From: Nocardioides sp. GY 10127
GTDB taxonomy: Bacteria > Actinomycetota > Actinomycetes > Propionibacteriales > Nocardioidaceae
Direction of reading: 5' to 3'
Assembly: GCF_004919085.1 (NCBI RefSeq)
Contig: NZ_STGL01000007.1
Coordinates: forward strand, 372,001 to 436,000
DNA: 64,000 bases
Shown here: positions 1 through 64,000 of the stretch, piece after piece
Layout of the letters: the number at the start of each line of letters is the position of its first letter
Numbering within the stretch: the stretch's first letter is position 1
Made by a program: the position numbers and the translations under genes
Notes under the pieces: model-generated
The model's input: only the letters and a program-made list of their open reading frames with translations
Told to the model about the DNA's origin: nothing
The model's database searches: none

Positions 1-127
1 GGCGGACGACCTCGTCCGCGACGCCGACCGGTTCCTCGCCGTCGTCGAGCAGAGCCTCGGGCTGGTGCCGCACCGCCCCGTGGCGCTGCGCCTCGCCCAG
101 GCGCACGGGGGAGATCGCACCGCCTGA
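1..127 (+). CDS. C-terminal fragment, possible SAV_6107-type HEPN protein (5' cut by window)
   Basis: An open frame entering from the window edge (reading from base 2) ends at TGA 125-127 and encodes about 41 residues, including the segment ADRFLAVVEQSLGLVPHRP. High GC at third positions fits a real gene. The helical, acidic tail resembles the end of the small SAV_6107-type HEPN proteins that, from memory, sit next to translesion polymerase genes near the actinobacterial mraZ region. This is recognition by context and a short tail only, so the family assignment is tentative. The start and most of the protein lie outside the window. Confidence 0.5.
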   Translation, partial: ADDLVRDADRFLAVVEQSLGLVPHRPVALRLAQAHGGDRTA

Positions 128-182
128 GCGGCCGGGCGTCATCCACCTGGGCGGTTGGCGCGTTGTCGGTGCGAGGGGTTAC

Positions 183-228
183 GGTCAGGGCCCCAGATCG
201 AACATCTGTTCGATCTGGGGCCCTGACC
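183..228. terminator. 46-nt perfect palindrome: possible terminator and extended operator
   Basis: Two 21-nt arms (183-203 and 208-228) are exact reverse complements around a 4-nt loop ATCT. The structure begins 55 bp after the upstream stop codon and is followed by TCTTCG, so it could act as a terminator for the upstream gene. Its centre is the LexA box of dnaE2, so one element may serve both purposes. The symmetry is seen directly; the terminator role is inferred. Confidence 0.6.
198..213. promoter_or_regulatory. LexA-binding SOS box upstream of dnaE2
   Basis: TCGAACATCTGTTCGA matches exactly the TCGAAC-N4-GTTCGA form of the actinobacterial/mycobacterial LexA box. It ends 80 bp before the dnaE2 start. 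dnaE2 is a known SOS gene in actinobacteria, so DNA-damage induction by LexA cleavage is expected. No second match was found before dinB. Confidence 0.88.
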
Positions 229-293
229 TCTTCGTGGGGTCGGGAACCTGTCGTTGTCCGGGGTCGAGCCGACGTCGAGAGGGGAAGTTCGAC

Positions 294-3200
294 GTGCCCG
301 TCGACCCGTTCGTCCACCTGCACGTGGCCTCCGGCTACTCGCTCCAGTACGGGGCCTCGCTCCCCGGCGTCCTCGTGGACCGTGCCGCCGCGCACGGCAT
401 GGACGTCCTGGCGCTCACCGACCGTGACGGCACCTACGGGGCGGTGAAGTTCGCCAAGGCCTGCCACGTGGCCGGGATCAGCCCCGTCCTCGGGGTCGAC
501 CTCGCCCACCACCCCGCCGGGGCCGCCGGGACCACCGGGACGACCGGGCCGGCCGGGGGGCGCCCAGGGGGGAGGACCCCGGTGCGCGGCGGCGCGTTCC
601 GCGACGCGCGGCTGCCGCGGGTGACGCTGCTGGCGCTGTCGTCCGGGCCGGGCGGGGGGCGCGCGGGGTGGGCGGCCGTCTGCCGCATCACCTCCGCCAC
701 CCACCTGGCCGGGGAGCGCGGCACGCCGGTGCTCGACCCGGAGTCCCCGGAGGTCGCGGCCCTGCTGGGGGCGGGGGACGTCGCGGTGCTGCTGGGCCCC
801 GACTCGGCGGTCGGCCGCGCGGTCGCGGCGGGCCGTCCCGACCGGGCCCGCGCCGAGGTGGCGCGGTGGCGTGCGCTGGTGCCGCGCGGCTGCCTGGTGG
901 TCGAGGTGGTCTCGCACCTGCTCCCCTCCGGCGGCGCCGGCGCCTGGAGGGCGGCGGGGACGGGGGCCGGCTGGGGGCCGGGCAGCACCCCGCACGCCGC
1001 CCGGATGCTCAACCTGGCCGCCGAGCAGGGCCTGCCCAGCGTCCTGACCAACGCGGTGCGGCACGCCGACCGCGGCGACGCGGCGGTCGCGGACGTCCTC
1101 GACGCCGCCCGGCGCCTCGTCGCGCTCGACCGCCGTCACGTCGACCGCGGCAACGCCGAGGGCTGGCTCAAGCCGGGCCCGCGGATGAGCCGGGTCGCCG
1201 CGGAGGTCGCGCACGCGGCCGGCGTCGGGGAGAGCGGTGCCTGGCAGCTGCTGGCGCGCACCCGCACGCTGGCGGAGCGGTGCGCGCTCGACGTCCGTGC
1301 CGACCTCGGGCTGGGCGAGGTGCACTTCCCCGAGCTCGAGCTCGCCGCCACCGACGGGCTGACGGTCTCGCCCCGGGAGACGGACGCGGACGGGCTGCTG
1401 CGCGCGCGCTGCGAGGCGGCGATCGGGTCGCGCTACGGCAGCCAGGGCCTGGCGGTGGTCTGGAAGCGCCTGGACGACGAGCTGGGGATCATCCGCGAGC
1501 TCGGCTACGCCTCCTACTTCCTCACCGTCGCCGACGTCACCGACCTGATCCGCTCCCGCGGCGTCCGGGTGGCCGCGCGCGGCTCGGGCGCGGGCAGCAT
1601 CGTCACCTACCTGCTGGGGATCTCCGGGGTCGACCCGGTGCGCCACCAGCTGCTGATGGAGCGCTTCCTCTCGCCGCTGCGCCAGGCGCTGCCCGACATC
1701 GACGTCGACGTGGAGTCGGCCCGGCGCACCGAGATGTACGAGGCGGTCCTCGACCGCTACGGCGGCGAGCGCTGCGTGTGCGTCTCGATGATGGACACCT
1801 ACCGGGTGCGGCACGCCGTCCGCGACGTCGGCGCCGCCCTCGGCATGCCGCCGTTGGAGGTCGACGCGATCGCCAAGGCGTTCCCGCACATCCGCGCCCG
1901 CGACGCCCGCGCGGCGCTGGCGGAGCTGCCCGAGCTGCGCGCCAGCGGCCTGGGGGAGAGCCGGCTGGAGCTGCTGTTCGCCCTGGTCGAGCGGCTCGAC
2001 GGGCTGCCCCGGCACGTCGCCGTCCACCCGTGCGGGGTGCTGCTCTCCGACGCCACCCTCCTCGACCGCACGCCCGTGGAGGCCAGCTACGCGGGATTCC
2101 CCATGAGCCAGTTCGACAAGGACGACGTGGAGGACCTCGGCCTGCTCAAGCTCGACGTCCTGGGCATCCGCATGCAGTCGGCGATGGCGCACGCCGTGGC
2201 CGCGATCGAGCGCACCGAGGGCGACGTCGTCGACGTGGACGACGAGGAGCAGGTGCCCTTCGACGACCCGGCGACCTACGCGATGATCTCGTCCTCGCGG
2301 ACGCTGGGGGTCTTCCAGATCGAGTCCCCGGGGCAGCGCGAGCTGGTCGGCAAGTCCGGCATCGAGACGTTCGAGGACGTCGTCACGGACATCTCGCTGT
2401 TCCGCCCCGGGCCGGTCAAGAGCGACATGATCACGCCCTACCTGGAGGTCAAGCACGGCTGGAAGGAGCCGCGCTACGCCCACCCGCTGCTGCGGCCGAT
2501 CCTCGAGGGCACCCGTGGGGTCGTGGTCTTCCACGAGCAGGTCATCGAGATCATCGCGGCCTTCACCGGCATCTCCTTCGCGGAGGCCGACGAGAAGCGC
2601 CGTGCCCTGGGGGACGCCGAGGGGATGGCAGAGGTGCGGAGCTGGTTCTTCCCCCGGGCACTGGGCCGCGGCGTGGAGCTCGCCGTGGTCGAGGAGCTGT
2701 GGGAGGTGCTGGCCGCGTTCGCCTCCTTCGGCTTCTGCAAGGCGCACGCGGCCGCGTTCGCGCTGCCCACCTACCAGTCGGCGTGGCTCAAGGCGCACTA
2801 CCCGGCGCACTTCCTGGCCGGCGTCCTCACCCACGACCCGGGGATGTACCCCAAGCGGCTGATCCTCGAGGACGCGCGCCGCCAGGGGGTCACCGTGCTC
2901 GGGCTGGACGTCAACGCCTCCGAGGCCGACTACGCCGTCGAGCGCCTGGTGCCGGCCGAGGAGTGGAGCCCGGACCCGACCCGCGACCCCGGGCACCCCG
3001 ACGGCCGCCCGTGGGGCATCCGGCTGGCCCTCTCGGAGGTGAAGGGGATCAGCGCGGCCGAGGTGGCGCGGGTCGTCGCGGCCCGGCCCTACGCCTCGCT
3101 CACCGACTTCTGGCACCGCGCCCGGGTCTCCCGGCCGGTGGCCGAGCGGCTCGTGCTGGCCGGCGGCTTCGACTCCGTCTACGGCCTCGGCCTGGACGGG

Positions 3201-4436
3201 GAGGACGGGGTGGGCCGCCGCGGCGTGACCACCCGCCGCGACCTGCTGCTGGGCATCTCCGAGCTGGACCGGCAGGCGCGCTCCGCCGAGCGCGCGGCCC
3301 GCGGCCGCGGGCTCGCCGGGCGCAAGGCGTGGCGCGGGCAGACGGCGCGCACCCGGGCGGCCGGGGCGCTGGAGTCCGCCGCCGCCCGCAACAGCACGGA
3401 CGCCGGGGAGCGCGACCGCGCCCGCGGCGACGAGCCGCCCGGCGCGGCCGACGCGCGGGCCGCCGCCCGGCCCGGCGACCTCGGCGCGGGCCGGGCCGAC
3501 GTCGGCCCGCGGGCGGGGGAGGTGCCGCAGCGCGAGGGCGTCTGGGGCCGCTCCAGCGCGCAGGCCCGGCAGGCGCCCCCGCCGGAGCCGGTCTCCTCGG
3601 TGCAGCTCGCCCTCGACCTCGGCGACGCCTCGGTGGAGGGCGTGGTCTCGGGCCTGCCCGAGATGACCGCCGAGGAGCGGATGCGCGCCGAGCTGGAGAT
3701 CCTCGGCCTGGACGCCTCCCGGCACGTCGTCAGCACCTACGAGCGGTTCCTCGACGAGCTCGGCACCACCCGCGCCACCGACCTGCTCGGGCAGCGCTCG
3801 CGCTCGGAGCTGCTCGTGGCCGGGGTGAAGGTCGCGACCCAGACCCCGCCGATCCGCTCGGGCCGCCGGGTCGTCTTCCTCACCCTCGACGACGGCACCG
3901 GCCCCCTGGACGCCACCTTCTTCGAGGACGCCCAGGGCCCTTACGCCGCGACGGTGTTCAGCGCCTGGCTGCTCGTGGTCCGCGGCGAGCTGCGCCGCAC
4001 CGGTCACCGCGGCGTCTCCCTGCGGGCCACCGGCTGCTGGGAGCTCCCGGCCCTGCACGAGACCTGGCGACGGCACGGCATCGACGCGGTGCGCGAGCAG
4101 ATGGCGCTGGTCCCCGGTGGCTTCGGGGCCCTGGCGCCCGGCGACGAGCGCGCCGGCGAGGGGGCGGCCGCGTCGCGGTCCTCCCGGCCGGTGGTCGCGG
4201 CGCCGCCGTCCTCCGACCGCGACCTGCGGGGCGCGGGGGTGGCGGCCGAGGGCGAGGCCGGGAGGCGGACGCCGGGGGCGGCCGGCGGCATGGGTCGCCG
4301 CCGCGTCCTCGTGCACTCCAGCGGGTTCCGGCTGTCCCCGTACGCCGACGTCAAGCCCGCCGGCGAGGACGCCAAGCAGGTCCCGCAGCAGGTCGCCCGC
4401 AAGCTCTGGCACCGCAGCCAGGGGAGCCCGGGATGA
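294..4436 (+). CDS. dnaE2: Error-prone DNA polymerase III alpha subunit DnaE2 (ImuC)
   Basis: Damage-inducible C-family polymerase for translesion synthesis, 1380 residues from GTG 294. This start was chosen because GAGAGGGGAAG lies just upstream and the PHP domain (FVHLHVASGYS, residues 6-16) begins immediately after. Palm aspartates are visible in PDIDVDVESARR (D468, D470) and KLDVLG (D621), and the DnaE2-style RPGPVKSDM motif near 704. A C-terminal OB fold covers about 1160-1220. The protein is longer than the usual roughly 1,050-1,100 residues because of a Gly/Pro insert near 80-110, a low-complexity Ala/Arg/Gly insert at about 1000-1100, and a Ser/Ala/Gly tail after 1290. A LexA box precedes it. 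The partners imuA' and imuB are not in the window; dinB lies 0.9 kb downstream. It is distinct from replicative DnaE1 at 33.9 kb. Confidence 0.95.
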   Translation: MPVDPFVHLHVASGYSLQYGASLPGVLVDRAAAHGMDVLALTDRDGTYGAVKFAKACHVAGISPVLGVDLAHHPAGAAGTTGTTGPAGGRPGGRTPVRGGAFRDARLPRVTLLALSSGPGGGRAGWAAVCRITSATHLAGERGTPVLDPESPEVAALLGAGDVAVLLGPDSAVGRAVAAGRPDRARAEVARWRALVPRGCLVVEVVSHLLPSGGAGAWRAAGTGAGWGPGSTPHAARMLNLAAEQGLPSVLTNAVRHADRGDAAVADVLDAARRLVALDRRHVDRGNAEGWLKPGPRMSRVAAEVAHAAGVGESGAWQLLARTRTLAERCALDVRADLGLGEVHFPELELAATDGLTVSPRETDADGLLRARCEAAIGSRYGSQGLAVVWKRLDDELGIIRELGYASYFLTVADVTDLIRSRGVRVAARGSGAGSIVTYLLGISGVDPVRHQLLMERFLSPLRQALPDIDVDVESARRTEMYEAVLDRYGGERCVCVSMMDTYRVRHAVRDVGAALGMPPLEVDAIAKAFPHIRARDARAALAELPELRASGLGESRLELLFALVERLDGLPRHVAVHPCGVLLSDATLLDRTPVEASYAGFPMSQFDKDDVEDLGLLKLDVLGIRMQSAMAHAVAAIERTEGDVVDVDDEEQVPFDDPATYAMISSSRTLGVFQIESPGQRELVGKSGIETFEDVVTDISLFRPGPVKSDMITPYLEVKHGWKEPRYAHPLLRPILEGTRGVVVFHEQVIEIIAAFTGISFAEADEKRRALGDAEGMAEVRSWFFPRALGRGVELAVVEELWEVLAAFASFGFCKAHAAAFALPTYQSAWLKAHYPAHFLAGVLTHDPGMYPKRLILEDARRQGVTVLGLDVNASEADYAVERLVPAEEWSPDPTRDPGHPDGRPWGIRLALSEVKGISAAEVARVVAARPYASLTDFWHRARVSRPVAERLVLAGGFDSVYGLGLDGEDGVGRRGVTTRRDLLLGISELDRQARSAERAARGRGLAGRKAWRGQTARTRAAGALESAAARNSTDAGERDRARGDEPPGAADARAAARPGDLGAGRADVGPRAGEVPQREGVWGRSSAQARQAPPPEPVSSVQLALDLGDASVEGVVSGLPEMTAEERMRAELEILGLDASRHVVSTYERFLDELGTTRATDLLGQRSRSELLVAGVKVATQTPPIRSGRRVVFLTLDDGTGPLDATFFEDAQGPYAATVFSAWLLVVRGELRRTGHRGVSLRATGCWELPALHETWRRHGIDAVREQMALVPGGFGALAPGDERAGEGAAASRSSRPVVAAPPSSDRDLRGAGVAAEGEAGRRTPGAAGGMGRRRVLVHSSGFRLSPYADVKPAGEDAKQVPQQVARKLWHRSQGSPG

Positions 4437-4478
4437 GGCGCGCCCAGGAGCACGTGCAGCGGGGCCGGGCGGAGGCTC

Positions 4479-4484
4479 TAGGGT
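4479..4484 (+). promoter_or_regulatory. -10 hexamer TAGGGT, leaderless start of methyltransferase gene
   Basis: TAGGGT lies 7 nt before ATG 4492 with no ribosome-binding site between. Transcription starting about 7 nt after a -10 would begin at the start codon. The same arrangement recurs at several genes here. Confidence 0.5.
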
Positions 4485-4491
4485 GGGTGCC

Positions 4492-5244
4492 ATGGCCGGC
4501 ACCCGGAACGCACCGAGCACCAGCGAGCGGCGCGCGGCGGCGCGCACCGCGGTCGTGTGGGACGACCTGGTCCCCCTGCTGGAGCGGACCGACGGCCCCC
4601 TCGACGTGCTCGACATCGGCGGCGGCACCGGCGGCTCCGCCGTGCGCGTGGCCGGCCTCGGCCACCGCGTCACCGTGGTCGACCCCAGCCCCGACGCCCT
4701 CGCCTCGCTCGGCCGCCGCGCCCGCGAGGCCGGCGTCGAGGTCGACGCCCACCAGGGCGACCTCGGCGACCTCGTCGGCGTGGTGGGCACCGCGGCCGAG
4801 GGCCGCGGCGCCGACCTCGTGCTCTGCCACGGCGTGCTGGAGCACGTCGCCGACCCCGCCGCCGCCCTCGCCGGCCTCGCCGCCGTGCTGCGCCCCGGCG
4901 GCACCCTCAGCCTGCTCGTCGCCCAGCGCCACGCGGCGGTGCTCGCCCGCGCCATGGCCGGCCACTTCGCTCAGGCCAAGGACCTCCTCGGCCCCGTCTC
5001 CGGCGACCCCGGCCGCACCGGCCACCGCTACACGGCCGACGAGCTGGTCGACCTCGTGGGCGCCGCCGGGCTGGAGGTCGTCTCCGTGCACGGCGTCCGG
5101 GTCTTCGCCGACCTCGTCCCCAGCCACCTGCTCGAGCTGGAGACCGGCTCCACCGCCGCCCTCGTCGAGCTCGAGCGCGCCGTCGCGGACCGCCCCGAGT
5201 ACCTCCCGCTCGCCACGCAGCTGCACCTGCTCGCCCGCGGCTGA
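4492..5244 (+). CDS. Class I SAM-dependent methyltransferase
   Basis: A 250-residue Rossmann-fold methyltransferase. Motif I is LDIGGGTGGSAVRVA (about residues 38-52), the acidic end of strand 2 is VVDPS, and a motif III-like segment LCHGVLEHVADP follows at about 109-120, then LRPGGTLSLLV. The pattern is that of small-molecule or tRNA-type methyltransferases (UbiE/CmoM-like); the substrate cannot be read from the sequence. It uses ATG 4492, 55 bp after dnaE2, and appears to have its own leaderless promoter. The longer upstream frame is the dnaE2 shadow. dinB follows 63 bp downstream. Confidence 0.85.
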   Translation: MAGTRNAPSTSERRAAARTAVVWDDLVPLLERTDGPLDVLDIGGGTGGSAVRVAGLGHRVTVVDPSPDALASLGRRAREAGVEVDAHQGDLGDLVGVVGTAAEGRGADLVLCHGVLEHVADPAAALAGLAAVLRPGGTLSLLVAQRHAAVLARAMAGHFAQAKDLLGPVSGDPGRTGHRYTADELVDLVGAAGLEVVSVHGVRVFADLVPSHLLELETGSTAALVELERAVADRPEYLPLATQLHLLARG

Positions 5245-5307
5245 GCCCGCAGCCCCACCCACTCCCGCCACCCCTCCCGCTGTCGCCCCCGCCGCCGGGG
5301 GTGCCCG

Positions 5308-6555
5308 GTGACCGCGCGGTCGCAGCCCGACCCGGCGGACCGGGCGGAGCGGGCGGACAGAGGGAGGGTCGCGACGCCGATCCTGCACGTCGACATGGAC
5401 GCCTTCTACGCGTCGGTGGCGACGCGGGACTCACCCGAGCTGGCCGACGTCCCCGTGATCGTCGGCGGGGGCCACCGCGGGGTGGTGCTCTCGGCGAACT
5501 ACCCGGCGCGCGCGTACGGGGTCCGCTCCGGCATGCCCTCGACGCGGGCCCGGCGGCTGTGCCCGGACGCGGTGGTCATCGCCCCCGACCACGAGGAGTT
5601 CTCGGTGGTCTCCTCGGCGGTGATGGAGGTGTTCCGCCGGGTCACGCCGGCGGTCGAGGCGCTCTCGATGGACGAGGCGTTCCTCGACGTGCGCGGCGCC
5701 GTGCGCCGGCTCGGGAGCCCGGTGGAGATCGCCGAGCAGGTGCGGGCCGTCGTCCACGACGAGCAGCGGATCACCTGCTCGGTCGGCGTGGCCGCCACGG
5801 TCTCGGTGGCCAAGCTGGCGAGCAGGCGGGCCAAGCCGGACGGCGTCCTGGTGGTGCCGCCCGAGCGGATCACCACCTTCCTGCACCCCCTCGACGTGGG
5901 CGAGCTGTACGGGGTGGGGGAGAAGACCCGCGCCTCGCTGCACCGGCTCGGCCTGGTCACGGTCGGCGACGTCGCCCACACCCCGGTCGTCACCCTGCGG
6001 CGGGCGCTCGGCGACGCCCTCGGCACGCACCTGCACGAGCTGGCCTGGGGCACCGACCGGCGCGAGGTGACGCCGGGCCGGGCCGGCGTGTTCGGCAACG
6101 GCGAGGGCGACCCGGAGCGCTCGATGGGTGCCCAGGAGACGTTCTCCCGCGACGTCGACGACCGCGAGGTGGTCCTGCGCGAGCTCCTGCGGCTGACCAC
6201 CCGGGTCACCACCCGCATGCGGGTGGCCGGGGTGGCGGGGCGGACGGTGGCGCTCACCGTCCGGTTCGCCGACTTCACCACGATCACCCGCTCCCGCACG
6301 CTGTCCGAGGCGACGGACGTGACCCAGGAGGTCTACCGGGCGGTGGTGGGCGTCTACGACGGGCTCGGCCTGCAGCGGGCCCGGCTGCGGCTCGTCGGGG
6401 TGCGGGTGGAGAACCTGCTGCCCCGCGAGCAGGTGCACCACCAGCACCTGCTCGGGGAGCGGGAGCACGGCTGGTCGGAGGCGGACCGGGCCGTCGACCG
6501 GGCCACCCGGCGGTTCGGGGACGCCGCGGTCCGCCCGGCCACCCTCCTGGGGTGA
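5308..6555 (+). CDS. dinB: DNA polymerase IV (Y family)
   Basis: Translesion polymerase of the Y family, 415 residues. The catalytic motifs are intact: HVDMDAFYASV (D29) and SMDEAFLD (D122, E123). The helix-hairpin-helix GVGEKTRASLHRLGLVTVGDV and a little-finger domain follow. GTG 5308 gives about 20 residues before the first strand; an in-frame GTG at residue 21 (VATPILHVDMD) would remove that weakly conserved leader. No LexA box is visible in the 63-bp gap upstream, so SOS control is not shown. The C-terminus lacks an obvious QLxLF-type sliding-clamp motif; it ends in AAVRPATLLG. Confidence 0.93.
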   Translation: MTARSQPDPADRAERADRGRVATPILHVDMDAFYASVATRDSPELADVPVIVGGGHRGVVLSANYPARAYGVRSGMPSTRARRLCPDAVVIAPDHEEFSVVSSAVMEVFRRVTPAVEALSMDEAFLDVRGAVRRLGSPVEIAEQVRAVVHDEQRITCSVGVAATVSVAKLASRRAKPDGVLVVPPERITTFLHPLDVGELYGVGEKTRASLHRLGLVTVGDVAHTPVVTLRRALGDALGTHLHELAWGTDRREVTPGRAGVFGNGEGDPERSMGAQETFSRDVDDREVVLRELLRLTTRVTTRMRVAGVAGRTVALTVRFADFTTITRSRTLSEATDVTQEVYRAVVGVYDGLGLQRARLRLVGVRVENLLPREQVHHQHLLGEREHGWSEADRAVDRATRRFGDAAVRPATLLG

Positions 6556-6698
6556 AGCCGACCTGCCGGGGCGCGTGGGACGTTCGGGCCTGCCTCCGCC
6601 CGCCCGGGCGGAGGAGCCTGGAGGGTGGACGCGACACGCGAGCACGCGCGGGGTGGGATTTTTCACCTCGCGCCTACCGCCTCCGCCGACCCTCCACC

Positions 6699-6704
6699 TA
6701 CACT
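6699..6704 (+). promoter_or_regulatory. -10 hexamer TACACT upstream of the DUF3040 gene
   Basis: TACACT stands out in the GC-rich gap between dinB and the DUF3040 gene, 56 bp before the start codon. No convincing -35 element is visible. Confidence 0.4.
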
Positions 6705-6760
6705 GAACCCGCCACCGGTCTGCACGAGACCGGTGGTCTTTGACCACCTGGGAGGAAACG

Positions 6761-7210
6761 GTGCCACTCTCGGAAGAGGAACTCCGGATGCTCGAGCAGA
6801 TCGAGCGCGGCCTCTCCGCGGAGGATCCGAAGTTCGTCTCCACGCTGCGGGGGACCTCCCTGCGCCGTCGTGCGCAGCAGCGGGCCCTCATCGCGGGAGT
6901 CGTGTTCGTCCTCGGCGTGGGGATCCTGCTCGCCGGAGCCATGACGAAGCTCGTCCCGCTGGGCGTGGCCGGCTTCGTGGTGATGCTGGGCTCGGCCGTC
7001 TTCGGCCTCAACGCCCTGCGCACCCAGAACACCGGCCCCGCGGCCGCCGCCCCGACGCAGAGCGCCCACCCCTCCACGCGGTCGCGCCGCGGCCTGGGGG
7101 TCGTGGACGGCGGCAAGGCCCACCGCCCCGCCCGCACCTCCGGCTCCTTCATGGACCGCATGGAGGCCCGCTGGCAGCGTCGCCGCAACCAGCAGAACCG
7201 CGGTTTCTGA
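6761..7210 (+). CDS. DUF3040 membrane protein
   Basis: A 149-residue protein starting VPLSEEELRMLEQIERGLSAEDPKF, the typical DUF3040 opening. GTG 6761 was chosen over the upstream ATG at 6740 because it restores the family N-terminus and follows GGGAGGAAAC. A cytosolic N-terminal helix is followed by two membrane segments (about residues 43-62 and 65-84) and a basic cytosolic tail (RRGLG, MEARWQRRRNQQ). DUF3040 is an actinobacterial family of unknown function often found between dinB and mraZ. A hairpin separates it from the convergent operon downstream. Confidence 0.88.
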   Translation: MPLSEEELRMLEQIERGLSAEDPKFVSTLRGTSLRRRAQQRALIAGVVFVLGVGILLAGAMTKLVPLGVAGFVVMLGSAVFGLNALRTQNTGPAAAAPTQSAHPSTRSRRGLGVVDGGKAHRPARTSGSFMDRMEARWQRRRNQQNRGF

Positions 7211-7233
7211 CCGCAACCCCGACGTAGCACCGA

Positions 7234-7263
7234 CACCCCCGCCGGCCCCTGCCCGCGGGGGTG
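7234..7263. terminator. Hairpin between convergent genes
   Basis: Arms CACCCCCGC (7234-7242) and GCGGGGGTG (7255-7263) pair over 9 bp with a 12-nt loop. It lies between the DUF3040 stop and the stop of the opposing transglutaminase gene, so it can serve both. There is no T tract, as usual for high-GC genomes. Confidence 0.6.
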
Positions 7264-7312
7264 CGTCGTCTCCGGGCCTGCTCAGCCCAGCCGACCCGCT
7301 CAACCCAGCCGC

Positions 7313-9715
7313 TCAGCCCACCCGGTCGAGCGGCGCCGGCGCGGACGGGTGGGCCCGCCGCCTCCGGACGAGGCTGACCGGCAGCCACCGCGCCCGGGCC
7401 CGGGCCCGACGGCCCGCACCTGCGGCCAGCCCCGCGAGCACGGTCGTCACGTCGCCGGCCACGTCACCAGCGGCGTCACCGGCGCCCGTCTCCTGGGCGG
7501 CGGCCGATCCCGGGCGCGCGTAGCGGGCGAGCTCGACGGCCGCCACCAGCCGGTCCAGCGCGGCCGCGGCCCCGGGGTTCTGCTCCGGCCCCAGCACGGG
7601 CCGCTCCCGGTCGTCGCCGGGGTCGGCCAGGCGCGCCGCCAGCAGCGCGCCGACGGCCCGGGGCGAGGCGCCGTCCGGCCACGGCAGCCCGAGGTCCAGG
7701 ACGCCGGCCCGCAGCTCGGCCCACCGCCCCTCCGGTCCGCCCGCCAGGCGGCGGTGGCGCAGGACGGCGCGGAACCGGCCGGGCGCCGCCAGCAGCGTGG
7801 CGACGACCAGGGCGAGGAGCAGGACCAGCAGCGGCGTCCGCCAGGCCGGTGGGCCGGTGGGGGCGTCGGCGCCGGCCGCCGCCTCGTCCGGCTGCGGCTC
7901 CTCGTCCGGGGCCCGGGAGGCGACGTCGGAGGACGGGCGGCCCTGGGCGGGGTCGGTCTCGCCGGCCGAGGGCTGGGCCGTCGCCGAGGTCCCGGTGCTG
8001 GGCTGCACGGTGCCGGGGTCGAGCTGGGTGTACGACGGGACGCCCGAGGCCCGGCTGGCCGGCGTCGGCTCGAACCGCACCCAGCCGGCGGTCGGCAGGT
8101 AGAGCTCGGGCCAGGCGTGCATGTCGTAGGCCGAGAACTCCCACGAGCCGTCCTGCAGCCGGGTGGGGGCGAGGAACCCGACGGCGACCCGGGCGGGGAT
8201 GCCGAGGCTGCGGGCCATGACCGCCATGGCGGAGGCGAACTGCTCGCAGTACCCGACCCGGCCGCCGGGCGCGGTGGAGAGGAACGCGACGAGCGCGTCG
8301 ACGCCGTTGCCGGTCGGGACGTTCTCGAGGGAGTAGGTGAAGTCGCGGCGGAAGAAGTCCTGCAGCGCGACGGCCCGGGCCAGGTCCGTGTCGGCGCCCC
8401 GCGTCACCTCGCGGGCGAGCTCGCCCACGGACGCCGGCAGGTCGGAGGGGAGCTCGGTGAACCGGGCGTCCACCGCGGAGGTCCCGCCGGTCCCGGCGGC
8501 CCCGCTCTCGAGCTGGTCGGCCGAGAGCCGCAGGTCCAGGCCGGTCGTGGTGTAGGTGAGGCCCGCCGTGGTGACGTCCGGGTCGGTGGAGATGAAGTCC
8601 ATCGTCTCGGCGTCGTAGCGCCAGTCCCCGTCGGCGGTCACCGACGAGGCGGGCGCGAAGGTCGGCAGCCAGGTGGAGTCCAGGTCCTCGCCGACCGTCA
8701 GCGTGTAGCTGTGCTCGGTGCGGCGCACCGCGTTCGAGAGCCCGCCGAGCGGGAGCGGGCTGCCGTCGGCGACCTGGTCGGTGGGGATGGAGCGGTCCCC
8801 GGAGGTCCACTCGTTCTGGCCGAAGCGGGTGAGGACCGCGATCCGCAGGTAGCGGGGGTCGGGGTCGTCGGTGACGACCCGGACGAGCGGCACGTCCACG
8901 TCCCGGTGCAGGTCGCGGCGCAGGTCGGTCATGGGGTTGCGGATGACGACCTCGTTGCCGCCGGAGCCCGCACCGAGGTCGAGCAGGTGGACGTCGAGCG
9001 CGGGCAGCGCCGTCGGGACGGCCAGGGCCAGCGAGGCCGCGCAGGCCCCGACACCCACCGCGGTCAGTCGCACGCCGGCGGTCCGGACCCCGAGCGCGCC
9101 GGCCGGTGCGGCGTCCTCCTCGAGGCCGGTGCCCCAGCGGGCGACCGACTCCGAGGCGTCCAGGAAGAGCAGCAGGACCCACCCGAGCACGGTGGCGAGG
9201 AAGACCCACCAGGGCGGCGTGGCCCCGAGGATGCTGACGGGCAGGGTGAAGACCACGAGGAGGGGGAGCGCGGCGAGCGCCGGGCGGCGCAGGCCGCCGG
9301 CCAGGGTGTCGACGAGCAGCAGGCACCACCACCCGCTCACGACGAGCACGGCGTCCAGGCCGGCGTCGGTCGCCACCGGCGGCGCGTAGGCCCGCGCGGC
9401 CAGGACACCGCGGCTCATGGTCGCGTCGAGGGCGTCCCACCCCGCGCCGACCGGGACGGGGTAGCCGGTCAGCAGGTAGGTGACGGCGCACGCCCCGAGC
9501 ACCACCTGGGCGACGACGACCACGGTGCTCGACAGGCCGAGCGCCCGTCCGCCGCCACCGAGCAGGGCGACGAGGACGGCGAGCCCCGCCAGGGGCACCA
9601 GGTGCGCCGAGGGGTCCTCGGTGAAGCCGCTCCAGCCCCAGCAGGCCACCCACGTGGTGAGGGCCGCCAGCAGCGAGGAGACGAGGGCGGCGGCCCAGGA
9701 GGGTCGGCGGCTCAC
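7313..9715 (-). CDS. Membrane-anchored transglutaminase-like protein (DUF3488/TgpA type)
   Basis: An 800-residue membrane protein. The N-terminal third has six or more hydrophobic segments (DUF3488 region), followed by a large extracytoplasmic domain with the transglutaminase-like core: nucleophile in GYCEQFASAMAVMAR (C490) and YDMHAWPELY (H533). A Pro/Thr-rich linker (about 560-620), one more membrane helix (about 628-645) and a cytosolic DUF4129-like tail follow. GTG 9715 overlaps the DUF58 stop as GTGA, indicating translational coupling. MoxR, DUF58 and this gene form the common actinobacterial triad whose substrate is unknown; a cell-envelope or protein cross-linking role is inferred. The third catalytic residue, usually Asp, is not clear; FEPTP occupies the region. 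Confidence 0.9.
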   Translation of the reverse strand: MSRRPSWAAALVSSLLAALTTWVACWGWSGFTEDPSAHLVPLAGLAVLVALLGGGGRALGLSSTVVVVAQVVLGACAVTYLLTGYPVPVGAGWDALDATMSRGVLAARAYAPPVATDAGLDAVLVVSGWWCLLLVDTLAGGLRRPALAALPLLVVFTLPVSILGATPPWWVFLATVLGWVLLLFLDASESVARWGTGLEEDAAPAGALGVRTAGVRLTAVGVGACAASLALAVPTALPALDVHLLDLGAGSGGNEVVIRNPMTDLRRDLHRDVDVPLVRVVTDDPDPRYLRIAVLTRFGQNEWTSGDRSIPTDQVADGSPLPLGGLSNAVRRTEHSYTLTVGEDLDSTWLPTFAPASSVTADGDWRYDAETMDFISTDPDVTTAGLTYTTTGLDLRLSADQLESGAAGTGGTSAVDARFTELPSDLPASVGELAREVTRGADTDLARAVALQDFFRRDFTYSLENVPTGNGVDALVAFLSTAPGGRVGYCEQFASAMAVMARSLGIPARVAVGFLAPTRLQDGSWEFSAYDMHAWPELYLPTAGWVRFEPTPASRASGVPSYTQLDPGTVQPSTGTSATAQPSAGETDPAQGRPSSDVASRAPDEEPQPDEAAAGADAPTGPPAWRTPLLVLLLALVVATLLAAPGRFRAVLRHRRLAGGPEGRWAELRAGVLDLGLPWPDGASPRAVGALLAARLADPGDDRERPVLGPEQNPGAAAALDRLVAAVELARYARPGSAAAQETGAGDAAGDVAGDVTTVLAGLAAGAGRRARARARWLPVSLVRRRRAHPSAPAPLDRVG

Positions 9716-10968
9716 GGGGCCACCCCCGGCCGGGCCCGCACGCCGAGCCGGGCCCAGGCGGTGGGCAGGGGCTCGCCCGCGGCGACGGCCGTGGCGTTCC
9801 AGCCCTGGCCGCGCAGCACGGCCACGGCGTCCTCGCCCGCCGCGGCCTCGGGCGGCACCGGGCCGTGGGCGGCCACGTCGACCACCAGGGCGAAGGCCGA
9901 CGAGGCGGTGGAGCGCACCCTGCGCAGGAGCGGCAGGTCCTCGGCGGGCAGGGCGCCGAGGACGGCGACGACCACGCCGTCGTGGCCCGGCTCGCCCAGC
10001 CAGCCCCCGGCCAGGCGGGGGGAGCGCTCGGTGGGCAGCACCGCCAGCGCCTCGAGCAGGGCCGCGGTGTCGGTGCCGGTGGTGTGGTCGTGCCAGGCGA
10101 GGGCGTCGTGCTCCCCGCCGGCGGAGACCAGACGGACCGCGTAGCCGCGGCCGGCGAGGTGGACCGCGACCGAGGCGGCCGCGGAGACGGCCGCCTCGAG
10201 GGAGGCTGCGGGGCCCGCCCCGGTGTGCACGGCCGCCCGGTTGTCCACGAGGACCGTGGCGCGCTGCTGCCACGGCTGCTCCTCGCGGCGCACCATGAGC
10301 TCGCCGGTGCGTGCCGAGCTCGGCCAGTGCACCCGGCGCAGGTCGTCGCCGCGGCGGTAGTCGCGCACCGTCACGTCCTCGGCGCTGCCGCTGGCGAACG
10401 AGCGGGGGCGCTGGTGGCCGCTGCCGGCCGACGCCCCGCCGAGCGGGAGGGCCGGCAGCGGCCGCACCCGCGGCGTCACCAGCAGGGTCGTGGTCGAGGT
10501 GAAGGTCCGGCCGAGCTCGACGAGGCCGAGCGGGTCGCGCACGCGCACCGACATGGGCCCGACGACGTGCCGGCCACGGACGTCGGAGCGGACCGGGTAG
10601 GTCACCTCGCGCCGCCAGCCGCGCCGGGCCCCAGCGACGGTGAAGCGGGGGCGCGGCCCGAGGACGAACGGCAGCTGGTCCTCCAGGAGCAGGACGCTGG
10701 TGGGCACCCGACCCTCGTGGGTCAGCCCGAGCGTCACCTCGGCGCTGCTCCCCGCCGCGACGACGGAGGGGGCCACCCGGCGCGTGAGCCCGAAGCGGTA
10801 CCGGCTGCGGCCCACGACGACGACGGTCACCAGGGGCAGGGCGATCGCGACCACCCCGAACCGGACGAGCATCGGCTCGCCCAGCAGCAGGGACGCCGCG
10901 ACGCACGTGACCCCGGCGGCGAGCAGCGCCCGGCCGCGGAGGGTGAGGCCGCGCAGCGCGTCGGTCAC
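9712..10968 (-). CDS. DUF58 domain protein
   Basis: A 418-residue protein with two N-terminal membrane segments (about residues 13-50), a beta-rich middle domain, and the DUF58 signature VRDYRRGDDLRRVHWPSSAR (about 197-216), followed by a vWA-like C-terminal region. DUF58 proteins are encoded with MoxR ATPases and are thought to be their partners at the membrane. It starts at GTG 10968, 16 bp after the moxR stop, and its stop overlaps the next start. Part of the three-gene minus-strand operon. Confidence 0.9.
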   Translation of the reverse strand: MTDALRGLTLRGRALLAAGVTCVAASLLLGEPMLVRFGVVAIALPLVTVVVVGRSRYRFGLTRRVAPSVVAAGSSAEVTLGLTHEGRVPTSVLLLEDQLPFVLGPRPRFTVAGARRGWRREVTYPVRSDVRGRHVVGPMSVRVRDPLGLVELGRTFTSTTTLLVTPRVRPLPALPLGGASAGSGHQRPRSFASGSAEDVTVRDYRRGDDLRRVHWPSSARTGELMVRREEQPWQQRATVLVDNRAAVHTGAGPAASLEAAVSAAASVAVHLAGRGYAVRLVSAGGEHDALAWHDHTTGTDTAALLEALAVLPTERSPRLAGGWLGEPGHDGVVVAVLGALPAEDLPLLRRVRSTASSAFALVVDVAAHGPVPPEAAAGEDAVAVLRGQGWNATAVAAGEPLPTAWARLGVRARPGVAP

Positions 10969-10984
10969 GTCCCGGAGCCCCGGC

Positions 10985-12007
10985 TCAGCCGGCGTGGCCG
11001 TCGGGCACCGGCACGCGGCTCACGAGCCGCGCGAGCAGGGCGGAGACGTCGGCGCCGGAGCCGGCCGTGGGCACCAGCCGGTGGGCGAGCACCCGGTCGG
11101 CCAGGCCGCTCACGTCGTCCGGCAGCACGAAGTCGCGACCCCGCAGGGCCGCCAGGGCCTGGGCGGCGCGGACGAGGTGCAGCGTCGCGCGCGGCGAGGC
11201 CCCCAGGGCGATCTCGGGGTCGGTGCGGGTGCCCGCGGCCAGGGCCACGGCGTAGCGCTGGACGGGCTCGGAGACGTAGACGCGGGACACGGCGGCGCAC
11301 ATCGCCCGGAGCGTCGCGGCGTCCGTCACCGGGGTGAGCTCGGCCAGGGGGTCGCCGCCGGTGTGGCTGCGGACCATCGCCAGCTCGGACTCCGCCGTGG
11401 GGTAGCCGAGGGAGACCCGCGCCATGAAGCGGTCGCGCTGCGCCTCCGGCAGCGCGTAGGTCCCCTCCATCTCCACGGGGTTCTGCGTGGCGACAACCAT
11501 GAAGGGGCGCTCGAGGACGTAGGTGGTGTCGTCCACCGTCACCTGCCGCTCCTCCATGCACTCCAGGAGGGCGGACTGGGTCTTGGGGGAGGCCCGGTTG
11601 ATCTCGTCGCCGACCACGATGTTCGCGAACACGCCCCCGGGGCGGAACTCGAACGTCCGCGACACCTGGTCGTAGACGGAGACGCCGGTGACGTCCGAGG
11701 GCAGCAGGTCGGGCGTGAACTGGATGCGCTTGACCGTGCAGTCGATGCTGCGGGCCAGCGCCTTGCTCAGCATCGTCTTGCCGACGCCCGGCACGTCCTG
11801 GAGCAGCAGGTGGCCCTCGGCGAGCAGGACGACGACCGCCGACTCCACCACCGCGGTCTTCCCCTCGATCACGCGCTCGACGTTGGCGCGGATGCGCTCG
11901 CTCAGGCGGGCCACCTCGGCCAGGTCCAGCTCGACCTCGGCGGCGCGGCGGGCACCGGGCTGCGGGGCGGGGGCTCCTGCGCTGGTGGTGGCGAGGGGCG
12001 AGTCCAC
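10985..12007 (-). CDS. MoxR-family AAA+ ATPase
   Basis: A 340-residue AAA+ ATPase. Walker A is GVGKT (74-78) and Walker B is VVGDEINRA (about 131-139); sensor 1 is ATQNP and arginine-finger segments follow (EAQRDRF). GTG 12007 was chosen because it has a ribosome-binding site (GGAAGGACC) and gives a normal-length protein; the reading frame stays open a further 86 codons upstream but that part is low-complexity and not MoxR-like. First gene of the MoxR-DUF58-transglutaminase operon, transcribed away from mraZ. MoxR ATPases act as chaperones that activate vWA-domain partners. Confidence 0.93.
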   Translation of the reverse strand: MDSPLATTSAGAPAPQPGARRAAEVELDLAEVARLSERIRANVERVIEGKTAVVESAVVVLLAEGHLLLQDVPGVGKTMLSKALARSIDCTVKRIQFTPDLLPSDVTGVSVYDQVSRTFEFRPGGVFANIVVGDEINRASPKTQSALLECMEERQVTVDDTTYVLERPFMVVATQNPVEMEGTYALPEAQRDRFMARVSLGYPTAESELAMVRSHTGGDPLAELTPVTDAATLRAMCAAVSRVYVSEPVQRYAVALAAGTRTDPEIALGASPRATLHLVRAAQALAALRGRDFVLPDDVSGLADRVLAHRLVPTAGSGADVSALLARLVSRVPVPDGHAG

Positions 12008-12124
12008 GGGCGGTCCTTCCGAGTGGCTCCGACGGGCGGTCCGGGCGCCCGCGGGGCGGGGCGAGTGGGACCACGGTAAGTGGTGTGCGCAACTCCCGTG
12101 CGCGCATCCGGGTGGAGCGTTCCC

Positions 12125-12208
12125 CCACGCCGCCCCACCTCCTTCCCCCACCTTCTTCCACCACCTCCCTCCACTGGGCCCTCCACGGGTCCTCCACCTG
12201 CGCCCCAC
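12125..12208. repeat. CCAC-rich pyrimidine tract (GTGG array on the minus strand)
   Basis: Within the 545-bp gene-free stretch 12008-12552, CCAC occurs at 12125, 12135, 12148, 12158, 12161, 12171, 12183, 12194 and 12205, at 10-13 bp spacing, in a strongly pyrimidine-biased strand. Read on the other strand these are GTGG elements like those of the mraZ operator at 12478, but pointing toward moxR. A regulatory role is inference. Confidence 0.5.
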
Positions 12209-12266
12209 CGCGCCCCCTCGGGGGCGCCGCACCGCCCTCCGGTCGGCCGTCGCTCGCAGCGTCATT

Positions 12267-12417
12267 GCAGGTCAGGGGGCCTGTGGGGAGCGCGGGGAGG
12301 GGGTGGGGCGTGAGTGGAGGGCAGGTGGAGGAGCACGTGCCGGCGCCGGGGTCCGCGCCCGCTCCCTCCACCGCGCCCCACGCCCCTCCCCGGCTCCTCG
12401 TGAGCCCTCTGACCTGC
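12267..12417. repeat. Imperfect inverted repeat, 44-bp arms, 63-nt centre
   Basis: The left arm 12267-12310 and right arm 12374-12417 are both 44 nt and mostly complementary: both outer ends read GCAGGTCAG/A when oriented, both inner ends GTGGGGCG. Similarity continues inward with GTGGAGGG in both. It lies between divergent moxR and mraZ. It could be a large operator, a relic of a duplicated segment or a structured transcript; nothing in the sequence decides. Confidence 0.6.
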
Positions 12418-12477
12418 GGAGATGAGAGAACTCGGCCGCTGTGACCCCGGGCGCACTGGCGGCCGTCGCCCGGCGAT

Positions 12478-12521
12478 GTGGTTGACGGTGGGGAATTGTG
12501 GGGTAAGGTGGGTGAAAGTGG
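12478..12521 (+). promoter_or_regulatory. MraZ operator: five GTGG repeats at 10-bp period over the mraZ promoter
   Basis: GTGG occurs at 12478, 12488, 12498, 12508 and 12518, exactly one helical turn apart. MraZ is known to bind short G-rich direct repeats (TGGG/GTGG class) with about 10-bp periodicity upstream of its own gene. The array overlaps a promoter: TTGACG (12482-12487), 16-bp spacer, TAAGGT (12504-12509). Binding would block this promoter, giving autorepression of the division operon. Confidence 0.85.
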
Positions 12522-12552
12522 AGGAGCCAGCCGTTCCGACTGGAGGTGCGAC

Positions 12553-12981
12553 GTGTTCTTTCTGGGCACGCACACCCCCAGGCTCGACGAGAAGGGGCGC
12601 CTGGTCCTCCCGGCCAAGTTCAGGGACGCGCTGCAGGAGGGGCTGGTGATCACGCAGGGTCAGGAGCACTGCCTCACCGTCTGGCCGCAGGACGGGTTCA
12701 TGGCCGAGGCCGCCCGGGTCCAGAGCAAGCCGATGACGAACAAGGACTCCCGCGACTACCGGCGCGTCCTGTTCGCCGGGGCGGAGCAGGTGGTCCCGGA
12801 CAAGCAGGGACGGATCGGCATCCCGCTGTTCCTCCGGGCCGCCGCCGGTCTCAGCAAGGACGTGGTGGTCACCGGCATCGGCGACCGGCTCGAGATCTGG
12901 GACCCCGAGCGCTGGGCGGAGTACCGCGCCGGCGCGCAGGCCCGGTTCTACGAGGTCGACGAAGGCGCCGACGCGGACTGA
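12553..12981 (+). CDS. mraZ: Transcriptional regulator MraZ
   Basis: A 142-residue ring-forming DNA-binding protein with two SpoVT-AbrB-like halves. Each carries the DxKGR signature: LDEKGRLVLPAKFRD (about residues 9-23) and PDKQGRIGIPLFLR (about 81-94). GTG 12553 gives the canonical VFFLGTHTPRLDEKGR opening and follows GGAGGT at 12542-12547; the longer frame upstream runs through the operator. First gene of the dcw cluster and likely autorepressor through the GTGG array just upstream. It ends in the acidic tail DEGADAD. Confidence 0.95.
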   Translation: MFFLGTHTPRLDEKGRLVLPAKFRDALQEGLVITQGQEHCLTVWPQDGFMAEAARVQSKPMTNKDSRDYRRVLFAGAEQVVPDKQGRIGIPLFLRAAAGLSKDVVVTGIGDRLEIWDPERWAEYRAGAQARFYEVDEGADAD

Positions 12982-13021
12982 CACCCAGCACCACCCAGCA
13001 GCACCCAGCACCACCCAGCAG
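12982..13021 (+). repeat. 20-bp tandem repeat, two exact copies
   Basis: Starting directly after the mraZ stop, a 20-bp unit made of CACCCAGCAC and CACCCAGCAG (12982-13001) is repeated exactly at 13002-13021, followed by degenerate CACCAG copies to about 13052. It opens the 303-bp gap between mraZ and rsmH. Probably slippage-derived. Confidence 0.75.
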
Positions 13022-13069
13022 CACCAGCACCAGCCAGCACCACCAGAGCAGAACCGAACAGGGACGACC

Positions 13070-13199
13070 GCCGGGCCTGGTCCAGGCCCGCTCCATCGCC
13101 GTCCGGGGCACCTTCCCCGGCACCGGACGGCACCGCCTCCGAGACACCTTCCCCGGTCCCGGAGCACGAGCCACGGAGCGGGCACGGACCAGGCCCGAC
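13070..13199 (+). ncRNA. Candidate branched RNA element (three-way junction) between mraZ and rsmH
   Basis: An outer stem pairs 13070-13094 with 13175-13199 (about 22 of 25 positions complementary). Inside it are two hairpins: stem 13098-13106/13123-13131 (9 bp, exact) and stem 13137-13145/13156-13164 (8 pairs with one mismatch). Both carry the direct repeat CACCTTCCCCGG in or beside the loop (13109-13120, 13145-13156). The layout is seen in the sequence; that it folds as RNA or regulates rsmH translation is inference. No known RNA family is recognised. Confidence 0.45.
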
Positions 13200-13256
13200 G
13201 GCTGTCCCCACCACGAACACCACCACCAGCACCGAGCACAGGACGGGTCGAGACGC

Positions 13257-13298
13257 ATGAGCCGCACGCCGAGGGGCAGCCGCCGTGGCCGCCGCTGA
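13257..13298 (+). CDS. Possible 13-codon basic leader peptide overlapping rsmH start
   Basis: ATG 13257 opens a short frame encoding [13 protein letters not shown] and stops at 13296-13298, inside the rsmH start region (rsmH starts at 13285, in another frame). Ribosomes finishing it would pass over the rsmH start, so coupling is possible. The ribosome-binding site is weak, so this may be chance. Confidence 0.25.
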
Positions 13299-14292
13299 GC
13301 GCGCGCCCGAGCACGTCCCCGTGCTCCTCGAGCGCTGCGTCGAGCTGCTGTCCGGGCCCGCCACCACCGGCCAGGACGCCCCCGTCGTCATCGACTGCAC
13401 CCTGGGTCTCGGCGGCCACAGCGAGGGCGTCCTCCAGCGGCTGCCGCAGGTCCGGCTGGTCGGCATCGACCGCGACCCCGACGCCCTGGCCATGGCCTCG
13501 GAGCGGCTGGCGCCCTTCGGCGAGCGCTTCACCGGCGTGCACGCCGTCTACGACGAGATCGCGGACGTCGTCGCCGACCTGGGGCTCGGCCCCGTGGCCG
13601 GCGTCCTCTTCGACCTCGGCGTCTCCTCCATGCAGCTGGACCGCCGGGAGCGCGGCTTCGCCTACGCCGAGGACGCGCCGCTGGACATGCGGATGAACGG
13701 CTCCGAGGGCCGGACCGCGGCCGACGTGCTCAACACCTACTCGGCCGCCGAGCTCACCCGGGTGCTGCGCGACTTCGGCGAGGAGAAGTTCGCCCGCAAG
13801 ATCGCCGCGGCCGTCGTCCGCGAGCGCGAGACCGAGCCGTTCACCCGCTCCGCCCGCCTCGTCGAGCTCCTCTACGCCGAGATCCCGGCCCCCGCCCGAC
13901 GCACCGGCGGTCACCCGGCCAAGCGGACGTTCCAGGCGCTGCGCATGGAGGTCAACGACGAGCTCGCCGTCCTGCGCCGGGCGCTGCCGGCCGCGCTGGG
14001 CGTGGTCGGCGTCGGCGGCCGGGTGGTCGTGGAGTCCTACCACTCGCTGGAGGACCGCCTCACCAAGCAGGCGTTCACCGAGGTCACCCGCAGCGACGTC
14101 CCCCCGGACCTGCCGTTCGTGCCCGAGGGCAGCGAGCCCCCCTTCCGTCTCGTCACCCGCGGGGCGGAGAAGGCGGGGGAGTCCGAGACCCGGACCAACC
14201 CCCGTGCCGCCTCCGTCCGGCTCCGTGCCGTCGAGCGTGTCCGTCCTCCCCTTCCCCCCACGCGCACCCCCAGCCGAGGAGCCTCCCGATGA
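13285..14292 (+). CDS. rsmH: 16S rRNA (cytosine(1402)-N(4))-methyltransferase RsmH
   Basis: A 335-residue SAM-dependent methyltransferase (MraW) acting on C1402 of 16S rRNA in the decoding centre. It shows the opening [13 protein letters not shown], the SAM site [15 protein letters not shown] (about residues 36-50), [20 protein letters not shown] (about 112-122) and the family end motif [17 protein letters not shown] 13285 follows GAGGGG; it sits just downstream of the branched element and the possible leader peptide. Its stop overlaps the ftsL start as ATGA. Confidence 0.95.
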
Positions 14293-14858
14293 GCGACCAG
14301 CAGACCTCCGCCCTCCGTGTCCCGCGGTTCGCCGAGCAGGCTCTCGAGCGCACCGTCGGCCGCACCCGGCTGAGGTCGGTGCCCGCGGTCCGCACCCCCG
14401 CGGCACGGATGCCGTTCGTCGTGCTCATCGGCGTCCTGCTGCTCGGCGGGGTGGTCGGCCTCCTCATGTTCAACACCTCGCTGCAGTCGGCCGCCTTCAC
14501 GGAGACGGCCCTGGAGTCGCAGGCCACCACGCTCACCGCGCGGCAGGAGGAGCTCTCCACCGAGCTGGAGACCCTCCGCGACCCCCAGACCATCGCCAGG
14601 AAGGCCCAGCGCCTGGGCATGGAGATCCCGGCGGCCCCGGTGTTCCTCAAGCTGTCCGACGGCAAGGTCGTCGGGGACGTCGCGGACGCGACGGTGGGCT
14701 CCACGCTGAACCTGCGGCAGAAGACGACCTCGGTGCCGTCGTGGGGCGCGTCCTCCGCCTCCTCGTCGTCCAAGAAGAAGACGACCACGACGGACGACAG
14801 CGACCTGCCGACCGACGACAGCGCGGCGACCAGCACGGGCAGCGGCTCGTCCGACTGA
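14289..14858 (+). CDS. ftsL: Cell division protein FtsL-like
   Basis: A 189-residue bitopic membrane protein: basic cytosolic N-terminus (residues 1-41), one membrane helix (about 42-61, [19 protein letters not shown]), then a periplasm-equivalent coiled coil (about 65-100) ending in [20 protein letters not shown]. The position between rsmH and ftsI and the topology define FtsL, which with FtsB and FtsQ activates septal FtsW/FtsI. The last roughly 40 residues are an unusual Ser/Thr/Lys/Asp-rich extension. ATG 14289 overlaps the rsmH stop. Confidence 0.85.
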
Positions 14859-15074
14859 GCCCCGGCGGGGTCGCCCCCGACGTCCGGCCCCCGCTGACGG
14901 CGGGCGCGACCCTCGTCACGCCTCCCGCTCGACGGTGGCCCGCGTGCTCGGCGCGCATCCCCGATCCGGGCCGTCGCCGGGGTACAACCGTGGTCACGGG
15001 TCGCCCCGTGCCCGGCGTGCGGACCGCGCCGGCAGGAACACCAGCCTCACCAGTCACACCCAGGGAGAGACATC

Positions 15075-16859
15075 GTGCCCCGAATGCGCCGCGGAAACCC
15101 CGTGGTCCGTCTGCGCTGGGGCTTCCTGGTGATCGCTATCGTGCTGTCGGTCTTCGGCGCCCGGCTGGTGCAGCTCCAGGCTGTCGACCCGGACGACCTG
15201 GCGACGATGGCGGCCGACGAGGGCCTGGTCACCGTCTCCCTGCCGGCCGAGCGGGGCGACATCCTCGACCGCAACGGCGAGCCGCTCGCGGAGTCCGCCG
15301 ACGGCCTGATGATCGTCGCGGACCCGGTGCTGGTGAACACCGACGAGGACGGGAACGAGGCGGACCGCGCCCCGGCGCTCGCCCGGTTCCTCTCGCGCCG
15401 CCTCGACATCGACTACTTCACGACGCTCAAGCGCCTGCGCCGCACGGACACCCGCTTCCAGTACATCGCCCGCGAGGTGCCGGAGGCGAAGGCGACCGCG
15501 GTGGTCGACAAGGCGGAGGCCCTCGGCTTCAACGGGCTGGACACCGAGCGCGACCCGATCCGCGAGTACCCCGCCGGCGACGTCGCGGCCAACCTGCTCG
15601 GCTTCCTGGGCACCCCGGACGACGACGGCAACACGACCCCGCTCGCCGGCTTCGAGCTGACCTTCAACGACATGCTCTCCGGCACCGACGGCAGCGAGAC
15701 CTACTCCACCGCCGGCGGCACGCGCACGCCGCTGGGGACGTCCTCGACCACGGACGCGGTGGACGGCCAGGACCTCACCACGACCATCGACCGCCAGCTC
15801 CAGTGGTACACCCAGCGGGTCCTGCAGCAGACGGTGAAGGGCTCCGGGGGCGAGTCCGGCGTCGCGATCGTGATGGACAGCCAGACCGGCGAGGTGCTGG
15901 CGCTCGCCGACTACCCGACCTACGACGCCAACGACCCCTCCGCGGCCGACTCCGCCGACCTCGGTGCGCGGTCCCTCCAGGACGTCTACGAGCCGGGCTC
16001 GGTCGAGAAGGTGCTCACGCTCTCCTCGCTCATCGACGAGGGCAAGGTGACGCCGCGGACGAAGCTGAAGGTGCCCGGCAGCCTGGCCTCGGGCGACACG
16101 ACCATCCACGACTGGTGGTCGCACGGCACGCTCAAGCTCACGCTGGCCGGCGTCCTGGCGAAGTCCTCCAACATCGGCACCGTGCTCGCCGCCCGCAAGT
16201 TCGGCACCGGCGAGCTGCGCAGCTACCTCAAGTCCTTCGGGCTGGGCGCCGCCACGAACGTCGGGGTGAGCGGTGAGTCCGCCGGCATCCTGCCCTCCCT
16301 CTCGGAGTGGACGCAGACCCTCCAGGACCGCATCGCCTTCGGCCAGTCCGTCTCCGTCAACGCGCTCCAGATCACCTCGGCCGTCAACACGATCGCCAAC
16401 GGTGGGGTCTACGTCAGCCCGAGCCTGATCGAGGGCAGCGCCACCACCGACTCCGGCGACACGGTCGGCACCGACACGACCACGACCCACCGGGTCGTCT
16501 CGAAGCGGGCGGCCAAGGAGACCACCGAGATGATGGAGCGCGTGGTCGACCCGGACGCCGGCGTCGCCCCCGCCGCCCAGGTGCCCGGCTACGTGGTGGC
16601 CGGCAAGACGGGCACCGCGCAGCGCGTGAACAGCGACTGCGGCTGCTACGACGGCTCCTACACCGTCAGCTTCGCGGGCTTCGCCCCGGCCGACGACCCG
16701 CGGTTCACCGTCTACGTCATGGTGCAGGGCCCCACGAACGGCGGCGGTGGCGGCTCGGTCGGCGGACCGGCCTTCTCCAAGATCATGGGTTACGCCCTGC
16801 GTCGCTACGCCGTCGAGCCGACGGGCGAGAAGGCCTCGACGCTGCCGGTCGAGTGGTGA
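15075..16859 (+). CDS. ftsI: Septal peptidoglycan transpeptidase FtsI (PBP3, class B)
   Basis: A 594-residue class B penicillin-binding protein that cross-links septal peptidoglycan. Short basic N-terminus, one membrane anchor (about residues 13-33), a dimerisation/pedestal domain starting at RGDILDRNGEPLA, and the transpeptidase domain with all three active-site motifs: SVEK (S309), SSN (364-366) and KTGT (from K511). GTG 15075 follows GGGAGA; an ATG three codons in is an alternative. No PASTA repeats are present. The 216-bp gap to ftsL shows no strong promoter. Confidence 0.95.
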   Translation: MPRMRRGNPVVRLRWGFLVIAIVLSVFGARLVQLQAVDPDDLATMAADEGLVTVSLPAERGDILDRNGEPLAESADGLMIVADPVLVNTDEDGNEADRAPALARFLSRRLDIDYFTTLKRLRRTDTRFQYIAREVPEAKATAVVDKAEALGFNGLDTERDPIREYPAGDVAANLLGFLGTPDDDGNTTPLAGFELTFNDMLSGTDGSETYSTAGGTRTPLGTSSTTDAVDGQDLTTTIDRQLQWYTQRVLQQTVKGSGGESGVAIVMDSQTGEVLALADYPTYDANDPSAADSADLGARSLQDVYEPGSVEKVLTLSSLIDEGKVTPRTKLKVPGSLASGDTTIHDWWSHGTLKLTLAGVLAKSSNIGTVLAARKFGTGELRSYLKSFGLGAATNVGVSGESAGILPSLSEWTQTLQDRIAFGQSVSVNALQITSAVNTIANGGVYVSPSLIEGSATTDSGDTVGTDTTTTHRVVSKRAAKETTEMMERVVDPDAGVAPAAQVPGYVVAGKTGTAQRVNSDCGCYDGSYTVSFAGFAPADDPRFTVYVMVQGPTNGGGGGSVGGPAFSKIMGYALRRYAVEPTGEKASTLPVEW

Positions 16860-16899
16860 CGCCCTGCGCGGGGTCCCGCGCGCGGCCCGGCGCTGCCCC

Positions 16900-16905
16900 T
16901 AGGCT
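16900..16905 (+). promoter_or_regulatory. -10 hexamer TAGGCT before murE
   Basis: TAGGCT lies 9 nt before GTG 16915, with no Shine-Dalgarno sequence between. The murE transcript may be leaderless or nearly so. Confidence 0.45.
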
Positions 16906-16914
16906 GGCGCCGCT

Positions 16915-18552
16915 GTGAACACCTCCCACGACGCCCCCGAAGGCCCCGCTCCGCTCGACCCGCGCCCGGTCGACCCGCCGCGCACGCCGCTGGCGGCCCT
17001 GGCCGCGCACCTGCGCGCCGCCGGCTCACCCGTCGAGGAGGTGCGCCCCGGTCCGGACCCCGTCCTCACGGGCATCACCCTGGCCACGACGCGCGTCCGC
17101 CCGGGCGACCTCTACGCGGCCCTGCCCGGCACGCGGGCCCACGGGGCGGACTACGCCGCGCAGGCGCTCGAGGCTGGCGCCGTCGCGGTGCTCACCGACG
17201 CGGACGGCGCGGCGCGGCTGCCCGCGGGCGTCCCCACGCTCGTGGTGCCCGACCCACGCCGGGTCCTCGGCCGCGCGAGCGCGCACGTCTACGGCGAGCC
17301 GGCACGGCGGCTGCGGATGATCGGCGTCACCGGCACGCAGGGCAAGACCACCACCACGCGCCTGCTGGAGGGCGGCCTCAGCGCCGCCGGGCTCGTCTCG
17401 GCGGTCGTCGGCACCGTGGGCACGCGCATCGCGGGCCGGGACGTCCAGACGTCGCTCACCACCCCCGAGGCCCCGGACCTGCACGGGCTCTTCGCCGTCA
17501 TGGTGGAGCAGGGCGTCGAGGTGTGCGCGATGGAGGTCTCCAGCCACGCCCTCGTCCTGGGTCGCGTCGACGGGGTCGTCTTCGACGTCGCCGTCTTCCT
17601 CAACCTCGGCCGCGACCACCTCGACTTCCACCCCACCGTGGAGGACTACTTCCAGGCGAAGGCCTCGCTCTTCACCCCCGAGCGCGCCCGGCTCGCCGTC
17701 GTCAACGCGGACGACGAGCACGGACGCCGCCTCGTGGCCCAGACCGCCCTGCCGGTCACCACGTTCTCGACGGCAGCCCCGGCGGCCTCGGGGGAGCCCC
17801 CGGCCGACTGGTGGGTCTCGGACGTGCGCACCGCACCCAGCCGCTCCGACCTCGTGGTCCACGGGCCCGGGGGAGTCTCCGAGCCCGCCGGGGTGCCGCT
17901 GGCCGGGGGCTACAACGTCTCCAACGTCCTGGCCGCGCTCACCGCGACCGCCGTCGCCGACCTCGACCCGCTGCTCGGGGTCCCGGAAGGTGACGGGTCC
18001 GGCGCCACCGCGCTCGCGCGCGTCGCCGCCGGGATCTCCGGCCTCCCCGGCGTCCCGGGGCGGCTGGAGAGCGTCCCGGGCGCCCCCGGCTTCGAGGTCG
18101 TCGTCGACTACGCGCACAAGCCGGACGCCGTGCAGGCCGCCATCGACGCCCTGCGCCCCCTGGCGACGGGCCGTGTGCTCGTCGTCCTCGGTGCGGGCGG
18201 GGACCGGGACACGGGCAAGCGCCCAGTCATGGGCGAGATCGCCGCGCGCCTGGCGGACGTCCTCGTCGTCACCGACGACAACCCGCGCTCGGAGGAGCCC
18301 GCCGTCATCCGTGCCGCGGTGCTGGCCGGGGCCCGCTCGGTCCCGGAGCCGGAGCGCGCGGAGGTGCTCGAGGTGTGCGACCGCCGTGAGGCCATCGCCA
18401 CCGCGCTGCGCGCCGCCGCGCCGGGCGACATCGTGCTGGTGGCCGGCAAGGGTCACGAGACCGGGCAGCTGGTCGCCGGCGTCCTGCACCCCTTCGACGA
18501 CCGCGAGGTGGCCGCCGAGCTCCTCGCCGCCATGGCCGGGGAGCCGACGTGA
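16915..18552 (+). CDS. murE: UDP-MurNAc-tripeptide synthetase MurE
   Basis: A 545-residue cytosolic Mur ligase that adds the third, diamino acid residue of the peptidoglycan stem. The N-terminal UDP-binding domain includes VRPGDLYAALPG; the ATP site is GVTGTQGKTTTTRLLE (about residues 136-151); MEVSSHAL and VVDYAHKPDA are typical. The specificity motif reads DNPR (455-458), known from enzymes that add a diaminopimelate-type residue, although the motif alone does not settle Lys versus DAP in actinobacteria. murF, normally next, is absent; mraY follows after 122 bp. Confidence 0.94.
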   Translation: MNTSHDAPEGPAPLDPRPVDPPRTPLAALAAHLRAAGSPVEEVRPGPDPVLTGITLATTRVRPGDLYAALPGTRAHGADYAAQALEAGAVAVLTDADGAARLPAGVPTLVVPDPRRVLGRASAHVYGEPARRLRMIGVTGTQGKTTTTRLLEGGLSAAGLVSAVVGTVGTRIAGRDVQTSLTTPEAPDLHGLFAVMVEQGVEVCAMEVSSHALVLGRVDGVVFDVAVFLNLGRDHLDFHPTVEDYFQAKASLFTPERARLAVVNADDEHGRRLVAQTALPVTTFSTAAPAASGEPPADWWVSDVRTAPSRSDLVVHGPGGVSEPAGVPLAGGYNVSNVLAALTATAVADLDPLLGVPEGDGSGATALARVAAGISGLPGVPGRLESVPGAPGFEVVVDYAHKPDAVQAAIDALRPLATGRVLVVLGAGGDRDTGKRPVMGEIAARLADVLVVTDDNPRSEEPAVIRAAVLAGARSVPEPERAEVLEVCDRREAIATALRAAAPGDIVLVAGKGHETGQLVAGVLHPFDDREVAAELLAAMAGEPT

Positions 18553-18674
18553 GCGGCTTCACGCGGCCGGGGCGACTGGGTCCAGGGTGCCGCGTGGGCC
18601 AGAATGCGCAGGGCCCCCTCCCGGGGGTGGGCCCGGGGGAGGACGACCGAGCCGTGAACGAGAGAGGGGCCTAG

Positions 18675-19763
18675 ATGCGCGCCATCCTGCTGGCCGGAGG
18701 GCTCTCGCTGCTGCTGTCCCTGGTGGGCACGCGGTACGCGATCCGCTACTTCACCCGGCTGGGCTACGGGCAGGAGATCCGCGAGGACGGGCCGACGAGC
18801 CACCACACCAAGCGCGGCACCCCCACGATGGGTGGCGTCGCGATCATCCTGGCCGCGGTGGTCGGGTACTTCGTGGCCAAGCTCGTCACCGGCTCGATGC
18901 CGAGCGCCTCGGCGCTGCTGCTCCTGTTCCTCTTCGTGGGCACGGGCCTGGTGGGCTTCCTCGACGACTTCATCAAGATCTACAAGCAGCGCAACCTCGG
19001 GCTGCGCAGCAAGGCCAAGATCGTCGGTCAGACGATCGTCGGCCTCGTCTTCGCCGGGCTCGCCCTGAGCCCCTGGCTCGAGGACGAGCGGGGCCAGCGC
19101 CCGGCCTCCGCCGCGATCTCCTTCATCCGCGACCTCTCCTGGCTGACGCTGCCCGCGGTCGTCGCGGCCGTGTTCATCCTCGTCGTCGTCATCGGCGGCT
19201 CGAACGCCGTCAACCTCACCGACGGCGCCGACGGCCTGGCCACCGGTGCCAGCGTGATGGTCTTCGGCGCCTACACGCTGGTGAACATCTGGCAGAACAA
19301 CCAGTGGTGCGGCCAGTCCTCCATCGACTACGGCCAGTGCTACGAGGTGCGCGACCCGCTCGACCTGGCCGTCCTGTCGGCCGCGATCACCGGTGCCTGC
19401 TTCGGCTTCCTGTGGTGGAACGCGGCGCCGGCGCAGATCTTCATGGGCGACACGGGGTCGCTGGCGCTCGGCGCCGCCCTCGCCGGCCTGGCGGTGCTCA
19501 CCCGCACCGAGCTGCTGCTCGTCATCCTCGGTGGCGTCTTCGTGCTGGAGACCGTCTCGGTGATGCTGCAGGTGAGCTGGTTCAAGATCACCCGGAAGGC
19601 GACCGGCACGGGCAAGCGGCTGTTCCGCATCGCGCCGATCCACCACCACTTCGAGATGGTGTGGGACGAGATCACCGTCGTGATCCGGTTCTGGATCATC
19701 ACCGGCATCTGCGTCGCCGCGGGCACGGGCATCTTCTACGCCCAGTGGGTGGCGGGCACGTGA
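18675..19763 (+). CDS. mraY: Phospho-MurNAc-pentapeptide-transferase MraY
   Basis: A 362-residue polytopic membrane enzyme (about ten helices) that transfers phospho-MurNAc-pentapeptide to undecaprenyl phosphate, forming lipid I. Signature motifs: HHTKRGTPTMGG (about residues 46-57), FLDDFIK, NLTDGADGLATG (about 178-189) and the histidine motif APIHHHFE (about 320-327). ATG 18675 follows GAGAGGGGCC. The stop overlaps murD as GTGA. The 122-bp stretch before it is where murF would normally be; it contains only a GGGCCC/GGGCCCGG-rich segment and the ribosome-binding site. Confidence 0.96.
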   Translation: MRAILLAGGLSLLLSLVGTRYAIRYFTRLGYGQEIREDGPTSHHTKRGTPTMGGVAIILAAVVGYFVAKLVTGSMPSASALLLLFLFVGTGLVGFLDDFIKIYKQRNLGLRSKAKIVGQTIVGLVFAGLALSPWLEDERGQRPASAAISFIRDLSWLTLPAVVAAVFILVVVIGGSNAVNLTDGADGLATGASVMVFGAYTLVNIWQNNQWCGQSSIDYGQCYEVRDPLDLAVLSAAITGACFGFLWWNAAPAQIFMGDTGSLALGAALAGLAVLTRTELLLVILGGVFVLETVSVMLQVSWFKITRKATGTGKRLFRIAPIHHHFEMVWDEITVVIRFWIITGICVAAGTGIFYAQWVAGT

Positions 19764-21235
19764 GCCGCGACGTCGACGCCCTCGGGCGCCTGGACTCCTG
19801 GGAGGGCGTCCGTGCCGTGGTCGCGGGCTTCGGGGTCTCCGGGTTCGCCGCGGCCGACAACCTCACCCATCTCGGCGCCTCGGTGACCGCGCTGGACGAG
19901 AACGCCGCCGGCAAGGAGGAGAAGGCCGAGCTCCTGGAGGTCCTCGGGGCCACGGTGCGGCTCGAACCGGGGGCGACCGCCGTCCTGCCCGACGGGTGCG
20001 ACGTCCTCGTCACCTCCCCGGGCTGGCGGCCGGACGCCCCGCTCCTGGCGGCGGCGCGCGAGCGCGGCATCCCCGTGTGGGGCGAGGTCGAGCTCGCGTG
20101 GCGCCTGCGCCACCCCGAGCACGACACCCCCTGGCTGGCCGTCACCGGCACCAACGGCAAGACCACGACCGTGCAGATGCTCGAGACGATCCTGCGCGCG
20201 GGCGGCCTGCGCACCGTGGCCGCCGGCAACGTCGGCCTCCCGATCGTCGAGGCCGTGATGGACCCCGAGCCGTGGGACGTCCTGGCGGTCGAGCTCTCGA
20301 GCTTCCAGCTGCACTACACGTCCTCCATGAGCGCGCAGGCCTCCGCCGTCCTCAACGTCGCCGAGGACCACCTGGACTGGTACGCGACCATCGACCCCGC
20401 CGACCCGATGCGTGCCTACGCCGCCGACAAGGGCCGGATCTTCGAGCGCGCCCAGCGGGCCTGCGTCTACAACGTGGCCGACCCGGTCACCGAGCAGCTC
20501 GTGCGCGACGCGGACGTGGTGGAAGGCGCCCGAGCGGTCGGCTTCACCCTCGGCATGCCCGGCGTGGGCATGCTCGGCCTGGTCGAGGACCTGCTCGTCG
20601 ACCGCGCCTTCATCGAGGAGCGCGACACCAGTGCCGCCGAGCTGTGCTCGGTCTCCGAGCTCTCCAGCCAGGCCCCGCACCACGTGGCGAACGCCCTCGC
20701 GGCGGCCGCGCTGGCCCGGGCGCACGGCGTCTCGCGGGCGGCCGTCCGCGAGGGGCTCACCCGCTTCCACGCCGGCGGCCACCGGATCGAGACCGTCGCC
20801 GAGTCCGGCGGCGTGACCTGGGTGGACGACTCCAAGGCCACCAACCCGCACGCGGCCCGGGCCTCGCTGGAGGCCTTCGAGTCGGTCGTCTGGGTGGCCG
20901 GCGGGCTGGCCAAGGGCGCGACGTTCGAGGACCTCGTGGCCCACGTGAAGGGCCGCCTGCGCGGCGTCGTCCTGCTCGGGCGGGACCGTGACCTGATCGC
21001 CGCCGCGCTGGCCCGACACGCCCCGGATGTCCCCGTGATCGTGGTGGACGGGGCCGACACTGGTGCGACGGACGAGCACGGCCCCATGGGGCGCGTCGTC
21101 GAGGCCGCCGCAGGTCTCGCCCAGCCGGGCGACACCGTGCTGCTGGCCCCGGGGTGCGCGTCGATGGACATGTTCACCGACTACGGCGCACGCGGCGACG
21201 CGTTCGCCGCGGCCGTCCGGGCCCACCTGGCCTGA
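19760..21235 (+). CDS. murD: UDP-MurNAc-L-alanine:D-glutamate ligase MurD
   Basis: A 491-residue Mur ligase that adds D-glutamate to UDP-MurNAc-L-Ala. The Rossmann-like N-terminus (VVAGFGVSGFAAADNL), the ATP site VTGTNGKTTTV (about residues 128-138), ELSSFQLHY and DDSKATNPHAA are all present. GTG 19760 overlaps the mraY stop. The protein is slightly longer than typical because of a short spacer near 260-300. Confidence 0.95.
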   Translation: MSRDVDALGRLDSWEGVRAVVAGFGVSGFAAADNLTHLGASVTALDENAAGKEEKAELLEVLGATVRLEPGATAVLPDGCDVLVTSPGWRPDAPLLAAARERGIPVWGEVELAWRLRHPEHDTPWLAVTGTNGKTTTVQMLETILRAGGLRTVAAGNVGLPIVEAVMDPEPWDVLAVELSSFQLHYTSSMSAQASAVLNVAEDHLDWYATIDPADPMRAYAADKGRIFERAQRACVYNVADPVTEQLVRDADVVEGARAVGFTLGMPGVGMLGLVEDLLVDRAFIEERDTSAAELCSVSELSSQAPHHVANALAAAALARAHGVSRAAVREGLTRFHAGGHRIETVAESGGVTWVDDSKATNPHAARASLEAFESVVWVAGGLAKGATFEDLVAHVKGRLRGVVLLGRDRDLIAAALARHAPDVPVIVVDGADTGATDEHGPMGRVVEAAAGLAQPGDTVLLAPGCASMDMFTDYGARGDAFAAAVRAHLA

Positions 21236-21300
21236 CGGCCCCGGAACAGCCTCACGAACAACCAGAGCACCCACCCCCACGAACGTCCCAGGAGTCGCCG

Positions 21301-22587
21301 GTGAGCAGCACGACCGAGGACACCCGGTACCTGCGGCCGCCGCGGCGCGGGGTCGTGGGGTGGCTCGGCGGGGTGCTGTGGGACGTCCGGGCGCGGCTCT
21401 CCGCCCTGCGCGAGGGCGGCCGCGACCTCCTGGAGCGTCCGCTCACCCCGTACTACCTGCTGGTGGGCGCGTCCGCGCTGCTGCTGACGATCGGCGTGAT
21501 CATGGTCGCCAGCGCCTCGAGCGTCTACGCCTACAAGTACTACGGCGGGGACTCCTACGCGATCGTCAAGAAGCAGATCATGTGGCTGGCCATCGGCCTG
21601 CCCGCCGCCTTCGTGGCGAGCCGGCTGAGCATCGGGTTCCTCAAGAAGGCGAGCGTGTGGGCCTACGGGGGCTCCTGCCTGCTCCTGCTGCTCACCGTCT
21701 TCTTCGGCGTCACGGTCAACGGCAACCGCAACTGGCTCCCGCTGGGCCCGTTCATCATCCAGCCGGCGGAGCTGGCCAAGCTCGCGCTCATCCTCTGGGC
21801 AGCCACGGTCTACTCCCGCAAGGAGCGGCACCTGGGGACGATGCACCACGTGTTCATGCCCGTGGGGCTCGGCGCGGCGGTCGCGATCGTCCTCGTCCTC
21901 GCCGGGCGTGACCTGGGCACCGCGCTCGTCTTCTTCGCCATCACCCTCGGGCTGCTCTGGGTGGTGGGGGCCCCGGGGCGGCTGTTCCTGGGCTCCATCT
22001 CGGGCGTGGCCGTGCTGGCCCTGCTCCTCGTGCGGATCGACCCCGAGCGGATGACCCGGCTGATGAGCTTCGTGGACCCGTTCTCGGAGTACCTCGGCTC
22101 GGGGTGGCAGCCGGCCCACGGGCTCTACGCCCTGGCCTCCGGCGGCGTGCTGGGGGAGGGCATCGGCCACTCCATCCAGAAGTGGGGCGACCTGCCCGAG
22201 GCGCACACCGACTTCATCTTCGCCGTGCTGGGCGAGGAGCTCGGCCTCATCGGCACGCTGCTGGTGATCTCGCTCTTCGTCATCATCGCGTGGGCCGCCC
22301 TGCGGGTGGCCACCACCGCCGTCGACCCGTTCGTCCGCTACGCGACCTTCGGCATCGTGGTGTGGCTCATCGGCCAGGCGATGATCAACATCGGCATGGT
22401 GCTGGCGCTGCTGCCGGTCATCGGCATCCCGCTGCCGCTCGTCTCCTACGGCGGCTCGTCCCTCGTGCCCACGCTCGTCGGGCTCGGGCTGGTCATCGGG
22501 TTCGCCCGGCGGGACCCGGACGCCGCGGCGGCCCTGCGAGCCCGGCGCGCCGCCCGTCGGGGCGGGACCCCCGACCCCCAGCACTGA
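21301..22587 (+). CDS. ftsW: Septal peptidoglycan polymerase FtsW (SEDS)
   Basis: A 428-residue SEDS-family membrane glycosyltransferase with about ten membrane helices that polymerises lipid II at the septum with FtsI. Family motifs: NGNRNWLPLGPFIIQPAELAK (starting about residue 140), DLGTALV, AHTDFIFAVLGEELGLIG and the C-terminal GIPLPLVSYGGSSLV. GTG 21301 follows an AGGAG and gives a 45-residue basic cytosolic N-terminus; the longer upstream frame overlaps murD and is not expected. 65 bp after murD. Confidence 0.95.
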   Translation: MSSTTEDTRYLRPPRRGVVGWLGGVLWDVRARLSALREGGRDLLERPLTPYYLLVGASALLLTIGVIMVASASSVYAYKYYGGDSYAIVKKQIMWLAIGLPAAFVASRLSIGFLKKASVWAYGGSCLLLLLTVFFGVTVNGNRNWLPLGPFIIQPAELAKLALILWAATVYSRKERHLGTMHHVFMPVGLGAAVAIVLVLAGRDLGTALVFFAITLGLLWVVGAPGRLFLGSISGVAVLALLLVRIDPERMTRLMSFVDPFSEYLGSGWQPAHGLYALASGGVLGEGIGHSIQKWGDLPEAHTDFIFAVLGEELGLIGTLLVISLFVIIAWAALRVATTAVDPFVRYATFGIVVWLIGQAMINIGMVLALLPVIGIPLPLVSYGGSSLVPTLVGLGLVIGFARRDPDAAAALRARRAARRGGTPDPQH

Positions 22588-22596
22588 TCGCCCTCC

Positions 22597-22602
22597 TAGA
22601 TT
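22597..22602 (+). promoter_or_regulatory. -10 hexamer TAGATT before murG, leaderless
   Basis: TAGATT ends exactly 7 nt before ATG 22610, and the 22-bp gap after ftsW holds no Shine-Dalgarno sequence. This is the standard geometry for a leaderless mRNA. Confidence 0.5.
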
Positions 22603-22609
22603 GGCCCCG

Positions 22610-23712
22610 ATGCGCATCCTGCTCGCCGGCGGAGGAACCGCCGGCCACACCTCGCCCCTGCTCGCGACCGCGGACGCCCTGCGCCGGCTCTCCGACGACG
22701 TCGAGATCACCTGCCTGGGCACCCCGCGGGGGCTCGAGACGACCGTGGTGCCGGCCGCCGGCTACCCGCTCGAGCTCGTGCCGCCCGTGCCGCTGCCGCG
22801 CCGCGTGAACGCGGACCTGGTCAAGGTCCCGGCCCGGCTGCTGGGGGCCGTGCGGGCGACGGCCGAGGTCTTCGACCGGGTGCGCCCGGACGTGGTGGTC
22901 GGCTACGGCGGCTACGTCTGCGTGCCCGCCTACCTGGTGGCGCGTCGGCGCCGCCTCCCGCTGGTCGTGCACGAGGGCAACACGCTGCCCGGCGTCGCGA
23001 ACCGGATCGGCGCGCGGTTCGCCGGCACGGTGGCCACGAGCTTCCCGGACACCCCGCTGGCCGGGGCCACCTACACCGGCCTGCCCATCCGGCGGATGAT
23101 CTCGACCCTCGACCGGGCCGCCCTGCGCGCCGAGGCCCGCGCCTTCTTCGGGCTCGACCCCGAGCGTCCGACCCTCGTGGTCACCGGCGGGTCGCAGGGC
23201 GCCGCCAGCATCAACCGCGCCGTCTCCGGTGCCGCACAGGCGCTGTCGGACGCCGGCGTCCAGGTGCTCCACGTGCAGGGCAAGCACGGCGGGGCCGAGC
23301 CGGCGCCGACCGCGACGCCCTACGTCGTCCTCGACTACTGCGACCGGATGGACCTCGCCCTGGCCGCCGCGGACCTCACGGTCTGCCGCTCGGGTGCCAA
23401 CACGGTGGTGGAGGCCTCCGCCACGGGCCTGCCGGCCGTGTACGTCCCGCTGCCGATCGGCAACGGCGAGCAGGCGCGCAACGCCTCCGCCGTCGTCGAG
23501 GCCGGGGGAGCGCTCCTCGTCGACGACGCGACGCTGACGGCCGCGTGGGTCGCGGAGCACGTCGTCGGCCTCGTCACCGACCCCGAGCGGCTGGCGGCCA
23601 TGAGCCGCGCCGCCTCCGGGCTCATCCCGCGCGACGCCGACGAGCGGCTCGCCCGGCTCGTCCTGGCCGCCGGCGGCGCCCCCGTGCCCGCCCCCACCGA
23701 AGGAGGGGCCGC

Positions 23713-23716
<4 letters not shown>
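22610..23716 (+). CDS. murG: UDP-GlcNAc--MurNAc-pentapeptide GlcNAc transferase MurG
   Basis: A 368-residue peripheral GT28 glycosyltransferase that makes lipid II from lipid I. The glycine loop ILLAGGGTAGHTSPLLA (residues 3-19), VGYGGYVCVPAYL, HEGNTLPGVAN and the C-terminal UDP-GlcNAc site VTGGSQGAASIN and CRSGANTVVEA are all present. ATG 22610 was chosen; a TTG three codons upstream would merely add MAP. A TAGATT -10 suggests a leaderless transcript. The stop overlaps murC as GTGA. Confidence 0.95.
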
Positions 23717-25131
<1,415 letters not shown>

Positions 25132-25132
25132 G

Positions 25133-25858
25133 GTGCCCCAGGCGCACGACCGCGAGGAGCGGCTCTTCCGGCGCCGCCGCCTCGCCGCGAGGCTGCCCGC
25201 CTGGCGCCTCGCCGCGCTGGCCGTCGTGGTGCTGGCGCTCGTGGTGCTGGGCGTCTACGCCGTCTGGTTCTCCTCCTGGCTGGCGGTCGACGACGTCGAG
25301 GTCGAGGGCACCGACCTGGTGAGCACCTCCCAGGTGCTGGCGGCCGCCGACGTGGCCGACGGGACGCCGCTGGCCAGCGTGGACACCGCGGCGGTGCAGC
25401 GTCGCGTGGAGTCGATCGCGGCCGTCGCCTCGGCCGACGTGGTGCGCAGCTGGCCCCACGCGGTGACCGTCACGGTCACCGAGCGGGTGCCGGTCGCGGC
25501 CGTCACGCTGGGTTCCAGCGTGAAGGCGCTGGACGGGGACGGGGTGGTCTTCGCGGCGCCGAGCAGCGTCACCGACCCGCTGCCGCAGGTGCGCACGTCG
25601 GGGACGGTCACCACCGCGGCGCTGCGCGAGGCCGCCGGCGTCGTGGAGGCGCTCCCGGCCGATCTGGCGAAGAAGGTGCGCTACGTGGTCGTCCGCTCCG
25701 CCGACGAGGTCGTCCTGCGCCTGACGGGGGACCGGACCGTGGTGTGGGGCTCGTCCGCCGACTCCGCCACCAAGGCCGAGGTGCTCGAGGTCCTGCTGGG
25801 GATCGACGCGTCGACGTACGACGTGTCCGTGCCCAGCACGCCGACCACCAGCGGCTGA
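25133..25858 (+). CDS. ftsQ: Cell division protein FtsQ/DivIB
   Basis: A 241-residue bitopic divisome protein: basic cytosolic N-terminus (RRRRLAARLPAWR), one membrane helix (about residues 25-46), a POTRA domain opening with VDDVEVEGTDLVSTSQVL (about 52-120, ending near SWPHAVTVTVTERVPVA), and an FtsQ C-terminal domain. It links FtsL/FtsB to the divisome. GTG 25133 lies 1 bp after murC. The gene is followed by the ftsZ promoter region. Confidence 0.9.
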   Translation: MPQAHDREERLFRRRRLAARLPAWRLAALAVVVLALVVLGVYAVWFSSWLAVDDVEVEGTDLVSTSQVLAAADVADGTPLASVDTAAVQRRVESIAAVASADVVRSWPHAVTVTVTERVPVAAVTLGSSVKALDGDGVVFAAPSSVTDPLPQVRTSGTVTTAALREAAGVVEALPADLAKKVRYVVVRSADEVVLRLTGDRTVVWGSSADSATKAEVLEVLLGIDASTYDVSVPSTPTTSG

Positions 25859-25966
25859 CCCGCCGCTCGCTCCCGCCGGGGAGCGGCGCGCGACACACCG
25901 CGACTCGCCCGGCGTGCCTCCACGATCCGGGGACCGTGCGTGCCTACTGTCGTGCCCACGACGAGG

Positions 25967-25997
25967 TTGACATAACTATAACCCTCAGGCTGAGGGT
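25967..25997 (+). promoter_or_regulatory. ftsZ promoter/operator region with AT-rich core and 17-bp palindrome
   Basis: TTGACA (25967-25972), TATAAC (25977-25982) and the perfect palindrome ACCCTCAG-G-CTGAGGGT (25981-25997) form an AT-rich island about 100 bp before ftsZ. TATAAC is the better -10; TTGACA is only 4 bp upstream of it, so it cannot be its -35. Similar AT-rich blocks precede ftsZ in other actinobacteria. The palindrome overlaps the -10 and looks like an operator; no regulator can be named. Confidence 0.6.
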
Positions 25998-26092
25998 CAG
26001 GGTTGAGACCTCGACGGCGGACGTTCATCCCCCCACCCAACGCACAGCACCCCGTGTCCGGCACCGGACCAGAGCAGCGAGAGGCAGCCACC

Positions 26093-27304
26093 GTGGCAGC
26101 AGCACAGAACTACCTGGCGATCATCAAGGTCGTGGGCATCGGTGGCGGTGGCGTGAACGCCGTGAACCGGATGATCGAGGTCGGCCTCAAGGGCGTCGAG
26201 TTCATCGCGATCAACACCGACGCCCAGGCGCTCCTCATGAGCGACGCGGACGTGAAGCTCGACATCGGTCGCGAGCTCACCCGCGGCCTCGGCGCCGGCG
26301 CCAACCCCGAGGTCGGCGCCAAGGCGGCCGACGACCACGCGGACGAGATCGAGGAGGTGCTCAAGGGCGCCGACATGGTCTTCGTGACCGCGGGCGAGGG
26401 CGGCGGCACCGGCACGGGCGGCGCCCCCGTCGTGGCCCGGATCGCCCGCTCGCTGGGTGCGCTCACCATCGGTGTCGTCACGCGCCCCTTCGCCTTCGAG
26501 GGACGCCGCCGCGCCGGCTCGGCGGAGGAGGGCATCGCCCGCCTGCGCGAGGAGGTCGACACCCTCATCGTCATCCCGAACGACCGGCTGCTGTCCATCA
26601 GCGACCGCAACGTCTCGGTGCTCGACGCGTTCAAGCAGGCCGACCAGGTGCTGCTCCAGGGTGTCTCGGGCATCACCGACCTGATCACCACCCCGGGCCT
26701 GATCAACCTCGACTTCGCGGACGTGAAGTCGGTCATGGCCAACGCCGGCTCGGCCCTCATGGGCATCGGCTCGGCCCGCGGTGACGACCGCGCGGTCGCC
26801 GCCTCCGAGATGGCCGTGTCCTCGCCGCTGCTCGAGGCCTCCATCGAGGGCGCCCACGGCGTGCTGCTGTCCATCGCGGGCGGCTCCGACCTCGGCCTGT
26901 TCGAGATCAACGAGGCCGCCGCGCTCGTGGCCGACGCCGTCCACCCCGACGCCAACATCATCTTCGGCGCGACCATCGACGACGCGCTCGGCGACGAGGT
27001 CCGCGTGACCGTCATCGCCGCCGGCTTCGACGGCGGCATGCCCAAGCGCCGCGACGAGGGCACCGTGCTCCGCAAGGACCGGCCGGCCCAGACCCAGGAG
27101 GAGACCCGCGCCGCGGTCGCCGCCGCCCAGGCCACCCGCCGCGAGGTCGAGCGCCCCGCGCCGGTGCAGCAGGCCCAGCCCGCGCCCGTGGCGCAGCCCG
27201 CCCCCGTCGCCCAGCCGGAGTCCGCCCGACCGGCCCCGCGGCCCGCGCCGCAGCCGGTCGAGTTCGACGACGACGACCTGGACGTCCCCGACTTCCTGAA
27301 GTGA
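26093..27304 (+). CDS. ftsZ: Cell division GTPase FtsZ
   Basis: A 403-residue tubulin homologue that forms the Z ring. [18 protein letters not shown] (about residues 10-27), the tubulin signature [13 protein letters not shown] (about 102-114), T7 loop [11 protein letters not shown] and GRRRAGSA are canonical. A Pro/Ala/Gln-rich linker (about 340-390) leads to the conserved C-terminal peptide [12 protein letters not shown], which binds SepF and other partners. GTG 26093 was chosen with GAGAGG upstream; the longer frame contributes 30 non-conserved residues. Its own promoter lies in the 234-bp gap after ftsQ. Confidence 0.97.
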
Positions 27305-27308
27305 GCAC

Positions 27309-28061
27309 GTGTACCACCTCCGCACCCACGTGGCCGCCGACGGCGCCCGTGCCGACGTCGCCTTCACCGACCGGTGGGGCGGCGTCAGCGCGCCGCCGTT
27401 CGACGCGCTGAACCTCGCCCTGGCCTCCGCCGACGACGAGGGGGCCGTGGCCGAGAACCACCGTCTGCTGCTCGCCGACTTCGCCCCCGGGGCGCAGCTG
27501 GCCGACCTGGTGCAGGTCCACGGTCGTGCGGTCGACGTGGCCGTGCCCGACCCGGGCCGGTCGCGGCCGGAGGCGGACGGCGTGGTGACGACGAGCGACG
27601 AGGTGGTGCTCATGGTCCGCGCGGCCGACTGCGTGCCCGTCGTCCTCGTCGACCCGGGTGCGGGCGTGGTGGGCGCGGCCCACGCGGGTCGCCGCGGCGT
27701 CCAGCTGGACGTCGTGGGCGCGACCCTGGAGGCGATGCGCGAGCGCGGCGCCGAGGACGTGACGGCCTTCGTGGGTCCGCACGTGTGCGGTGCCTGCTAC
27801 GAGGTGCCGGCCGACCTGCGGGACGAGGTGGCCTCCGTCGAGCCCGCGACCCGGTCCACCACGTCGTGGGGCACCCCGTCCCTGGACCTGGGGGCGGGGG
27901 TCGTCGCCCAGCTGCGGCGCGGGGGCGCGCGCGTGGTGACGGACGCGGCGACGTGCACGCGGACCTGCCCCGACCTCTACAGCCACCGGCGCGACGGTGC
28001 GGCCTCCGGGCGGCACGCGGGCCTCGTGCGGCTGCGGCCCGGCGCACGGGGGGCCGCATGA
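27309..28061 (+). CDS. pgeF: Peptidoglycan editing factor PgeF (laccase-domain, YfiH)
   Basis: A 250-residue multicopper-oxidase-domain protein (DUF152). Members act on misincorporated MurNAc-L-Ser precursors or as purine nucleosidases. Metal or active-site motifs: QVHGRAV (about residue 74), ADCVPVVLV (about 105), HAGRRG (about 123) and [11 protein letters not shown] (about 155). The usual HAGWRG reads HAGRRG here. GTG 27309 lies 5 bp after ftsZ; the stop overlaps yggS as ATGA, forming the usual ftsZ-pgeF-yggS-sepF order. Confidence 0.9.
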
Positions 28062-28777
28062 GCGCCCGCGCGGACGAGCTGGCGGCCGACCTGGACCGTG
28101 TGCGGCAGCGCCTGGCCGCGGCGGAGGCCGCGGCGGGGCGCGAGCCCGGCAGCGTCCGGCTGGTCGTGGTCACCAAGTACTTCCCGGCCTCCGACGTGCG
28201 CCTGCTCGCCGGGCTGGGCGTCACGGACGTGGGGGAGAACCGTCACCCCGAGGCGCGGGACAAGAAGGCCGAGTGCGAGGACCTGGGGCTGGTCTGGCAC
28301 TACATCGGTGGGCTGCAGTCCAACAAGGCCGGCCAGGTCGGGGCCTACGCCGACGTGGTCGAGTCCCTCGACCGGCCCAAGCTGGTCGCCCGGCTGGACC
28401 GGGCGGCAGCCGAGCGCGGTCGGCCCCTCGACGTCCTGCTCCAGGTGTCGCTCGACGGGCCGGGCGCCGGTCCGGGCGGCAGCGACGGGGGCAGGGCGGG
28501 TGCCGAGCCCGACGACCTCCCCGCGCTGGCGGCGGCGGTCGAGGCAGCGGAGCACCTGTCGCTGCGCGGCCTCATGGCCGTGGCACCGCTGGGGGAGGAC
28601 CCGGCGACCGCCTTCGCCCGGCTGGCGGCGCTGCGGGAGCCCTTCGTGCGCGACCACCCCGGCGCCACGGCGTTGTCGGCGGGCATGAGCGGCGACCTGG
28701 AGCAGGCCGTCGCAGCGGGAGCGACACACGTGCGTGTCGGCTCGGCAATCCTCGGATCGCGGCCGGCCACCCACTAG
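28058..28777 (+). CDS. PLP homeostasis protein, YggS/PLPBP family
   Basis: A 239-residue single-domain alanine-racemase-like barrel that binds pyridoxal phosphate without known catalysis. The cofactor lysine is in [13 protein letters not shown] (about residues 34-46); [58 protein letters not shown] are family motifs. A short Gly/Ala insert lies around 137-152. ATG 28058 overlaps the pgeF stop. Its TAG stop is part of the -10 of sepF. Confidence 0.92.
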
Positions 28778-28780
28778 TTT
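28775..28780 (+). promoter_or_regulatory. -10 hexamer TAGTTT for sepF, overlapping the yggS stop codon
   Basis: TAGTTT followed by TCAC is an AT-rich island 57 bp before the sepF start; its first three bases are the yggS stop. No clear -35. Confidence 0.4.
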
Positions 28781-28836
28781 TCACATCGGACCCGTGCACG
28801 GCGAGAGCCGCGCACACATCATCGGAGGACGAAGTC

Positions 28837-29325
28837 ATGAGCGGCGCGATGCGCAGGATCGGTGAGTACCTCGGGCTCGTCGAGGACACCGGCCGGTACG
28901 ACGACGAGTACGACGTCGAGGACACGCAGGAGACGCGTGAGCCCGAGGCGTACGCCCAGCCCGCCCGCGGTCCGCGTCCCGCGCCCGTGGCCGACCTCGC
29001 CGAGCGGCGCCGTCCGGCCGCCGGCCCGACCGGAGTGGTGGCCGAGCTGTCCCGCATCATCACGCTGCACCCCAGCACCTACAACGAGGCCCGCACCGTC
29101 GGCGAGAACTTCCGCGACGGCACGCCCGTGATCATGAACCTCACCGAGATGGACGACGCGGACGCCAAGCGGCTCGTCGACTTCGCCGCCGGCCTGGTCT
29201 TCGCCACCCGCGGCACCATCGAGCGCGTCACCAACAAGGTCTTCCTGCTCTCGCCCGCCAACGTGACCGTGACGGCCGAGGACAAGGTGCGCATCGCCGA
29301 GGGCGGCTTCTTCAACCAGAGCTGA
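28837..29325 (+). CDS. sepF: Cell division protein SepF
   Basis: A 162-residue FtsZ-binding protein that anchors the Z ring to the membrane in bacteria lacking FtsA. The N-terminal membrane-targeting helix is [11 protein letters not shown]; an acidic, disordered linker (residues 15-65) follows, then the SepF core (about 70-150) with [43 protein letters not shown] and [14 protein letters not shown] 28837 follows GGAGGA; a second ATG four codons in (MRRIGEYL) is the more usual family start. 59 bp after yggS. Confidence 0.94.
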
Positions 29326-29341
29326 GCCGCTCAGGCCGCCC

Positions 29342-29371
29342 GGACGCCCGCCGATGAGAGGTCGGGCGTCC
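29342..29371 (+). terminator. Hairpin terminator after sepF
   Basis: GGACGCCCG (29342-29350) and CGGGCGTCC (29363-29371) form a perfect 9-bp stem with a 12-nt loop, 17 bp after the sepF stop. No T tract. Confidence 0.6.
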
Positions 29372-29407
29372 TGCCGCGTCGCGGCACGCGGCCGCGGGGC
29401 GTCCCGC

Positions 29408-29413
29408 TAGGCT
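29408..29413 (+). promoter_or_regulatory. -10 hexamer TAGGCT upstream of yggT
   Basis: TAGGCT after the sepF terminator and 97 bp before the yggT start, implying a leader of about 90 nt. Confidence 0.35.
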
Positions 29414-29509
29414 GGCGACACGCACGGCGCCCGCCGCCCCTGCACCGCGAGCACGTCCGGCCGCCCCCGCCACCCGGCGGTGGTCCGGACCCAGGAGGAG
29501 TCACCGCAC

Positions 29510-29803
29510 ATGTCCACCGTGGGCCACATCATCGACTGGGTCCTCAGCGCGTTCCTCTTCTTCATGCTGATCCGGTTCATCGTGGACTGGGTGCAGGTGT
29601 TCGCCCGCTCCTGGAGCCCCAAGGGCGTCATCCTCGTGGTCCTCGAGGTCGTGTACTCCGTCACCGACCCGCCGATCCTCTTCCTGCGCCGGTTCATCCC
29701 GCCGCTGCGCCTCGGCTCGATCGCGCTGGACCTCTCCTTCATCCTGGTGCTGGTGATCGTCTACCTGCTCCAGGCGCTGAACGCGATCATCTTCCTCTCC
29801 TGA
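29510..29803 (+). CDS. YggT family membrane protein
   Basis: A 97-residue protein with two membrane segments (about residues 8-26 and 70-93) flanking a conserved cytosolic loop with YSVTDPPILFLRRFIPP, the YggT signature. Function unknown; it is regularly encoded between sepF and divIVA in Gram-positive bacteria and is linked to division or osmotic stress by context. ATG 29510 follows AGGAGGAG and gives MSTVGHIIDWVLSAFLFF; the longer frame adds ten unlikely residues. Confidence 0.9.
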   Translation: MSTVGHIIDWVLSAFLFFMLIRFIVDWVQVFARSWSPKGVILVVLEVVYSVTDPPILFLRRFIPPLRLGSIALDLSFILVLVIVYLLQALNAIIFLS

Positions 29804-29993
29804 CCCGTCGGGGCGCCGAGAGCAGGAGCTGCGTCCTCGGGCGCGACGACACGCCGGGGTCCCGGCCGCGATCGACGTGAGCCCCACCGCGCGGCGACCA
29901 CTCCGTGAACGGGCGGTACACGCCCGGAGAGCGGCCGGCAGCGGTCCGGAGGCGCCCCGTGGGCGCACCACAAGTGGGGGGACTGTGCCCCGG

Positions 29994-30026
29994 CTGTCCC
30001 ACCTGTCCCACCGAGGGCGCTATTGT
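29994..30026 (+). promoter_or_regulatory. wag31 promoter with tandem CTGTCCCAC repeats
   Basis: TATTGT at 30021-30026 is a clear -10, 66 bp before the wag31 start. Immediately upstream, CTGTCCCAC is repeated exactly in tandem (29994-30002 and 30003-30011), covering the -35 position. The repeat may be a regulator site. The rest of the 289-bp gap from 29804 shows nothing else recognisable. Confidence 0.55.
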
Positions 30027-30092
30027 CTCCCCGACAGGTGCCTCGACCCCGGGTCGTAGGTGCAGCACCACGAGCATTGAATGGGTGAGGTC

Positions 30093-30866
30093 ATGCCGCT
30101 GACGCCCGAGGACGTGAGCAACAAGCGCTTTACTCCGGTCCGGCTCCGCGAGGGCTACGACATGGGCGAGGTCGACCAGTTCCTGGACGAGGTCGAGGCC
30201 GAGCTGGCCCGCCTCACCCGGGAGAACGACGACCTGCGCACGCAGCTGAGCGAGGCCCAGGCGGCCGGCCCGGCCACCCAGGCCTACACCCCGCCGGCGC
30301 CGGAGCCGGAGCCCGTGATGGCGCCGGAGCCGACCCCGGAGCCCGAGCCGGCCCCGGAGCCGTACGTGGCCCCGGCCCCCGTGGCCGCCGCCGCGCCCGC
30401 CGCCCCGATGGAGACCATCCGGGTCGAGACCGTGCCGCAGGCGTCCAACGCCGCCGCCCGCCTCCTGGAGATCGCCACCACCAACGCGGAGCAGATGGTG
30501 GAGGGTGCGAAGAACGAGGCGGACGAGATCGTCGGTGCCGCCCGCACCCGCGCCGAGCGCCTCGAGTCCGAGGCCCGCAGCACCGCCGACCGCCTCGAGC
30601 AGGACGCGCGCACCCGCGCCTCCATGCTCGACTCCGAGACCGCCGAGCGCCGCCAGCAGATGTTCGGCGAGCTCGAGCGCGAGCGGGACCGCCTCTCCGG
30701 CGAGGTCGAGAACCTGCGCTCCTTCGAGCGCGAGTACCGCTCCCGCCTGAAGAGCTACTTCAGCCAGCAGCTGGAGGCGCTCAAGGTCGGCGGCGACACC
30801 CCTTACGCGGAGGAGACGCACCAGCCCAAGCGGCTGCGGTCGATCCTCGGCGAGGACGAGGGCTGA
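30093..30866 (+). CDS. wag31: DivIVA/Wag31 polar growth protein
   Basis: A 257-residue coiled-coil protein that marks negatively curved membranes at poles and septum and directs polar cell-wall growth in actinobacteria. The N-terminal DivIVA domain reads MPLTPEDVSNKRFTPVRLREGYDMGEVDQFLDEVE (residues 1-35), followed by a Pro/Glu/Ala-rich linker (about 65-110) and a long coiled coil (about 115-235). ATG 30093 was chosen over ATG 30081 because it restores the family start and follows GGTGAGG. The protein is flanked by its own promoter and a strong terminator. Confidence 0.94.
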   Translation: MPLTPEDVSNKRFTPVRLREGYDMGEVDQFLDEVEAELARLTRENDDLRTQLSEAQAAGPATQAYTPPAPEPEPVMAPEPTPEPEPAPEPYVAPAPVAAAAPAAPMETIRVETVPQASNAAARLLEIATTNAEQMVEGAKNEADEIVGAARTRAERLESEARSTADRLEQDARTRASMLDSETAERRQQMFGELERERDRLSGEVENLRSFEREYRSRLKSYFSQQLEALKVGGDTPYAEETHQPKRLRSILGEDEG

Positions 30867-30890
30867 CGCTCCGCACCTGCTGACGACGAC

Positions 30891-30926
30891 GGACCGGCCC
30901 CGGGGACTGCCCCGGGGCCGGTCCGC
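30891..30926 (+). terminator. Strong terminator after wag31
   Basis: A perfect 16-bp stem (30891-30906 with 30911-30926) around the loop ACTG, 24 bp after the wag31 stop. Confidence 0.8.
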
Positions 30927-30986
30927 GCGTCCGGGCCACCGCCGTGCCCGCCCCCGTCCCCGCCGCGACTCGCCGGGGGAGGTGGG

Positions 30987-31016
30987 TGGAACGGCGCCAG
31001 GCACCTTCACTACACT
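30987..31016 (+). promoter_or_regulatory. Promoter TGGAAC-N18-TACACT for the DksA/TraR-like gene
   Basis: TACACT (31011-31016) with TGGAAC (30987-30992) upstream at 18-bp spacing. The transcript would have a leader of about 85 nt. Confidence 0.5.
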
Positions 31017-31106
31017 CCGGCCCACTGCCCGGACGCCGGAACCCCCGGCGGCACCGGCTCCCAGACCGGCGTCTCCCCGCCCCGGCACGAGAAGGCACTC
31101 ACGCGC

Positions 31107-31550
31107 ATGTCCAGCACCCCCCCGAACCCGGCCCCGTCCGTCCAGGGCGCCCCCGTCGACGCCCTCGTCGTCAAGGACAACGAGGAGGCCTGGACGGCCG
31201 AGGAGCTCCAGGAGGTCCTCGGCGAGCTCAGCGAGCAGCGCGAGCACTCCGCCGTGATCATCGCCGAGCACGAGGGCGAGCTCTCCGGCCTGATGCGTGA
31301 CTCCGGCGACGGTGCGGGGCAGGACCCGGCCGACCTCGGTGCCACCACGTTCGAGCGCGACCACGAGATGAGCGTGCTCAACAACGAGCGCGACAAGCTC
31401 GTGCAGATCGACCGTGCGCTCGAGCGGATCGCGAAGGGCACCTACGGACGCTGCGAGAACTGCGGCGAGCCGATCGGCAAGCTGCGCCTCATGGCCTTCC
31501 CGCGGGCGACGCTCTGCATGACCTGCAAGCAGCGCGAGGAAAGGCGCTGA
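31107..31550 (+). CDS. TraR/DksA C4-type zinc-finger protein
   Basis: A 147-residue protein with an N-terminal coiled coil (about residues 30-100) and a C-terminal zinc finger CENCGEPIGKLRLMAFPRATLCMTC (C113, C116, C134, C137). The fold is that of DksA/TraR regulators that enter the RNA polymerase secondary channel; actinobacterial members are mostly uncharacterised. ATG 31107 has GAGAAGG 14 nt upstream. It precedes lspA and overlaps it, the usual actinobacterial arrangement. Confidence 0.88.
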   Translation: MSSTPPNPAPSVQGAPVDALVVKDNEEAWTAEELQEVLGELSEQREHSAVIIAEHEGELSGLMRDSGDGAGQDPADLGATTFERDHEMSVLNNERDKLVQIDRALERIAKGTYGRCENCGEPIGKLRLMAFPRATLCMTCKQREERR

Positions 31551-32206
31551 CCGGCCGGCAGGCCGCCGTTGCGCGTCCCTCGCGCCTCAGGCTCCGCCTC
31601 CTGGTGGCGGTCGTGGCCGTCCTCGGCCTGGCCGCCGACCAGCTGACCAAGGCGTGGGCGCTGCGCGCGCTCGCCGACGGGCCGGTCGACGTGGTCGGCA
31701 CGCTCGTGCGGTTCGACCTGGTCATGAACCCCGGGGCGGCCTTCAGCACCGGCACCCAGTTCACCGTCGTCCTCAGCTGCCTGGCCATGGCGGCGGTGGT
31801 GGTGATCGTGGTCTTCGCCGCGCGCGTCCGGCACACGGGCTGGGCGGTGGCGCTGGGGCTGCTGCTCGCCGGTGTCTCCGGTAACCTCACCGACCGCCTC
31901 GTCCGCGAGCCCGGCCCCCTGCACGGCCACGTGGTCGACTTCGTGGCCCTGCCGCACTTCGCGGTCTTCAACGTGGCGGACGTGTGCATCACCACGGCGG
32001 CCGCGCTCATCGTCCTGCTCACGTTCCGCGGCGCCACGATCGACGGCGGCGGGGACGACGCTGGGGATGGTGCGGGGGATGGTGCGGGGGATGGTGCCGG
32101 GGATGGTGCCGGGACCGGCCCGGTGACGGAGGATGGCGACACAGGGCCCGACGGGCCCCAGGAACCGGACCGGCCCGGTGTGCCGGGCCAGGAGGAGCAG
32201 GCGTGA
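31547..32206 (+). CDS. lspA: Lipoprotein signal peptidase LspA (probable CTG start)
   Basis: A 219-residue aspartyl protease with four membrane helices that removes the signal peptide of prolipoproteins after Lgt acts. Catalytic aspartates lie in NLTDRL (D116) and FNVADVC (D145); MNPGAAFS is also typical. The start matters: GTG 31604 would cut into helix 1 ([21 protein letters not shown]), while CTG 31547 gives a full N-terminus, overlaps the previous stop as CTGA and has AGGA six nt upstream. CTG is rare, so direct proof is lacking. The tail after residue 160 is an acidic Gly/Asp repeat encoded by a 12-bp tandem repeat. rluD overlaps as GTGA; lgt is at 61.6 kb. Confidence 0.9.
32063..32110 (+). 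repeat. 12-bp tandem repeat, four copies, inside lspA
   Basis: GGGGATGGTGCG/C is repeated four times in frame and encodes (GDGA)n in the C-terminal tail of LspA. Because the unit is a multiple of three, copy number can change without a frameshift. Confidence 0.85.
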
Positions 32207-33141
32207 GCGTCTCGGGCGAGGAGCGGACCCTGCTGGTCCCCGAGGGGCTGGCCGGCGAGCGCGTCGACGCCGCGATCTCCCGGATGTTCGGCCTCTCGCG
32301 CACCCGGGCCGCCGAGCTCGTGGCCGAGGGCCTCGTGCTGCTGGACGGCCAGCGGGTGGCGAAGAGCGAGCGCGTGGTGCCGGGCACCCGGCTCGACATC
32401 ACCATCCCCTCCGTGGTCGACCCGCTCGAGGTCGTGCCGGAGATGGTCGAGGGGATCAAGATCATCCACGACGACCCCGCGCTCGTCGTGATCGACAAGC
32501 CGGTGGGCGTCGCCGTCCACCCGTCCCCGGGCTGGAGCGGGCCGACCGTGGTCGGGCACCTCGTCGCGGCGGGCTTCCGCATCGCGACCTCCGGGGCCGC
32601 CGAGCGTCAGGGCATCGTCCAGCGGCTCGACGTCGGCACCAGCGGCGTCATGGTGATCGCCAAGGGCGAGCACGCCTACTCGGTGCTCAAGCAGGCGTTC
32701 CGGGACCGCACGGTCGACAAGACCTACCACGCGCTCGTGCAGGGCCACCCGGACCCGCTGGAGGGCACGATCGACGCCCCCCTGGGCCGGCACCCGAAGT
32801 TCGACTACAAGTTCACCGTGCGCGCGGACGGGCGGCCCTCGGTCACCCACTACGAGACCCTCGAGGCGCACCGCTTCGCCTCGCTGCTCCAGATCCACCT
32901 CGAGACGGGGCGCACGCACCAGATCCGCGTCCACATGAGTGCGCTCAAGCACCCGTGCGTCGGCGACCTCACCTATGGCGCCGACCCCGTGCTGGCGCGC
33001 CGGGTCGGGCTCGAGCGCCAGTGGCTGCACGCGGTGAAGCTGGGCTTCACGCACCCCTCGTCGGGGGACTACGTCGAGTTCGAGTCCGAGTACCCCGACG
33101 ACCTCGCCGCGGCCCTGGAGATCGTCCGCGACGCCGTCTGA
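32203..33141 (+). CDS. RluA/RluD-family 23S rRNA pseudouridine synthase
   Basis: A 312-residue pseudouridine synthase. N-terminal S4 RNA-binding domain (about residues 12-70, [31 protein letters not shown]), then the RluA catalytic domain with the active Asp in [14 protein letters not shown] (D143) and [10 protein letters not shown] near 237. The usual HRLD reads QRLD, as in many actinobacterial members. GTG 32203 follows AGGAGGAG and overlaps the lspA stop. The exact uridine targets are not readable. Confidence 0.92.
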
Positions 33142-33149
33142 GGCCGGTC

Positions 33150-33743
33150 GTGGCGCTCACCCTGCGGCGCGGCCGCACCGGTGACGCCGCCGTCCTGGCC
33201 GCGGTCCACGTGGCCGCGCGGCGGGCGGCCCCCATGCCCGACGGCGTGCACCCCGAGCACGAGGTGCGCGCCTGGCTGGGGGGCCGGCTGGCGCAGGACG
33301 AGGTCTGGCTGGCCGAGGAGGCCGGCCGGACGCTCGGCTACGCCCGCCTGACGGCGTCCTGGCTCGACGACCTCTACGTCCTGCCCGGCGCGCAGGGCGC
33401 CGGTGTGGGCTCCGCGCTCCTGGCCCGGGCGCTCGCGCGCCGCCCGGAGGGGCTCTGCCTGTGGGTCTTCGAGTCCAACCACCCGGCCCGCGCGTTCTAC
33501 GCCGCCCGCGGGTTCGTCGAGCTCGAGCGCACCGACGGCGCGGACAACGAGGAGCGTGAGCCGGACGTCCGCATGGCCTGGCCGGGCGAGGACCCGGCCC
33601 GCTTCTGGGCCCGGCTCCACGCCGAGCTGGCCGACGACGTCCGGGTCGTCACCGACGACCTGGCGCGACGCGCCCGGGCCCTGTCCCGGGCCTCCGGGCG
33701 ACCGTTCTCGGCGTCGGTGCAGGTGAGTGGCGAGAACGTCTGA
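33150..33743 (+). CDS. GNAT family N-acetyltransferase
   Basis: A 197-residue protein with a GNAT fold: LTLRRGRTGDAAVLAAVH opening, DDLYVLPGAQGAGVGSALLARAL (acetyl-CoA site QGAGVG, about residues 79-84) and ESNHPARAFYAARGFVELERTDG. The acceptor is unknown. A 50-residue extension after VRMAWPGEDP (about 148-197), rich in Ala and Arg, is unlike the core. GTG 33150 starts 8 bp after rluD, so it is likely cotranscribed. Confidence 0.85.
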   Translation: MALTLRRGRTGDAAVLAAVHVAARRAAPMPDGVHPEHEVRAWLGGRLAQDEVWLAEEAGRTLGYARLTASWLDDLYVLPGAQGAGVGSALLARALARRPEGLCLWVFESNHPARAFYAARGFVELERTDGADNEEREPDVRMAWPGEDPARFWARLHAELADDVRVVTDDLARRARALSRASGRPFSASVQVSGENV

Positions 33744-33749
33744 CCCGGC

Positions 33750-33773
33750 CGGTCCGGGGCGCACCGCGGACCG
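33750..33773 (+). terminator. Weak hairpin after GNAT gene
   Basis: CGGTCC (33750-33755) and GGACCG (33768-33773) flank a 12-nt loop, six bp after the stop. Short stem, so low confidence. Confidence 0.35.
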
Positions 33774-33817
33774 CCCGCTGTCGGTGCCGGATGGCATCGT
33801 GACCGCCGGCGGTCGCG

Positions 33818-33823
33818 TAGGCT
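33818..33823 (+). promoter_or_regulatory. -10 hexamer TAGGCT upstream of dnaE
   Basis: TAGGCT 80 bp before the dnaE start, of the same type seen before other genes in this window. Confidence 0.4.
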
Positions 33824-33903
33824 GAGGTCCTTCCCGGAGCTCGGCCGACGACACCGCCGAGCCCCTGCCCGCTCCACCCGCAGAAGGGACGCGCCCCGCT
33901 CCG

Positions 33904-36900
33904 ATGGCGAACGGCTCCTCCGACTCCTTCGTGCACCTGCACGTCCACACCGAGTACTCGATGCTGGACGGCGCCGCCCGTCTGGGCGCGCTGGCCAACC
34001 GCGCCGCCGAGCTCGAGATGCCCGCCATCGCGATGACGGACCACGGCAACGTCTTCGGTGCCTACGAGTTCTACAAGAAGGCCACCTCGGCCGGCGTGAA
34101 GCCGATCATCGGCATCGAGGCGTACTTCGCCCCGAACATCTCCCGGTTCGAGAAGAAGGGCGTCAACTTCTACGACGGCGGCTCCGACGACGTCTCGGCC
34201 CGCGGCGCCTACACGCACATGACGCTGCTCTCGGAGTCGACCGAGGGCATGCACAACCTCTTCCGCCTGTCCACGGGCGCCTGGCGGGACGGCTACTTCA
34301 AGCACCCGCGCATGGACCGCGAGCTCCTCTCGCAGTACGGCAAGGGGATCATCGGCACCACGGGCTGCCCCTCGGGCGAGGTCCAGGTGCACCTGCGCTA
34401 CGGCAACTACGAGGCGGCCCGGCAGGCCGCCGGCGACTTCCAGGACATCCTCGGCAAGGAGAACTACTTCCTGGAGCTGATGGACCACGGCCTCGACATC
34501 GAGAACCGCGTCCGTGCCGACCTCATCCGCCTGGGCCGGGACCTCAAGATCCCGCTCCTGGCCACCAACGACTCCCACTACGTCATGCGCGAGGACGCGG
34601 CGTCGCAGGAGCACCTGCTCTGCATCAACTCGGGCTCGACGATGGACATCCCGGCCGGTGACGGCCCGGGCCAGCGCTTCGCGTTCTCCGGCGACGGCTA
34701 CTACATCAAGTCGGCCGAGGAGATGCGCGCCCTGTGGGTCGACAAGTACGACCTGCGCGAGGCCTGCGACAACACGCTGCTGATCGCCGAGCGGTGCGAC
34801 GTGAAGTTCACCGAGGCCGTCGGCAAGTACATGCCGCGCTTCCCCTGCCCGCCGGGGGAGAACGAGGAGTCCTGGCTGGTCAAGGAGGTCGAGAAGGGCC
34901 TCCACGAGCGGTACCCGGCCGGCATCCCGGACGAGGTGCGCAAGCAGGCCGAGTACGAGCTCGGCGTCATCAACCAGATGGGCTTCCCCGGCTACTTCCT
35001 CGTCGTCGCGGACTTCATCAACTGGGCGAAGGACAACGGCATCCGGGTCGGCCCCGGCCGTGGCTCGGGTGCGGGCTCGATGGTCGCCTACGCCATCCGG
35101 ATCACGGACCTGGACCCGCTGCGCCACGGCCTGATCTTCGAGCGGTTCCTCAACCCCGACCGCGTCTCGATGCCCGACTTCGACGTCGACTTCGACGACC
35201 GTCGCCGCTCCGAGGTGATCAAGTACGTCACCGAGAAGTACGGCGACGAGCGCGTCTCCTACATCGTCACCTACGGCACGATCAAGGCGAAGCAGGCCGT
35301 CAAGGACTCCAGCCGCATCCTCGGCTACCCCTTCGCGATGGGGGACCGGATCACCAAGGCGATGCCGCCGGCGGTGATGGGCAAGGACGTCCCGCTGCAG
35401 GACCTGTTCAACCCGGAGCACAAGCGCTACTCCGAGGGCGGGGAGTTCCGCGGCATCTACGAGCAGGACCACGACGTCAAGCGCGTCGTGGACACCGCCA
35501 TCGGCATCGAGGGACTCAAGCGCCAGTGGGGCGTGCACGCGGCCGGCGTCATCATGTCCAGCGAGCCGCTGGCCGACGTCATCCCGCTGCTCAAGCGCCC
35601 CGCCGACGGCGCGATGATCACGCAGTTCGACTACCCGACCTGCGAGAACCTCGGCCTCATCAAGATGGACTTCCTGGGGCTGCGCAACCTCACGATCCTC
35701 GACGACGCCGTCAAGAACATCAAGGCGAACCGTGGCGAGGACCTCGTCCTGGAGGACCTCGAGCTCGACGACCCCGACGCCTACGACCTGCTGGGCCGCG
35801 GCGACACGCTGGGCGTCTTCCAGCTGGACGGCGGGCCGATGCGCGGCCTCCTGCGGCTCATGCGCCCCGACAACTTCGAGGACATCTCGGCCGTCCTGGC
35901 GCTCTACCGCCCCGGCCCCATGGGCGTCGACTCGCACACGAACTACGCGCTGCGCAAGAACGGCAAGCAGGACATCACCCCGATCCACCCGGAGCTCGAG
36001 GAGCCGCTCCAGGACATCCTCGACACCACCTACGGCCTGATCGTCTACCAGGAGCAGGTCATGGCCGTGGCCCAGAAGCTCGCGGGCTACTCGCTGGGTC
36101 AGGCGGACCTGCTGCGTCGCGCCATGGGCAAGAAGAAGAAGGAGATCCTGGACAAGGAATTCGTGCCGTTCTCCGACGGCATGAAGGCCAACGGCTACTC
36201 CGACGCGGCGATCAAGTCGCTCTGGGACGTCCTCGTCCCCTTCTCCGACTACGCGTTCAACAAGGCCCACACCGCCGCCTACGGGCTGGTGTCGTACTGG
36301 ACGGCCTACCTCAAGGCGCACTACGCGCCGGAGTACATGGCGGCCCTGCTCACCAGCGTCGGCGACGACAAGGACAAGTCGGCGATCTACCTCAACGAGT
36401 GCCGCCGGATGAAGATCCAGGTGCTCCCGCCCGACGTCAACGAGTCCGCGAACAACTTCACCCCGGTGGGCAACGACATCCGCTTCGGCCTCGGCGCCAT
36501 CCGCAACGTCGGCACGAACGTCGTGGACGGCATCGTCTCGGCGCGCGCGGAGAAGGGCCGCTACACCGACTTCAACGACTTCCTCTCCAAGGTCCCCGCC
36601 CACGTGTGCAACAAGCGGGTCATCGACTCGCTGATCAAGGCCGGCGCCTTCGACGACATGAAGCACAAGCGCCGCGCGCTCGTGGCGGTCCACGAGAACG
36701 CCGTCGAGCAGTACGTCGACATCAAGCGCAACGAGGCGATCGGCCAGGACTCCCTGTTCGGCGGGCTGGACGACGACGCCGCGGGCGACTTCGGGACGAC
36801 GGTGGCCATCCCGGAGATCGAGGAGTGGGAGAAGATGACCCTCCTCGGCCACGAGCGGGACATGCTCGGCCTCTACGTCTCCGACCACCCGCTCCTCGGG

Positions 36901-37464
36901 CTCGAGCACGTGCTGGCCAACGCCTCCGACGTCTCCATCGGGTCGCTGCTGCTCGACGAGTCCCGCTCCGACGGCTCGCCGATCCAGGTCTGCGGCCTCG
37001 TCACCCAGGTGCAGCGCAAGATCACCAAGCGCGGCGACGCCTGGGCGATGGTGACGCTGGAGGACCTGGACGGTGCGATCGACGTCCTGCTGTTCCCGAG
37101 CTCCTACCAGCTGGCGGCGCCGCTGCTGATGGAGGACGCGGTGCTCACCGTGAAGGGGCGCCTGTCGAAGAGCAAGGACCAGCCGGAGATCCACGGCCAG
37201 GAGGTGAGCGCGCCGGACATCACCGACGGGCCGTCCGGGCCGGTGGTCATCCAGCTGCCGCAGACCCGGGTCAACTCCCACGTCGTGGCGGACCTCAAGG
37301 ACGTGCTCTCCACGCACCGCGGGATGTCCGAGGTGCACCTGCGGGTCCTCATGCGCGACAAGACGATCGTCATGCGCGTCGGTGACCTGCACCGCGTGAC
37401 GCCGTCGCCGGCGCTGTTCGCCGACCTCAAGCAGCTCCTGGGGCCCGGGTGCCTGACCAGCTGA
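33904..37464 (+). CDS. dnaE: Replicative DNA polymerase III alpha subunit DnaE1
   Basis: The 1186-residue catalytic subunit of chromosomal replication. N-terminal PHP domain (FVHLHVHTEYSMLDGAARL, residues 9-27) keeps the metal-binding residues used for proofreading in actinobacterial DnaE1. Palm aspartates are D425 and D427 (PDFDVDF) and D589 (KMDFLGL). GRGSGAGSMVAYA, RPGPMG and the finger domain follow; a helix-hairpin-helix and an OB fold (about 1020-1080, VCGLVTQVQRKITKRGDAWAMVTLEDL) close the core. ATG 33904; GAAGGGA lies upstream. Lower third-position GC bias in Lys/Ile codons than dnaE2 reflects conservation, not transfer. Confidence 0.97.
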   Translation: MANGSSDSFVHLHVHTEYSMLDGAARLGALANRAAELEMPAIAMTDHGNVFGAYEFYKKATSAGVKPIIGIEAYFAPNISRFEKKGVNFYDGGSDDVSARGAYTHMTLLSESTEGMHNLFRLSTGAWRDGYFKHPRMDRELLSQYGKGIIGTTGCPSGEVQVHLRYGNYEAARQAAGDFQDILGKENYFLELMDHGLDIENRVRADLIRLGRDLKIPLLATNDSHYVMREDAASQEHLLCINSGSTMDIPAGDGPGQRFAFSGDGYYIKSAEEMRALWVDKYDLREACDNTLLIAERCDVKFTEAVGKYMPRFPCPPGENEESWLVKEVEKGLHERYPAGIPDEVRKQAEYELGVINQMGFPGYFLVVADFINWAKDNGIRVGPGRGSGAGSMVAYAIRITDLDPLRHGLIFERFLNPDRVSMPDFDVDFDDRRRSEVIKYVTEKYGDERVSYIVTYGTIKAKQAVKDSSRILGYPFAMGDRITKAMPPAVMGKDVPLQDLFNPEHKRYSEGGEFRGIYEQDHDVKRVVDTAIGIEGLKRQWGVHAAGVIMSSEPLADVIPLLKRPADGAMITQFDYPTCENLGLIKMDFLGLRNLTILDDAVKNIKANRGEDLVLEDLELDDPDAYDLLGRGDTLGVFQLDGGPMRGLLRLMRPDNFEDISAVLALYRPGPMGVDSHTNYALRKNGKQDITPIHPELEEPLQDILDTTYGLIVYQEQVMAVAQKLAGYSLGQADLLRRAMGKKKKEILDKEFVPFSDGMKANGYSDAAIKSLWDVLVPFSDYAFNKAHTAAYGLVSYWTAYLKAHYAPEYMAALLTSVGDDKDKSAIYLNECRRMKIQVLPPDVNESANNFTPVGNDIRFGLGAIRNVGTNVVDGIVSARAEKGRYTDFNDFLSKVPAHVCNKRVIDSLIKAGAFDDMKHKRRALVAVHENAVEQYVDIKRNEAIGQDSLFGGLDDDAAGDFGTTVAIPEIEEWEKMTLLGHERDMLGLYVSDHPLLGLEHVLANASDVSIGSLLLDESRSDGSPIQVCGLVTQVQRKITKRGDAWAMVTLEDLDGAIDVLLFPSSYQLAAPLLMEDAVLTVKGRLSKSKDQPEIHGQEVSAPDITDGPSGPVVIQLPQTRVNSHVVADLKDVLSTHRGMSEVHLRVLMRDKTIVMRVGDLHRVTPSPALFADLKQLLGPGCLTS

Positions 37465-38045
37465 ACCTGGCCCCGGAGCCGACCCCGGAACCGGCCCAGA
37501 AGCCCGGCGGAGCCCACCGCCCGGCCCGTCGCTCCGTGGTGCTCGCGCTCGCGACGGTGCTCGTCGGCCTGGTGGCCGGCCCGCTGCTGGGCTGGCTCTG
37601 GGAGACGATCTGGACGCCGACGCAGGGGCTGGTCGTCCAGCACCAGTGGTACGTCGTCGACTCCGACCTCACCTACGACCTCGACGGGCTGCGGCACCAG
37701 TTCTCGGGGACGATGCTCTACACCGTCCTCGCGGTGCCGGCGGGTCTGGTGCTCGGCGCCGTCGCCGCCCTGCTCAGCCGCCGCGACGAGGTGCTGACGC
37801 TGCTCGCCGTGGTCGTCGGGTCGGCGGCCCTCGGCCTGGGCATGTGGGCCACGGGGACGTGGCTCGGCCCCCAGGACCCGCAGGTCCTGGCGGCCACGGC
37901 CACCCAGGGCACCTCGCTGCCCGACCACCTGTCCGTGGGCTCCTGGTCGGTCCTGGTGTGCGCACCGCTGGCCGCGACCCTCGCCGTCACGGTCGTGTTC
38001 GGACTGTTACCCAGACTGCACGTCCCGACGCGGCGTCCGGGATAA
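37449..38045 (+). CDS. Four-helix membrane protein of unknown function (possibly DUF2567-like)
   Basis: A 198-residue protein with a Pro-rich cytosolic N-terminus and four hydrophobic segments (about residues 29-50, 88-110, 115-135 and 165-187). Between the first two lies an extracytoplasmic loop with TPTQGLVVQHQWYVVDSDLTYDLDG. GTG 37449 overlaps the last 16 bp of dnaE in another frame, implying cotranscription. The pattern recalls actinobacterial DUF2567 proteins, but I cannot confirm the family. Confidence 0.7.
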   Translation: MPDQLNLAPEPTPEPAQKPGGAHRPARRSVVLALATVLVGLVAGPLLGWLWETIWTPTQGLVVQHQWYVVDSDLTYDLDGLRHQFSGTMLYTVLAVPAGLVLGAVAALLSRRDEVLTLLAVVVGSAALGLGMWATGTWLGPQDPQVLAATATQGTSLPDHLSVGSWSVLVCAPLAATLAVTVVFGLLPRLHVPTRRPG

Positions 38046-38092
38046 CCTGCAGCCCTCCGGGCCGTGCGAGGCCCCTTCTCGAGGACGTAGGC

Positions 38093-39724
38093 ATGACTGA
38101 GCAGCACCCCGACCAGCCCGAGTACCTCGAGCCGAACGCGGGTGGCCCCGTGGAGAAGGGGCCGTCGAGCCGGCGTCGTCGCGGGCTCGCCGTCGGTGGC
38201 GCGGTGGCCGCCCTCGTCCTCGTGGGGGGCGGTGCCACCGCAGCGTGGTGGTGGACCTCCGACGGCGGCGACGCCGCCGACGCCCTGCCCGGTGACTCGC
38301 TGGTCTTCGTCGGCCTCACGCTGGACCCCAGCGGCGAGCAGAAGGTCGAGGCGCTCTCCACGCTGCAGAAGTTCCCGGCGCTGGCCGAGTCCCTCGGCCT
38401 CGACGGCAGCCCCACCGACGTCGACGTGAAGGCGGCCCTCGTGGGGCGCCTGCTGGAGGAGTCCGGCTGCGACGACGTCAGCTACGCCGACGACCTTGAG
38501 CCGTGGCTGGGCGACCGGATGGGCGTCTCCGTGCGGGGCGGCTTCACCGCCGACTCCGCGGACGTCGTGGTCGCTGTCGAGGTGACCGACGAGGACGCGG
38601 CGGACGACGGCTTCGCCGCCCTCCAGGGCTGCGCCGACGCCCAGACGGGCGGCGACGGCGAGGCCTCGGCCGTCCACGAGGTCCGGGACGGCTGGCTCTA
38701 CGTCTCCGACACCAGCGAGCACCTCGACGACGCGCTCGCCGCCCTCGACGAGGGGTCGCTGGCCGACTCGACCGACTACGCGGACACGATGGCGCCTGCG
38801 GGCGACCCCGGCATCCTGTCCGCCTACGTGTCTCCCGGCATCCAGTCCGCCATCGCCGACTTCCTGGCCGAGCAGGGCCAGACGGTCCCGGACGCCTCCG
38901 AGTCGGAGTCCAGCCTGGAGGGCGTGGGTCTCCAGGTCCGGTTCGCCGACTCCTCGCTGGAGGTCCAGGCGGGCCTCCAGCTCTCCGGCGACCTCGTCCA
39001 CGCGGTCGACGGCCGGTCCACGGGCGGGGACGTGCTCACCGGACTGCCGTCCGACACCGACGCGGCGTTCGCCCTGGGGCTCCCGGACGACTACGTCACC
39101 ACCCTGGCCACGGCGATGTCCGCGGCCACCGGCCTGAGCGCCGACGAGCTCGACACCGAGCTCCAGTCGTCCTTCGGCCTCGGGCTCGACGACGTGCAGG
39201 GGGCGCTCGGTGACCAGCTCGGGCTGGCCCTCGGCCCCGGCCTCGACCTCAACAACGCGCTGGCGTCGACCTCGGCGGACGCCTACCCGCTCGCCCTGCT
39301 GCTGGGCGGCTCGGCGGACGACGTCCAGCCGCTCCTGGACGTCCTCAACCCCGTCGTGGGCTACTACCTCGGCTTCTCCACGGGCTCCCAGCAGTACTCG
39401 ACCGAGCAGCCCGACGACGCCCTGAGCGTCGTCGACCTGCCCTCGGGCGGCTCTGCTGTGGTGACGGGGAACGACTACGGCGACGAGGTCGCGGCCGGCG
39501 GTGACCTCGGCTCCGACCCGGTCTTCGCCGCCGCGGTGCCCGACGCCGACTCCGCGAACGGTGCGGTGTTCGTCCGTCTCGCCGGCTCCGACCTCGCCGG
39601 CGAGCTGCTGGCCGAGACCGGGCTGGCGGAGTCCGACTACGCGGCGCTCTCGGCGGTCGGCGGATCGGTGTCCTACTCCGACGGGGTCGCCACCGGGCTG
39701 CTGCGGATCACCACCACCGACTGA
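38093..39724 (+). CDS. DUF3352 domain membrane-anchored protein
   Basis: A 543-residue protein: acidic N-terminus, SRRRRGLAVGGAVAALVLVGGGATAAWWW (basic flank plus one membrane helix, about residues 24-53), then a large acidic extracytoplasmic domain opening ADALPGDSLVFVGLTLDPSGEQK, the usual DUF3352 start. The domain is rich in Asp, Ser and Ala, with about two related halves. Function unknown. ATG 38093 follows GAGGACGTAGGC. A TAACCT at 38043-38048 may be its -10. It converges on ybaK with a 21-bp gap. Confidence 0.85.
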   Translation: MTEQHPDQPEYLEPNAGGPVEKGPSSRRRRGLAVGGAVAALVLVGGGATAAWWWTSDGGDAADALPGDSLVFVGLTLDPSGEQKVEALSTLQKFPALAESLGLDGSPTDVDVKAALVGRLLEESGCDDVSYADDLEPWLGDRMGVSVRGGFTADSADVVVAVEVTDEDAADDGFAALQGCADAQTGGDGEASAVHEVRDGWLYVSDTSEHLDDALAALDEGSLADSTDYADTMAPAGDPGILSAYVSPGIQSAIADFLAEQGQTVPDASESESSLEGVGLQVRFADSSLEVQAGLQLSGDLVHAVDGRSTGGDVLTGLPSDTDAAFALGLPDDYVTTLATAMSAATGLSADELDTELQSSFGLGLDDVQGALGDQLGLALGPGLDLNNALASTSADAYPLALLLGGSADDVQPLLDVLNPVVGYYLGFSTGSQQYSTEQPDDALSVVDLPSGGSAVVTGNDYGDEVAAGGDLGSDPVFAAAVPDADSANGAVFVRLAGSDLAGELLAETGLAESDYAALSAVGGSVSYSDGVATGLLRITTTD

Positions 39725-39745
39725 GCGGGGCTCCCGCGAGCGGGG

Positions 39746-40237
39746 TCAGCGGCCGATCTCGGCCAGGACCGCGCCGGTGACCGCCACGAGGTCGTCGGGG
39801 GCCAGACCCAGGTCGAACCCCCGGCGGCCGCCGGAGACGTAGACGCGTTCGTGCAGGATCGCCGTCTCGTCCACGACGGTGCGGTGCGCCTTCTTCTGGC
39901 CGACGGGGGAGATGCCGCCGACGACGTAGCCGGTGGCCCGCTCGGCGTCGGCCGGCCTCGCCATCACCGCCTTGCTCCCGCCCAGCGCCCGCGCGAGGGC
40001 CTTGAGGTCGAGCTGGCCGGTGACGGGCACGACGCCGACGACGAGCTCGCCGTCGAGGTCGGCGAACAGGGTCTTGAAGACGGTGTCCGGGTCGAGGCCC
40101 AGCGCCTGTGCCGCCTCGAGCCCGAAGGACGCCGCGCGCGGGTCGTGCTCGTAGGGGTGGGTGGTGAACTCCACGCCTGCCGCGGTGAGCGCGACGGTGG
40201 CGGGGGTCCCGCCCGGGGCCTGCTTCTTCTTCGCCAC
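39746..40237 (-). CDS. ybaK: Cys-tRNA(Pro)/Cys-tRNA(Cys) deacylase YbaK/EbsC
   Basis: A 163-residue trans-editing protein that hydrolyses mischarged Cys-tRNA(Pro). GVEFTTHPYEHDP, the conserved lysine in DTVFKTLFADL (about residue 55), VVPVTGQLDLKALA, GYVVGGISPVGQKK and SGGRRGFDLGLAPDDL match the YbaK family along its whole length. GTG 40237 is the only start giving the full fold; a basic KKK stretch follows it. Monocistronic, minus strand. Confidence 0.93.
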   Translation of the reverse strand: MAKKKQAPGGTPATVALTAAGVEFTTHPYEHDPRAASFGLEAAQALGLDPDTVFKTLFADLDGELVVGVVPVTGQLDLKALARALGGSKAVMARPADAERATGYVVGGISPVGQKKAHRTVVDETAILHERVYVSGGRRGFDLGLAPDDLVAVTGAVLAEIGR

Positions 40238-40285
40238 GGGCGCCAGTATCGCGGGTGGGGTGCAGGCCGGGTCGGGCGGCTGGTC

Positions 40286-40344
40286 GGGGGACCGGCTAGT
40301 TGGGGGACCAGCTAGTTGGGGGACCGGCTAGTTGGGGGACCAGC
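40286..40344. repeat. 16-bp tandem repeat (3.7 copies) carrying stop codons in all three frames
   Basis: GGGGGACCRGCTAGTT is repeated at 40286, 40302 and 40318, with a partial copy at 40334. On the minus strand each full copy contains TAG (40330, 40314, 40298). Because 16 is not a multiple of three, the three stops fall in three different frames at the end of the LON-domain gene. Confidence 0.85.
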
Positions 40345-41005
40345 GGGTGCGCGCCACGTCGGTGGCGGGCAGCGAGGGGATCACGTTGATCGCGCGCAGC
40401 TCCTCGCGCAGCAGCCCCACGACGTGGGTCAGACGCTCGGCCGCGGTGTCGGTCTCCAGCAGCTCCTGCCGGTCCGGAAGGGGGAGCGGCGCCCCGGCGG
40501 CCATGGCCCAGGACAGCCAGGACGGGTCGCGCGGCAGCGCGCCTTCCCACGGGTCGCCGGCCAGGTCGGCCAGGGCCGCGCGGTAGGCGGTGAACGTGCT
40601 GCGGGCCGCCTGGAGCAGGGCGTCGTCCACGTCGCCGTCGCTGTCGGGACGGGCGGAGACCCGGCCGAGCGGGAAGCCGCCGTCGGGGTGCCGCTCCAGG
40701 CCGTCGAGCTCGAACCGGTCGACGCCGACGGCCGTGACGGCCAGGGTCCCGTCCGGGCGCTCGCGGCACTGCGTCAGCCGCAGCCGGACGCCGACCCGGA
40801 AGAGCGACTGCGCGCCGTGCTCGCCCACTTCGTAGCCCTCGCGGATCGCGACGCTGCCGAACATCCGCTCGGCCGGGTCCTCGAGGTCCATCAGGTGCTC
40901 CACCATGGCGCGGTAGCGCTCCTCGAAGACGCGCAGCGGCACCGTCAGCCCCGGGAAGGAGACCGAGTTCAGCGGGAACATCGGCAAGGTGGCGTCCACG
41001 TCCAC
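40328..41005 (-). CDS. LON peptidase substrate-binding domain protein
   Basis: A 225-residue stand-alone LON N-terminal (PUA-like) domain without ATPase or protease parts. The opening LPMFPLNSVSFPGLTVPLRVFEERYRAMVEHLM is the domain signature. GTG 41005 was chosen because the domain starts at once (VDVDATLPMFPL); the frame extends 57 codons upstream through repetitive TWTP-type sequence. GTG 40999 is an alternative. The C-terminus RWSPN and stop lie in the 16-bp tandem repeat. Function unknown; it is often found near hisD in actinobacteria. Confidence 0.88.
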   Translation of the reverse strand: MDVDATLPMFPLNSVSFPGLTVPLRVFEERYRAMVEHLMDLEDPAERMFGSVAIREGYEVGEHGAQSLFRVGVRLRLTQCRERPDGTLAVTAVGVDRFELDGLERHPDGGFPLGRVSARPDSDGDVDDALLQAARSTFTAYRAALADLAGDPWEGALPRDPSWLSWAMAAGAPLPLPDRQELLETDTAAERLTHVVGLLREELRAINVIPSLPATDVARTRWSPN

Positions 41006-41057
41006 ACCGTAGCGAGCGCGGCCCCCACGTCCGGGTGGTGCCCGTGCCGGGCGCGTC

Positions 41058-41092
41058 GGCGTCCACGTCGGCTTCCGTCCCGGCGTCCACGT
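41058..41092. repeat. Direct repeats GGCGTCCACGT in the divergent LON/hisD intergenic region
   Basis: GGCGTCCACGT occurs at 41058-41068 and 41082-41092 (24-bp spacing), with a third copy at 40991-41001 over the first codons of the LON-domain gene. Possible operator sites; also explainable by local duplication. Confidence 0.4.
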
Positions 41093-41128
41093 GGGGAGCG
41101 CGACTGCGCCGGGTCGGCCGCCCCCGCC

Positions 41129-41134
41129 TAGACT
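41129..41134 (+). promoter_or_regulatory. -10 hexamer TAGACT for hisD, leaderless
   Basis: TAGACT ends exactly 7 nt before ATG 41142, with no Shine-Dalgarno sequence between: the his operon transcript probably begins at the start codon. Confidence 0.55.
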
Positions 41135-41141
41135 CGGGGCC

Positions 41142-42488
41142 ATGATCAGCCGGACCGACCTGCGTAGTTCTGCCACGGGTCGTGCGCCGGGGGAGCCGTT
41201 CGACTACCGGACCGCCCTCCCGCGCGCCGACTTCGACGTCGAGGCCGCGGTTCCGGCGACCCATCGCATCCTCGCGGACGTCCGCGAGCGGGGCATCGAG
41301 GCCATCCTCGAGATGAGCGAGAAGTTCGACGGCGTGGCGCTGGACGACGTCCGCGTGCCCGCCGCGGCGATGCAGCTCGCCCTCGACGAGCTGGACCCGG
41401 CGCTCCGCGCCGGCCTGGAGGAGTCGATCCGCCGCCTGCGCGCGACCTGTGCGAACGAGCTCGAGACCGACGCCGTGACCGAGCTCGGCCCCGGGGCCGT
41501 CGTCACCCACCGCAAGGTGCCGATGGGCCGCGTCGGCCTCTACGTCCCCGGCGGCCTCGCGCCGCTCATCTCCAGCGTGCTGATGAACACCGTGCCGGCC
41601 CAGGTGGCCGGCGTCGGCTCCATCGCGCTGGCCAGCCCGCCGCAGAAGGAGTTCGGCGGCCTGCCGCACCCGAGCATCCTCGCCGCCTGCGCCCTGCTGG
41701 GCGTCGAGGAGGTCTACGCGGTCGGCGGTGCCCAGGCGATCGGCATGTTCGCCTACGGCGCCGGCCCCTGCGCGCCCGTCGACCTCATCACCGGCCCCGG
41801 CAACATCTGGGTCGTCACCGCCAAGCGCCTGGTCAAGGGCTCGGTCGGCATCGACTCGGAGGCCGGGCCCACCGAGATCGCGATCCTGGCCGACGAGACG
41901 GCCGACCCGGCGTTCGTCGCCGCCGACCTCATCAGCCAGGCCGAGCACGACCCGCTGGCGGCGTCCGTGCTCGTGACCCCGAGCGAGACCCTGGCCGGCG
42001 AGGTCGAGGCCGAGCTGGACAAGCAGGTCAGCGCGACCAAGCACGTCGAGCGCATCCGCACGAGCCTCGCGGGCAAGCAGTCCGCGATCGTGCTGGTCGA
42101 CGACCTCGAGCAGGGCCTCGCCGTCGTGGACGCCTACGCGGCCGAGCACCTGGAGATCCAGACCGTCGACGCGGACGCGTGGGCCGCCCGGGTCCGCAAC
42201 GCCGGCGCGATCTTCGTGGGGCCGCACGCCCCGGTGAGCCTCGGCGACTACTGCGCCGGGTCGAACCACGTGCTGCCCACCGCGGGCTGCGCGTGCCACT
42301 CCTCGGGCCTCTCGGTGCGCGCCTTCACCAAGTCGGTGCACGTCATCTCCTACGACCGCACCGGCCTGGCCGACGTGGCCGACCACGTGACGACGATGGC
42401 GGAGGCGGAGGACCTGCCGGGCCACGCCCAGGCCGTCCGCGTGCGCTTCGCCGCTGACCCCGCCACCGGCGCCGAGAACCAGGGCTGA
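41142..42488 (+). CDS. hisD: Histidinol dehydrogenase
   Basis: A 448-residue zinc enzyme for the last two steps of histidine synthesis, L-histidinol to histidine. [61 protein letters not shown] (zinc ligands Q and H), [15 protein letters not shown] and [11 protein letters not shown] are all canonical. ATG 41142 begins MISRTDLRS; the 17 codons upstream are unlikely. First gene of the operon hisD-C-B-H. Confidence 0.97.
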
Positions 42489-42496
42489 GGCGCGCC

Positions 42497-43639
42497 GTGG
42501 ACTTCCCGCCGATCCGCGAGGAGCTGCGCGGGCTGGAGCCCTACGGGGCGCCCCAGCTCGACGTGCCCGTGCAGCTCAACACCAACGAGAACCCCTACGG
42601 CCCCAGCGAGGCGTGCGCGGACGACATCGCCGCGTCCGTGCGCGAGGCCGCGCTGGGCCTGAACCGCTACCCCGACCGCGAGCACGTCGCCCTGCGCGAG
42701 GGGCTCGCGGCCTACCTGTCGCGCGACACCGTGGCCGCGGGCTTCACGATCACGGCCGACCAGGTGTGGGCCGCGAACGGCTCCAACGAGGTCATGCTCC
42801 AGCTGCTCCAGGCCTTCGGCGGCCCGGGGCGCACGGCCTGCTCGTTCGCTCCCACGTACTCGATGTACCCCGAGTACGCCCGCGACACGATGACCCGCTG
42901 GGTCACCGGCCACCGCGCGGAGGACTTCGCGCTGGACGTCGACGCCGCGCGCGAGCTGATCGAGGCCGAGCAGCCGACCGTCGTCCTGCTCCCGAGCCCG
43001 AACAACCCCACCGGCACGGCGCTGCCGCCCGAGGCGATCGAGGTGCTCTGCAAGGCCACCGGCGCCTACGGCGGCCTGCTGGTCGTGGACGAGGCGTACG
43101 GCGAGTTCCGCCGCGAGGGGACGCCGTCGGCGCTGGAGCTGCTGCCCGCGCACCGCAACCTCGTCGTCTCCCGGACGATGAGCAAGGCGTTCGCGCTGGC
43201 CGGCGGACGCCTGGGCTACCTGGCGGCCGACCCGGCGATCCTGGACGCCATCCGCGTCGTCCGGCTGCCCTACCACCTCTCCGCGGTCACCCAGGCCACC
43301 GCGCTGGCGGCCCTGCGGCACGCGCCCGAGCTGCTCGGCAAGGTCGACGACCTGCGCCGCGAGCGCGACGACGTCGTGACCTGGCTGCGCGAGCAGGGCC
43401 TCGCCGTGGCCGACAGCGACGCCAACTTCGTGCTCTACGGCCGTTTCGCCGACCGGCACGCCCACTGGGAGGCCCTCCTCGAGCACGGCGTGCTCGTGCG
43501 CGAGGTCGGCCCGGCGGGCTGGCTGCGCGTGTCGGTGGGCACGCCCGAGGAGATGACCGCCTTCCGCGAGGCGACCGCCGCCGTCCTGGCGACGCCCGCG
43601 GGAGCACTGATGGACCCCGCTACGGAGGACAAGGCATGA
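42497..43639 (+). CDS. hisC: Histidinol-phosphate aminotransferase
   Basis: A 380-residue class I/II PLP aminotransferase converting imidazole-acetol phosphate to histidinol phosphate. [42 protein letters not shown] and the cofactor lysine in [17 protein letters not shown] (K230) are present. GTG 42497 is 8 bp after hisD; the stop overlaps hisB as ATGA. Confidence 0.96.
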
Positions 43640-44244
43640 CCCGCACCGCCCGCGTCGAGCGCACCACGAGCGAGTCGAAGGTCGTCGTCGAGGTCAACCT
43701 CGACGGCACCGGCAAGCACGAGATCTCCACCGGTGTCGGCTTCTACGACCACATGCTCACCGCGCTCGCCCGGCACTCGCTCATCGACCTCACCGTGATC
43801 AGCGAGGGCGACACGTGGATCGACGCCCACCACACCACCGAGGACACCGCCATCTGCCTGGGGCAGGCGCTGCGCGAGGCCCTGGGGGACAAGAAGGGCA
43901 TCCGCCGCTTCGGCGACGCCACGGTCCCGCTGGACGAGGCCCTCGTGCACGCGACGGTGGACGTCTCCGGCCGTCCCTACTGCGTGCACACCGGCGAGCC
44001 GGAGGGCCAGCAGTACGTGCAGCTCGGCGGCTCCGGCGTCTCCTACCTCGGGTCGCTGACCCAGCACGTCTTCGAGTCGATCGCGTTCCACGGCCACTTC
44101 TGCCTGCACGTGCGCGTGCTGGCCGGCCGGGAGCCGCACCACATCGTCGAGACCCAGTTCAAGGCCTTCGCCCGGGCACTGCGCGACGCCGTCGCGATCG
44201 ACCCGCGCGAGACCGGCATCCCGTCGACCAAGGGCGCGCTCTGA
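43636..44244 (+). CDS. hisB: Imidazoleglycerol-phosphate dehydratase
   Basis: A 202-residue monofunctional HisB (no phosphatase domain). Both metal-binding halves are present: [16 protein letters not shown] and [17 protein letters not shown] in the first, [20 protein letters not shown] and [19 protein letters not shown] in the second. ATG 43636 overlaps the hisC stop. Ends [14 protein letters not shown], the usual C-terminus. Confidence 0.97.
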
Positions 44245-44288
44245 GCGCGCAGGCCCCCGTCGGGGCGGGTCAGGACGTCGACCCGGCC

Positions 44289-44927
44289 GTGCTCGCCACC
44301 AAGACCGTCGTCGTCCTCGACTACGGCTCGGGCAACCTGCGCTCGGCCGTGCGGGCCGTGGAGCGGACGGGCGTGCAGGTCGAGCTCACCGGCGACTTCG
44401 AGAGGGGCCTGGCCGCCGACGGCCTGCTCGTCCCGGGCGTCGGCGCGTACGCGGCGTGCATGGCGGGCCTGAAGGCGATCAAGGGCGACCGGCTGATCGG
44501 TCGGCGGCTCGCCGGCGGCCGTCCGGTGCTCGGCATCTGCGTGGGGATGCAGGTCCTGTTCGCGCGGGGCATCGAGCACGGGGTCGAGACGGACGGCTGC
44601 GACGAGTGGCCGGGTGTCGTCGAGCGCCTCCAGGCGCCCGTGGTGCCGCACATGGGCTGGAACACGGTGGAGGCCCCCGAGGGCACGGCGGCGTTCGCCG
44701 GCCTGGAGGGGGAGCGGTTCTACTTCGTCCACTCCTACGGCGTGCGGGACTGGACGCTGGAGACCAACGACCGGACCAAGGCACCGCTCGTGACCTGGGC
44801 GGAGCACGGCGGCGACCGGTTCGTCGCGGCCGTGGAGAACGGCCCGCTGTGGGCCACCCAGTTCCACCCGGAGAAGTCCGGCGACGCCGGCGCAGCGCTG
44901 CTGCGCAACTGGGTCGCGACCCTCTGA
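44289..44927 (+). CDS. hisH: Imidazole glycerol phosphate synthase glutaminase subunit HisH
   Basis: A 212-residue class I glutamine amidotransferase that feeds ammonia to HisF. Triad: C84 in [12 protein letters not shown]193 and E195 in [27 protein letters not shown] opens the fold. GTG 44289 was chosen ([12 protein letters not shown]). The frame is also open back to CTG 44241, which overlaps the hisB stop as CTGA and would add 16 Gly/Ala-rich residues; that alternative cannot be excluded because GTG 44289 has only a distant AGGA. Confidence 0.93.
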
Positions 44928-44951
44928 GCGCGCACGCCGAGCAGACGACCG

Positions 44952-45308
44952 ATGAGCAGGGAGCGCGCCCGACGCCGGGCCGAGCGTGAGGCCGAGGCGG
45001 CCGCGCGGGCGGCCGAGCGGCGGCTGCGCGAGGAGCGGGCGGCCCGACGGGCGCAGTGGCGCGGCCGGCTCCTGGCGCCGTTCCGGGCCGTGACGGACGC
45101 CGTCGGGCTCACCGGCGGGCCACGCGGGCGGGTCCAGGGCCGGCTGGCCGAGAAGCGGCGGCGACGGACCGGTGCGGTGCTCGCGGGCGGGTCGGCGGTC
45201 GTCGTCCTGGCCGGGGCGATCACGCGGGACTGGGCCGCCGTCGCGCTCACCGGCGTGGTCGTCGTCCTCGCCGCCCCCGTCGCCTACACCCTGTTCTTCC
45301 GGCGCTGA
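44952..45308 (+). CDS. Small basic membrane protein of the his operon
   Basis: A 118-residue protein: a strongly basic, Arg/Ala/Glu-rich coiled N-terminal half (residues 1-75), then two short hydrophobic segments (about 76-90 and 94-113). No family is recognised. It lies between hisH and priA, 24 bp after hisH, on the same strand, so it is probably cotranscribed. A link to histidine synthesis is positional only. Confidence 0.7.
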   Translation: MSRERARRRAEREAEAAARAAERRLREERAARRAQWRGRLLAPFRAVTDAVGLTGGPRGRVQGRLAEKRRRRTGAVLAGGSAVVVLAGAITRDWAAVALTGVVVVLAAPVAYTLFFRR

Positions 45309-45385
45309 TCCCTCCGCGCCGAGGGCGCCACCCGCACCCCACCCCCCGACCAGACTGACGAAGACCGAGAGTGAAGAGGACAACG

Positions 45386-46135
45386 ATGAGCGACTACCTG
45401 GAGCTGCTGCCGGCGGTGGACATCACCGAGGGCCAGGCCGTCCAGCTCGCGCAGGGCGTGGCGGGCTCGGAGCGCGCCTACGGCGACCCGATCGCCGCCG
45501 CGATGCGCTGGCAGGAGGCGGGCGCCGAGTGGCTGCACCTCGTCGACCTCGACGCGGCCTTCGGCCGGGGCTCCAACCGTGAGCTCCAGGCGCAGATCGT
45601 CGGCGCGCTCGACATCAAGGTGGAGATGAGCGGCGGCATCCGCGACGACGAGTCGCTCGCCTCCGCGCTGGCCACCGGCTGCACCCGGGTCAACATCGGT
45701 ACGGCCGCGCTGGAGAACCCCGAGTGGTGCCGGCGGATCATCGCCGAGCACGGCGACCGGATCGCGATCGGCCTCGACGTCCGCGGCCGCACGCTCGCCG
45801 CCCGCGGCTGGACGCGTGACGGCGGCGACCTCTACGAGGTGCTCGACCGGCTCGACTCCGAGGGCTGCGCCCGCTACGTCGTCACCGACGTGAACAAGGA
45901 CGGCATGCTCGCCGGCCCGAACCTCGAGCTGCTCAAGGACGTCTGCTCCGCCACCGACGCGCCCGTCGTGGCCTCCGGGGGCGTCACCACGCTCGACGAC
46001 ATCCGGGCCCTCATGGGGCTCGTCGAGGTCGGCGTCGAGGGCGCCATCGCCGGCACCGCGCTCTACGAGGGGCGGTTCACGCTCGAGGACGCGCTCGCGC
46101 TCACCCTGCCCTCCGAAGGTCAGGGCCGGGCATGA
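45386..46135 (+). CDS. priA: Bifunctional HisA/TrpF isomerase PriA
   Basis: A 249-residue (beta-alpha)8 barrel that isomerises ProFAR (histidine path) and, in actinobacterial PriA, also phosphoribosyl anthranilate (tryptophan path). No trpF is visible, which fits dual use. The catalytic aspartates are D12 ([10 protein letters not shown]), D131 (GLDVRG) and D168 (VTDVNKDG); [13 protein letters not shown] carries the PriA-type Arg/Trp loop. The position equal to Arg19 of M. tuberculosis PriA is Gln here (Q20 in GQAVQLAQG). ATG 45386 follows GAAGAGGA. The 77-bp gap upstream has no clear promoter; the stop overlaps hisF as ATGA. Confidence 0.94.
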
Positions 46136-46893
46136 GCCTCGCCGTCCGCGTCATCCCGTGCCTGGACGTCAACGGCGGCCGGGTGGTCAAGGGGATCAAC
46201 TTCCTGGACCTGCGCGACGCCGGTGACCCCGTCGAGCTGGCCCGCTCCTACGACGCCGAGGGCGCCGACGAGCTGACCTTCCTCGACATCTCCGCCTCGC
46301 ACGAGGGCCGCGCGACGACCATGGAGATGGTCTCCCGCTGCGCCGAGGAGGTCTTCATCCCGCTCACCGTGGGTGGGGGCGTCTCGTCGGTCGAGGACGT
46401 CGACCGCCTGCTGCGCGCCGGGGCCGACAAGGTCGCGGTCAACACCGCCGCGATCCGCCGGCCCGAGCTGGTCGCCGAGATCGCCGACCGCTTCGGCAAC
46501 CAGGTCCTCGTGCTCTCGGTCGACGCCCGCCGCGCGCCCGGCACCGACTCCGGCTTCGAGGTCACCACGCACGGTGGTCGCCAGTCCGCCGGGCTGGACG
46601 CCGTGGAGTGGGCGCACCGGGCCTGCGAGCTGGGCGCCGGGGAGATTCTCCTCAACGCGATGGACGCCGACGGCACCCAGGACGGGTTCGACCTGGAGCT
46701 GTTGCGGGCCGTGCGGTCCGAGGTGTCGGTGCCCGTCATCGCCTCCGGCGGGGCCGGGGCCCTCGAGCACTTCCCGCCCGCCGTCGAGGCCGGGGCGGAC
46801 GCGGTGCTGGCGGCCACCGTCTTCCACTTCGGCACCCTGCGGATCGGGGACGTGAAGGACACGCTGCGCGCGGCGTCCTACCCCGTGCGCTGA
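46132..46893 (+). CDS. hisF: Imidazole glycerol phosphate synthase cyclase subunit HisF
   Basis: A 253-residue barrel that closes the imidazole ring using ammonia from His[19 protein letters not shown] (catalytic D11), [35 protein letters not shown] (second catalytic Asp) and [12 protein letters not shown] are canonical. ATG 46132 overlaps priA. It converges on the minus-strand gene 13 bp downstream; no terminator fits between. hisI, usually next, is 9 kb away. Confidence 0.97.
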
Positions 46894-46906
46894 GCGCCCG
46901 CCCTCC

Positions 46907-47857
46907 TCAGCGGCGGCGCTGGAGGAGGGCCTGGTGCACCGCGACGGGGTCGTGGAACCAGGCCCCGAACGACACGCTGCACAGGCGGGCGCCGAGGGGT
47001 GCGAGGGCCCGGACCGCCTCGGCGTCCAGCTCGGCGGCCGCCAGCCGTCCGGCGAGCTCGGAGCCGGCGCTCACCAGCTCCACGTCGTCGTCCCCGGCCG
47101 CGAGAGCGTCGAGGTGGGCGAAGGCCTGGGGCAGCGCCTCGGTGAGCATCGCCTTCGTCACCGTGGTCTTCTCGTGCCACCAGGCGCGGCTGGCCGCCGC
47201 GGCGGGCAGGAGCTCGCAGCGGGTGCCCGGCGCCTGTCGCGCGAGGTGCTGGGCGAGGTCCCACGAGGTCTCCGCGGTGCCGAACCACCAGGGGGAGACG
47301 TGCTCGACGGCGGCGACCCGCCACTCGTAGCCGTGCGGCGAGGCCTGCTCGGCGCCGGCGAGCAGCTGGTGGAAGAGCGTGGCGTCCTGCTCGAGCCCGC
47401 GGGCCCGGTGGAACGCGGCGGCCCAGGCGGTGGGGTCGCGCGGGTCGGCGTCCAGCGCGGCGCCGATGACGGTGCCCGCCTCCTCCAGCAGCGAGTGGAA
47501 GGCGGCGAACTGGTCGGCGCTGACGTCGGCGGCGCGGGCACCCGAGCGCGCCTCCCACGCCGCGCGGACGGCCAGGACCGCCCGGGCGGTGGGCGCACCG
47601 CTGCCCTGCCACGCCGCGAGGGCGCCGGGCCGCTCTGCCTCGAGCCGCGCCGCGTGCTCCACGAGCAGGTGGTGGTGCGTCCAGCGGCCCTGCGCGGCCA
47701 GGGCGTCCAGGCGGGCCGCCCACGGGCCGGCGTCGCCCTGGACGTCGCCCTGGACGTCGCCCTGGGCGGCTCCGGAGAGCAGGGCCAGGTCGTCGCTCAG
47801 GTGGGTGTCGACCTCGGAGGCGGGGACGACGGGCTTCCTGCGGGAGAACAGCGGCAC
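46907..47857 (-). CDS. DUF4034-like protein of unknown function
   Basis: A 316-residue, largely helical cytosolic protein. Segments RAAWEARSGARAADVSADQF, FHSLLEEAG, DPRDPTAWAAAFHRARGL and SPHGYEWRVAAVEHVSPWWFG resemble the DUF4034 pattern of Streptomyces proteins as I remember it; function unknown. GTG 47857 begins VPLFSRRKPVVPASEV. A TAGGGT lies 8 nt upstream, so it may be leaderless. A QGDV repeat near residues 34-44 comes from a 12-bp tandem repeat. It converges on hisF. Confidence 0.75.
   Translation of the reverse strand: MPLFSRRKPVVPASEVDTHLSDDLALLSGAAQGDVQGDVQGDAGPWAARLDALAAQGRWTHHHLLVEHAARLEAERPGALAAWQGSGAPTARAVLAVRAAWEARSGARAADVSADQFAAFHSLLEEAGTVIGAALDADPRDPTAWAAAFHRARGLEQDATLFHQLLAGAEQASPHGYEWRVAAVEHVSPWWFGTAETSWDLAQHLARQAPGTRCELLPAAAASRAWWHEKTTVTKAMLTEALPQAFAHLDALAAGDDDVELVSAGSELAGRLAAAELDAEAVRALAPLGARLCSVSFGAWFHDPVAVHQALLQRRR
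47732..47764. repeat. 12-bp tandem repeat (about 2.75 copies) in the DUF4034-like gene
   Basis: GTCGCCCTGGAC is repeated from 47732, encoding QGDVQGDVQGD on the minus strand. In-frame, so length change is tolerated. Confidence 0.7.
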
Positions 47858-47865
47858 GGGAGCAG

Positions 47866-47871
47866 ACCCTA
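47866..47871 (-). promoter_or_regulatory. -10 hexamer TAGGGT for the DUF4034-like gene, overlapping the upstream stop
   Basis: On the minus strand TAGGGT (47871-47866) lies 8 nt before GTG 47857. Its TAG is the stop codon of the P-loop/NUDIX gene. Confidence 0.45.
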
Positions 47872-48756
47872 GCGGTCCGGTGTCAGGGCCGCCGCGGCAC
47901 GGACCACGTCGCGGGCCTCCACCGGCCGCAGGTCGACGGCGTCCAGGTCCGCCACCGGCACCCACGCGGGGCGGTAGAGGTTCGTGACGGTGGAGACCTC
48001 CGGCCCGGACAGGGTCGGGGCCGTCCGGGCCGACTCCAGGGGCTCGAGTCGCAGGTAGTGGGCCCGCCGGTCGGGGTGCTCCAGGCAGGCGAGCCGATCG
48101 CGGACCACGGCCTCGACCCCGGTCTCCTCCCGCAGCTCGCGGGCGGCGGCCTCCGGCACGGACTCGCCGGGCTCCACCCCGCCGCCGGGCAGCACGGCGT
48201 AGGACGTGCCGTGCCGGCGGCGCAGGACCACGAGGACGGCCGGCCCGGTCGGGTCGCCCGGGCGCGGGTCGAGGACCACCGCGACGGCGCGCTCGGGCAG
48301 CGGGGCGGGGTCGGGGGCCTCGTCCCGCTCGATGAGCAGGCCCTCGTCCGGCGTCGGGGGCTCGAAGAGGCCCGCGAGGTGGTGGACGGCGTCGGCGCGT
48401 GGGCCCAGCCGCCCGACGGCGGTGTCGAGGTCGACCTCGAGGTGGTGCAGGACGGGGTCGGCGCCGGCGCGCAGGGCGCGGTCGCGCCACGTGGCGCGAC
48501 GGGCGCGGCTCCAGCAGTTCCAGTCGAGGACGACGTCGGTGCCGCTGGCCAGCACCTGGAGGGCCGTGTCCCACACGAGCTCCTGGCAGCGCACGGCCGC
48601 GACGGGGAAGTCGCGGTGGCCCTGGGCCACGCCGTGCAGCCGCTGCACCCACTCGTCCAGGGTGAAGCGGACGGCGGGCACGTCGCGCTCGAGCCGCCGC
48701 GCGAGCGTGGTCTTGCCGGCGCCTGGCAGGCCCGCGAGCAGGTGGACGCGGGGCAT
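47869..48756 (-). CDS. P-loop kinase/NUDIX hydrolase fusion
   Basis: A 295-residue two-domain protein. The N-terminal half is a P-loop kinase of the zeta-toxin/polynucleotide-kinase type: HLLAGLPGAGKTTLARRLE (Walker A residues 9-16), FTLDEWVQ, and DVVLDWNCWSRARRATWRDRA (Walker B-like Asp). The C-terminal half is a NUDIX hydrolase with GGGVEPGESVPEAAARELREETGV (about 188-211), intact for the GX5EX7REUXEEXGU box. The combination suggests nucleotide, cofactor or RNA-end processing; substrate unknown. ATG 48756 overlaps the stop of the TIGR03085 gene as ATGA, so the two are coupled. Confidence 0.85.
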   Translation of the reverse strand: MPRVHLLAGLPGAGKTTLARRLERDVPAVRFTLDEWVQRLHGVAQGHRDFPVAAVRCQELVWDTALQVLASGTDVVLDWNCWSRARRATWRDRALRAGADPVLHHLEVDLDTAVGRLGPRADAVHHLAGLFEPPTPDEGLLIERDEAPDPAPLPERAVAVVLDPRPGDPTGPAVLVVLRRRHGTSYAVLPGGGVEPGESVPEAAARELREETGVEAVVRDRLACLEHPDRRAHYLRLEPLESARTAPTLSGPEVSTVTNLYRPAWVPVADLDAVDLRPVEARDVVRAAAALTPDR

Positions 48757-49409
48757 CAGAAGCCGAACGCCGAGCGGTCGAGCGAGGCGAGGGCAGCGGG
48801 GGAGCCGGTCACCTCCACCTGCGAGGCCGAGCGGCCGCAGCAGAACAGCAGCAGCTCCACGGGGTCGCCGGTGATGGTCACCGGCTCGGGCCCGGGGCGG
48901 AGCACGTGCCGCTCGCCGGTGTCGGTGCGGAGCGCGACCAGGCCGGTGCGGGCGGGGCGCGCCAGGACGCGGCGCATGCGCAGCAGCGCCCGCCAGACCT
49001 CGTCGCGGTCGTCGGCGTGGAGCGGGCGCGGGGCCGTGGTGCGGTCCCCCGCCAGGCCGGCGCCGCGACGCACGTCCTCGTGGTGGACGACGAGCTCGAC
49101 GGTGTTGACCAGCGCGTCGAGCGCCGCCACCGGCCGCAGCGGCGCGGGCGGCGTCCGGAAGCGGGCGACGGCGTCGGGCCAGGCCACGCGGTGGACGCGC
49201 CGGGTCGCGAGGGCCGTGAGCGGCGCCAGGGGCGGGACGACGATCCCCGCGGCCGCCCACGGTGCCCGCTCGCGCACGAGGAGGTGGTCGAGGAGGTCGC
49301 GCGTGGTCCAGCCGGTGCAGAGCGTCGGCACGTCCGGGCCGACCTCGAGCATGAGGTCGCCCAGCGACTCGCGCTCGCGCCGGACGAACGGGGTGCTGCG
49401 GGTGCTCAT
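48756..49409 (-). CDS. TIGR03085 family metal-binding protein (DinB/maleylpyruvate isomerase-like)
   Basis: A 217-residue protein of the DinB-like helical superfamily. LCTGWTTRDLLDHLLVRERAPWAAAGIV carries the first histidine (about residue 42) and VNTVELVVHHEDVRRGAG the second pair (about 108-109), the expected metal ligands. The C-terminal half with VTITGDPVELLLFCCGR and VEVTGSP is sterol-carrier-like. Related enzymes use mycothiol; the substrate here is unknown. Often encoded near hisF/hisI in actinobacteria. ATG 49409 is 6 nt after TAGGCT, so it is probably leaderless. Confidence 0.88.
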   Translation of the reverse strand: MSTRSTPFVRRERESLGDLMLEVGPDVPTLCTGWTTRDLLDHLLVRERAPWAAAGIVVPPLAPLTALATRRVHRVAWPDAVARFRTPPAPLRPVAALDALVNTVELVVHHEDVRRGAGLAGDRTTAPRPLHADDRDEVWRALLRMRRVLARPARTGLVALRTDTGERHVLRPGPEPVTITGDPVELLLFCCGRSASQVEVTGSPAALASLDRSAFGF

Positions 49410-49415
49410 GCTGCG

Positions 49416-49421
49416 AGCCTA
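49416..49421 (-). promoter_or_regulatory. -10 hexamer TAGGCT for the TIGR03085 gene, leaderless
   Basis: Minus-strand TAGGCT (49421-49416) ends 6 nt before ATG 49409, in the 35-bp gap after the HNH gene. Confidence 0.5.
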
Positions 49422-49444
49422 GGAGCGGCACCCTGGGGAGGGAG

Positions 49445-50929
49445 TCAGGCGACGGCGGCGGTGCCCGCTGACGCGCGGGTGTCGGCCAGCGCCGTGGTGC
49501 CGAGCGGGGTGACGAGGTACGCCCGCCCGCGGCGCGTCCACCAGCGCCAGCCCCCGAGGTCGACGGCGCGCTCGTAGGCCCAGCCGAGGTGGGTCTTGGC
49601 CCGGTGGTGGGTGCGACACAGCGGCGCGGCGTTGGCCGTCGACGTGCTCCCGCCGTCGCCGTGGGGACGGACGTGGTCGACGTCAGCGCGGCGGGAGGGC
49701 CGCCGGCACCACGGGAAGACGCACGTGGGTTCCGCGAGCCGGACCTGCTCCTTGAGGCGGTCCGGGAACTCGTAGGCCTCGGCGTGGCGGGGCAACCGTT
49801 GGTCGATCACCGGTCTGATCGTGATCCGGGTGCCTGCGGGGGACTCGGTCACCCACCGGGCGAGCACCTCGAGCGTCGTGAACCCGCCGCCCAGCCGCCC
49901 GAGGCTGCCGGGGCCGGCCTCGACCCGCGCGAGCGGCTGCTGGTCGGACGCGGCGGTGCCGTCGGCCGCGGCGCGGACCGCGTCCTCCGAGACGTGGAGG
50001 TAGAGCGTGAGGTCGCGGGTGGTCGGCGCAGCGGGGTGGTCGGGGTGCTGGGGGCAGCGACCCTGGAGCTGGCGCCGGGCGATCTCGCCGAGGGCGGCGG
50101 CGCGGCGCGCGTCGAGCGAGCCGGTGTGCCCGGACTCGCGCAGCTCGGTGGCGACCTGTGCCAGCGCGGCCTCGAGGTCCGCCGCGTCGGTCACGTCGAG
50201 GGTGGCGTCGACGCAGACGACGCCGGTGTGGTCGACCATCCGGTGGCCGAGCGTCGTCTCGGCGAACCGCACGTGCCGGGTGTCGGCGGCGTCGATCGCC
50301 TGCTGCTCCGCGGCCTCGGGGTCGAAGCGGACCAGGGCCTCGGTGACCAGGCGCTCCAGCGCGGCCGGGCCGACGCGGTGGGCGACCGCCGCGAGCTGGG
50401 CGTCCACGAAGTCCGCGCCGGCGGCCGGGAGGTGCAGGGTCGCCCGGGCGACGAGCCGGGCCTTGAACCAGGGGAGCGCGTGGTCGAGGGCCTCCGCGTC
50501 CGCGAGGACGAGCTCGTCCTCGGACCCCAGCACCGTGCCGCGCGTCATCGCTGCCCAGGTGCGGGGCAGCCGGTATCGCAGCTCGACCACCTGGCCCACG
50601 AAGGCGCGGCCCGCGTCGGTGGACATCCCGAGGGCCGCGGCCCACTCGACCACCGCTGCCTCGGTCACCAGGGGCGAGCCAGGCCCGCCGAGCTCGAGCG
50701 GGCGGTCGCCGTGCAGGAAGGCGGGGGTGTCCGCCGCGTAAGCCACGGCGTTCGCCGGGGCCAGCACGGCCTGCTCCGGGTGCGCCTCGACCCACCCGAC
50801 CGTCGCCTGGGCCAGCGCCACGTCGGCGAGGTGACGCGCCCTCCTCGCCCCGCGGGCGCGCGCCAGGAGGACGTCGGTGGGGTGCTGTGCCCCCGCCGCT
50901 CCCGGGCCTCGCTCCGCGGTGCTGGTCAT
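49445..50929 (-). CDS. DUF222 domain HNH endonuclease (13E12-like)
   Basis: A 494-residue protein with an N-terminal DUF222 helical region (about residues 20-330) and a C-terminal HNH nuclease domain: CVFPWCRRPSRRADVDHVRPHGDGGSTSTANAAPLCRTHH (starting about 400), with the paired cysteines, DH and HH residues intact. The family resembles the mycobacterial REP13E12 proteins and is multicopy in actinobacteria, often linked to mobile or recombining loci; its natural role is not established. ATG 50929 is 6 nt after TAGACT. GC content is like the neighbours, so it is not a recent arrival. Confidence 0.9.
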   Translation of the reverse strand: MTSTAERGPGAAGAQHPTDVLLARARGARRARHLADVALAQATVGWVEAHPEQAVLAPANAVAYAADTPAFLHGDRPLELGGPGSPLVTEAAVVEWAAALGMSTDAGRAFVGQVVELRYRLPRTWAAMTRGTVLGSEDELVLADAEALDHALPWFKARLVARATLHLPAAGADFVDAQLAAVAHRVGPAALERLVTEALVRFDPEAAEQQAIDAADTRHVRFAETTLGHRMVDHTGVVCVDATLDVTDAADLEAALAQVATELRESGHTGSLDARRAAALGEIARRQLQGRCPQHPDHPAAPTTRDLTLYLHVSEDAVRAAADGTAASDQQPLARVEAGPGSLGRLGGGFTTLEVLARWVTESPAGTRITIRPVIDQRLPRHAEAYEFPDRLKEQVRLAEPTCVFPWCRRPSRRADVDHVRPHGDGGSTSTANAAPLCRTHHRAKTHLGWAYERAVDLGGWRWWTRRGRAYLVTPLGTTALADTRASAGTAAVA

Positions 50930-50935
50930 GGGGGA

Positions 50936-50941
50936 AGTCTA
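50936..50941 (-). promoter_or_regulatory. -10 hexamer TAGACT for the HNH gene, leaderless
   Basis: Minus-strand TAGACT (50941-50936) ends 6 nt before ATG 50929. The rest of the 237-bp divergent gap to 51166 holds a nested inverted repeat (GGTGAGGG...CCCTC...CTCACC around 51004-51033) and a TAAAGT at 50978-50983 facing right. Confidence 0.5.
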
Positions 50942-51166
50942 GGGAACGTGCGTACGAATGACGTGCCTCTATCTGGGTAAAGTGGTGTTCTCTGGGCTGG
51001 TGCGAGGTGAGGGTAAGCTTCCCTCGTGCTCACCGGACAGGATTGGTCGCGCGGGGTGTCACACGACCCGGGCCCCTGGGACCTGCCACGTCGGAACTCG
51101 TGACTCCTGCGGACGAGCGTGCACGTCTGCCGCCCCGGGAAGTAGGTCGCTGGGAGGATGCCGGTC

Positions 51167-52216
51167 ATGGCAGGTGGTGCGAGCAACGCTGAGGATGACG
51201 AGTCCTCCGAGGCAGAGGTGGAGGCATTCCTCGCTCTGCTGGAGGAAGCCCGCGCCCGAGAGACGGCGATCGCCGCCGAACGCCCGACCGCCGAGATCAT
51301 GGGGATGATCCTTCTTCAGAATGCGAAGGACCTGCACGCCCACTTGAACGTTCGCCGGACCAGTGCGTACGACTCCCTCGGTGACGACAAGAGCGAGGCT
51401 GACGAGTACGACTTCCACCCGGCCCCGGGGTCGCCGGCCGATCAGGACCTGCAGTGGGCTGAGTCGCTGGTCGGGTTCGCCGACAATCCGATCAGGATCT
51501 CTCTCGACCTGATCCAAAGGCTGGTGGCGGCGACCGTCGAGCACCTGGAAGGGCTTGCGCAGCTCACTGCGGCCACCACTCTGATGAGGGCTCCCGTCTC
51601 CCTCGCCCGTTCAGCCATGGAGGCGGCCGCGACCGCCGCTCACCTGGCGGACTCCACGGTCCCTCGTGAGGACAGGCTCCGACGAGCGCTGAACCTGCGG
51701 TTAGCCGAGCTGGGCGAGGCGCGGTACGAGCATTCCGGCGGCCTCGATGAGGCCGATTGGTTCGAGAGGGAGATCGACGCGATCTCGACGGGCGTGGCCG
51801 GCCTCGGCCTGGCGGTGAAGAACACAGACCGCCGTAGTCGCGGTCTTCCTTCGATCCATCCGAAGGACACGACACAGACCGTGATCCAGGAGATCCTCGA
51901 ACGAGATCTCGGGTCCTCGGTCTGGCGAAGCATGTCCGCGGTTGCGCACAGCCGCGAGGCATTGATGCTGGTCGTCGTTGACGCACTCAACCCCCGAGGG
52001 GGCAACGAGCAGTGGCGCGCCCGCGACCTGGCGCGCAACTGCCTGCCGGCGCTGGTCGTTGTCGACCAGTTGATACCGCGACTCGGCACCTATCTCGGGT
52101 GGGACATGACCGACGCGTGGGACGACGCGAAGAAGACCTTGCTGGACGTCTGGCTTCGTGGTTCCGGGGCCCTGGACGAGGAGATCGAGCGAAAGCTGTT
52201 CGGCGATCCGGCGTGA
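51167..52216 (+). CDS. Lower-GC helical protein of unknown function
   Basis: A 349-residue, almost entirely helical acidic protein with no signal peptide or membrane helix. A central segment RAPVSLARSAMEAAATAAHLADSTVPREDRLRRALNLRL (starting about residue 140) recalls DUF5677-type proteins seen near phage and defence genes, but I do not assign the family. ATG 51167 was chosen over ATG 51158 because GGGAGG (51152-51157) is then correctly spaced. Codon use is unlike the neighbours: one counted 60-base stretch (51841-51900) has 34 G+C (57%), another (51541-51600) 67%, against about 72-75% around it. It sits between the HNH gene and the ABC exporter and looks acquired. Confidence 0.8.
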   Translation: MAGGASNAEDDESSEAEVEAFLALLEEARARETAIAAERPTAEIMGMILLQNAKDLHAHLNVRRTSAYDSLGDDKSEADEYDFHPAPGSPADQDLQWAESLVGFADNPIRISLDLIQRLVAATVEHLEGLAQLTAATTLMRAPVSLARSAMEAAATAAHLADSTVPREDRLRRALNLRLAELGEARYEHSGGLDEADWFEREIDAISTGVAGLGLAVKNTDRRSRGLPSIHPKDTTQTVIQEILERDLGSSVWRSMSAVAHSREALMLVVVDALNPRGGNEQWRARDLARNCLPALVVVDQLIPRLGTYLGWDMTDAWDDAKKTLLDVWLRGSGALDEEIERKLFGDPA

Positions 52217-52316
52217 GGCCGGCCCACACCTGAGCCCCGGCTGACCGTGACGGAATACGCGGGGACGCCGCGCGGGTTCTTGCTGGTCGGCAGCACGCAG
52301 GGACGAACGGGAGCAC

Positions 52317-54173
52317 ATGAGCAGCACCACGACCTCACCGGTCGCCGACGCAGAGGACGCCGGGAACGAGGCGGACGACGCGCTGGTCGGCAGCCGAAGC
52401 CGGGCCGCGACGACCTGGGACGGGTTCAAGGTCCTCGGGGTCGCGATCCGCCGCGAGCCGTGGGTGTTCACGATCAGCACCGTGGGCAGCGTCCTGTTCG
52501 GGGCCCTGACGGTGGCGGACGCGTGGGCCCTCGGTTGGGCCACGGACCACGTCCTCACCCCCGCCTTCACCACGGGGGAGACGGACGCCTCGATGCTCTG
52601 GGCGGTGCTGGCGATCTTCCTCGGCATCGCGCTGCTGCGGGCCGTTGGCATCGTGGCGCGCCGCGTGGGCGCGGGCCTCATGCAGTACCGGATGCAGGCG
52701 CACACGCGCCGCGCGGTGAGCCGGCAGTACCTGCGCCTGCCCATGGCCTGGCACCAGCGGCACCCGACGGGCGAGCTGCTGAGCAACGTGAACTCCGACG
52801 TCGAGGCGGCCTGGAGTCCCATCGCGCCGCTCCCGATGGCGGTCGGCACGATCGCGATGATGGTGATCGCGGTCGCCCAGATGTTCGCCTCGGACGTCGT
52901 GCTGGCGGTCGTCGGTCTCGCGGTGTTCCCCGCGGTGGTGGGCTCCAACCTGGTCTTCCAGCGGCTCTCCTCTCCGCTCATGACGCGCGCCCAGCAGCTG
53001 CGCGCGGAGCTCTCCGAGATCGCCCACGAGTCCTTCGACGGCGCGATGGTCGTCAAGACGCTGGGCCGCGAGCAGGAGGAGACGGCCCGGTTCGGGGCGG
53101 TGGCCCACGAGCTGCGTCGCACCAACGTCCGCGCGGGCCGTATCCGCGCCGCCTTCGACCCCGCCCTGGCGGCACTGCCGAACATCGCCGTGCTCGTCGT
53201 CCTGGCGGTGGGCGTCGGTCGGGTGGAGTCCGGCGCGATCGAGGCGGGCGCCGTCGTCACCGTGGCCTACCTGCTCACGGTGGTCGCGTTCCCGATCCGC
53301 TCCATCGGCTGGCTGCTGGGCAACTTCCCCGCCTCGGTCGTGGGCTGGGAGCGGGTCTCCCGGGTGTTGGACGCCCAGGGCTCGATGGCCCACGGCGAGA
53401 CCCGGCTGGAGGCCGCGGGCGGCGCCCACCTCGAGGTGGACGCGCTCGCCTACTCCTACGACGAGTCCGGGACGGCGCTCCTGCGCGAGGTGTCCTTCAC
53501 CGTCCCGCCGGGCCGCACGATCGCCCTGGTCGGTGCCACCGCCTCGGGCAAGTCCACGCTCACCAGCCTCGTCACGCGCCTCGTCGACCCCCAGGGCGGC
53601 AGCATCCGCCTCGACGGCGTCGACCTGCGCGACCTGGCCGAGGGCGAGCTCGCGCGCTCCGTGGCGGTCGTGCCGCAGACCCCGTTCCTCTTCGACGACA
53701 CGGTGCGCGGCAACGTCACCCTGGGCGCCGAGGTCAGCGACGAGGACGTCTGGGCGGCGCTGCGCGCGGCCCAGGCCGACGGCTTCGTCGCCGCGCTGCC
53801 CCAGGGTCTCGACACCCGGCTCGGCGAGCGCGGGACGTCCCTCTCCGGCGGCCAGCGCCAACGCATCTCCCTGGCCCGCGCCCTCGTGCGACGGCCCCGC
53901 CTGCTCGTGCTCGACGACGCCACCTCGGCCGTCGACCCCGAGGTGGAGGGGCGCATCCTCGCCGCGCTGCGCCGCGGCCCCGCGGGGGACGAGCAGCCCT
54001 CCCTGCTCGTCGTCGCCTACCGCAAGGCCACGATCGGCCTCGCCGACGAGGTCGTGCACCTGGACGCCGGCCGCATCGTCGCCCGCGGCACGCACGCCGA
54101 CCTGCTGGCGACCAGCCCCGACTACGCACGCCTCGTCAACGCCTACGAGACCGACGAGGAGCAGACCCGATGA
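52317..54173 (+). CDS. ABC exporter half, degenerate ATPase subunit
   Basis: A 618-residue ABC half-transporter: six membrane helices (about residues 50-330) fused to an ATPase domain (about 365-610). Walker A GATASGKST (406-414) and signature LSGGQRQR are normal, but the catalytic Glu after Walker B is Asp (LVLDDATSAVD, D534) and the switch His is Tyr (VVAYRKAT, Y568). These are hallmarks of the inactive-site subunit in heterodimeric exporters such as TM287/288 or BmrCD. ATG 52317 follows GGGAG; the stop overlaps the partner gene as ATGA. Substrate unknown. Confidence 0.92.
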   Translation: MSSTTTSPVADAEDAGNEADDALVGSRSRAATTWDGFKVLGVAIRREPWVFTISTVGSVLFGALTVADAWALGWATDHVLTPAFTTGETDASMLWAVLAIFLGIALLRAVGIVARRVGAGLMQYRMQAHTRRAVSRQYLRLPMAWHQRHPTGELLSNVNSDVEAAWSPIAPLPMAVGTIAMMVIAVAQMFASDVVLAVVGLAVFPAVVGSNLVFQRLSSPLMTRAQQLRAELSEIAHESFDGAMVVKTLGREQEETARFGAVAHELRRTNVRAGRIRAAFDPALAALPNIAVLVVLAVGVGRVESGAIEAGAVVTVAYLLTVVAFPIRSIGWLLGNFPASVVGWERVSRVLDAQGSMAHGETRLEAAGGAHLEVDALAYSYDESGTALLREVSFTVPPGRTIALVGATASGKSTLTSLVTRLVDPQGGSIRLDGVDLRDLAEGELARSVAVVPQTPFLFDDTVRGNVTLGAEVSDEDVWAALRAAQADGFVAALPQGLDTRLGERGTSLSGGQRQRISLARALVRRPRLLVLDDATSAVDPEVEGRILAALRRGPAGDEQPSLLVVAYRKATIGLADEVVHLDAGRIVARGTHADLLATSPDYARLVNAYETDEEQTR

Positions 54174-56029
54174 GCACCAGCGGCACCGCGCTCGACACCG
54201 GCGACCGCCTCGGCGGCCTGGAGACCATCCGTCTGGGCATGCGCCACTCCCCGGAGCTGCGGCGCGGCCTGGGCGTGACCACCCTGCTCGCCGTCCTCGC
54301 CTCGGGCGGCGAGGTCGTGGTCCCCATCGCCGTCCAGCAGACCCTTGACCGCGGCCTGGCCGCGGACGGCGGGCCCGACCTCGCCTTCACCGCGCTCATG
54401 GGCCTGCTGGCGGCTGCTGCCGTCGTCCTCACCGCCGTGGCCTCCTACCTGATGACCGCCCGGTTGTTCACCGCGGCCGAGCAGGGCCTGGCGACGCTGC
54501 GCACGAAGGCGTTCCGGCACGTCCACGACCTGCCCCTGCTCACCCAGAACACCGAGCGGCGCGGCGCGCTGGTGGCGCGGGTGACCAGCGACGTCGACCA
54601 GGTGAGCCAGTTCCTCGTCTTCGGCGGACTGCTCTTCGTGGTGAGCGTGGGCCAGATCCTGCTCGCCACCGTCGTGATGGCCGTCTACTCCTGGCAGCTC
54701 ACGCTCGTGGTGTGGCTGGCCTTCCTGCCGCTCTTCCTCAGCCTGCGGTTCTTCCAGCGCCGGCTCACGGAGGCCTACGGCGTGGTCCGGCGGCAGGTCG
54801 GCGCCATGCTCTCGGCGGTCTCCGAGCCGGTGGTGGGCGCGGCGGTCGTCCGCTCCTACGCGGTGGCCGACCGCACGCAGGCGCGCATCGACGAGGCCAT
54901 CGACCGGCACAAGGCCGCCTCGTTCCGCGCGCAGGGCTACACGGCGTTCTCGTTCTCGCTGGGCGGCGTGTCCGCGGGCCTGGCGAACGCGGGGGTCGTC
55001 GTGGTCGGCATCTGGCTCATGCCGGGCGGCTGGCTCGGCACCGACTCCATGACCCTGGGCACCGTGCTGGCGTTCGCGTTCCTCGTGACGCTGTTCGTGG
55101 GCCCCGTCCAGATGGGCACCCAGATCCTCACCGACGCCCAGAACGCGCTGGCCGGGTGGCGCCGGGTCATCGGCATCCTCGAGACGCCCGCCGACCTCTC
55201 CGATCCCGGCGCGGACGGCGTGCCCCTGCCGTCAGGACCGATCGAGGTCACCTTCGACCACGTCGGCTTCGCCTACCCCGGCGGTGCGCCGGTGCTGCAC
55301 GACGTCGACCTCACGCTCACCCCCGGCAGCCGCGTGGCGGTGGTGGGGGAGACCGGCTCGGGCAAGTCCACGATCGCGAAGCTGCTCACCCGGCTCATGG
55401 ACCCGAGCGAGGGCCGCGTCCTGCTGGACGGGGTGGACCTCCGCGCCGTGGCGCAGGCCGACCTGCGGCGCAGCGTCGTGCTGGTGCCCCAGGAGGGCTT
55501 CCTGTTCGACGACACCCTCGCCGCGAACGTCCGGTACGGACGCATCGACGCGGACGAGGCCGCCATCCGCGCGAGCGCCGACGCGCTCGGCCTGGGGGAC
55601 TGGCTCGCCGGCCTGCCCCGCGGACTGGAGACCCGGGTGGGGCAGCGGGGCGAGTCGCTCTCCGCGGGGGAGCGGCAGCTCGTCGCCCTCCTGCGCGCCC
55701 ACCTCGCCGACCCCGACCTGCTCGTCCTCGACGAGGCGACCAGCGCCGTCGACCCCGCCCTGGAGATGCGGATCGGTCGGGCGCTGGAGCGGCTCATGCG
55801 CGAGCGGACGTCGGTGACGATCGCCCACCGGCTCTCCACCGCCGAGGCCGCCGACGAGGTGCTGGTGGTCGACGCCGGCCGCGTCGTCCAGCGCGGCCCG
55901 CACGCCGAGCTGGTGGCCCAGGTGGGCTCGGTCTACGCGGGGCTGCACGCGTCCTGGGTCGCCCAGCAGGGGCGCGCGCCCTCCGCGGGGGACGGCCCGA
56001 TGCGGGCCGGAGCGGCCGGACAGGGATGA
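54170..56029 (+). CDS. ABC exporter half, catalytic ATPase subunit
   Basis: A 619-residue ABC half-transporter, partner of the preceding gene. Six membrane helices (about residues 30-330), ATPase domain from about 360: Walker [10 protein letters not shown], Walker [12 protein letters not shown] with the catalytic Glu (E522), and IAHRLST with the switch His (H553). The signature motif is altered to LSAGERQ (497-503). In the dimer, this signature would face the degenerate Walker B of the partner, giving one dead and one active ATP site. ATG 54170 overlaps the previous stop; its own stop overlaps hisI. Confidence 0.92.
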
Positions 56030-56397
56030 TGGGTCGCGTGACCGAGCTCGACCCCGCCGTGGCCTCCCGACTCAAGCGCACCGAGGACGGCCTGGTGCCC
56101 GCGGTCGTCCAGCAGCACGACACCGGCGAGGTGCTCATGCTGGGCTGGATGGACGACGAGGCGCTGGCCCTCACGCTCAGCACCGGCCGCGCCACCTACT
56201 GGTCCCGCTCCCGCCAGGAGTACTGGGTCAAGGGCGAGACCTCCGGCCACCGGCAGTGGGTGCGCGAGGTGCGCCTCGACTGCGACGGCGACACGCTGCT
56301 GGTGAAGGTCGACCAGGAGGGCGCGGCCTGCCACACCGGCGACCGCACCTGCTTCGACGCCGACCTCCTCCCGTCGACGGCGCCCGCCCGTGCCTGA
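56026..56397 (+). CDS. hisI: Phosphoribosyl-AMP cyclohydrolase
   Basis: A 123-residue HisI (no HisE domain) opening the purine ring of phosphoribosyl-AMP in step 3 of histidine synthesis. [49 protein letters not shown] is the family core; [26 protein letters not shown] carries the metal and zinc ligands. ATG 56026 overlaps the ABC stop as ATGA; ATG 56029 and GTG 56038 (VTELDPAV) are alternatives. It is separated from hisDCBH-priA-hisF by about 9 kb, and overlaps the TIGR02234 gene. Confidence 0.95.
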
Positions 56398-57106
56398 GGC
56401 CGCGCCCGTGGACGGCAAGGAACGGCGCCGCGGCTCCCGGATGGGCGCCGTGCTCGTCCTCGCGCTCGCCTCGGGCGCCCTGGCGGCCGTGGCCGGCGGC
56501 AAGCCCGCTGCCTCGGCGTCGGCGGACGGCACCGGGGGCACTGTCGCCGAGATGACCCTCACGACCGGGGACGCGCTCACGCTGCCCGCCGTCACCTCCA
56601 CCGCCCTCGTCGCGCTCGCGGCCATCGGGGTCGTCCTGGTGACCCGGGGCCGGGTCCGGCGCGGCGTGGCCGTGCTGGGGCTGCTCGCCTCCCTCGCCTC
56701 GGTCGCCGCCGCCGTCCAGGGGTGGTGGGGCGTGCGCTCGACCATCGCCGACACCCTGGCCTCGGTCGGCGCGGACGGCAGCACCTCGCCCACGGCCTGG
56801 TACTTCGCGGCCGTCCTGGGCGCGCTGGTCCTCGTCGTCGCGATGGCCGCCACCGTCGTCCTCGTGCCCCGGTGGCCCGAGATGGGCAGCCGGTACGACG
56901 CGCCCGCCGGCGCGGCGTCGGCAGCGGCGGCCTCGGCCGCCGCGGCGCGGGTCGGCGCGGACGGCGTCACGAGCACGGACCTGTGGAAGGCGATGGACGC
57001 CGGCCTCGACCCGACGGGCGAGGCCGACGAGCCGGATCGCGACACGGCGGACGACACGGCGGACCACCCCGAGCGCGACCCCGAGGCCGCCGACCACCTA
57101 GACTGA
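56390..57106 (+). CDS. Trp biosynthesis-associated membrane protein (TIGR02234)
   Basis: A 238-residue protein with four membrane segments (about residues 19-37, 65-84, 89-111 and 138-162) and a cytosolic tail holding [14 protein letters not shown], the family's end motif. It is found in actinobacterial trp operons between trpE and trpC; role unknown. GTG 56390 overlaps the last 8 bp of hisI. An acidic Asp/Glu tail follows. trpE is not between hisI and this gene. Confidence 0.85.
57099..57104 (+). promoter_or_regulatory. -10 hexamer TAGACT before the HGxxPAAW gene
   Basis: TAGACT lies at the very end of the TIGR02234 gene and 72 bp before the next start codon. Confidence 0.4.
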
Positions 57107-57176
57107 GCGCCGCCGCGCCCGGGACCACCCCGAGGCCGCACTGCACGTGTCACCACCCACGCGAGGAGCACCGCCC

Positions 57177-57368
57177 ATGTCGAGCCACCACGGCAACACC
57201 CCCGCAGCCTGGAGCGCCGTGGTCGTCGGCCTCGTCGGCGTCCTCGTGGGCGCGATCGGCCTCCTGTTCGAGCCGATCAACATGCCGATCTTCTGGGTCG
57301 GTGTCGTCATCACCCTCGCGTCGATCGCCGTCTACGGCGTGATGGCCAAGATGGGCTACAACAGCTGA
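57177..57368 (+). CDS. HGxxPAAW family small membrane protein
   Basis: A 63-residue protein with HHGNTPAAWSAVVVGLVG, matching the HGxxPAAW family found in actinobacterial trp loci, and two membrane helices (about residues 13-33 and 37-58). Function unknown. ATG 57177 follows GCGAGGAGC. Located between TIGR02234 and DUF2752 genes. Confidence 0.88.
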   Translation: MSSHHGNTPAAWSAVVVGLVGVLVGAIGLLFEPINMPIFWVGVVITLASIAVYGVMAKMGYNS

Positions 57369-57387
57369 CACCCCCGCGGGAGGGCGC

Positions 57388-57858
57388 GTGACGACTCCTG
57401 AGGTCCTCAGGACGCCGGCCCCGCCGGCGTCCTGGACCCTGCGCTCGCCCGCCGGCCGGCTGGTCACGCCGCTGGCCACCATCGCGGCCCTCTCCGCCAC
57501 CACCGTGGCGCTGCACGTCCGCGACCCGCACGACCAGGGCTCCTGGGGCCTGTGCCCCAGCGCCGCGCTGGGCGTGTGGTGCCCCGGGTGCGGGGGCCTG
57601 CGCGCCGTCAACGACCTCACCCGCGGGGACGTCGGCGCCGCCCTGTCGAGCAACGTGCTGGTCGTGGTCCTGCTGCCGGTGGCCGTCGTGCTGCTGCTGA
57701 TGTGGACCCGGGACCGCTGGCTGGGCCGGCCGAGCCCGCTCGAGCGGGTGCCCGCCCGCCTCCAGCGCCCGCTGGTCGTCGTCACGGTCGCGGTGCTGGC
57801 GGCCTTCACCGTCCTGCGGAACCTGCCGTTCGGGCCGGGGGAGTGGCTGGCCCCCTGA
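57388..57858 (+). CDS. DUF2752 membrane protein
   Basis: A 156-residue protein with the DUF2752 motif CPSAALGVWCPGCGGLRAVNDL (about residues 56-77), a membrane helix before it and two after (about 88-108 and 126-145). Function unknown; the cysteines may bind metal. GTG 57388 is 19 bp after the HGxxPAAW gene and so cotranscribed. A strong hairpin follows the stop. Confidence 0.87.
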   Translation: MTTPEVLRTPAPPASWTLRSPAGRLVTPLATIAALSATTVALHVRDPHDQGSWGLCPSAALGVWCPGCGGLRAVNDLTRGDVGAALSSNVLVVVLLPVAVVLLLMWTRDRWLGRPSPLERVPARLQRPLVVVTVAVLAAFTVLRNLPFGPGEWLAP

Positions 57859-57896
57859 CGGGTCCGCCCGTCCTTCCCCATCGACGTCGCACGTGA

Positions 57897-57933
57897 CACC
57901 GCCCCCGTCCCTCGAGCAGGGACGGGGGCGGTG
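57897..57933. terminator. Strong bidirectional terminator
   Basis: A perfect 16-bp stem (57897-57912 with 57918-57933) around CGAGC, between DUF2752 and the convergent DUF4190 gene. Confidence 0.85.
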
Positions 57934-57949
57934 CTGCGTGGGTTGCTCG

Positions 57950-58059
57950 TCAGTAGTTCAGGGCGCCCGACACGTTGGCGATGGCGACGATGACCCAGAG
58001 GGCCACGCCGACGATGCCGAGGACGAAGCCCCGGCGCGCCTGACGGTTCAGAGCGAGGC
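57950..58059 (-). pseudogene. Possible detached C-terminal remnant after the DUF4190 gene
   Basis: Downstream of the DUF4190 stop, another minus-strand frame encodes a plausible protein end, ALNRQARRGFVLGIVGVALW followed by VIVAIANVSGALNY and a stop at 57950-57952: a basic segment plus one membrane helix, unlike random shadow sequence. There is no start codon of its own near it. It may be the former end of the DUF4190 protein cut off by a frameshift, or a remnant of a second gene. Confidence 0.35.
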
Positions 58060-58395
58060 TCAGTAGCCGGAGCCGGAGGCAACGCTGACGATGAGGACGA
58101 ACAGCAGGTAGCAGACGAAGAGCGCGGAGAGGCAGGTGCCGATGATCCCGCAGATCCAGCCCGCGGTGATCAGGCCCGCGTTGGCGTAGACCGCGCCGCC
58201 GGCGACCTCCTTGCGCGCCTTCTGCCCCATCACCCAGGCGGGGATGCCGGGCAGGAGGCCAAAGCAGCAGAAGACGAGGCTGAGGATGCCGAGGACGAGG
58301 ATCGTGGTGCCCTGCGGGTGGTTGGGCGGTGCCCCGTAGGGCTGCCCCGGCTGCTGGCCGTAGGGCGGGTAGGGCGGCGGTGCGTCGTAGCTCAT
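58060..58395 (-). CDS. DUF4190 domain membrane protein
   Basis: A 111-residue protein: Pro/Tyr/Gln-rich cytosolic N-terminus (PPPYPPYGQQPGQPYG), then two membrane segments (about residues 31-53 and 72-105) separated by the DUF4190 motif GIPAWVMGQKARKE. Function unknown. ATG 58395 follows GGAGCACC; TAGCGT on the minus strand at 58473-58468 may be its -10. It is the only minus-strand gene within the trp region and is divergent from trpC. Confidence 0.82.
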   Translation of the reverse strand: MSYDAPPPYPPYGQQPGQPYGAPPNHPQGTTILVLGILSLVFCCFGLLPGIPAWVMGQKARKEVAGGAVYANAGLITAGWICGIIGTCLSALFVCYLLFVLIVSVASGSGY

Positions 58396-58614
58396 GGACG
58401 GTGCTCCGTGGGTGTGCCGGTGTGGTCCCCGACCGCACGCGCCGGCGGCCCGCGTGTGGTGTGCCGCACGCTAGCGGCTCCGGCGCCGCCCCGGAACGGC
58501 CGACACGGCCCTGTGACGACCCCGTGATCCGTGTGCCCGGTGGGCGTCCAGCCCGGGGAACCCGTGTCGGTCGGGTCGCGCCCGCGTGACAGACTCGGGG
58601 GCGACCGTCCCCGC

Positions 58615-58634
58615 GAAGAATCCCGAAGAATCCC
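58615..58634 (+). repeat. Tandem GAAGAATCCC repeat in the trpC leader
   Basis: GAAGAATCCC is repeated exactly at 58615-58624 and 58625-58634, ending 13 bp before GTG 58648. It is A-rich compared with the rest of the 252-bp divergent gap (58396-58647), in which no attenuator or Trp-rich leader peptide was found. Confidence 0.6.
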
Positions 58635-58647
58635 GAGGTGCACCGCC

Positions 58648-59426
58648 GTGTCCGTCCTGGACGAGATCGTCGCCGGCGTCCGCGAGGACCTGGCTGTCCG
58701 TGAGGCCGCCACGCCGCTCGCCGACCTGCGTGCCGCGCTGGCCGACGTCGACCCTGCCCGCGACCCCATGCCGCACCTGCGCGCGGCCGGCTCCAGCGTC
58801 ATCGCCGAGGTGAAGCGGAAGAGCCCCAGCAAGGGGCACCTGGCCGACATCCCGGACCCGACCGTGCTCGCCCGCGCCTACGAGGCCGGCGGCGCGGCCG
58901 CCATCAGCGTCCTCACCGAGCAGCGCCGCTTCGGCGGGAGCCTGGCGGACCTGCGCGCCGTGCGCGCGGCGGTCGACACCCCGATCCTGCGCAAGGACTT
59001 CGTGGTCACCGAGTACCAGGTCGTCGAGGCCCGCGCCGCGGGCGCCGACCTGATCCTCCTCATCGTCGCCGCCCTGCCCGACGACGAGCTGCGACGCCTG
59101 CACGACCTCTCCTCCGAGCTCGGTCTCACCGTGCTCGTGGAGGTGCACGACGAGGCGGAGACCGAGCGCGCGGTGGCGCTCGGCGCGCCTCTGGTGGGCG
59201 TCAACGCCCGCAATCTCAAGACCCTCGCGGTCGACACGGACACCTTCGGTCGCCTCGCACCGCTCATCCCGGACGACGTCGTCAAGGTGGCGGAGTCCGG
59301 GGTGTTCACGCCGGACGACGTGAAGCGACACGTCCTCGAGGGCGCCCGCGCGGTGCTCGTCGGGGAGGCACTGGTCAAGGACGGCGAGCCGACCGCCGCC
59401 GTCCGCGCGATGACAGGAGTGGGCGC

Positions 59427-59430
<4 letters not shown>
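58648..59430 (+). CDS. trpC: Indole-3-glycerol phosphate synthase
   Basis: A 260-residue barrel enzyme closing the indole ring in tryptophan synthesis. [15 protein letters not shown] (about residues 51-65, catalytic Glu and Lys), [26 protein letters not shown] (catalytic Lys), LVEVHDEAE and [10 protein letters not shown] are canonical. GTG 58648 was chosen because GAGGTG precedes it and [14 protein letters not shown] is the family start. The stop overlaps trpB as ATGA. Confidence 0.95.
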
Positions 59431-60703
<1,273 letters not shown>

Positions 60704-60707
<4 letters not shown>

Positions 60708-61510
60708 GCACGGCGAGCGCCTACGAGCGCGCCCGGTCCGAGGGGCGCGCGGCGCTCGTCGGCTACCTCCCGGCCGGCTACCCCGACCACGACGGCGCGG
60801 TCGACGCGCTCAAGGTCATGGTGGACGCCGGGTGCGACGTCATCGAGATCGGCCTGCCCTACACCGACCCGGTGATGGACGGCCCGGTCATCCAGGCCGC
60901 CGCCCAGGCGGCGCTCGAGGGCGGCACCCGGACCACGGACGTCCTGCGCACGGTCGAGGCCGTCGCCGCGACGGGCGTCCCGACCCTCGTGATGACGTAC
61001 TGGAACCCCGTCGAGCGCTACGGGGTGGAGAAGTTCGCGGCCTCCCTGGCCGACGCCGGCGGCGCCGGTCTCATCACGCCGGACCTCACCCCGGACTTCG
61101 CCCCCGAGTGGATCGCCGCGGCCGACGAGCACGACCTGGACAAGGTCTTCCTCGTCTCCCCGTCCTCCACCGACGAGCGGATCACGATGACCACGGCCGA
61201 GTGCCGCGGCTTCGTCTACGCCACCGCGGTCATGGGCGTCACCGGCGCCCGCACCACCACCAGCGGCCTCGCCGGCCCCCTGGTGGAGCGGACCAAGCGG
61301 CTCACGGCCCAGCCCGCGCTCCCGGTGGGCGTCGGGCTCGGCGTGAGCAACGGGGCGCAGGCCGCCGACGTCGCGCAGTTCGCGGACGGCGTCATCGTGG
61401 GCTCCGCCTTCGTGCGGACGCTGCTGGACCACCGTGACGACCGGGCGGCCGGCCTCGCGGCGCTGCGGACGCTGACCGAGGACCTGGCCCGCGGGGTCCG
61501 CGGGGGCTGA
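60704..61510 (+). CDS. trpA: Tryptophan synthase alpha subunit
   Basis: A 268-residue barrel that splits indole-3-glycerol phosphate and channels indole to TrpB. Catalytic E48 (VIEIGLPY) and D59 ([10 protein letters not shown]) are present, as are [26 protein letters not shown] and [12 protein letters not shown] 60704 overlaps the trpB stop. Last gene of the trpCBA run; lgt follows after 70 bp. Confidence 0.96.
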
Positions 61511-61580
61511 GCGCCCCTCAGCGGCCGCCCACCACCCGCGGCCGCCGATCCCGTCCGTCCCCTGACACGAGAGGCCACCC

Positions 61581-62564
61581 GTGCCGCTGACCCCCTTGAC
61601 GGCGCCCCTCGCGGTGCTCGCCATCCCGAGCCCCTCCGAGGGCGTCTGGTACCTCGGGCCGATCCCGATCCGCGCCTACGCGCTGTGCATCATCGCCGGC
61701 ATCGTGGCTGCCGTCTGGATCGGCGAGCGCCGCTGGATGGCGCGCGGCGGTCGCTACGGCGACGTCCAGGACCTCGCCCTGTGGGCGGTGCCCTTCGGGC
61801 TCGTCGGGGCGCGGCTCTACCACGTGCTCACCGAGTGGGAGCGGTACTTCGGGCCCGGCGGGGACCCGTGGGGGGCGCTCTACGTGTGGCGCGGCGGCCT
61901 CGGCATCTGGGGCGGCGTCGCCCTGGGCGCGGTGGGCATCGCCATCGGCGCGCGGCGCAAGGGCCTGCGGCTCGCCCCGGTGCTCGACGCGCTGGCGCCC
62001 GGCGTCCTCGTCGCGCAGGCGATGGGCCGGTGGGGCAACTACTTCAACCAGGAGCTGTACGGGAAGCCCACGACGCTGCCCTGGGGCCTGGAGATCGACC
62101 CGGACCGCGACTCCGTGCGGGCGCAGTACCCCGCCGACACCCTCTTCCAGCCGACGTTCCTCTACGAGTCGCTGTGGGACCTCGGCGCGTTCTTCCTGGT
62201 GATCTGGCTCGACCGCCGGTTCAAGCTGGGCCACGGTCGGGTGCTGGCCGCCTACGTGATGGCCTACACCGCCGGCCGCGCCTGGATCGAGTACCTCCGG
62301 ATCGACTCCGTCGAGCTCTCCGACGTGGGCGGCCTGCGGTGGAACGTGTGGGTCGCGCTGGTCTGCTTCCTGGTGGCCGCCGTGTACTTCGCGATCTCCT
62401 CGCGGCTGCGTCCCGGCCGGGAGACCGACGTCCTGACCGCCCGCGGGCACGCCCTGCGGGACGAGGAGCCGGGGGAGGAGCCCGCGGAGGACACCGCGGA
62501 GGCCACGGCGGAGGAGCCCGCGGAGGAGCCCGGCGACGACGAGGACCCGCCCGGAGCGTCCTGA
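61581..62564 (+). CDS. lgt: Prolipoprotein diacylglyceryl transferase
   Basis: A 327-residue membrane enzyme (seven helices) that attaches diacylglycerol to the lipobox cysteine, the step before LspA (31.5 kb). The signature [13 protein letters not shown] (G149-G161, R150 essential in the family), [20 protein letters not shown] and [10 protein letters not shown] are present. A long acidic Glu/Ala/Asp tail after about residue 285 is unusual in composition but common in actinobacterial Lgt. GTG 61581 follows GAGAGG. Placement after trpA is conserved in actinobacteria. Confidence 0.95.
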
Positions 62565-62687
62565 CGCCCTGCTGACCTGCGGCGACGCAGGTAGCGCGCC
62601 GGCCGCGACGGGCCTCACAGGGCCCGCTGCGGCTTCTCACTCCTTGGTCACGGGGTCCGCAGTTCAGGACATCACGAAACCCGGTGG

Positions 62688-62693
62688 TAATCT
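62688..62693 (+). promoter_or_regulatory. -10 hexamer TAATCT upstream of gltB
   Basis: TAATCT is an AT-rich island in the 274-bp gap between lgt and gltB; it implies a leader of about 140 nt. TTCAGG at 62663 is too far for a good -35. The rest of the gap shows only a short ACCTGC/GCAGGT hairpin at 62575-62592. Confidence 0.45.
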
Positions 62694-62838
62694 TCCCACC
62701 GCGAGTGGGCCAATGTCGTCCCCTGCAGTACATGCTGGCGCTGTTGCCAGTTCCGCACCACCCGCCAGCTGCCCGGTGGGCCCGCTCGTCGCACGAGCCG
62801 TGGCCTGCCTGGCGCCGACGACGACGGGAGACACCCCG

Positions 62839-64000
62839 GTGCCCTACCAGCACGCATTCCCGCCGAAGCAGGGCCTCTACGACCCGAGTCACGAGCACGA
62901 TGCGTGCGGCGTGGCCTTCGTGGCGACCCTGACCGGCGTGGCCAGTCACAGCATCGTGGCGCAGGCGCTCACCGCCCTGCGCAACCTCGAGCACCGCGGG
63001 GCCGCGGGCGCCGAGCCCAACTCGGGCGACGGTGCCGGCATCCTCATGCAGGTGCCGGACGCGTTCTTCCGTGCCGTGGCCCCCGAGAGCGACATCGACC
63101 TGCCCGCCGCCGGCAGCTACGCGGTGGGTACCGCGTTCCTGCCCGGCGACGAGGCCGCGGTGGCCTCCCAGGTGGCCCGCATCGAGCAGATCGCCGCGGA
63201 GGAGGGCCTCCAGGTCCTCGGCTGGCGCGACGTCCCCACGGACCCCTCGATCCTCGGCGCGACCGCCCTGGGCGTCATGCCGACGTTCCGCCAGGTCTTC
63301 GTCTCCGGCGCGGAGGCCCTCACCGGCATGCCGCTGGAGCGCCTGGCCTTCTGCCTGCGCAAGCGCGCGGAGCGGGAGACGGACGTCTACTTCCCCTCGC
63401 TGTCGAGCCGCACCATCGCCTACAAGGGCATGCTGACGACCGACCAGCTCGACCACTTCTTCCCCGACCTGGTCGACGAGCGCGTCGCCTCGGCGATGGC
63501 GGTCGTGCACTCGCGGTTCTCCACGAACACCTTCCCGAGCTGGCCGCTGAGCCACCCGTTCCGGTTCATCGCCCACAACGGTGAGATCAACACCGTCAAG
63601 GGCAACCGCAACTGGATGCGGGCCCGCGAGGCGCTCCTGGAGTCCGACCTCATCCCCGGCGACCTGTCGCGCCTGTACCCGATCTGCACGCCCGAGGCCT
63701 CGGACTCGGCGTCGTTCGACGAGGTGCTCGAGCTGCTGCACCTGGGCGGCCGCTCGCTGCCCCACGCGGTGCTCATGATGATCCCCGAGGCGTGGGAGAA
63801 CCACGGCGAGATGGACGAGGCGCGCCGCGCCTTCTACCAGTTCCACGCCACCGTGATGGAGCCCTGGGACGGCCCGGCGTCCGTCGTCTTCACCGACGGC
63901 CACCAGATCGGCGCGGTCCTCGACCGCAACGGCCTGCGCCCCTCCCGCTACTGGGTCACCGACGAGGGCCTCGTCGTCATGGCCTCCGAGGTCGGCGTGC
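62839..64000 (+). CDS. gltB: Glutamate synthase large subunit, N-terminal part (3' cut by window)
   Basis: The first 387 codons of the NADPH-glutamate synthase alpha chain. [16 protein letters not shown] shows the class II amidotransferase nucleophile C23 that becomes N-terminal after removal of a 22-residue propeptide; [70 protein letters not shown] and [11 protein letters not shown] follow. GTG 62839 has GGGAG 9 nt upstream and gives the usual start. The frame is open without stops back to ATG 62713, which would add 42 Ala/Pro-rich residues and is probably not used. The synthase centre and FMN/Fe-S parts lie beyond the window. Confidence 0.94.

Follow-up and report, generated by a model that had tools for sequence, protein, structure and literature searches.

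The best reading of the evidence assembled here is that Nocardioides sp. GY 10127 has truly lost its standard MurF and that both MurF and Ddl have been replaced in situ. In the absence of the canonical enzymes, a divergent Ddl (DdlA) very probably makes D-Ala-D-Ala, which a divergent MurF homologue designated TM-MurF would ligate, with ATP, to the muramyl tripeptide produced by MurE. This proposal draws on four features of the sequences: the lack of the canonical genes, the presence of different MurF/Ddl sets in one chromosomal slot, the retention of MurF active-site residues in TM-MurF, and the near-exclusion of TM-MurF and housekeeping MurF.

The window analysed is the 64-kb stretch C14:372001-436000 of the GY 10127 genome (G000), which comprises 4.40 Mb in 20 contigs and is 99.5% complete. 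Here, murE (16915-18552, plus strand, stop codon TGA at 18550-18552) is the final Mur ligase gene ahead of the gap, and its product scores 574 bits against the DAP-type MurE model NF001124 (cut-off 476). It is directly followed by mraY (18675-19763, plus strand, ATG at 18675; 310 bits). The intervening 122 bp (18553-18674, plus strand) hold no murF, exactly as the first-pass annotation of this DNA had described. Searched in six frames, the gap matches neither the MurF model nor the model of the Mur middle domain, and a tblastn search of 13 junctions with 24 MurFs for a murF remnant returned E values of at least 0.05 among the matches listed. Two long frames cross the gap, one on the minus strand (18453-19649) and one on the plus strand (17990-21235, 1081 codons). 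The latter is murD extended at its 5' end through out-of-frame murE, the junction and mraY, and is real only in its last part; the earlier description of the frame as a shadow of murE and mraY therefore holds for the part crossing the gap.

Comparison with relatives places this gap in context. The usual murE-murF-mraY order assumed at the outset is indeed that of the genus, most of which keeps its dcw murF: the gene adjoins murE in 12 of the 20 relatives compared. At the same time, murF is absent from the murE-mraY junction in all 12 relatives chosen for measurement (nine with TM-MurF and three with a murF-ddl slot, described below), so that the caveat that relatives might always lack murF at this place applies to the gap itself. 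Across the 13 measured genomes, GY 10127 included, the gap spans 103-187 bp; these genomes were picked by slot type and are not a random sample. Because the junction lacks murF in GY 10127, in nine other TM-MurF genomes and in three murF-ddl-slot genomes, the gap in dcw is by itself a feature shared by these lineages, and the new part is what took over. The gap probably also carries the mraY promoter, to judge from a -10-like box (CAGAAT, 18600-18605, plus strand) 75 bases before mraY. A box of the form NANNAT occurs in 13/13 junctions, against a shuffle mean of 2.8 and with none of 2000 shuffles reaching 13, although the junctions are mutually related and the pattern was picked only once the sequences had been seen.

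The first-pass annotation reasoned that murF must lie elsewhere or have been replaced, and the genome argues for replacement. Throughout GY 10127, no MurF exceeds 288.6 bits, the cut-off of TIGR01143; the top match reaches 196 bits (C14:182765-183784), about 206 kb upstream of murE, and belongs to a divergent homologue in a slot between gpsA and thiL. This homologue, TM-MurF, fills the slot that holds murF-ddl in four relatives. Likewise, no Ddl exceeds the TIGR01205 cut-off of 245.65, and the two best matches, at 184 and 168 bits, sit beside the 196-bit MurF match. The separately assembled relative G082, whose murE is 82% identical, also lacks canonical MurF and Ddl above cut-off.

TM-MurF of GY 10127 is a protein of 504 residues (L031:9801-11312, plus strand). 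It resembles canonical MurF (TIGR01143) in its middle and C-terminal domains (PF08245 and PF02875, both above cut-off) and differs in its N-terminal part. The UDP-binding N-domain PF01225 was not found in the two TM-MurFs searched, but is present in MurE and in a canonical MurF encoded in a relative's van cluster; the N-terminal stretches of four TM-MurFs gave no Pfam match at E 1. A structural model of the Nocardioides luteus orthologue (pLDDT 94.1, pTM 0.89) is helical from residue 1 to about 160, and its best structural matches are the MurF structures 3zl8 (Z 37.1 over 357 residues, rmsd 5.0) and 4qf5 (Z 36.4 over 361 residues, rmsd 5.3). Modelled alone, the N-terminal part reaches pLDDT 96.1; a Foldseek search with this membrane domain gave 34 matches, none at E <= 0.001, and the best Z obtained with VIA was 3.4. 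At least two polar-free hydrophobic runs precede the P-loop in 54/54 TM-MurFs (54 of 80 loci), while among 24 canonical MurFs one has two such runs anywhere and ten have one. A plain hydropathy count separates the sets imperfectly, a window above 1.6 occurring also in 13/24 canonical MurFs. Judged by the predicted model and hydropathy, the UDP-binding N-domain looks to have been swapped for a predicted helical membrane domain, with the catalytic and C-terminal domains kept.

Conservation is pronounced in both parts of the protein. In an alignment of 43 of the 54 TM-MurFs, R20, Q23, R24, H26 and Y27 (N. luteus numbering) and six more N-terminal positions are invariant in 43/43. The catalytic part has 32 positions that are conserved (at least 95%) across 55 TM-MurFs as well as across 24 canonical MurFs, among them P-loop K178, N203/N204, H256, K270 and D392/N395/N397, and the DDxxNxNP motif is shared with canonical MurF. 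The C-terminal KAS motif of MurF is ENDLPDHY in TM-MurF, and the substrate contacts therefore differ. In published work on MurT and Mur ligases, the P-loop Lys is linked to ATP, the Asn to the carboxylate of the acceptor and a His to Mg (PMC6085368). By our own mapping, K178, N203/N204 and H256 of TM-MurF would fit these three roles. No description of a membrane MurF was found among the matches listed in open-access PMC literature, and a plasmid collection queried with TM-MurF gave 76 records, none covering 80% of it, the best being 31% identical and annotated as murF.

The loss of the UDP-binding domain, by analogy with MurT, suggests that D-Ala-D-Ala would be added at the lipid stage. MurT, which is described as lacking the N-domain, acts on lipid I/II and not on UDP precursors (PMC6085368); for a second MurT structure, its authors contend that the pyrophosphate marks the membrane face and that the membrane would leave no room for an N-domain (PMC6113224). 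MurT differs in pairing with GatD, in amidating D-Glu and in having a short flexible N-terminus; TM-MurF has MurF motifs, a predicted membrane domain and a Ddl neighbour. By this analogy, the TM-MurF reaction would take place at the membrane face, and a lipid-linked tripeptide (lipid I or II), formed after MraY, is somewhat likelier as acceptor than UDP-tripeptide. MraY and MurG accept tripeptide forms.

A lesser but still serious possibility is that TM-MurF acts at the usual step, on UDP-MurNAc-tripeptide, with the membrane domain just keeping the enzyme near MraY and MurG. The catalytic and C-terminal domains are, after all, those of MurF, and five genomes combine a sole MraY with both TM-MurF and a van-cluster MurF, a setting in which MraY probably takes five-residue UDP precursors. 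Against this stand the UDP-binding domain of Mur ligases, not found in TM-MurF, and the invariant N-terminal residues listed above, which by our argument exceed what anchoring needs. A second MraY was considered as a sign of lipid-stage addition and proved uninformative: it is present in 7 of 20 genomes searched, comprising three of the eight van-bearing TM-MurF genomes (G001, G018 and G036) as well as G003, G004, G009 and G010, and absent from the other five of the eight. In GY 10127, no second MraY was found besides that of the window. In G001 (L044), two mraY genes follow murE in tandem (7132-8214 and 8404-9519), their products being 68% and 64% identical to the window MraY.

The preferred assignment of D-Ala-D-Ala as the added dipeptide draws on the partners of TM-MurF. 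In GY 10127, the genes run in the order alpha/beta hydrolase, TM-MurF and DdlA, followed by DdlB on the other strand. The hydrolase gene (L031:9028-9804, plus strand) overlaps the start of TM-MurF and travels with the module: among the 80 best-scoring named-contig TM-MurF loci it is found in 74, always before TM-MurF and on the same strand (74/74), and 72 of these 74 carry a GxSxGG motif. DdlA, a divergent Ddl of 371 aa downstream of TM-MurF, is found in 72 of the 80 loci, in 70 of them on the same strand. Three of the eight loci without it (L068, L074 and L117) end 150 bases or less from TM-MurF; the other five (L065, L067, L085, L105 and L121) have at least 1.1 kb of downstream sequence, and the linkage is therefore strong but incomplete. 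DdlB (L031:12655-13644, minus strand), a Ddl-like ATP-grasp protein beside the operon, is unlikely to be the true Ddl, as it carries ExA in place of ExN in 12/12 Nocardioides; the Asn of the ExN motif has a role in Ddl. DdlB is also found beside the canonical murF-ddl of G013 and G016.

That the module adds some other dipeptide or depsipeptide, leaving a stem that does not end in D-Ala-D-Ala, is improbable. DdlA does stand apart from other Ddl types in the tree, and its 168 bits against TIGR01205 leave it below cut-off there, as with all 25 models listed. However, both Ddl domains are recognized above cut-off (PF07478 at 83.4 bits, cut-off 24; PF01820 at 53.9 bits, cut-off 34.6), and the GGSSxG and ExNxxPG motifs are each kept in 71/72 loci. 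A further argument comes from a vanX homologue (D-Ala-D-Ala dipeptidase) in 8 of the 10 TM-MurF Nocardioides, which is most easily explained by a resident route ending in D-Ala-D-Ala. These eight are the TM-MurF genomes that also have a canonical murF, and the presence of vanX in all eight suggests such a route. In six, vanH and a D-Ala-D-Lac-type ligase adjoin the canonical murF, and this ligase exceeds the cut-off of its own model in 3/3 tested. In G018 and G036, the neighbours of the canonical murF are vanX and a Ddl-type ligase, joined in G018 by an alanine racemase, and sensor and regulator frames, read by eye, follow. Because the ligase in these two genomes exceeds ordinary D-Ala-D-Ala ligase cut-offs, this second set could be housekeeping, and the label "van-type" is there a reading only.

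The distribution of TM-MurF bears on whether it is the working enzyme. Among 108 Nocardioides genomes, 10 have TM-MurF and 105 have a MurF above cut-off, the exceptions being GY 10127, G082 and G048; the last, 85% complete, has neither MurF above cut-off nor TM-MurF. MurF above cut-off is found in 97 of the 98 genomes without TM-MurF. Of the ten with it, GY 10127 and G082 lack canonical MurF and the other eight have a single canonical murF, with vanX and a Ddl-type ligase next to it.

A phylum sample of 296 genomes of at least 90% completeness, whose counts are not phylogenetically independent, contains 26 genomes that match TM-MurF at E 1e-60. Fifteen match strongly: in 13 the match is unbroken and begins at model position 3-15, in G396 it is split into two pieces, each on its own contig, and in G295 it begins only at position 96; the remaining 11, of family f9, match from position 37-92. 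MurF is above cut-off in 263/296 genomes. The best MurF-model match in the 26 TM-MurF genomes, judged by best E and not by the cut-off flag, lies between E 7e-38 and 2e-73. Among the 270 genomes without TM-MurF, the best match falls short of E 1e-75 in 15 and is lacking altogether in one; weak MurF matches are therefore not peculiar to TM-MurF. Ddl is below cut-off in 14/14 other strong-group genomes, 13 of which encode a Ddl-like protein no more than about 1 kb from TM-MurF, and above cut-off in 10/10 control genomes. It is also above cut-off in 5/5 f9 genomes tested out of 11 in the family, so that Ddl replacement is not general, although f9 loci have the same neighbours and, by eye, a hydrophobic N-terminal part and a related motif (4/4 loci). 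Nine members of another family, f21 (G121, G182, G193, G234, G244, G293, G317, G365 and G380), have best MurF matches of E 1e-54 to 1e-60 and fall below the TM-MurF threshold, and possibly carry a further divergent MurF; f21 member G359 has a stronger MurF match (3e-90). A scan of named contigs gave at least 555 confirmed TM-MurF stretches, of at least 590. The best 80 of these come from Nocardioides, Arsenicicoccus, Modestobacter, Actinotalea, Microbacteriaceae, one Mycobacterium sp. and many Acidimicrobiia; among the matches listed, the closest named relatives of the GY 10127 protein are from N. luteus (61%).

From these counts, TM-MurF and housekeeping MurF seem nearly to exclude each other, which speaks against TM-MurF being an accessory paralogue while a different Mur ligase adds D-Ala-D-Ala. 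Some Mur ligases are promiscuous, which lends that idea a little plausibility. A Mur_ligase_M search of GY 10127 found five places, namely murE, TM-MurF, murD, murC and a putative folC, among which TM-MurF is the sole MurF-like one, and we consider the idea very unlikely.

The replacement is best seen at the slot itself. In GY 10127, its flanks comprise leuC, plsC, gpsA and a PLP enzyme to one side, and DUF3515, thiL, DAK and recG to the other, gene names here being a reading of Pfam domains. Apart from leuC, which lies outside the 20 kb fetched in six luteus-type genomes, and DUF3515, these genes occur in the same order in 25/25 fetched slot loci. Three states of the slot were found: ddl without murF in 11/11 fetched genomes having dcw murF, canonical murF-ddl in G006, G010, G013 and G016, and hydrolase-TM-MurF-DdlA in 10/10 TM-MurF Nocardioides genomes. 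The notion that canonical murF, with ddl, is present but hidden by an assembly gap draws on the 20 contigs and on the adjacency of murF and ddl in some relatives, where one gap could hide both, but is rejected as scarcely credible, since the expected slot lies unbroken within one contig, occupied by TM-MurF-DdlA, G082 repeats the pattern, and the single-contig genomes G001, G036 and G072 have the same operon, with canonical murF solely in the van-type cluster.

In a tree of six flank proteins from 25 genomes, picked by slot type and not a random sample, TM-MurF genomes fall in three places, near murF-ddl genomes. Yet a single clade (support 1.0) unites the Nocardioides TM-MurFs in a tree of 26 named loci (of 80), two Modestobacter pieces and seven Nocardioides genomes. 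This scatter of genomes around one clade would be explained by exchange among members of the genus or by loss followed by regain. Parsimony on the flank tree requires six changes whichever state is placed at the root. The DdlB proteins of G013 and G016, encoded beside murF-ddl, fall in one clade with those of GY 10127 and G082 (support 0.98), which hints at swaps in both directions. The slot murF (L033, L034, L036 and L038) groups with the van-cluster MurF of luteus-type genomes (support 1.0) and not with dcw MurF; the slot murF-ddl pair may thus itself be a replacement.

Related cases are known from other systems. The teicoplanin van cluster is described as carrying murF2 with vanHAX, an alternative murF beside a Ddl-type ligase (PMC4790382); this differs from the present case in that the van-cluster MurF, as seen in G001, is canonical, has the N-domain and is additional to TM-MurF. 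Kitasatospora MglA, a distant homologue, is reported to be able to substitute for MurG, and so offers a precedent for replacing an essential wall enzyme in actinobacteria (PMC8092295). MglA acts at another step of the pathway, and the GY 10127 genome no longer has the canonical gene.

MurF is, to our knowledge, regarded as a drug target and as catalysing a soluble, UDP-linked step that is universal. A broader scheme, which we regard as evenly poised between right and wrong, is that in several actinobacterial lineages MraY would first pass the tripeptide to the lipid carrier, a membrane-embedded MurF would then add D-Ala-D-Ala to lipid I/II, and murF-ddl and hydrolase-TM-MurF-DdlA would be interchangeable cassettes of one slot. 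Replacement by TM-MurF in several actinobacterial families would shift where the vancomycin-binding D-Ala-D-Ala end is made, and since nature has exchanged the cassettes at one slot, the question can be tested directly in closely related species.
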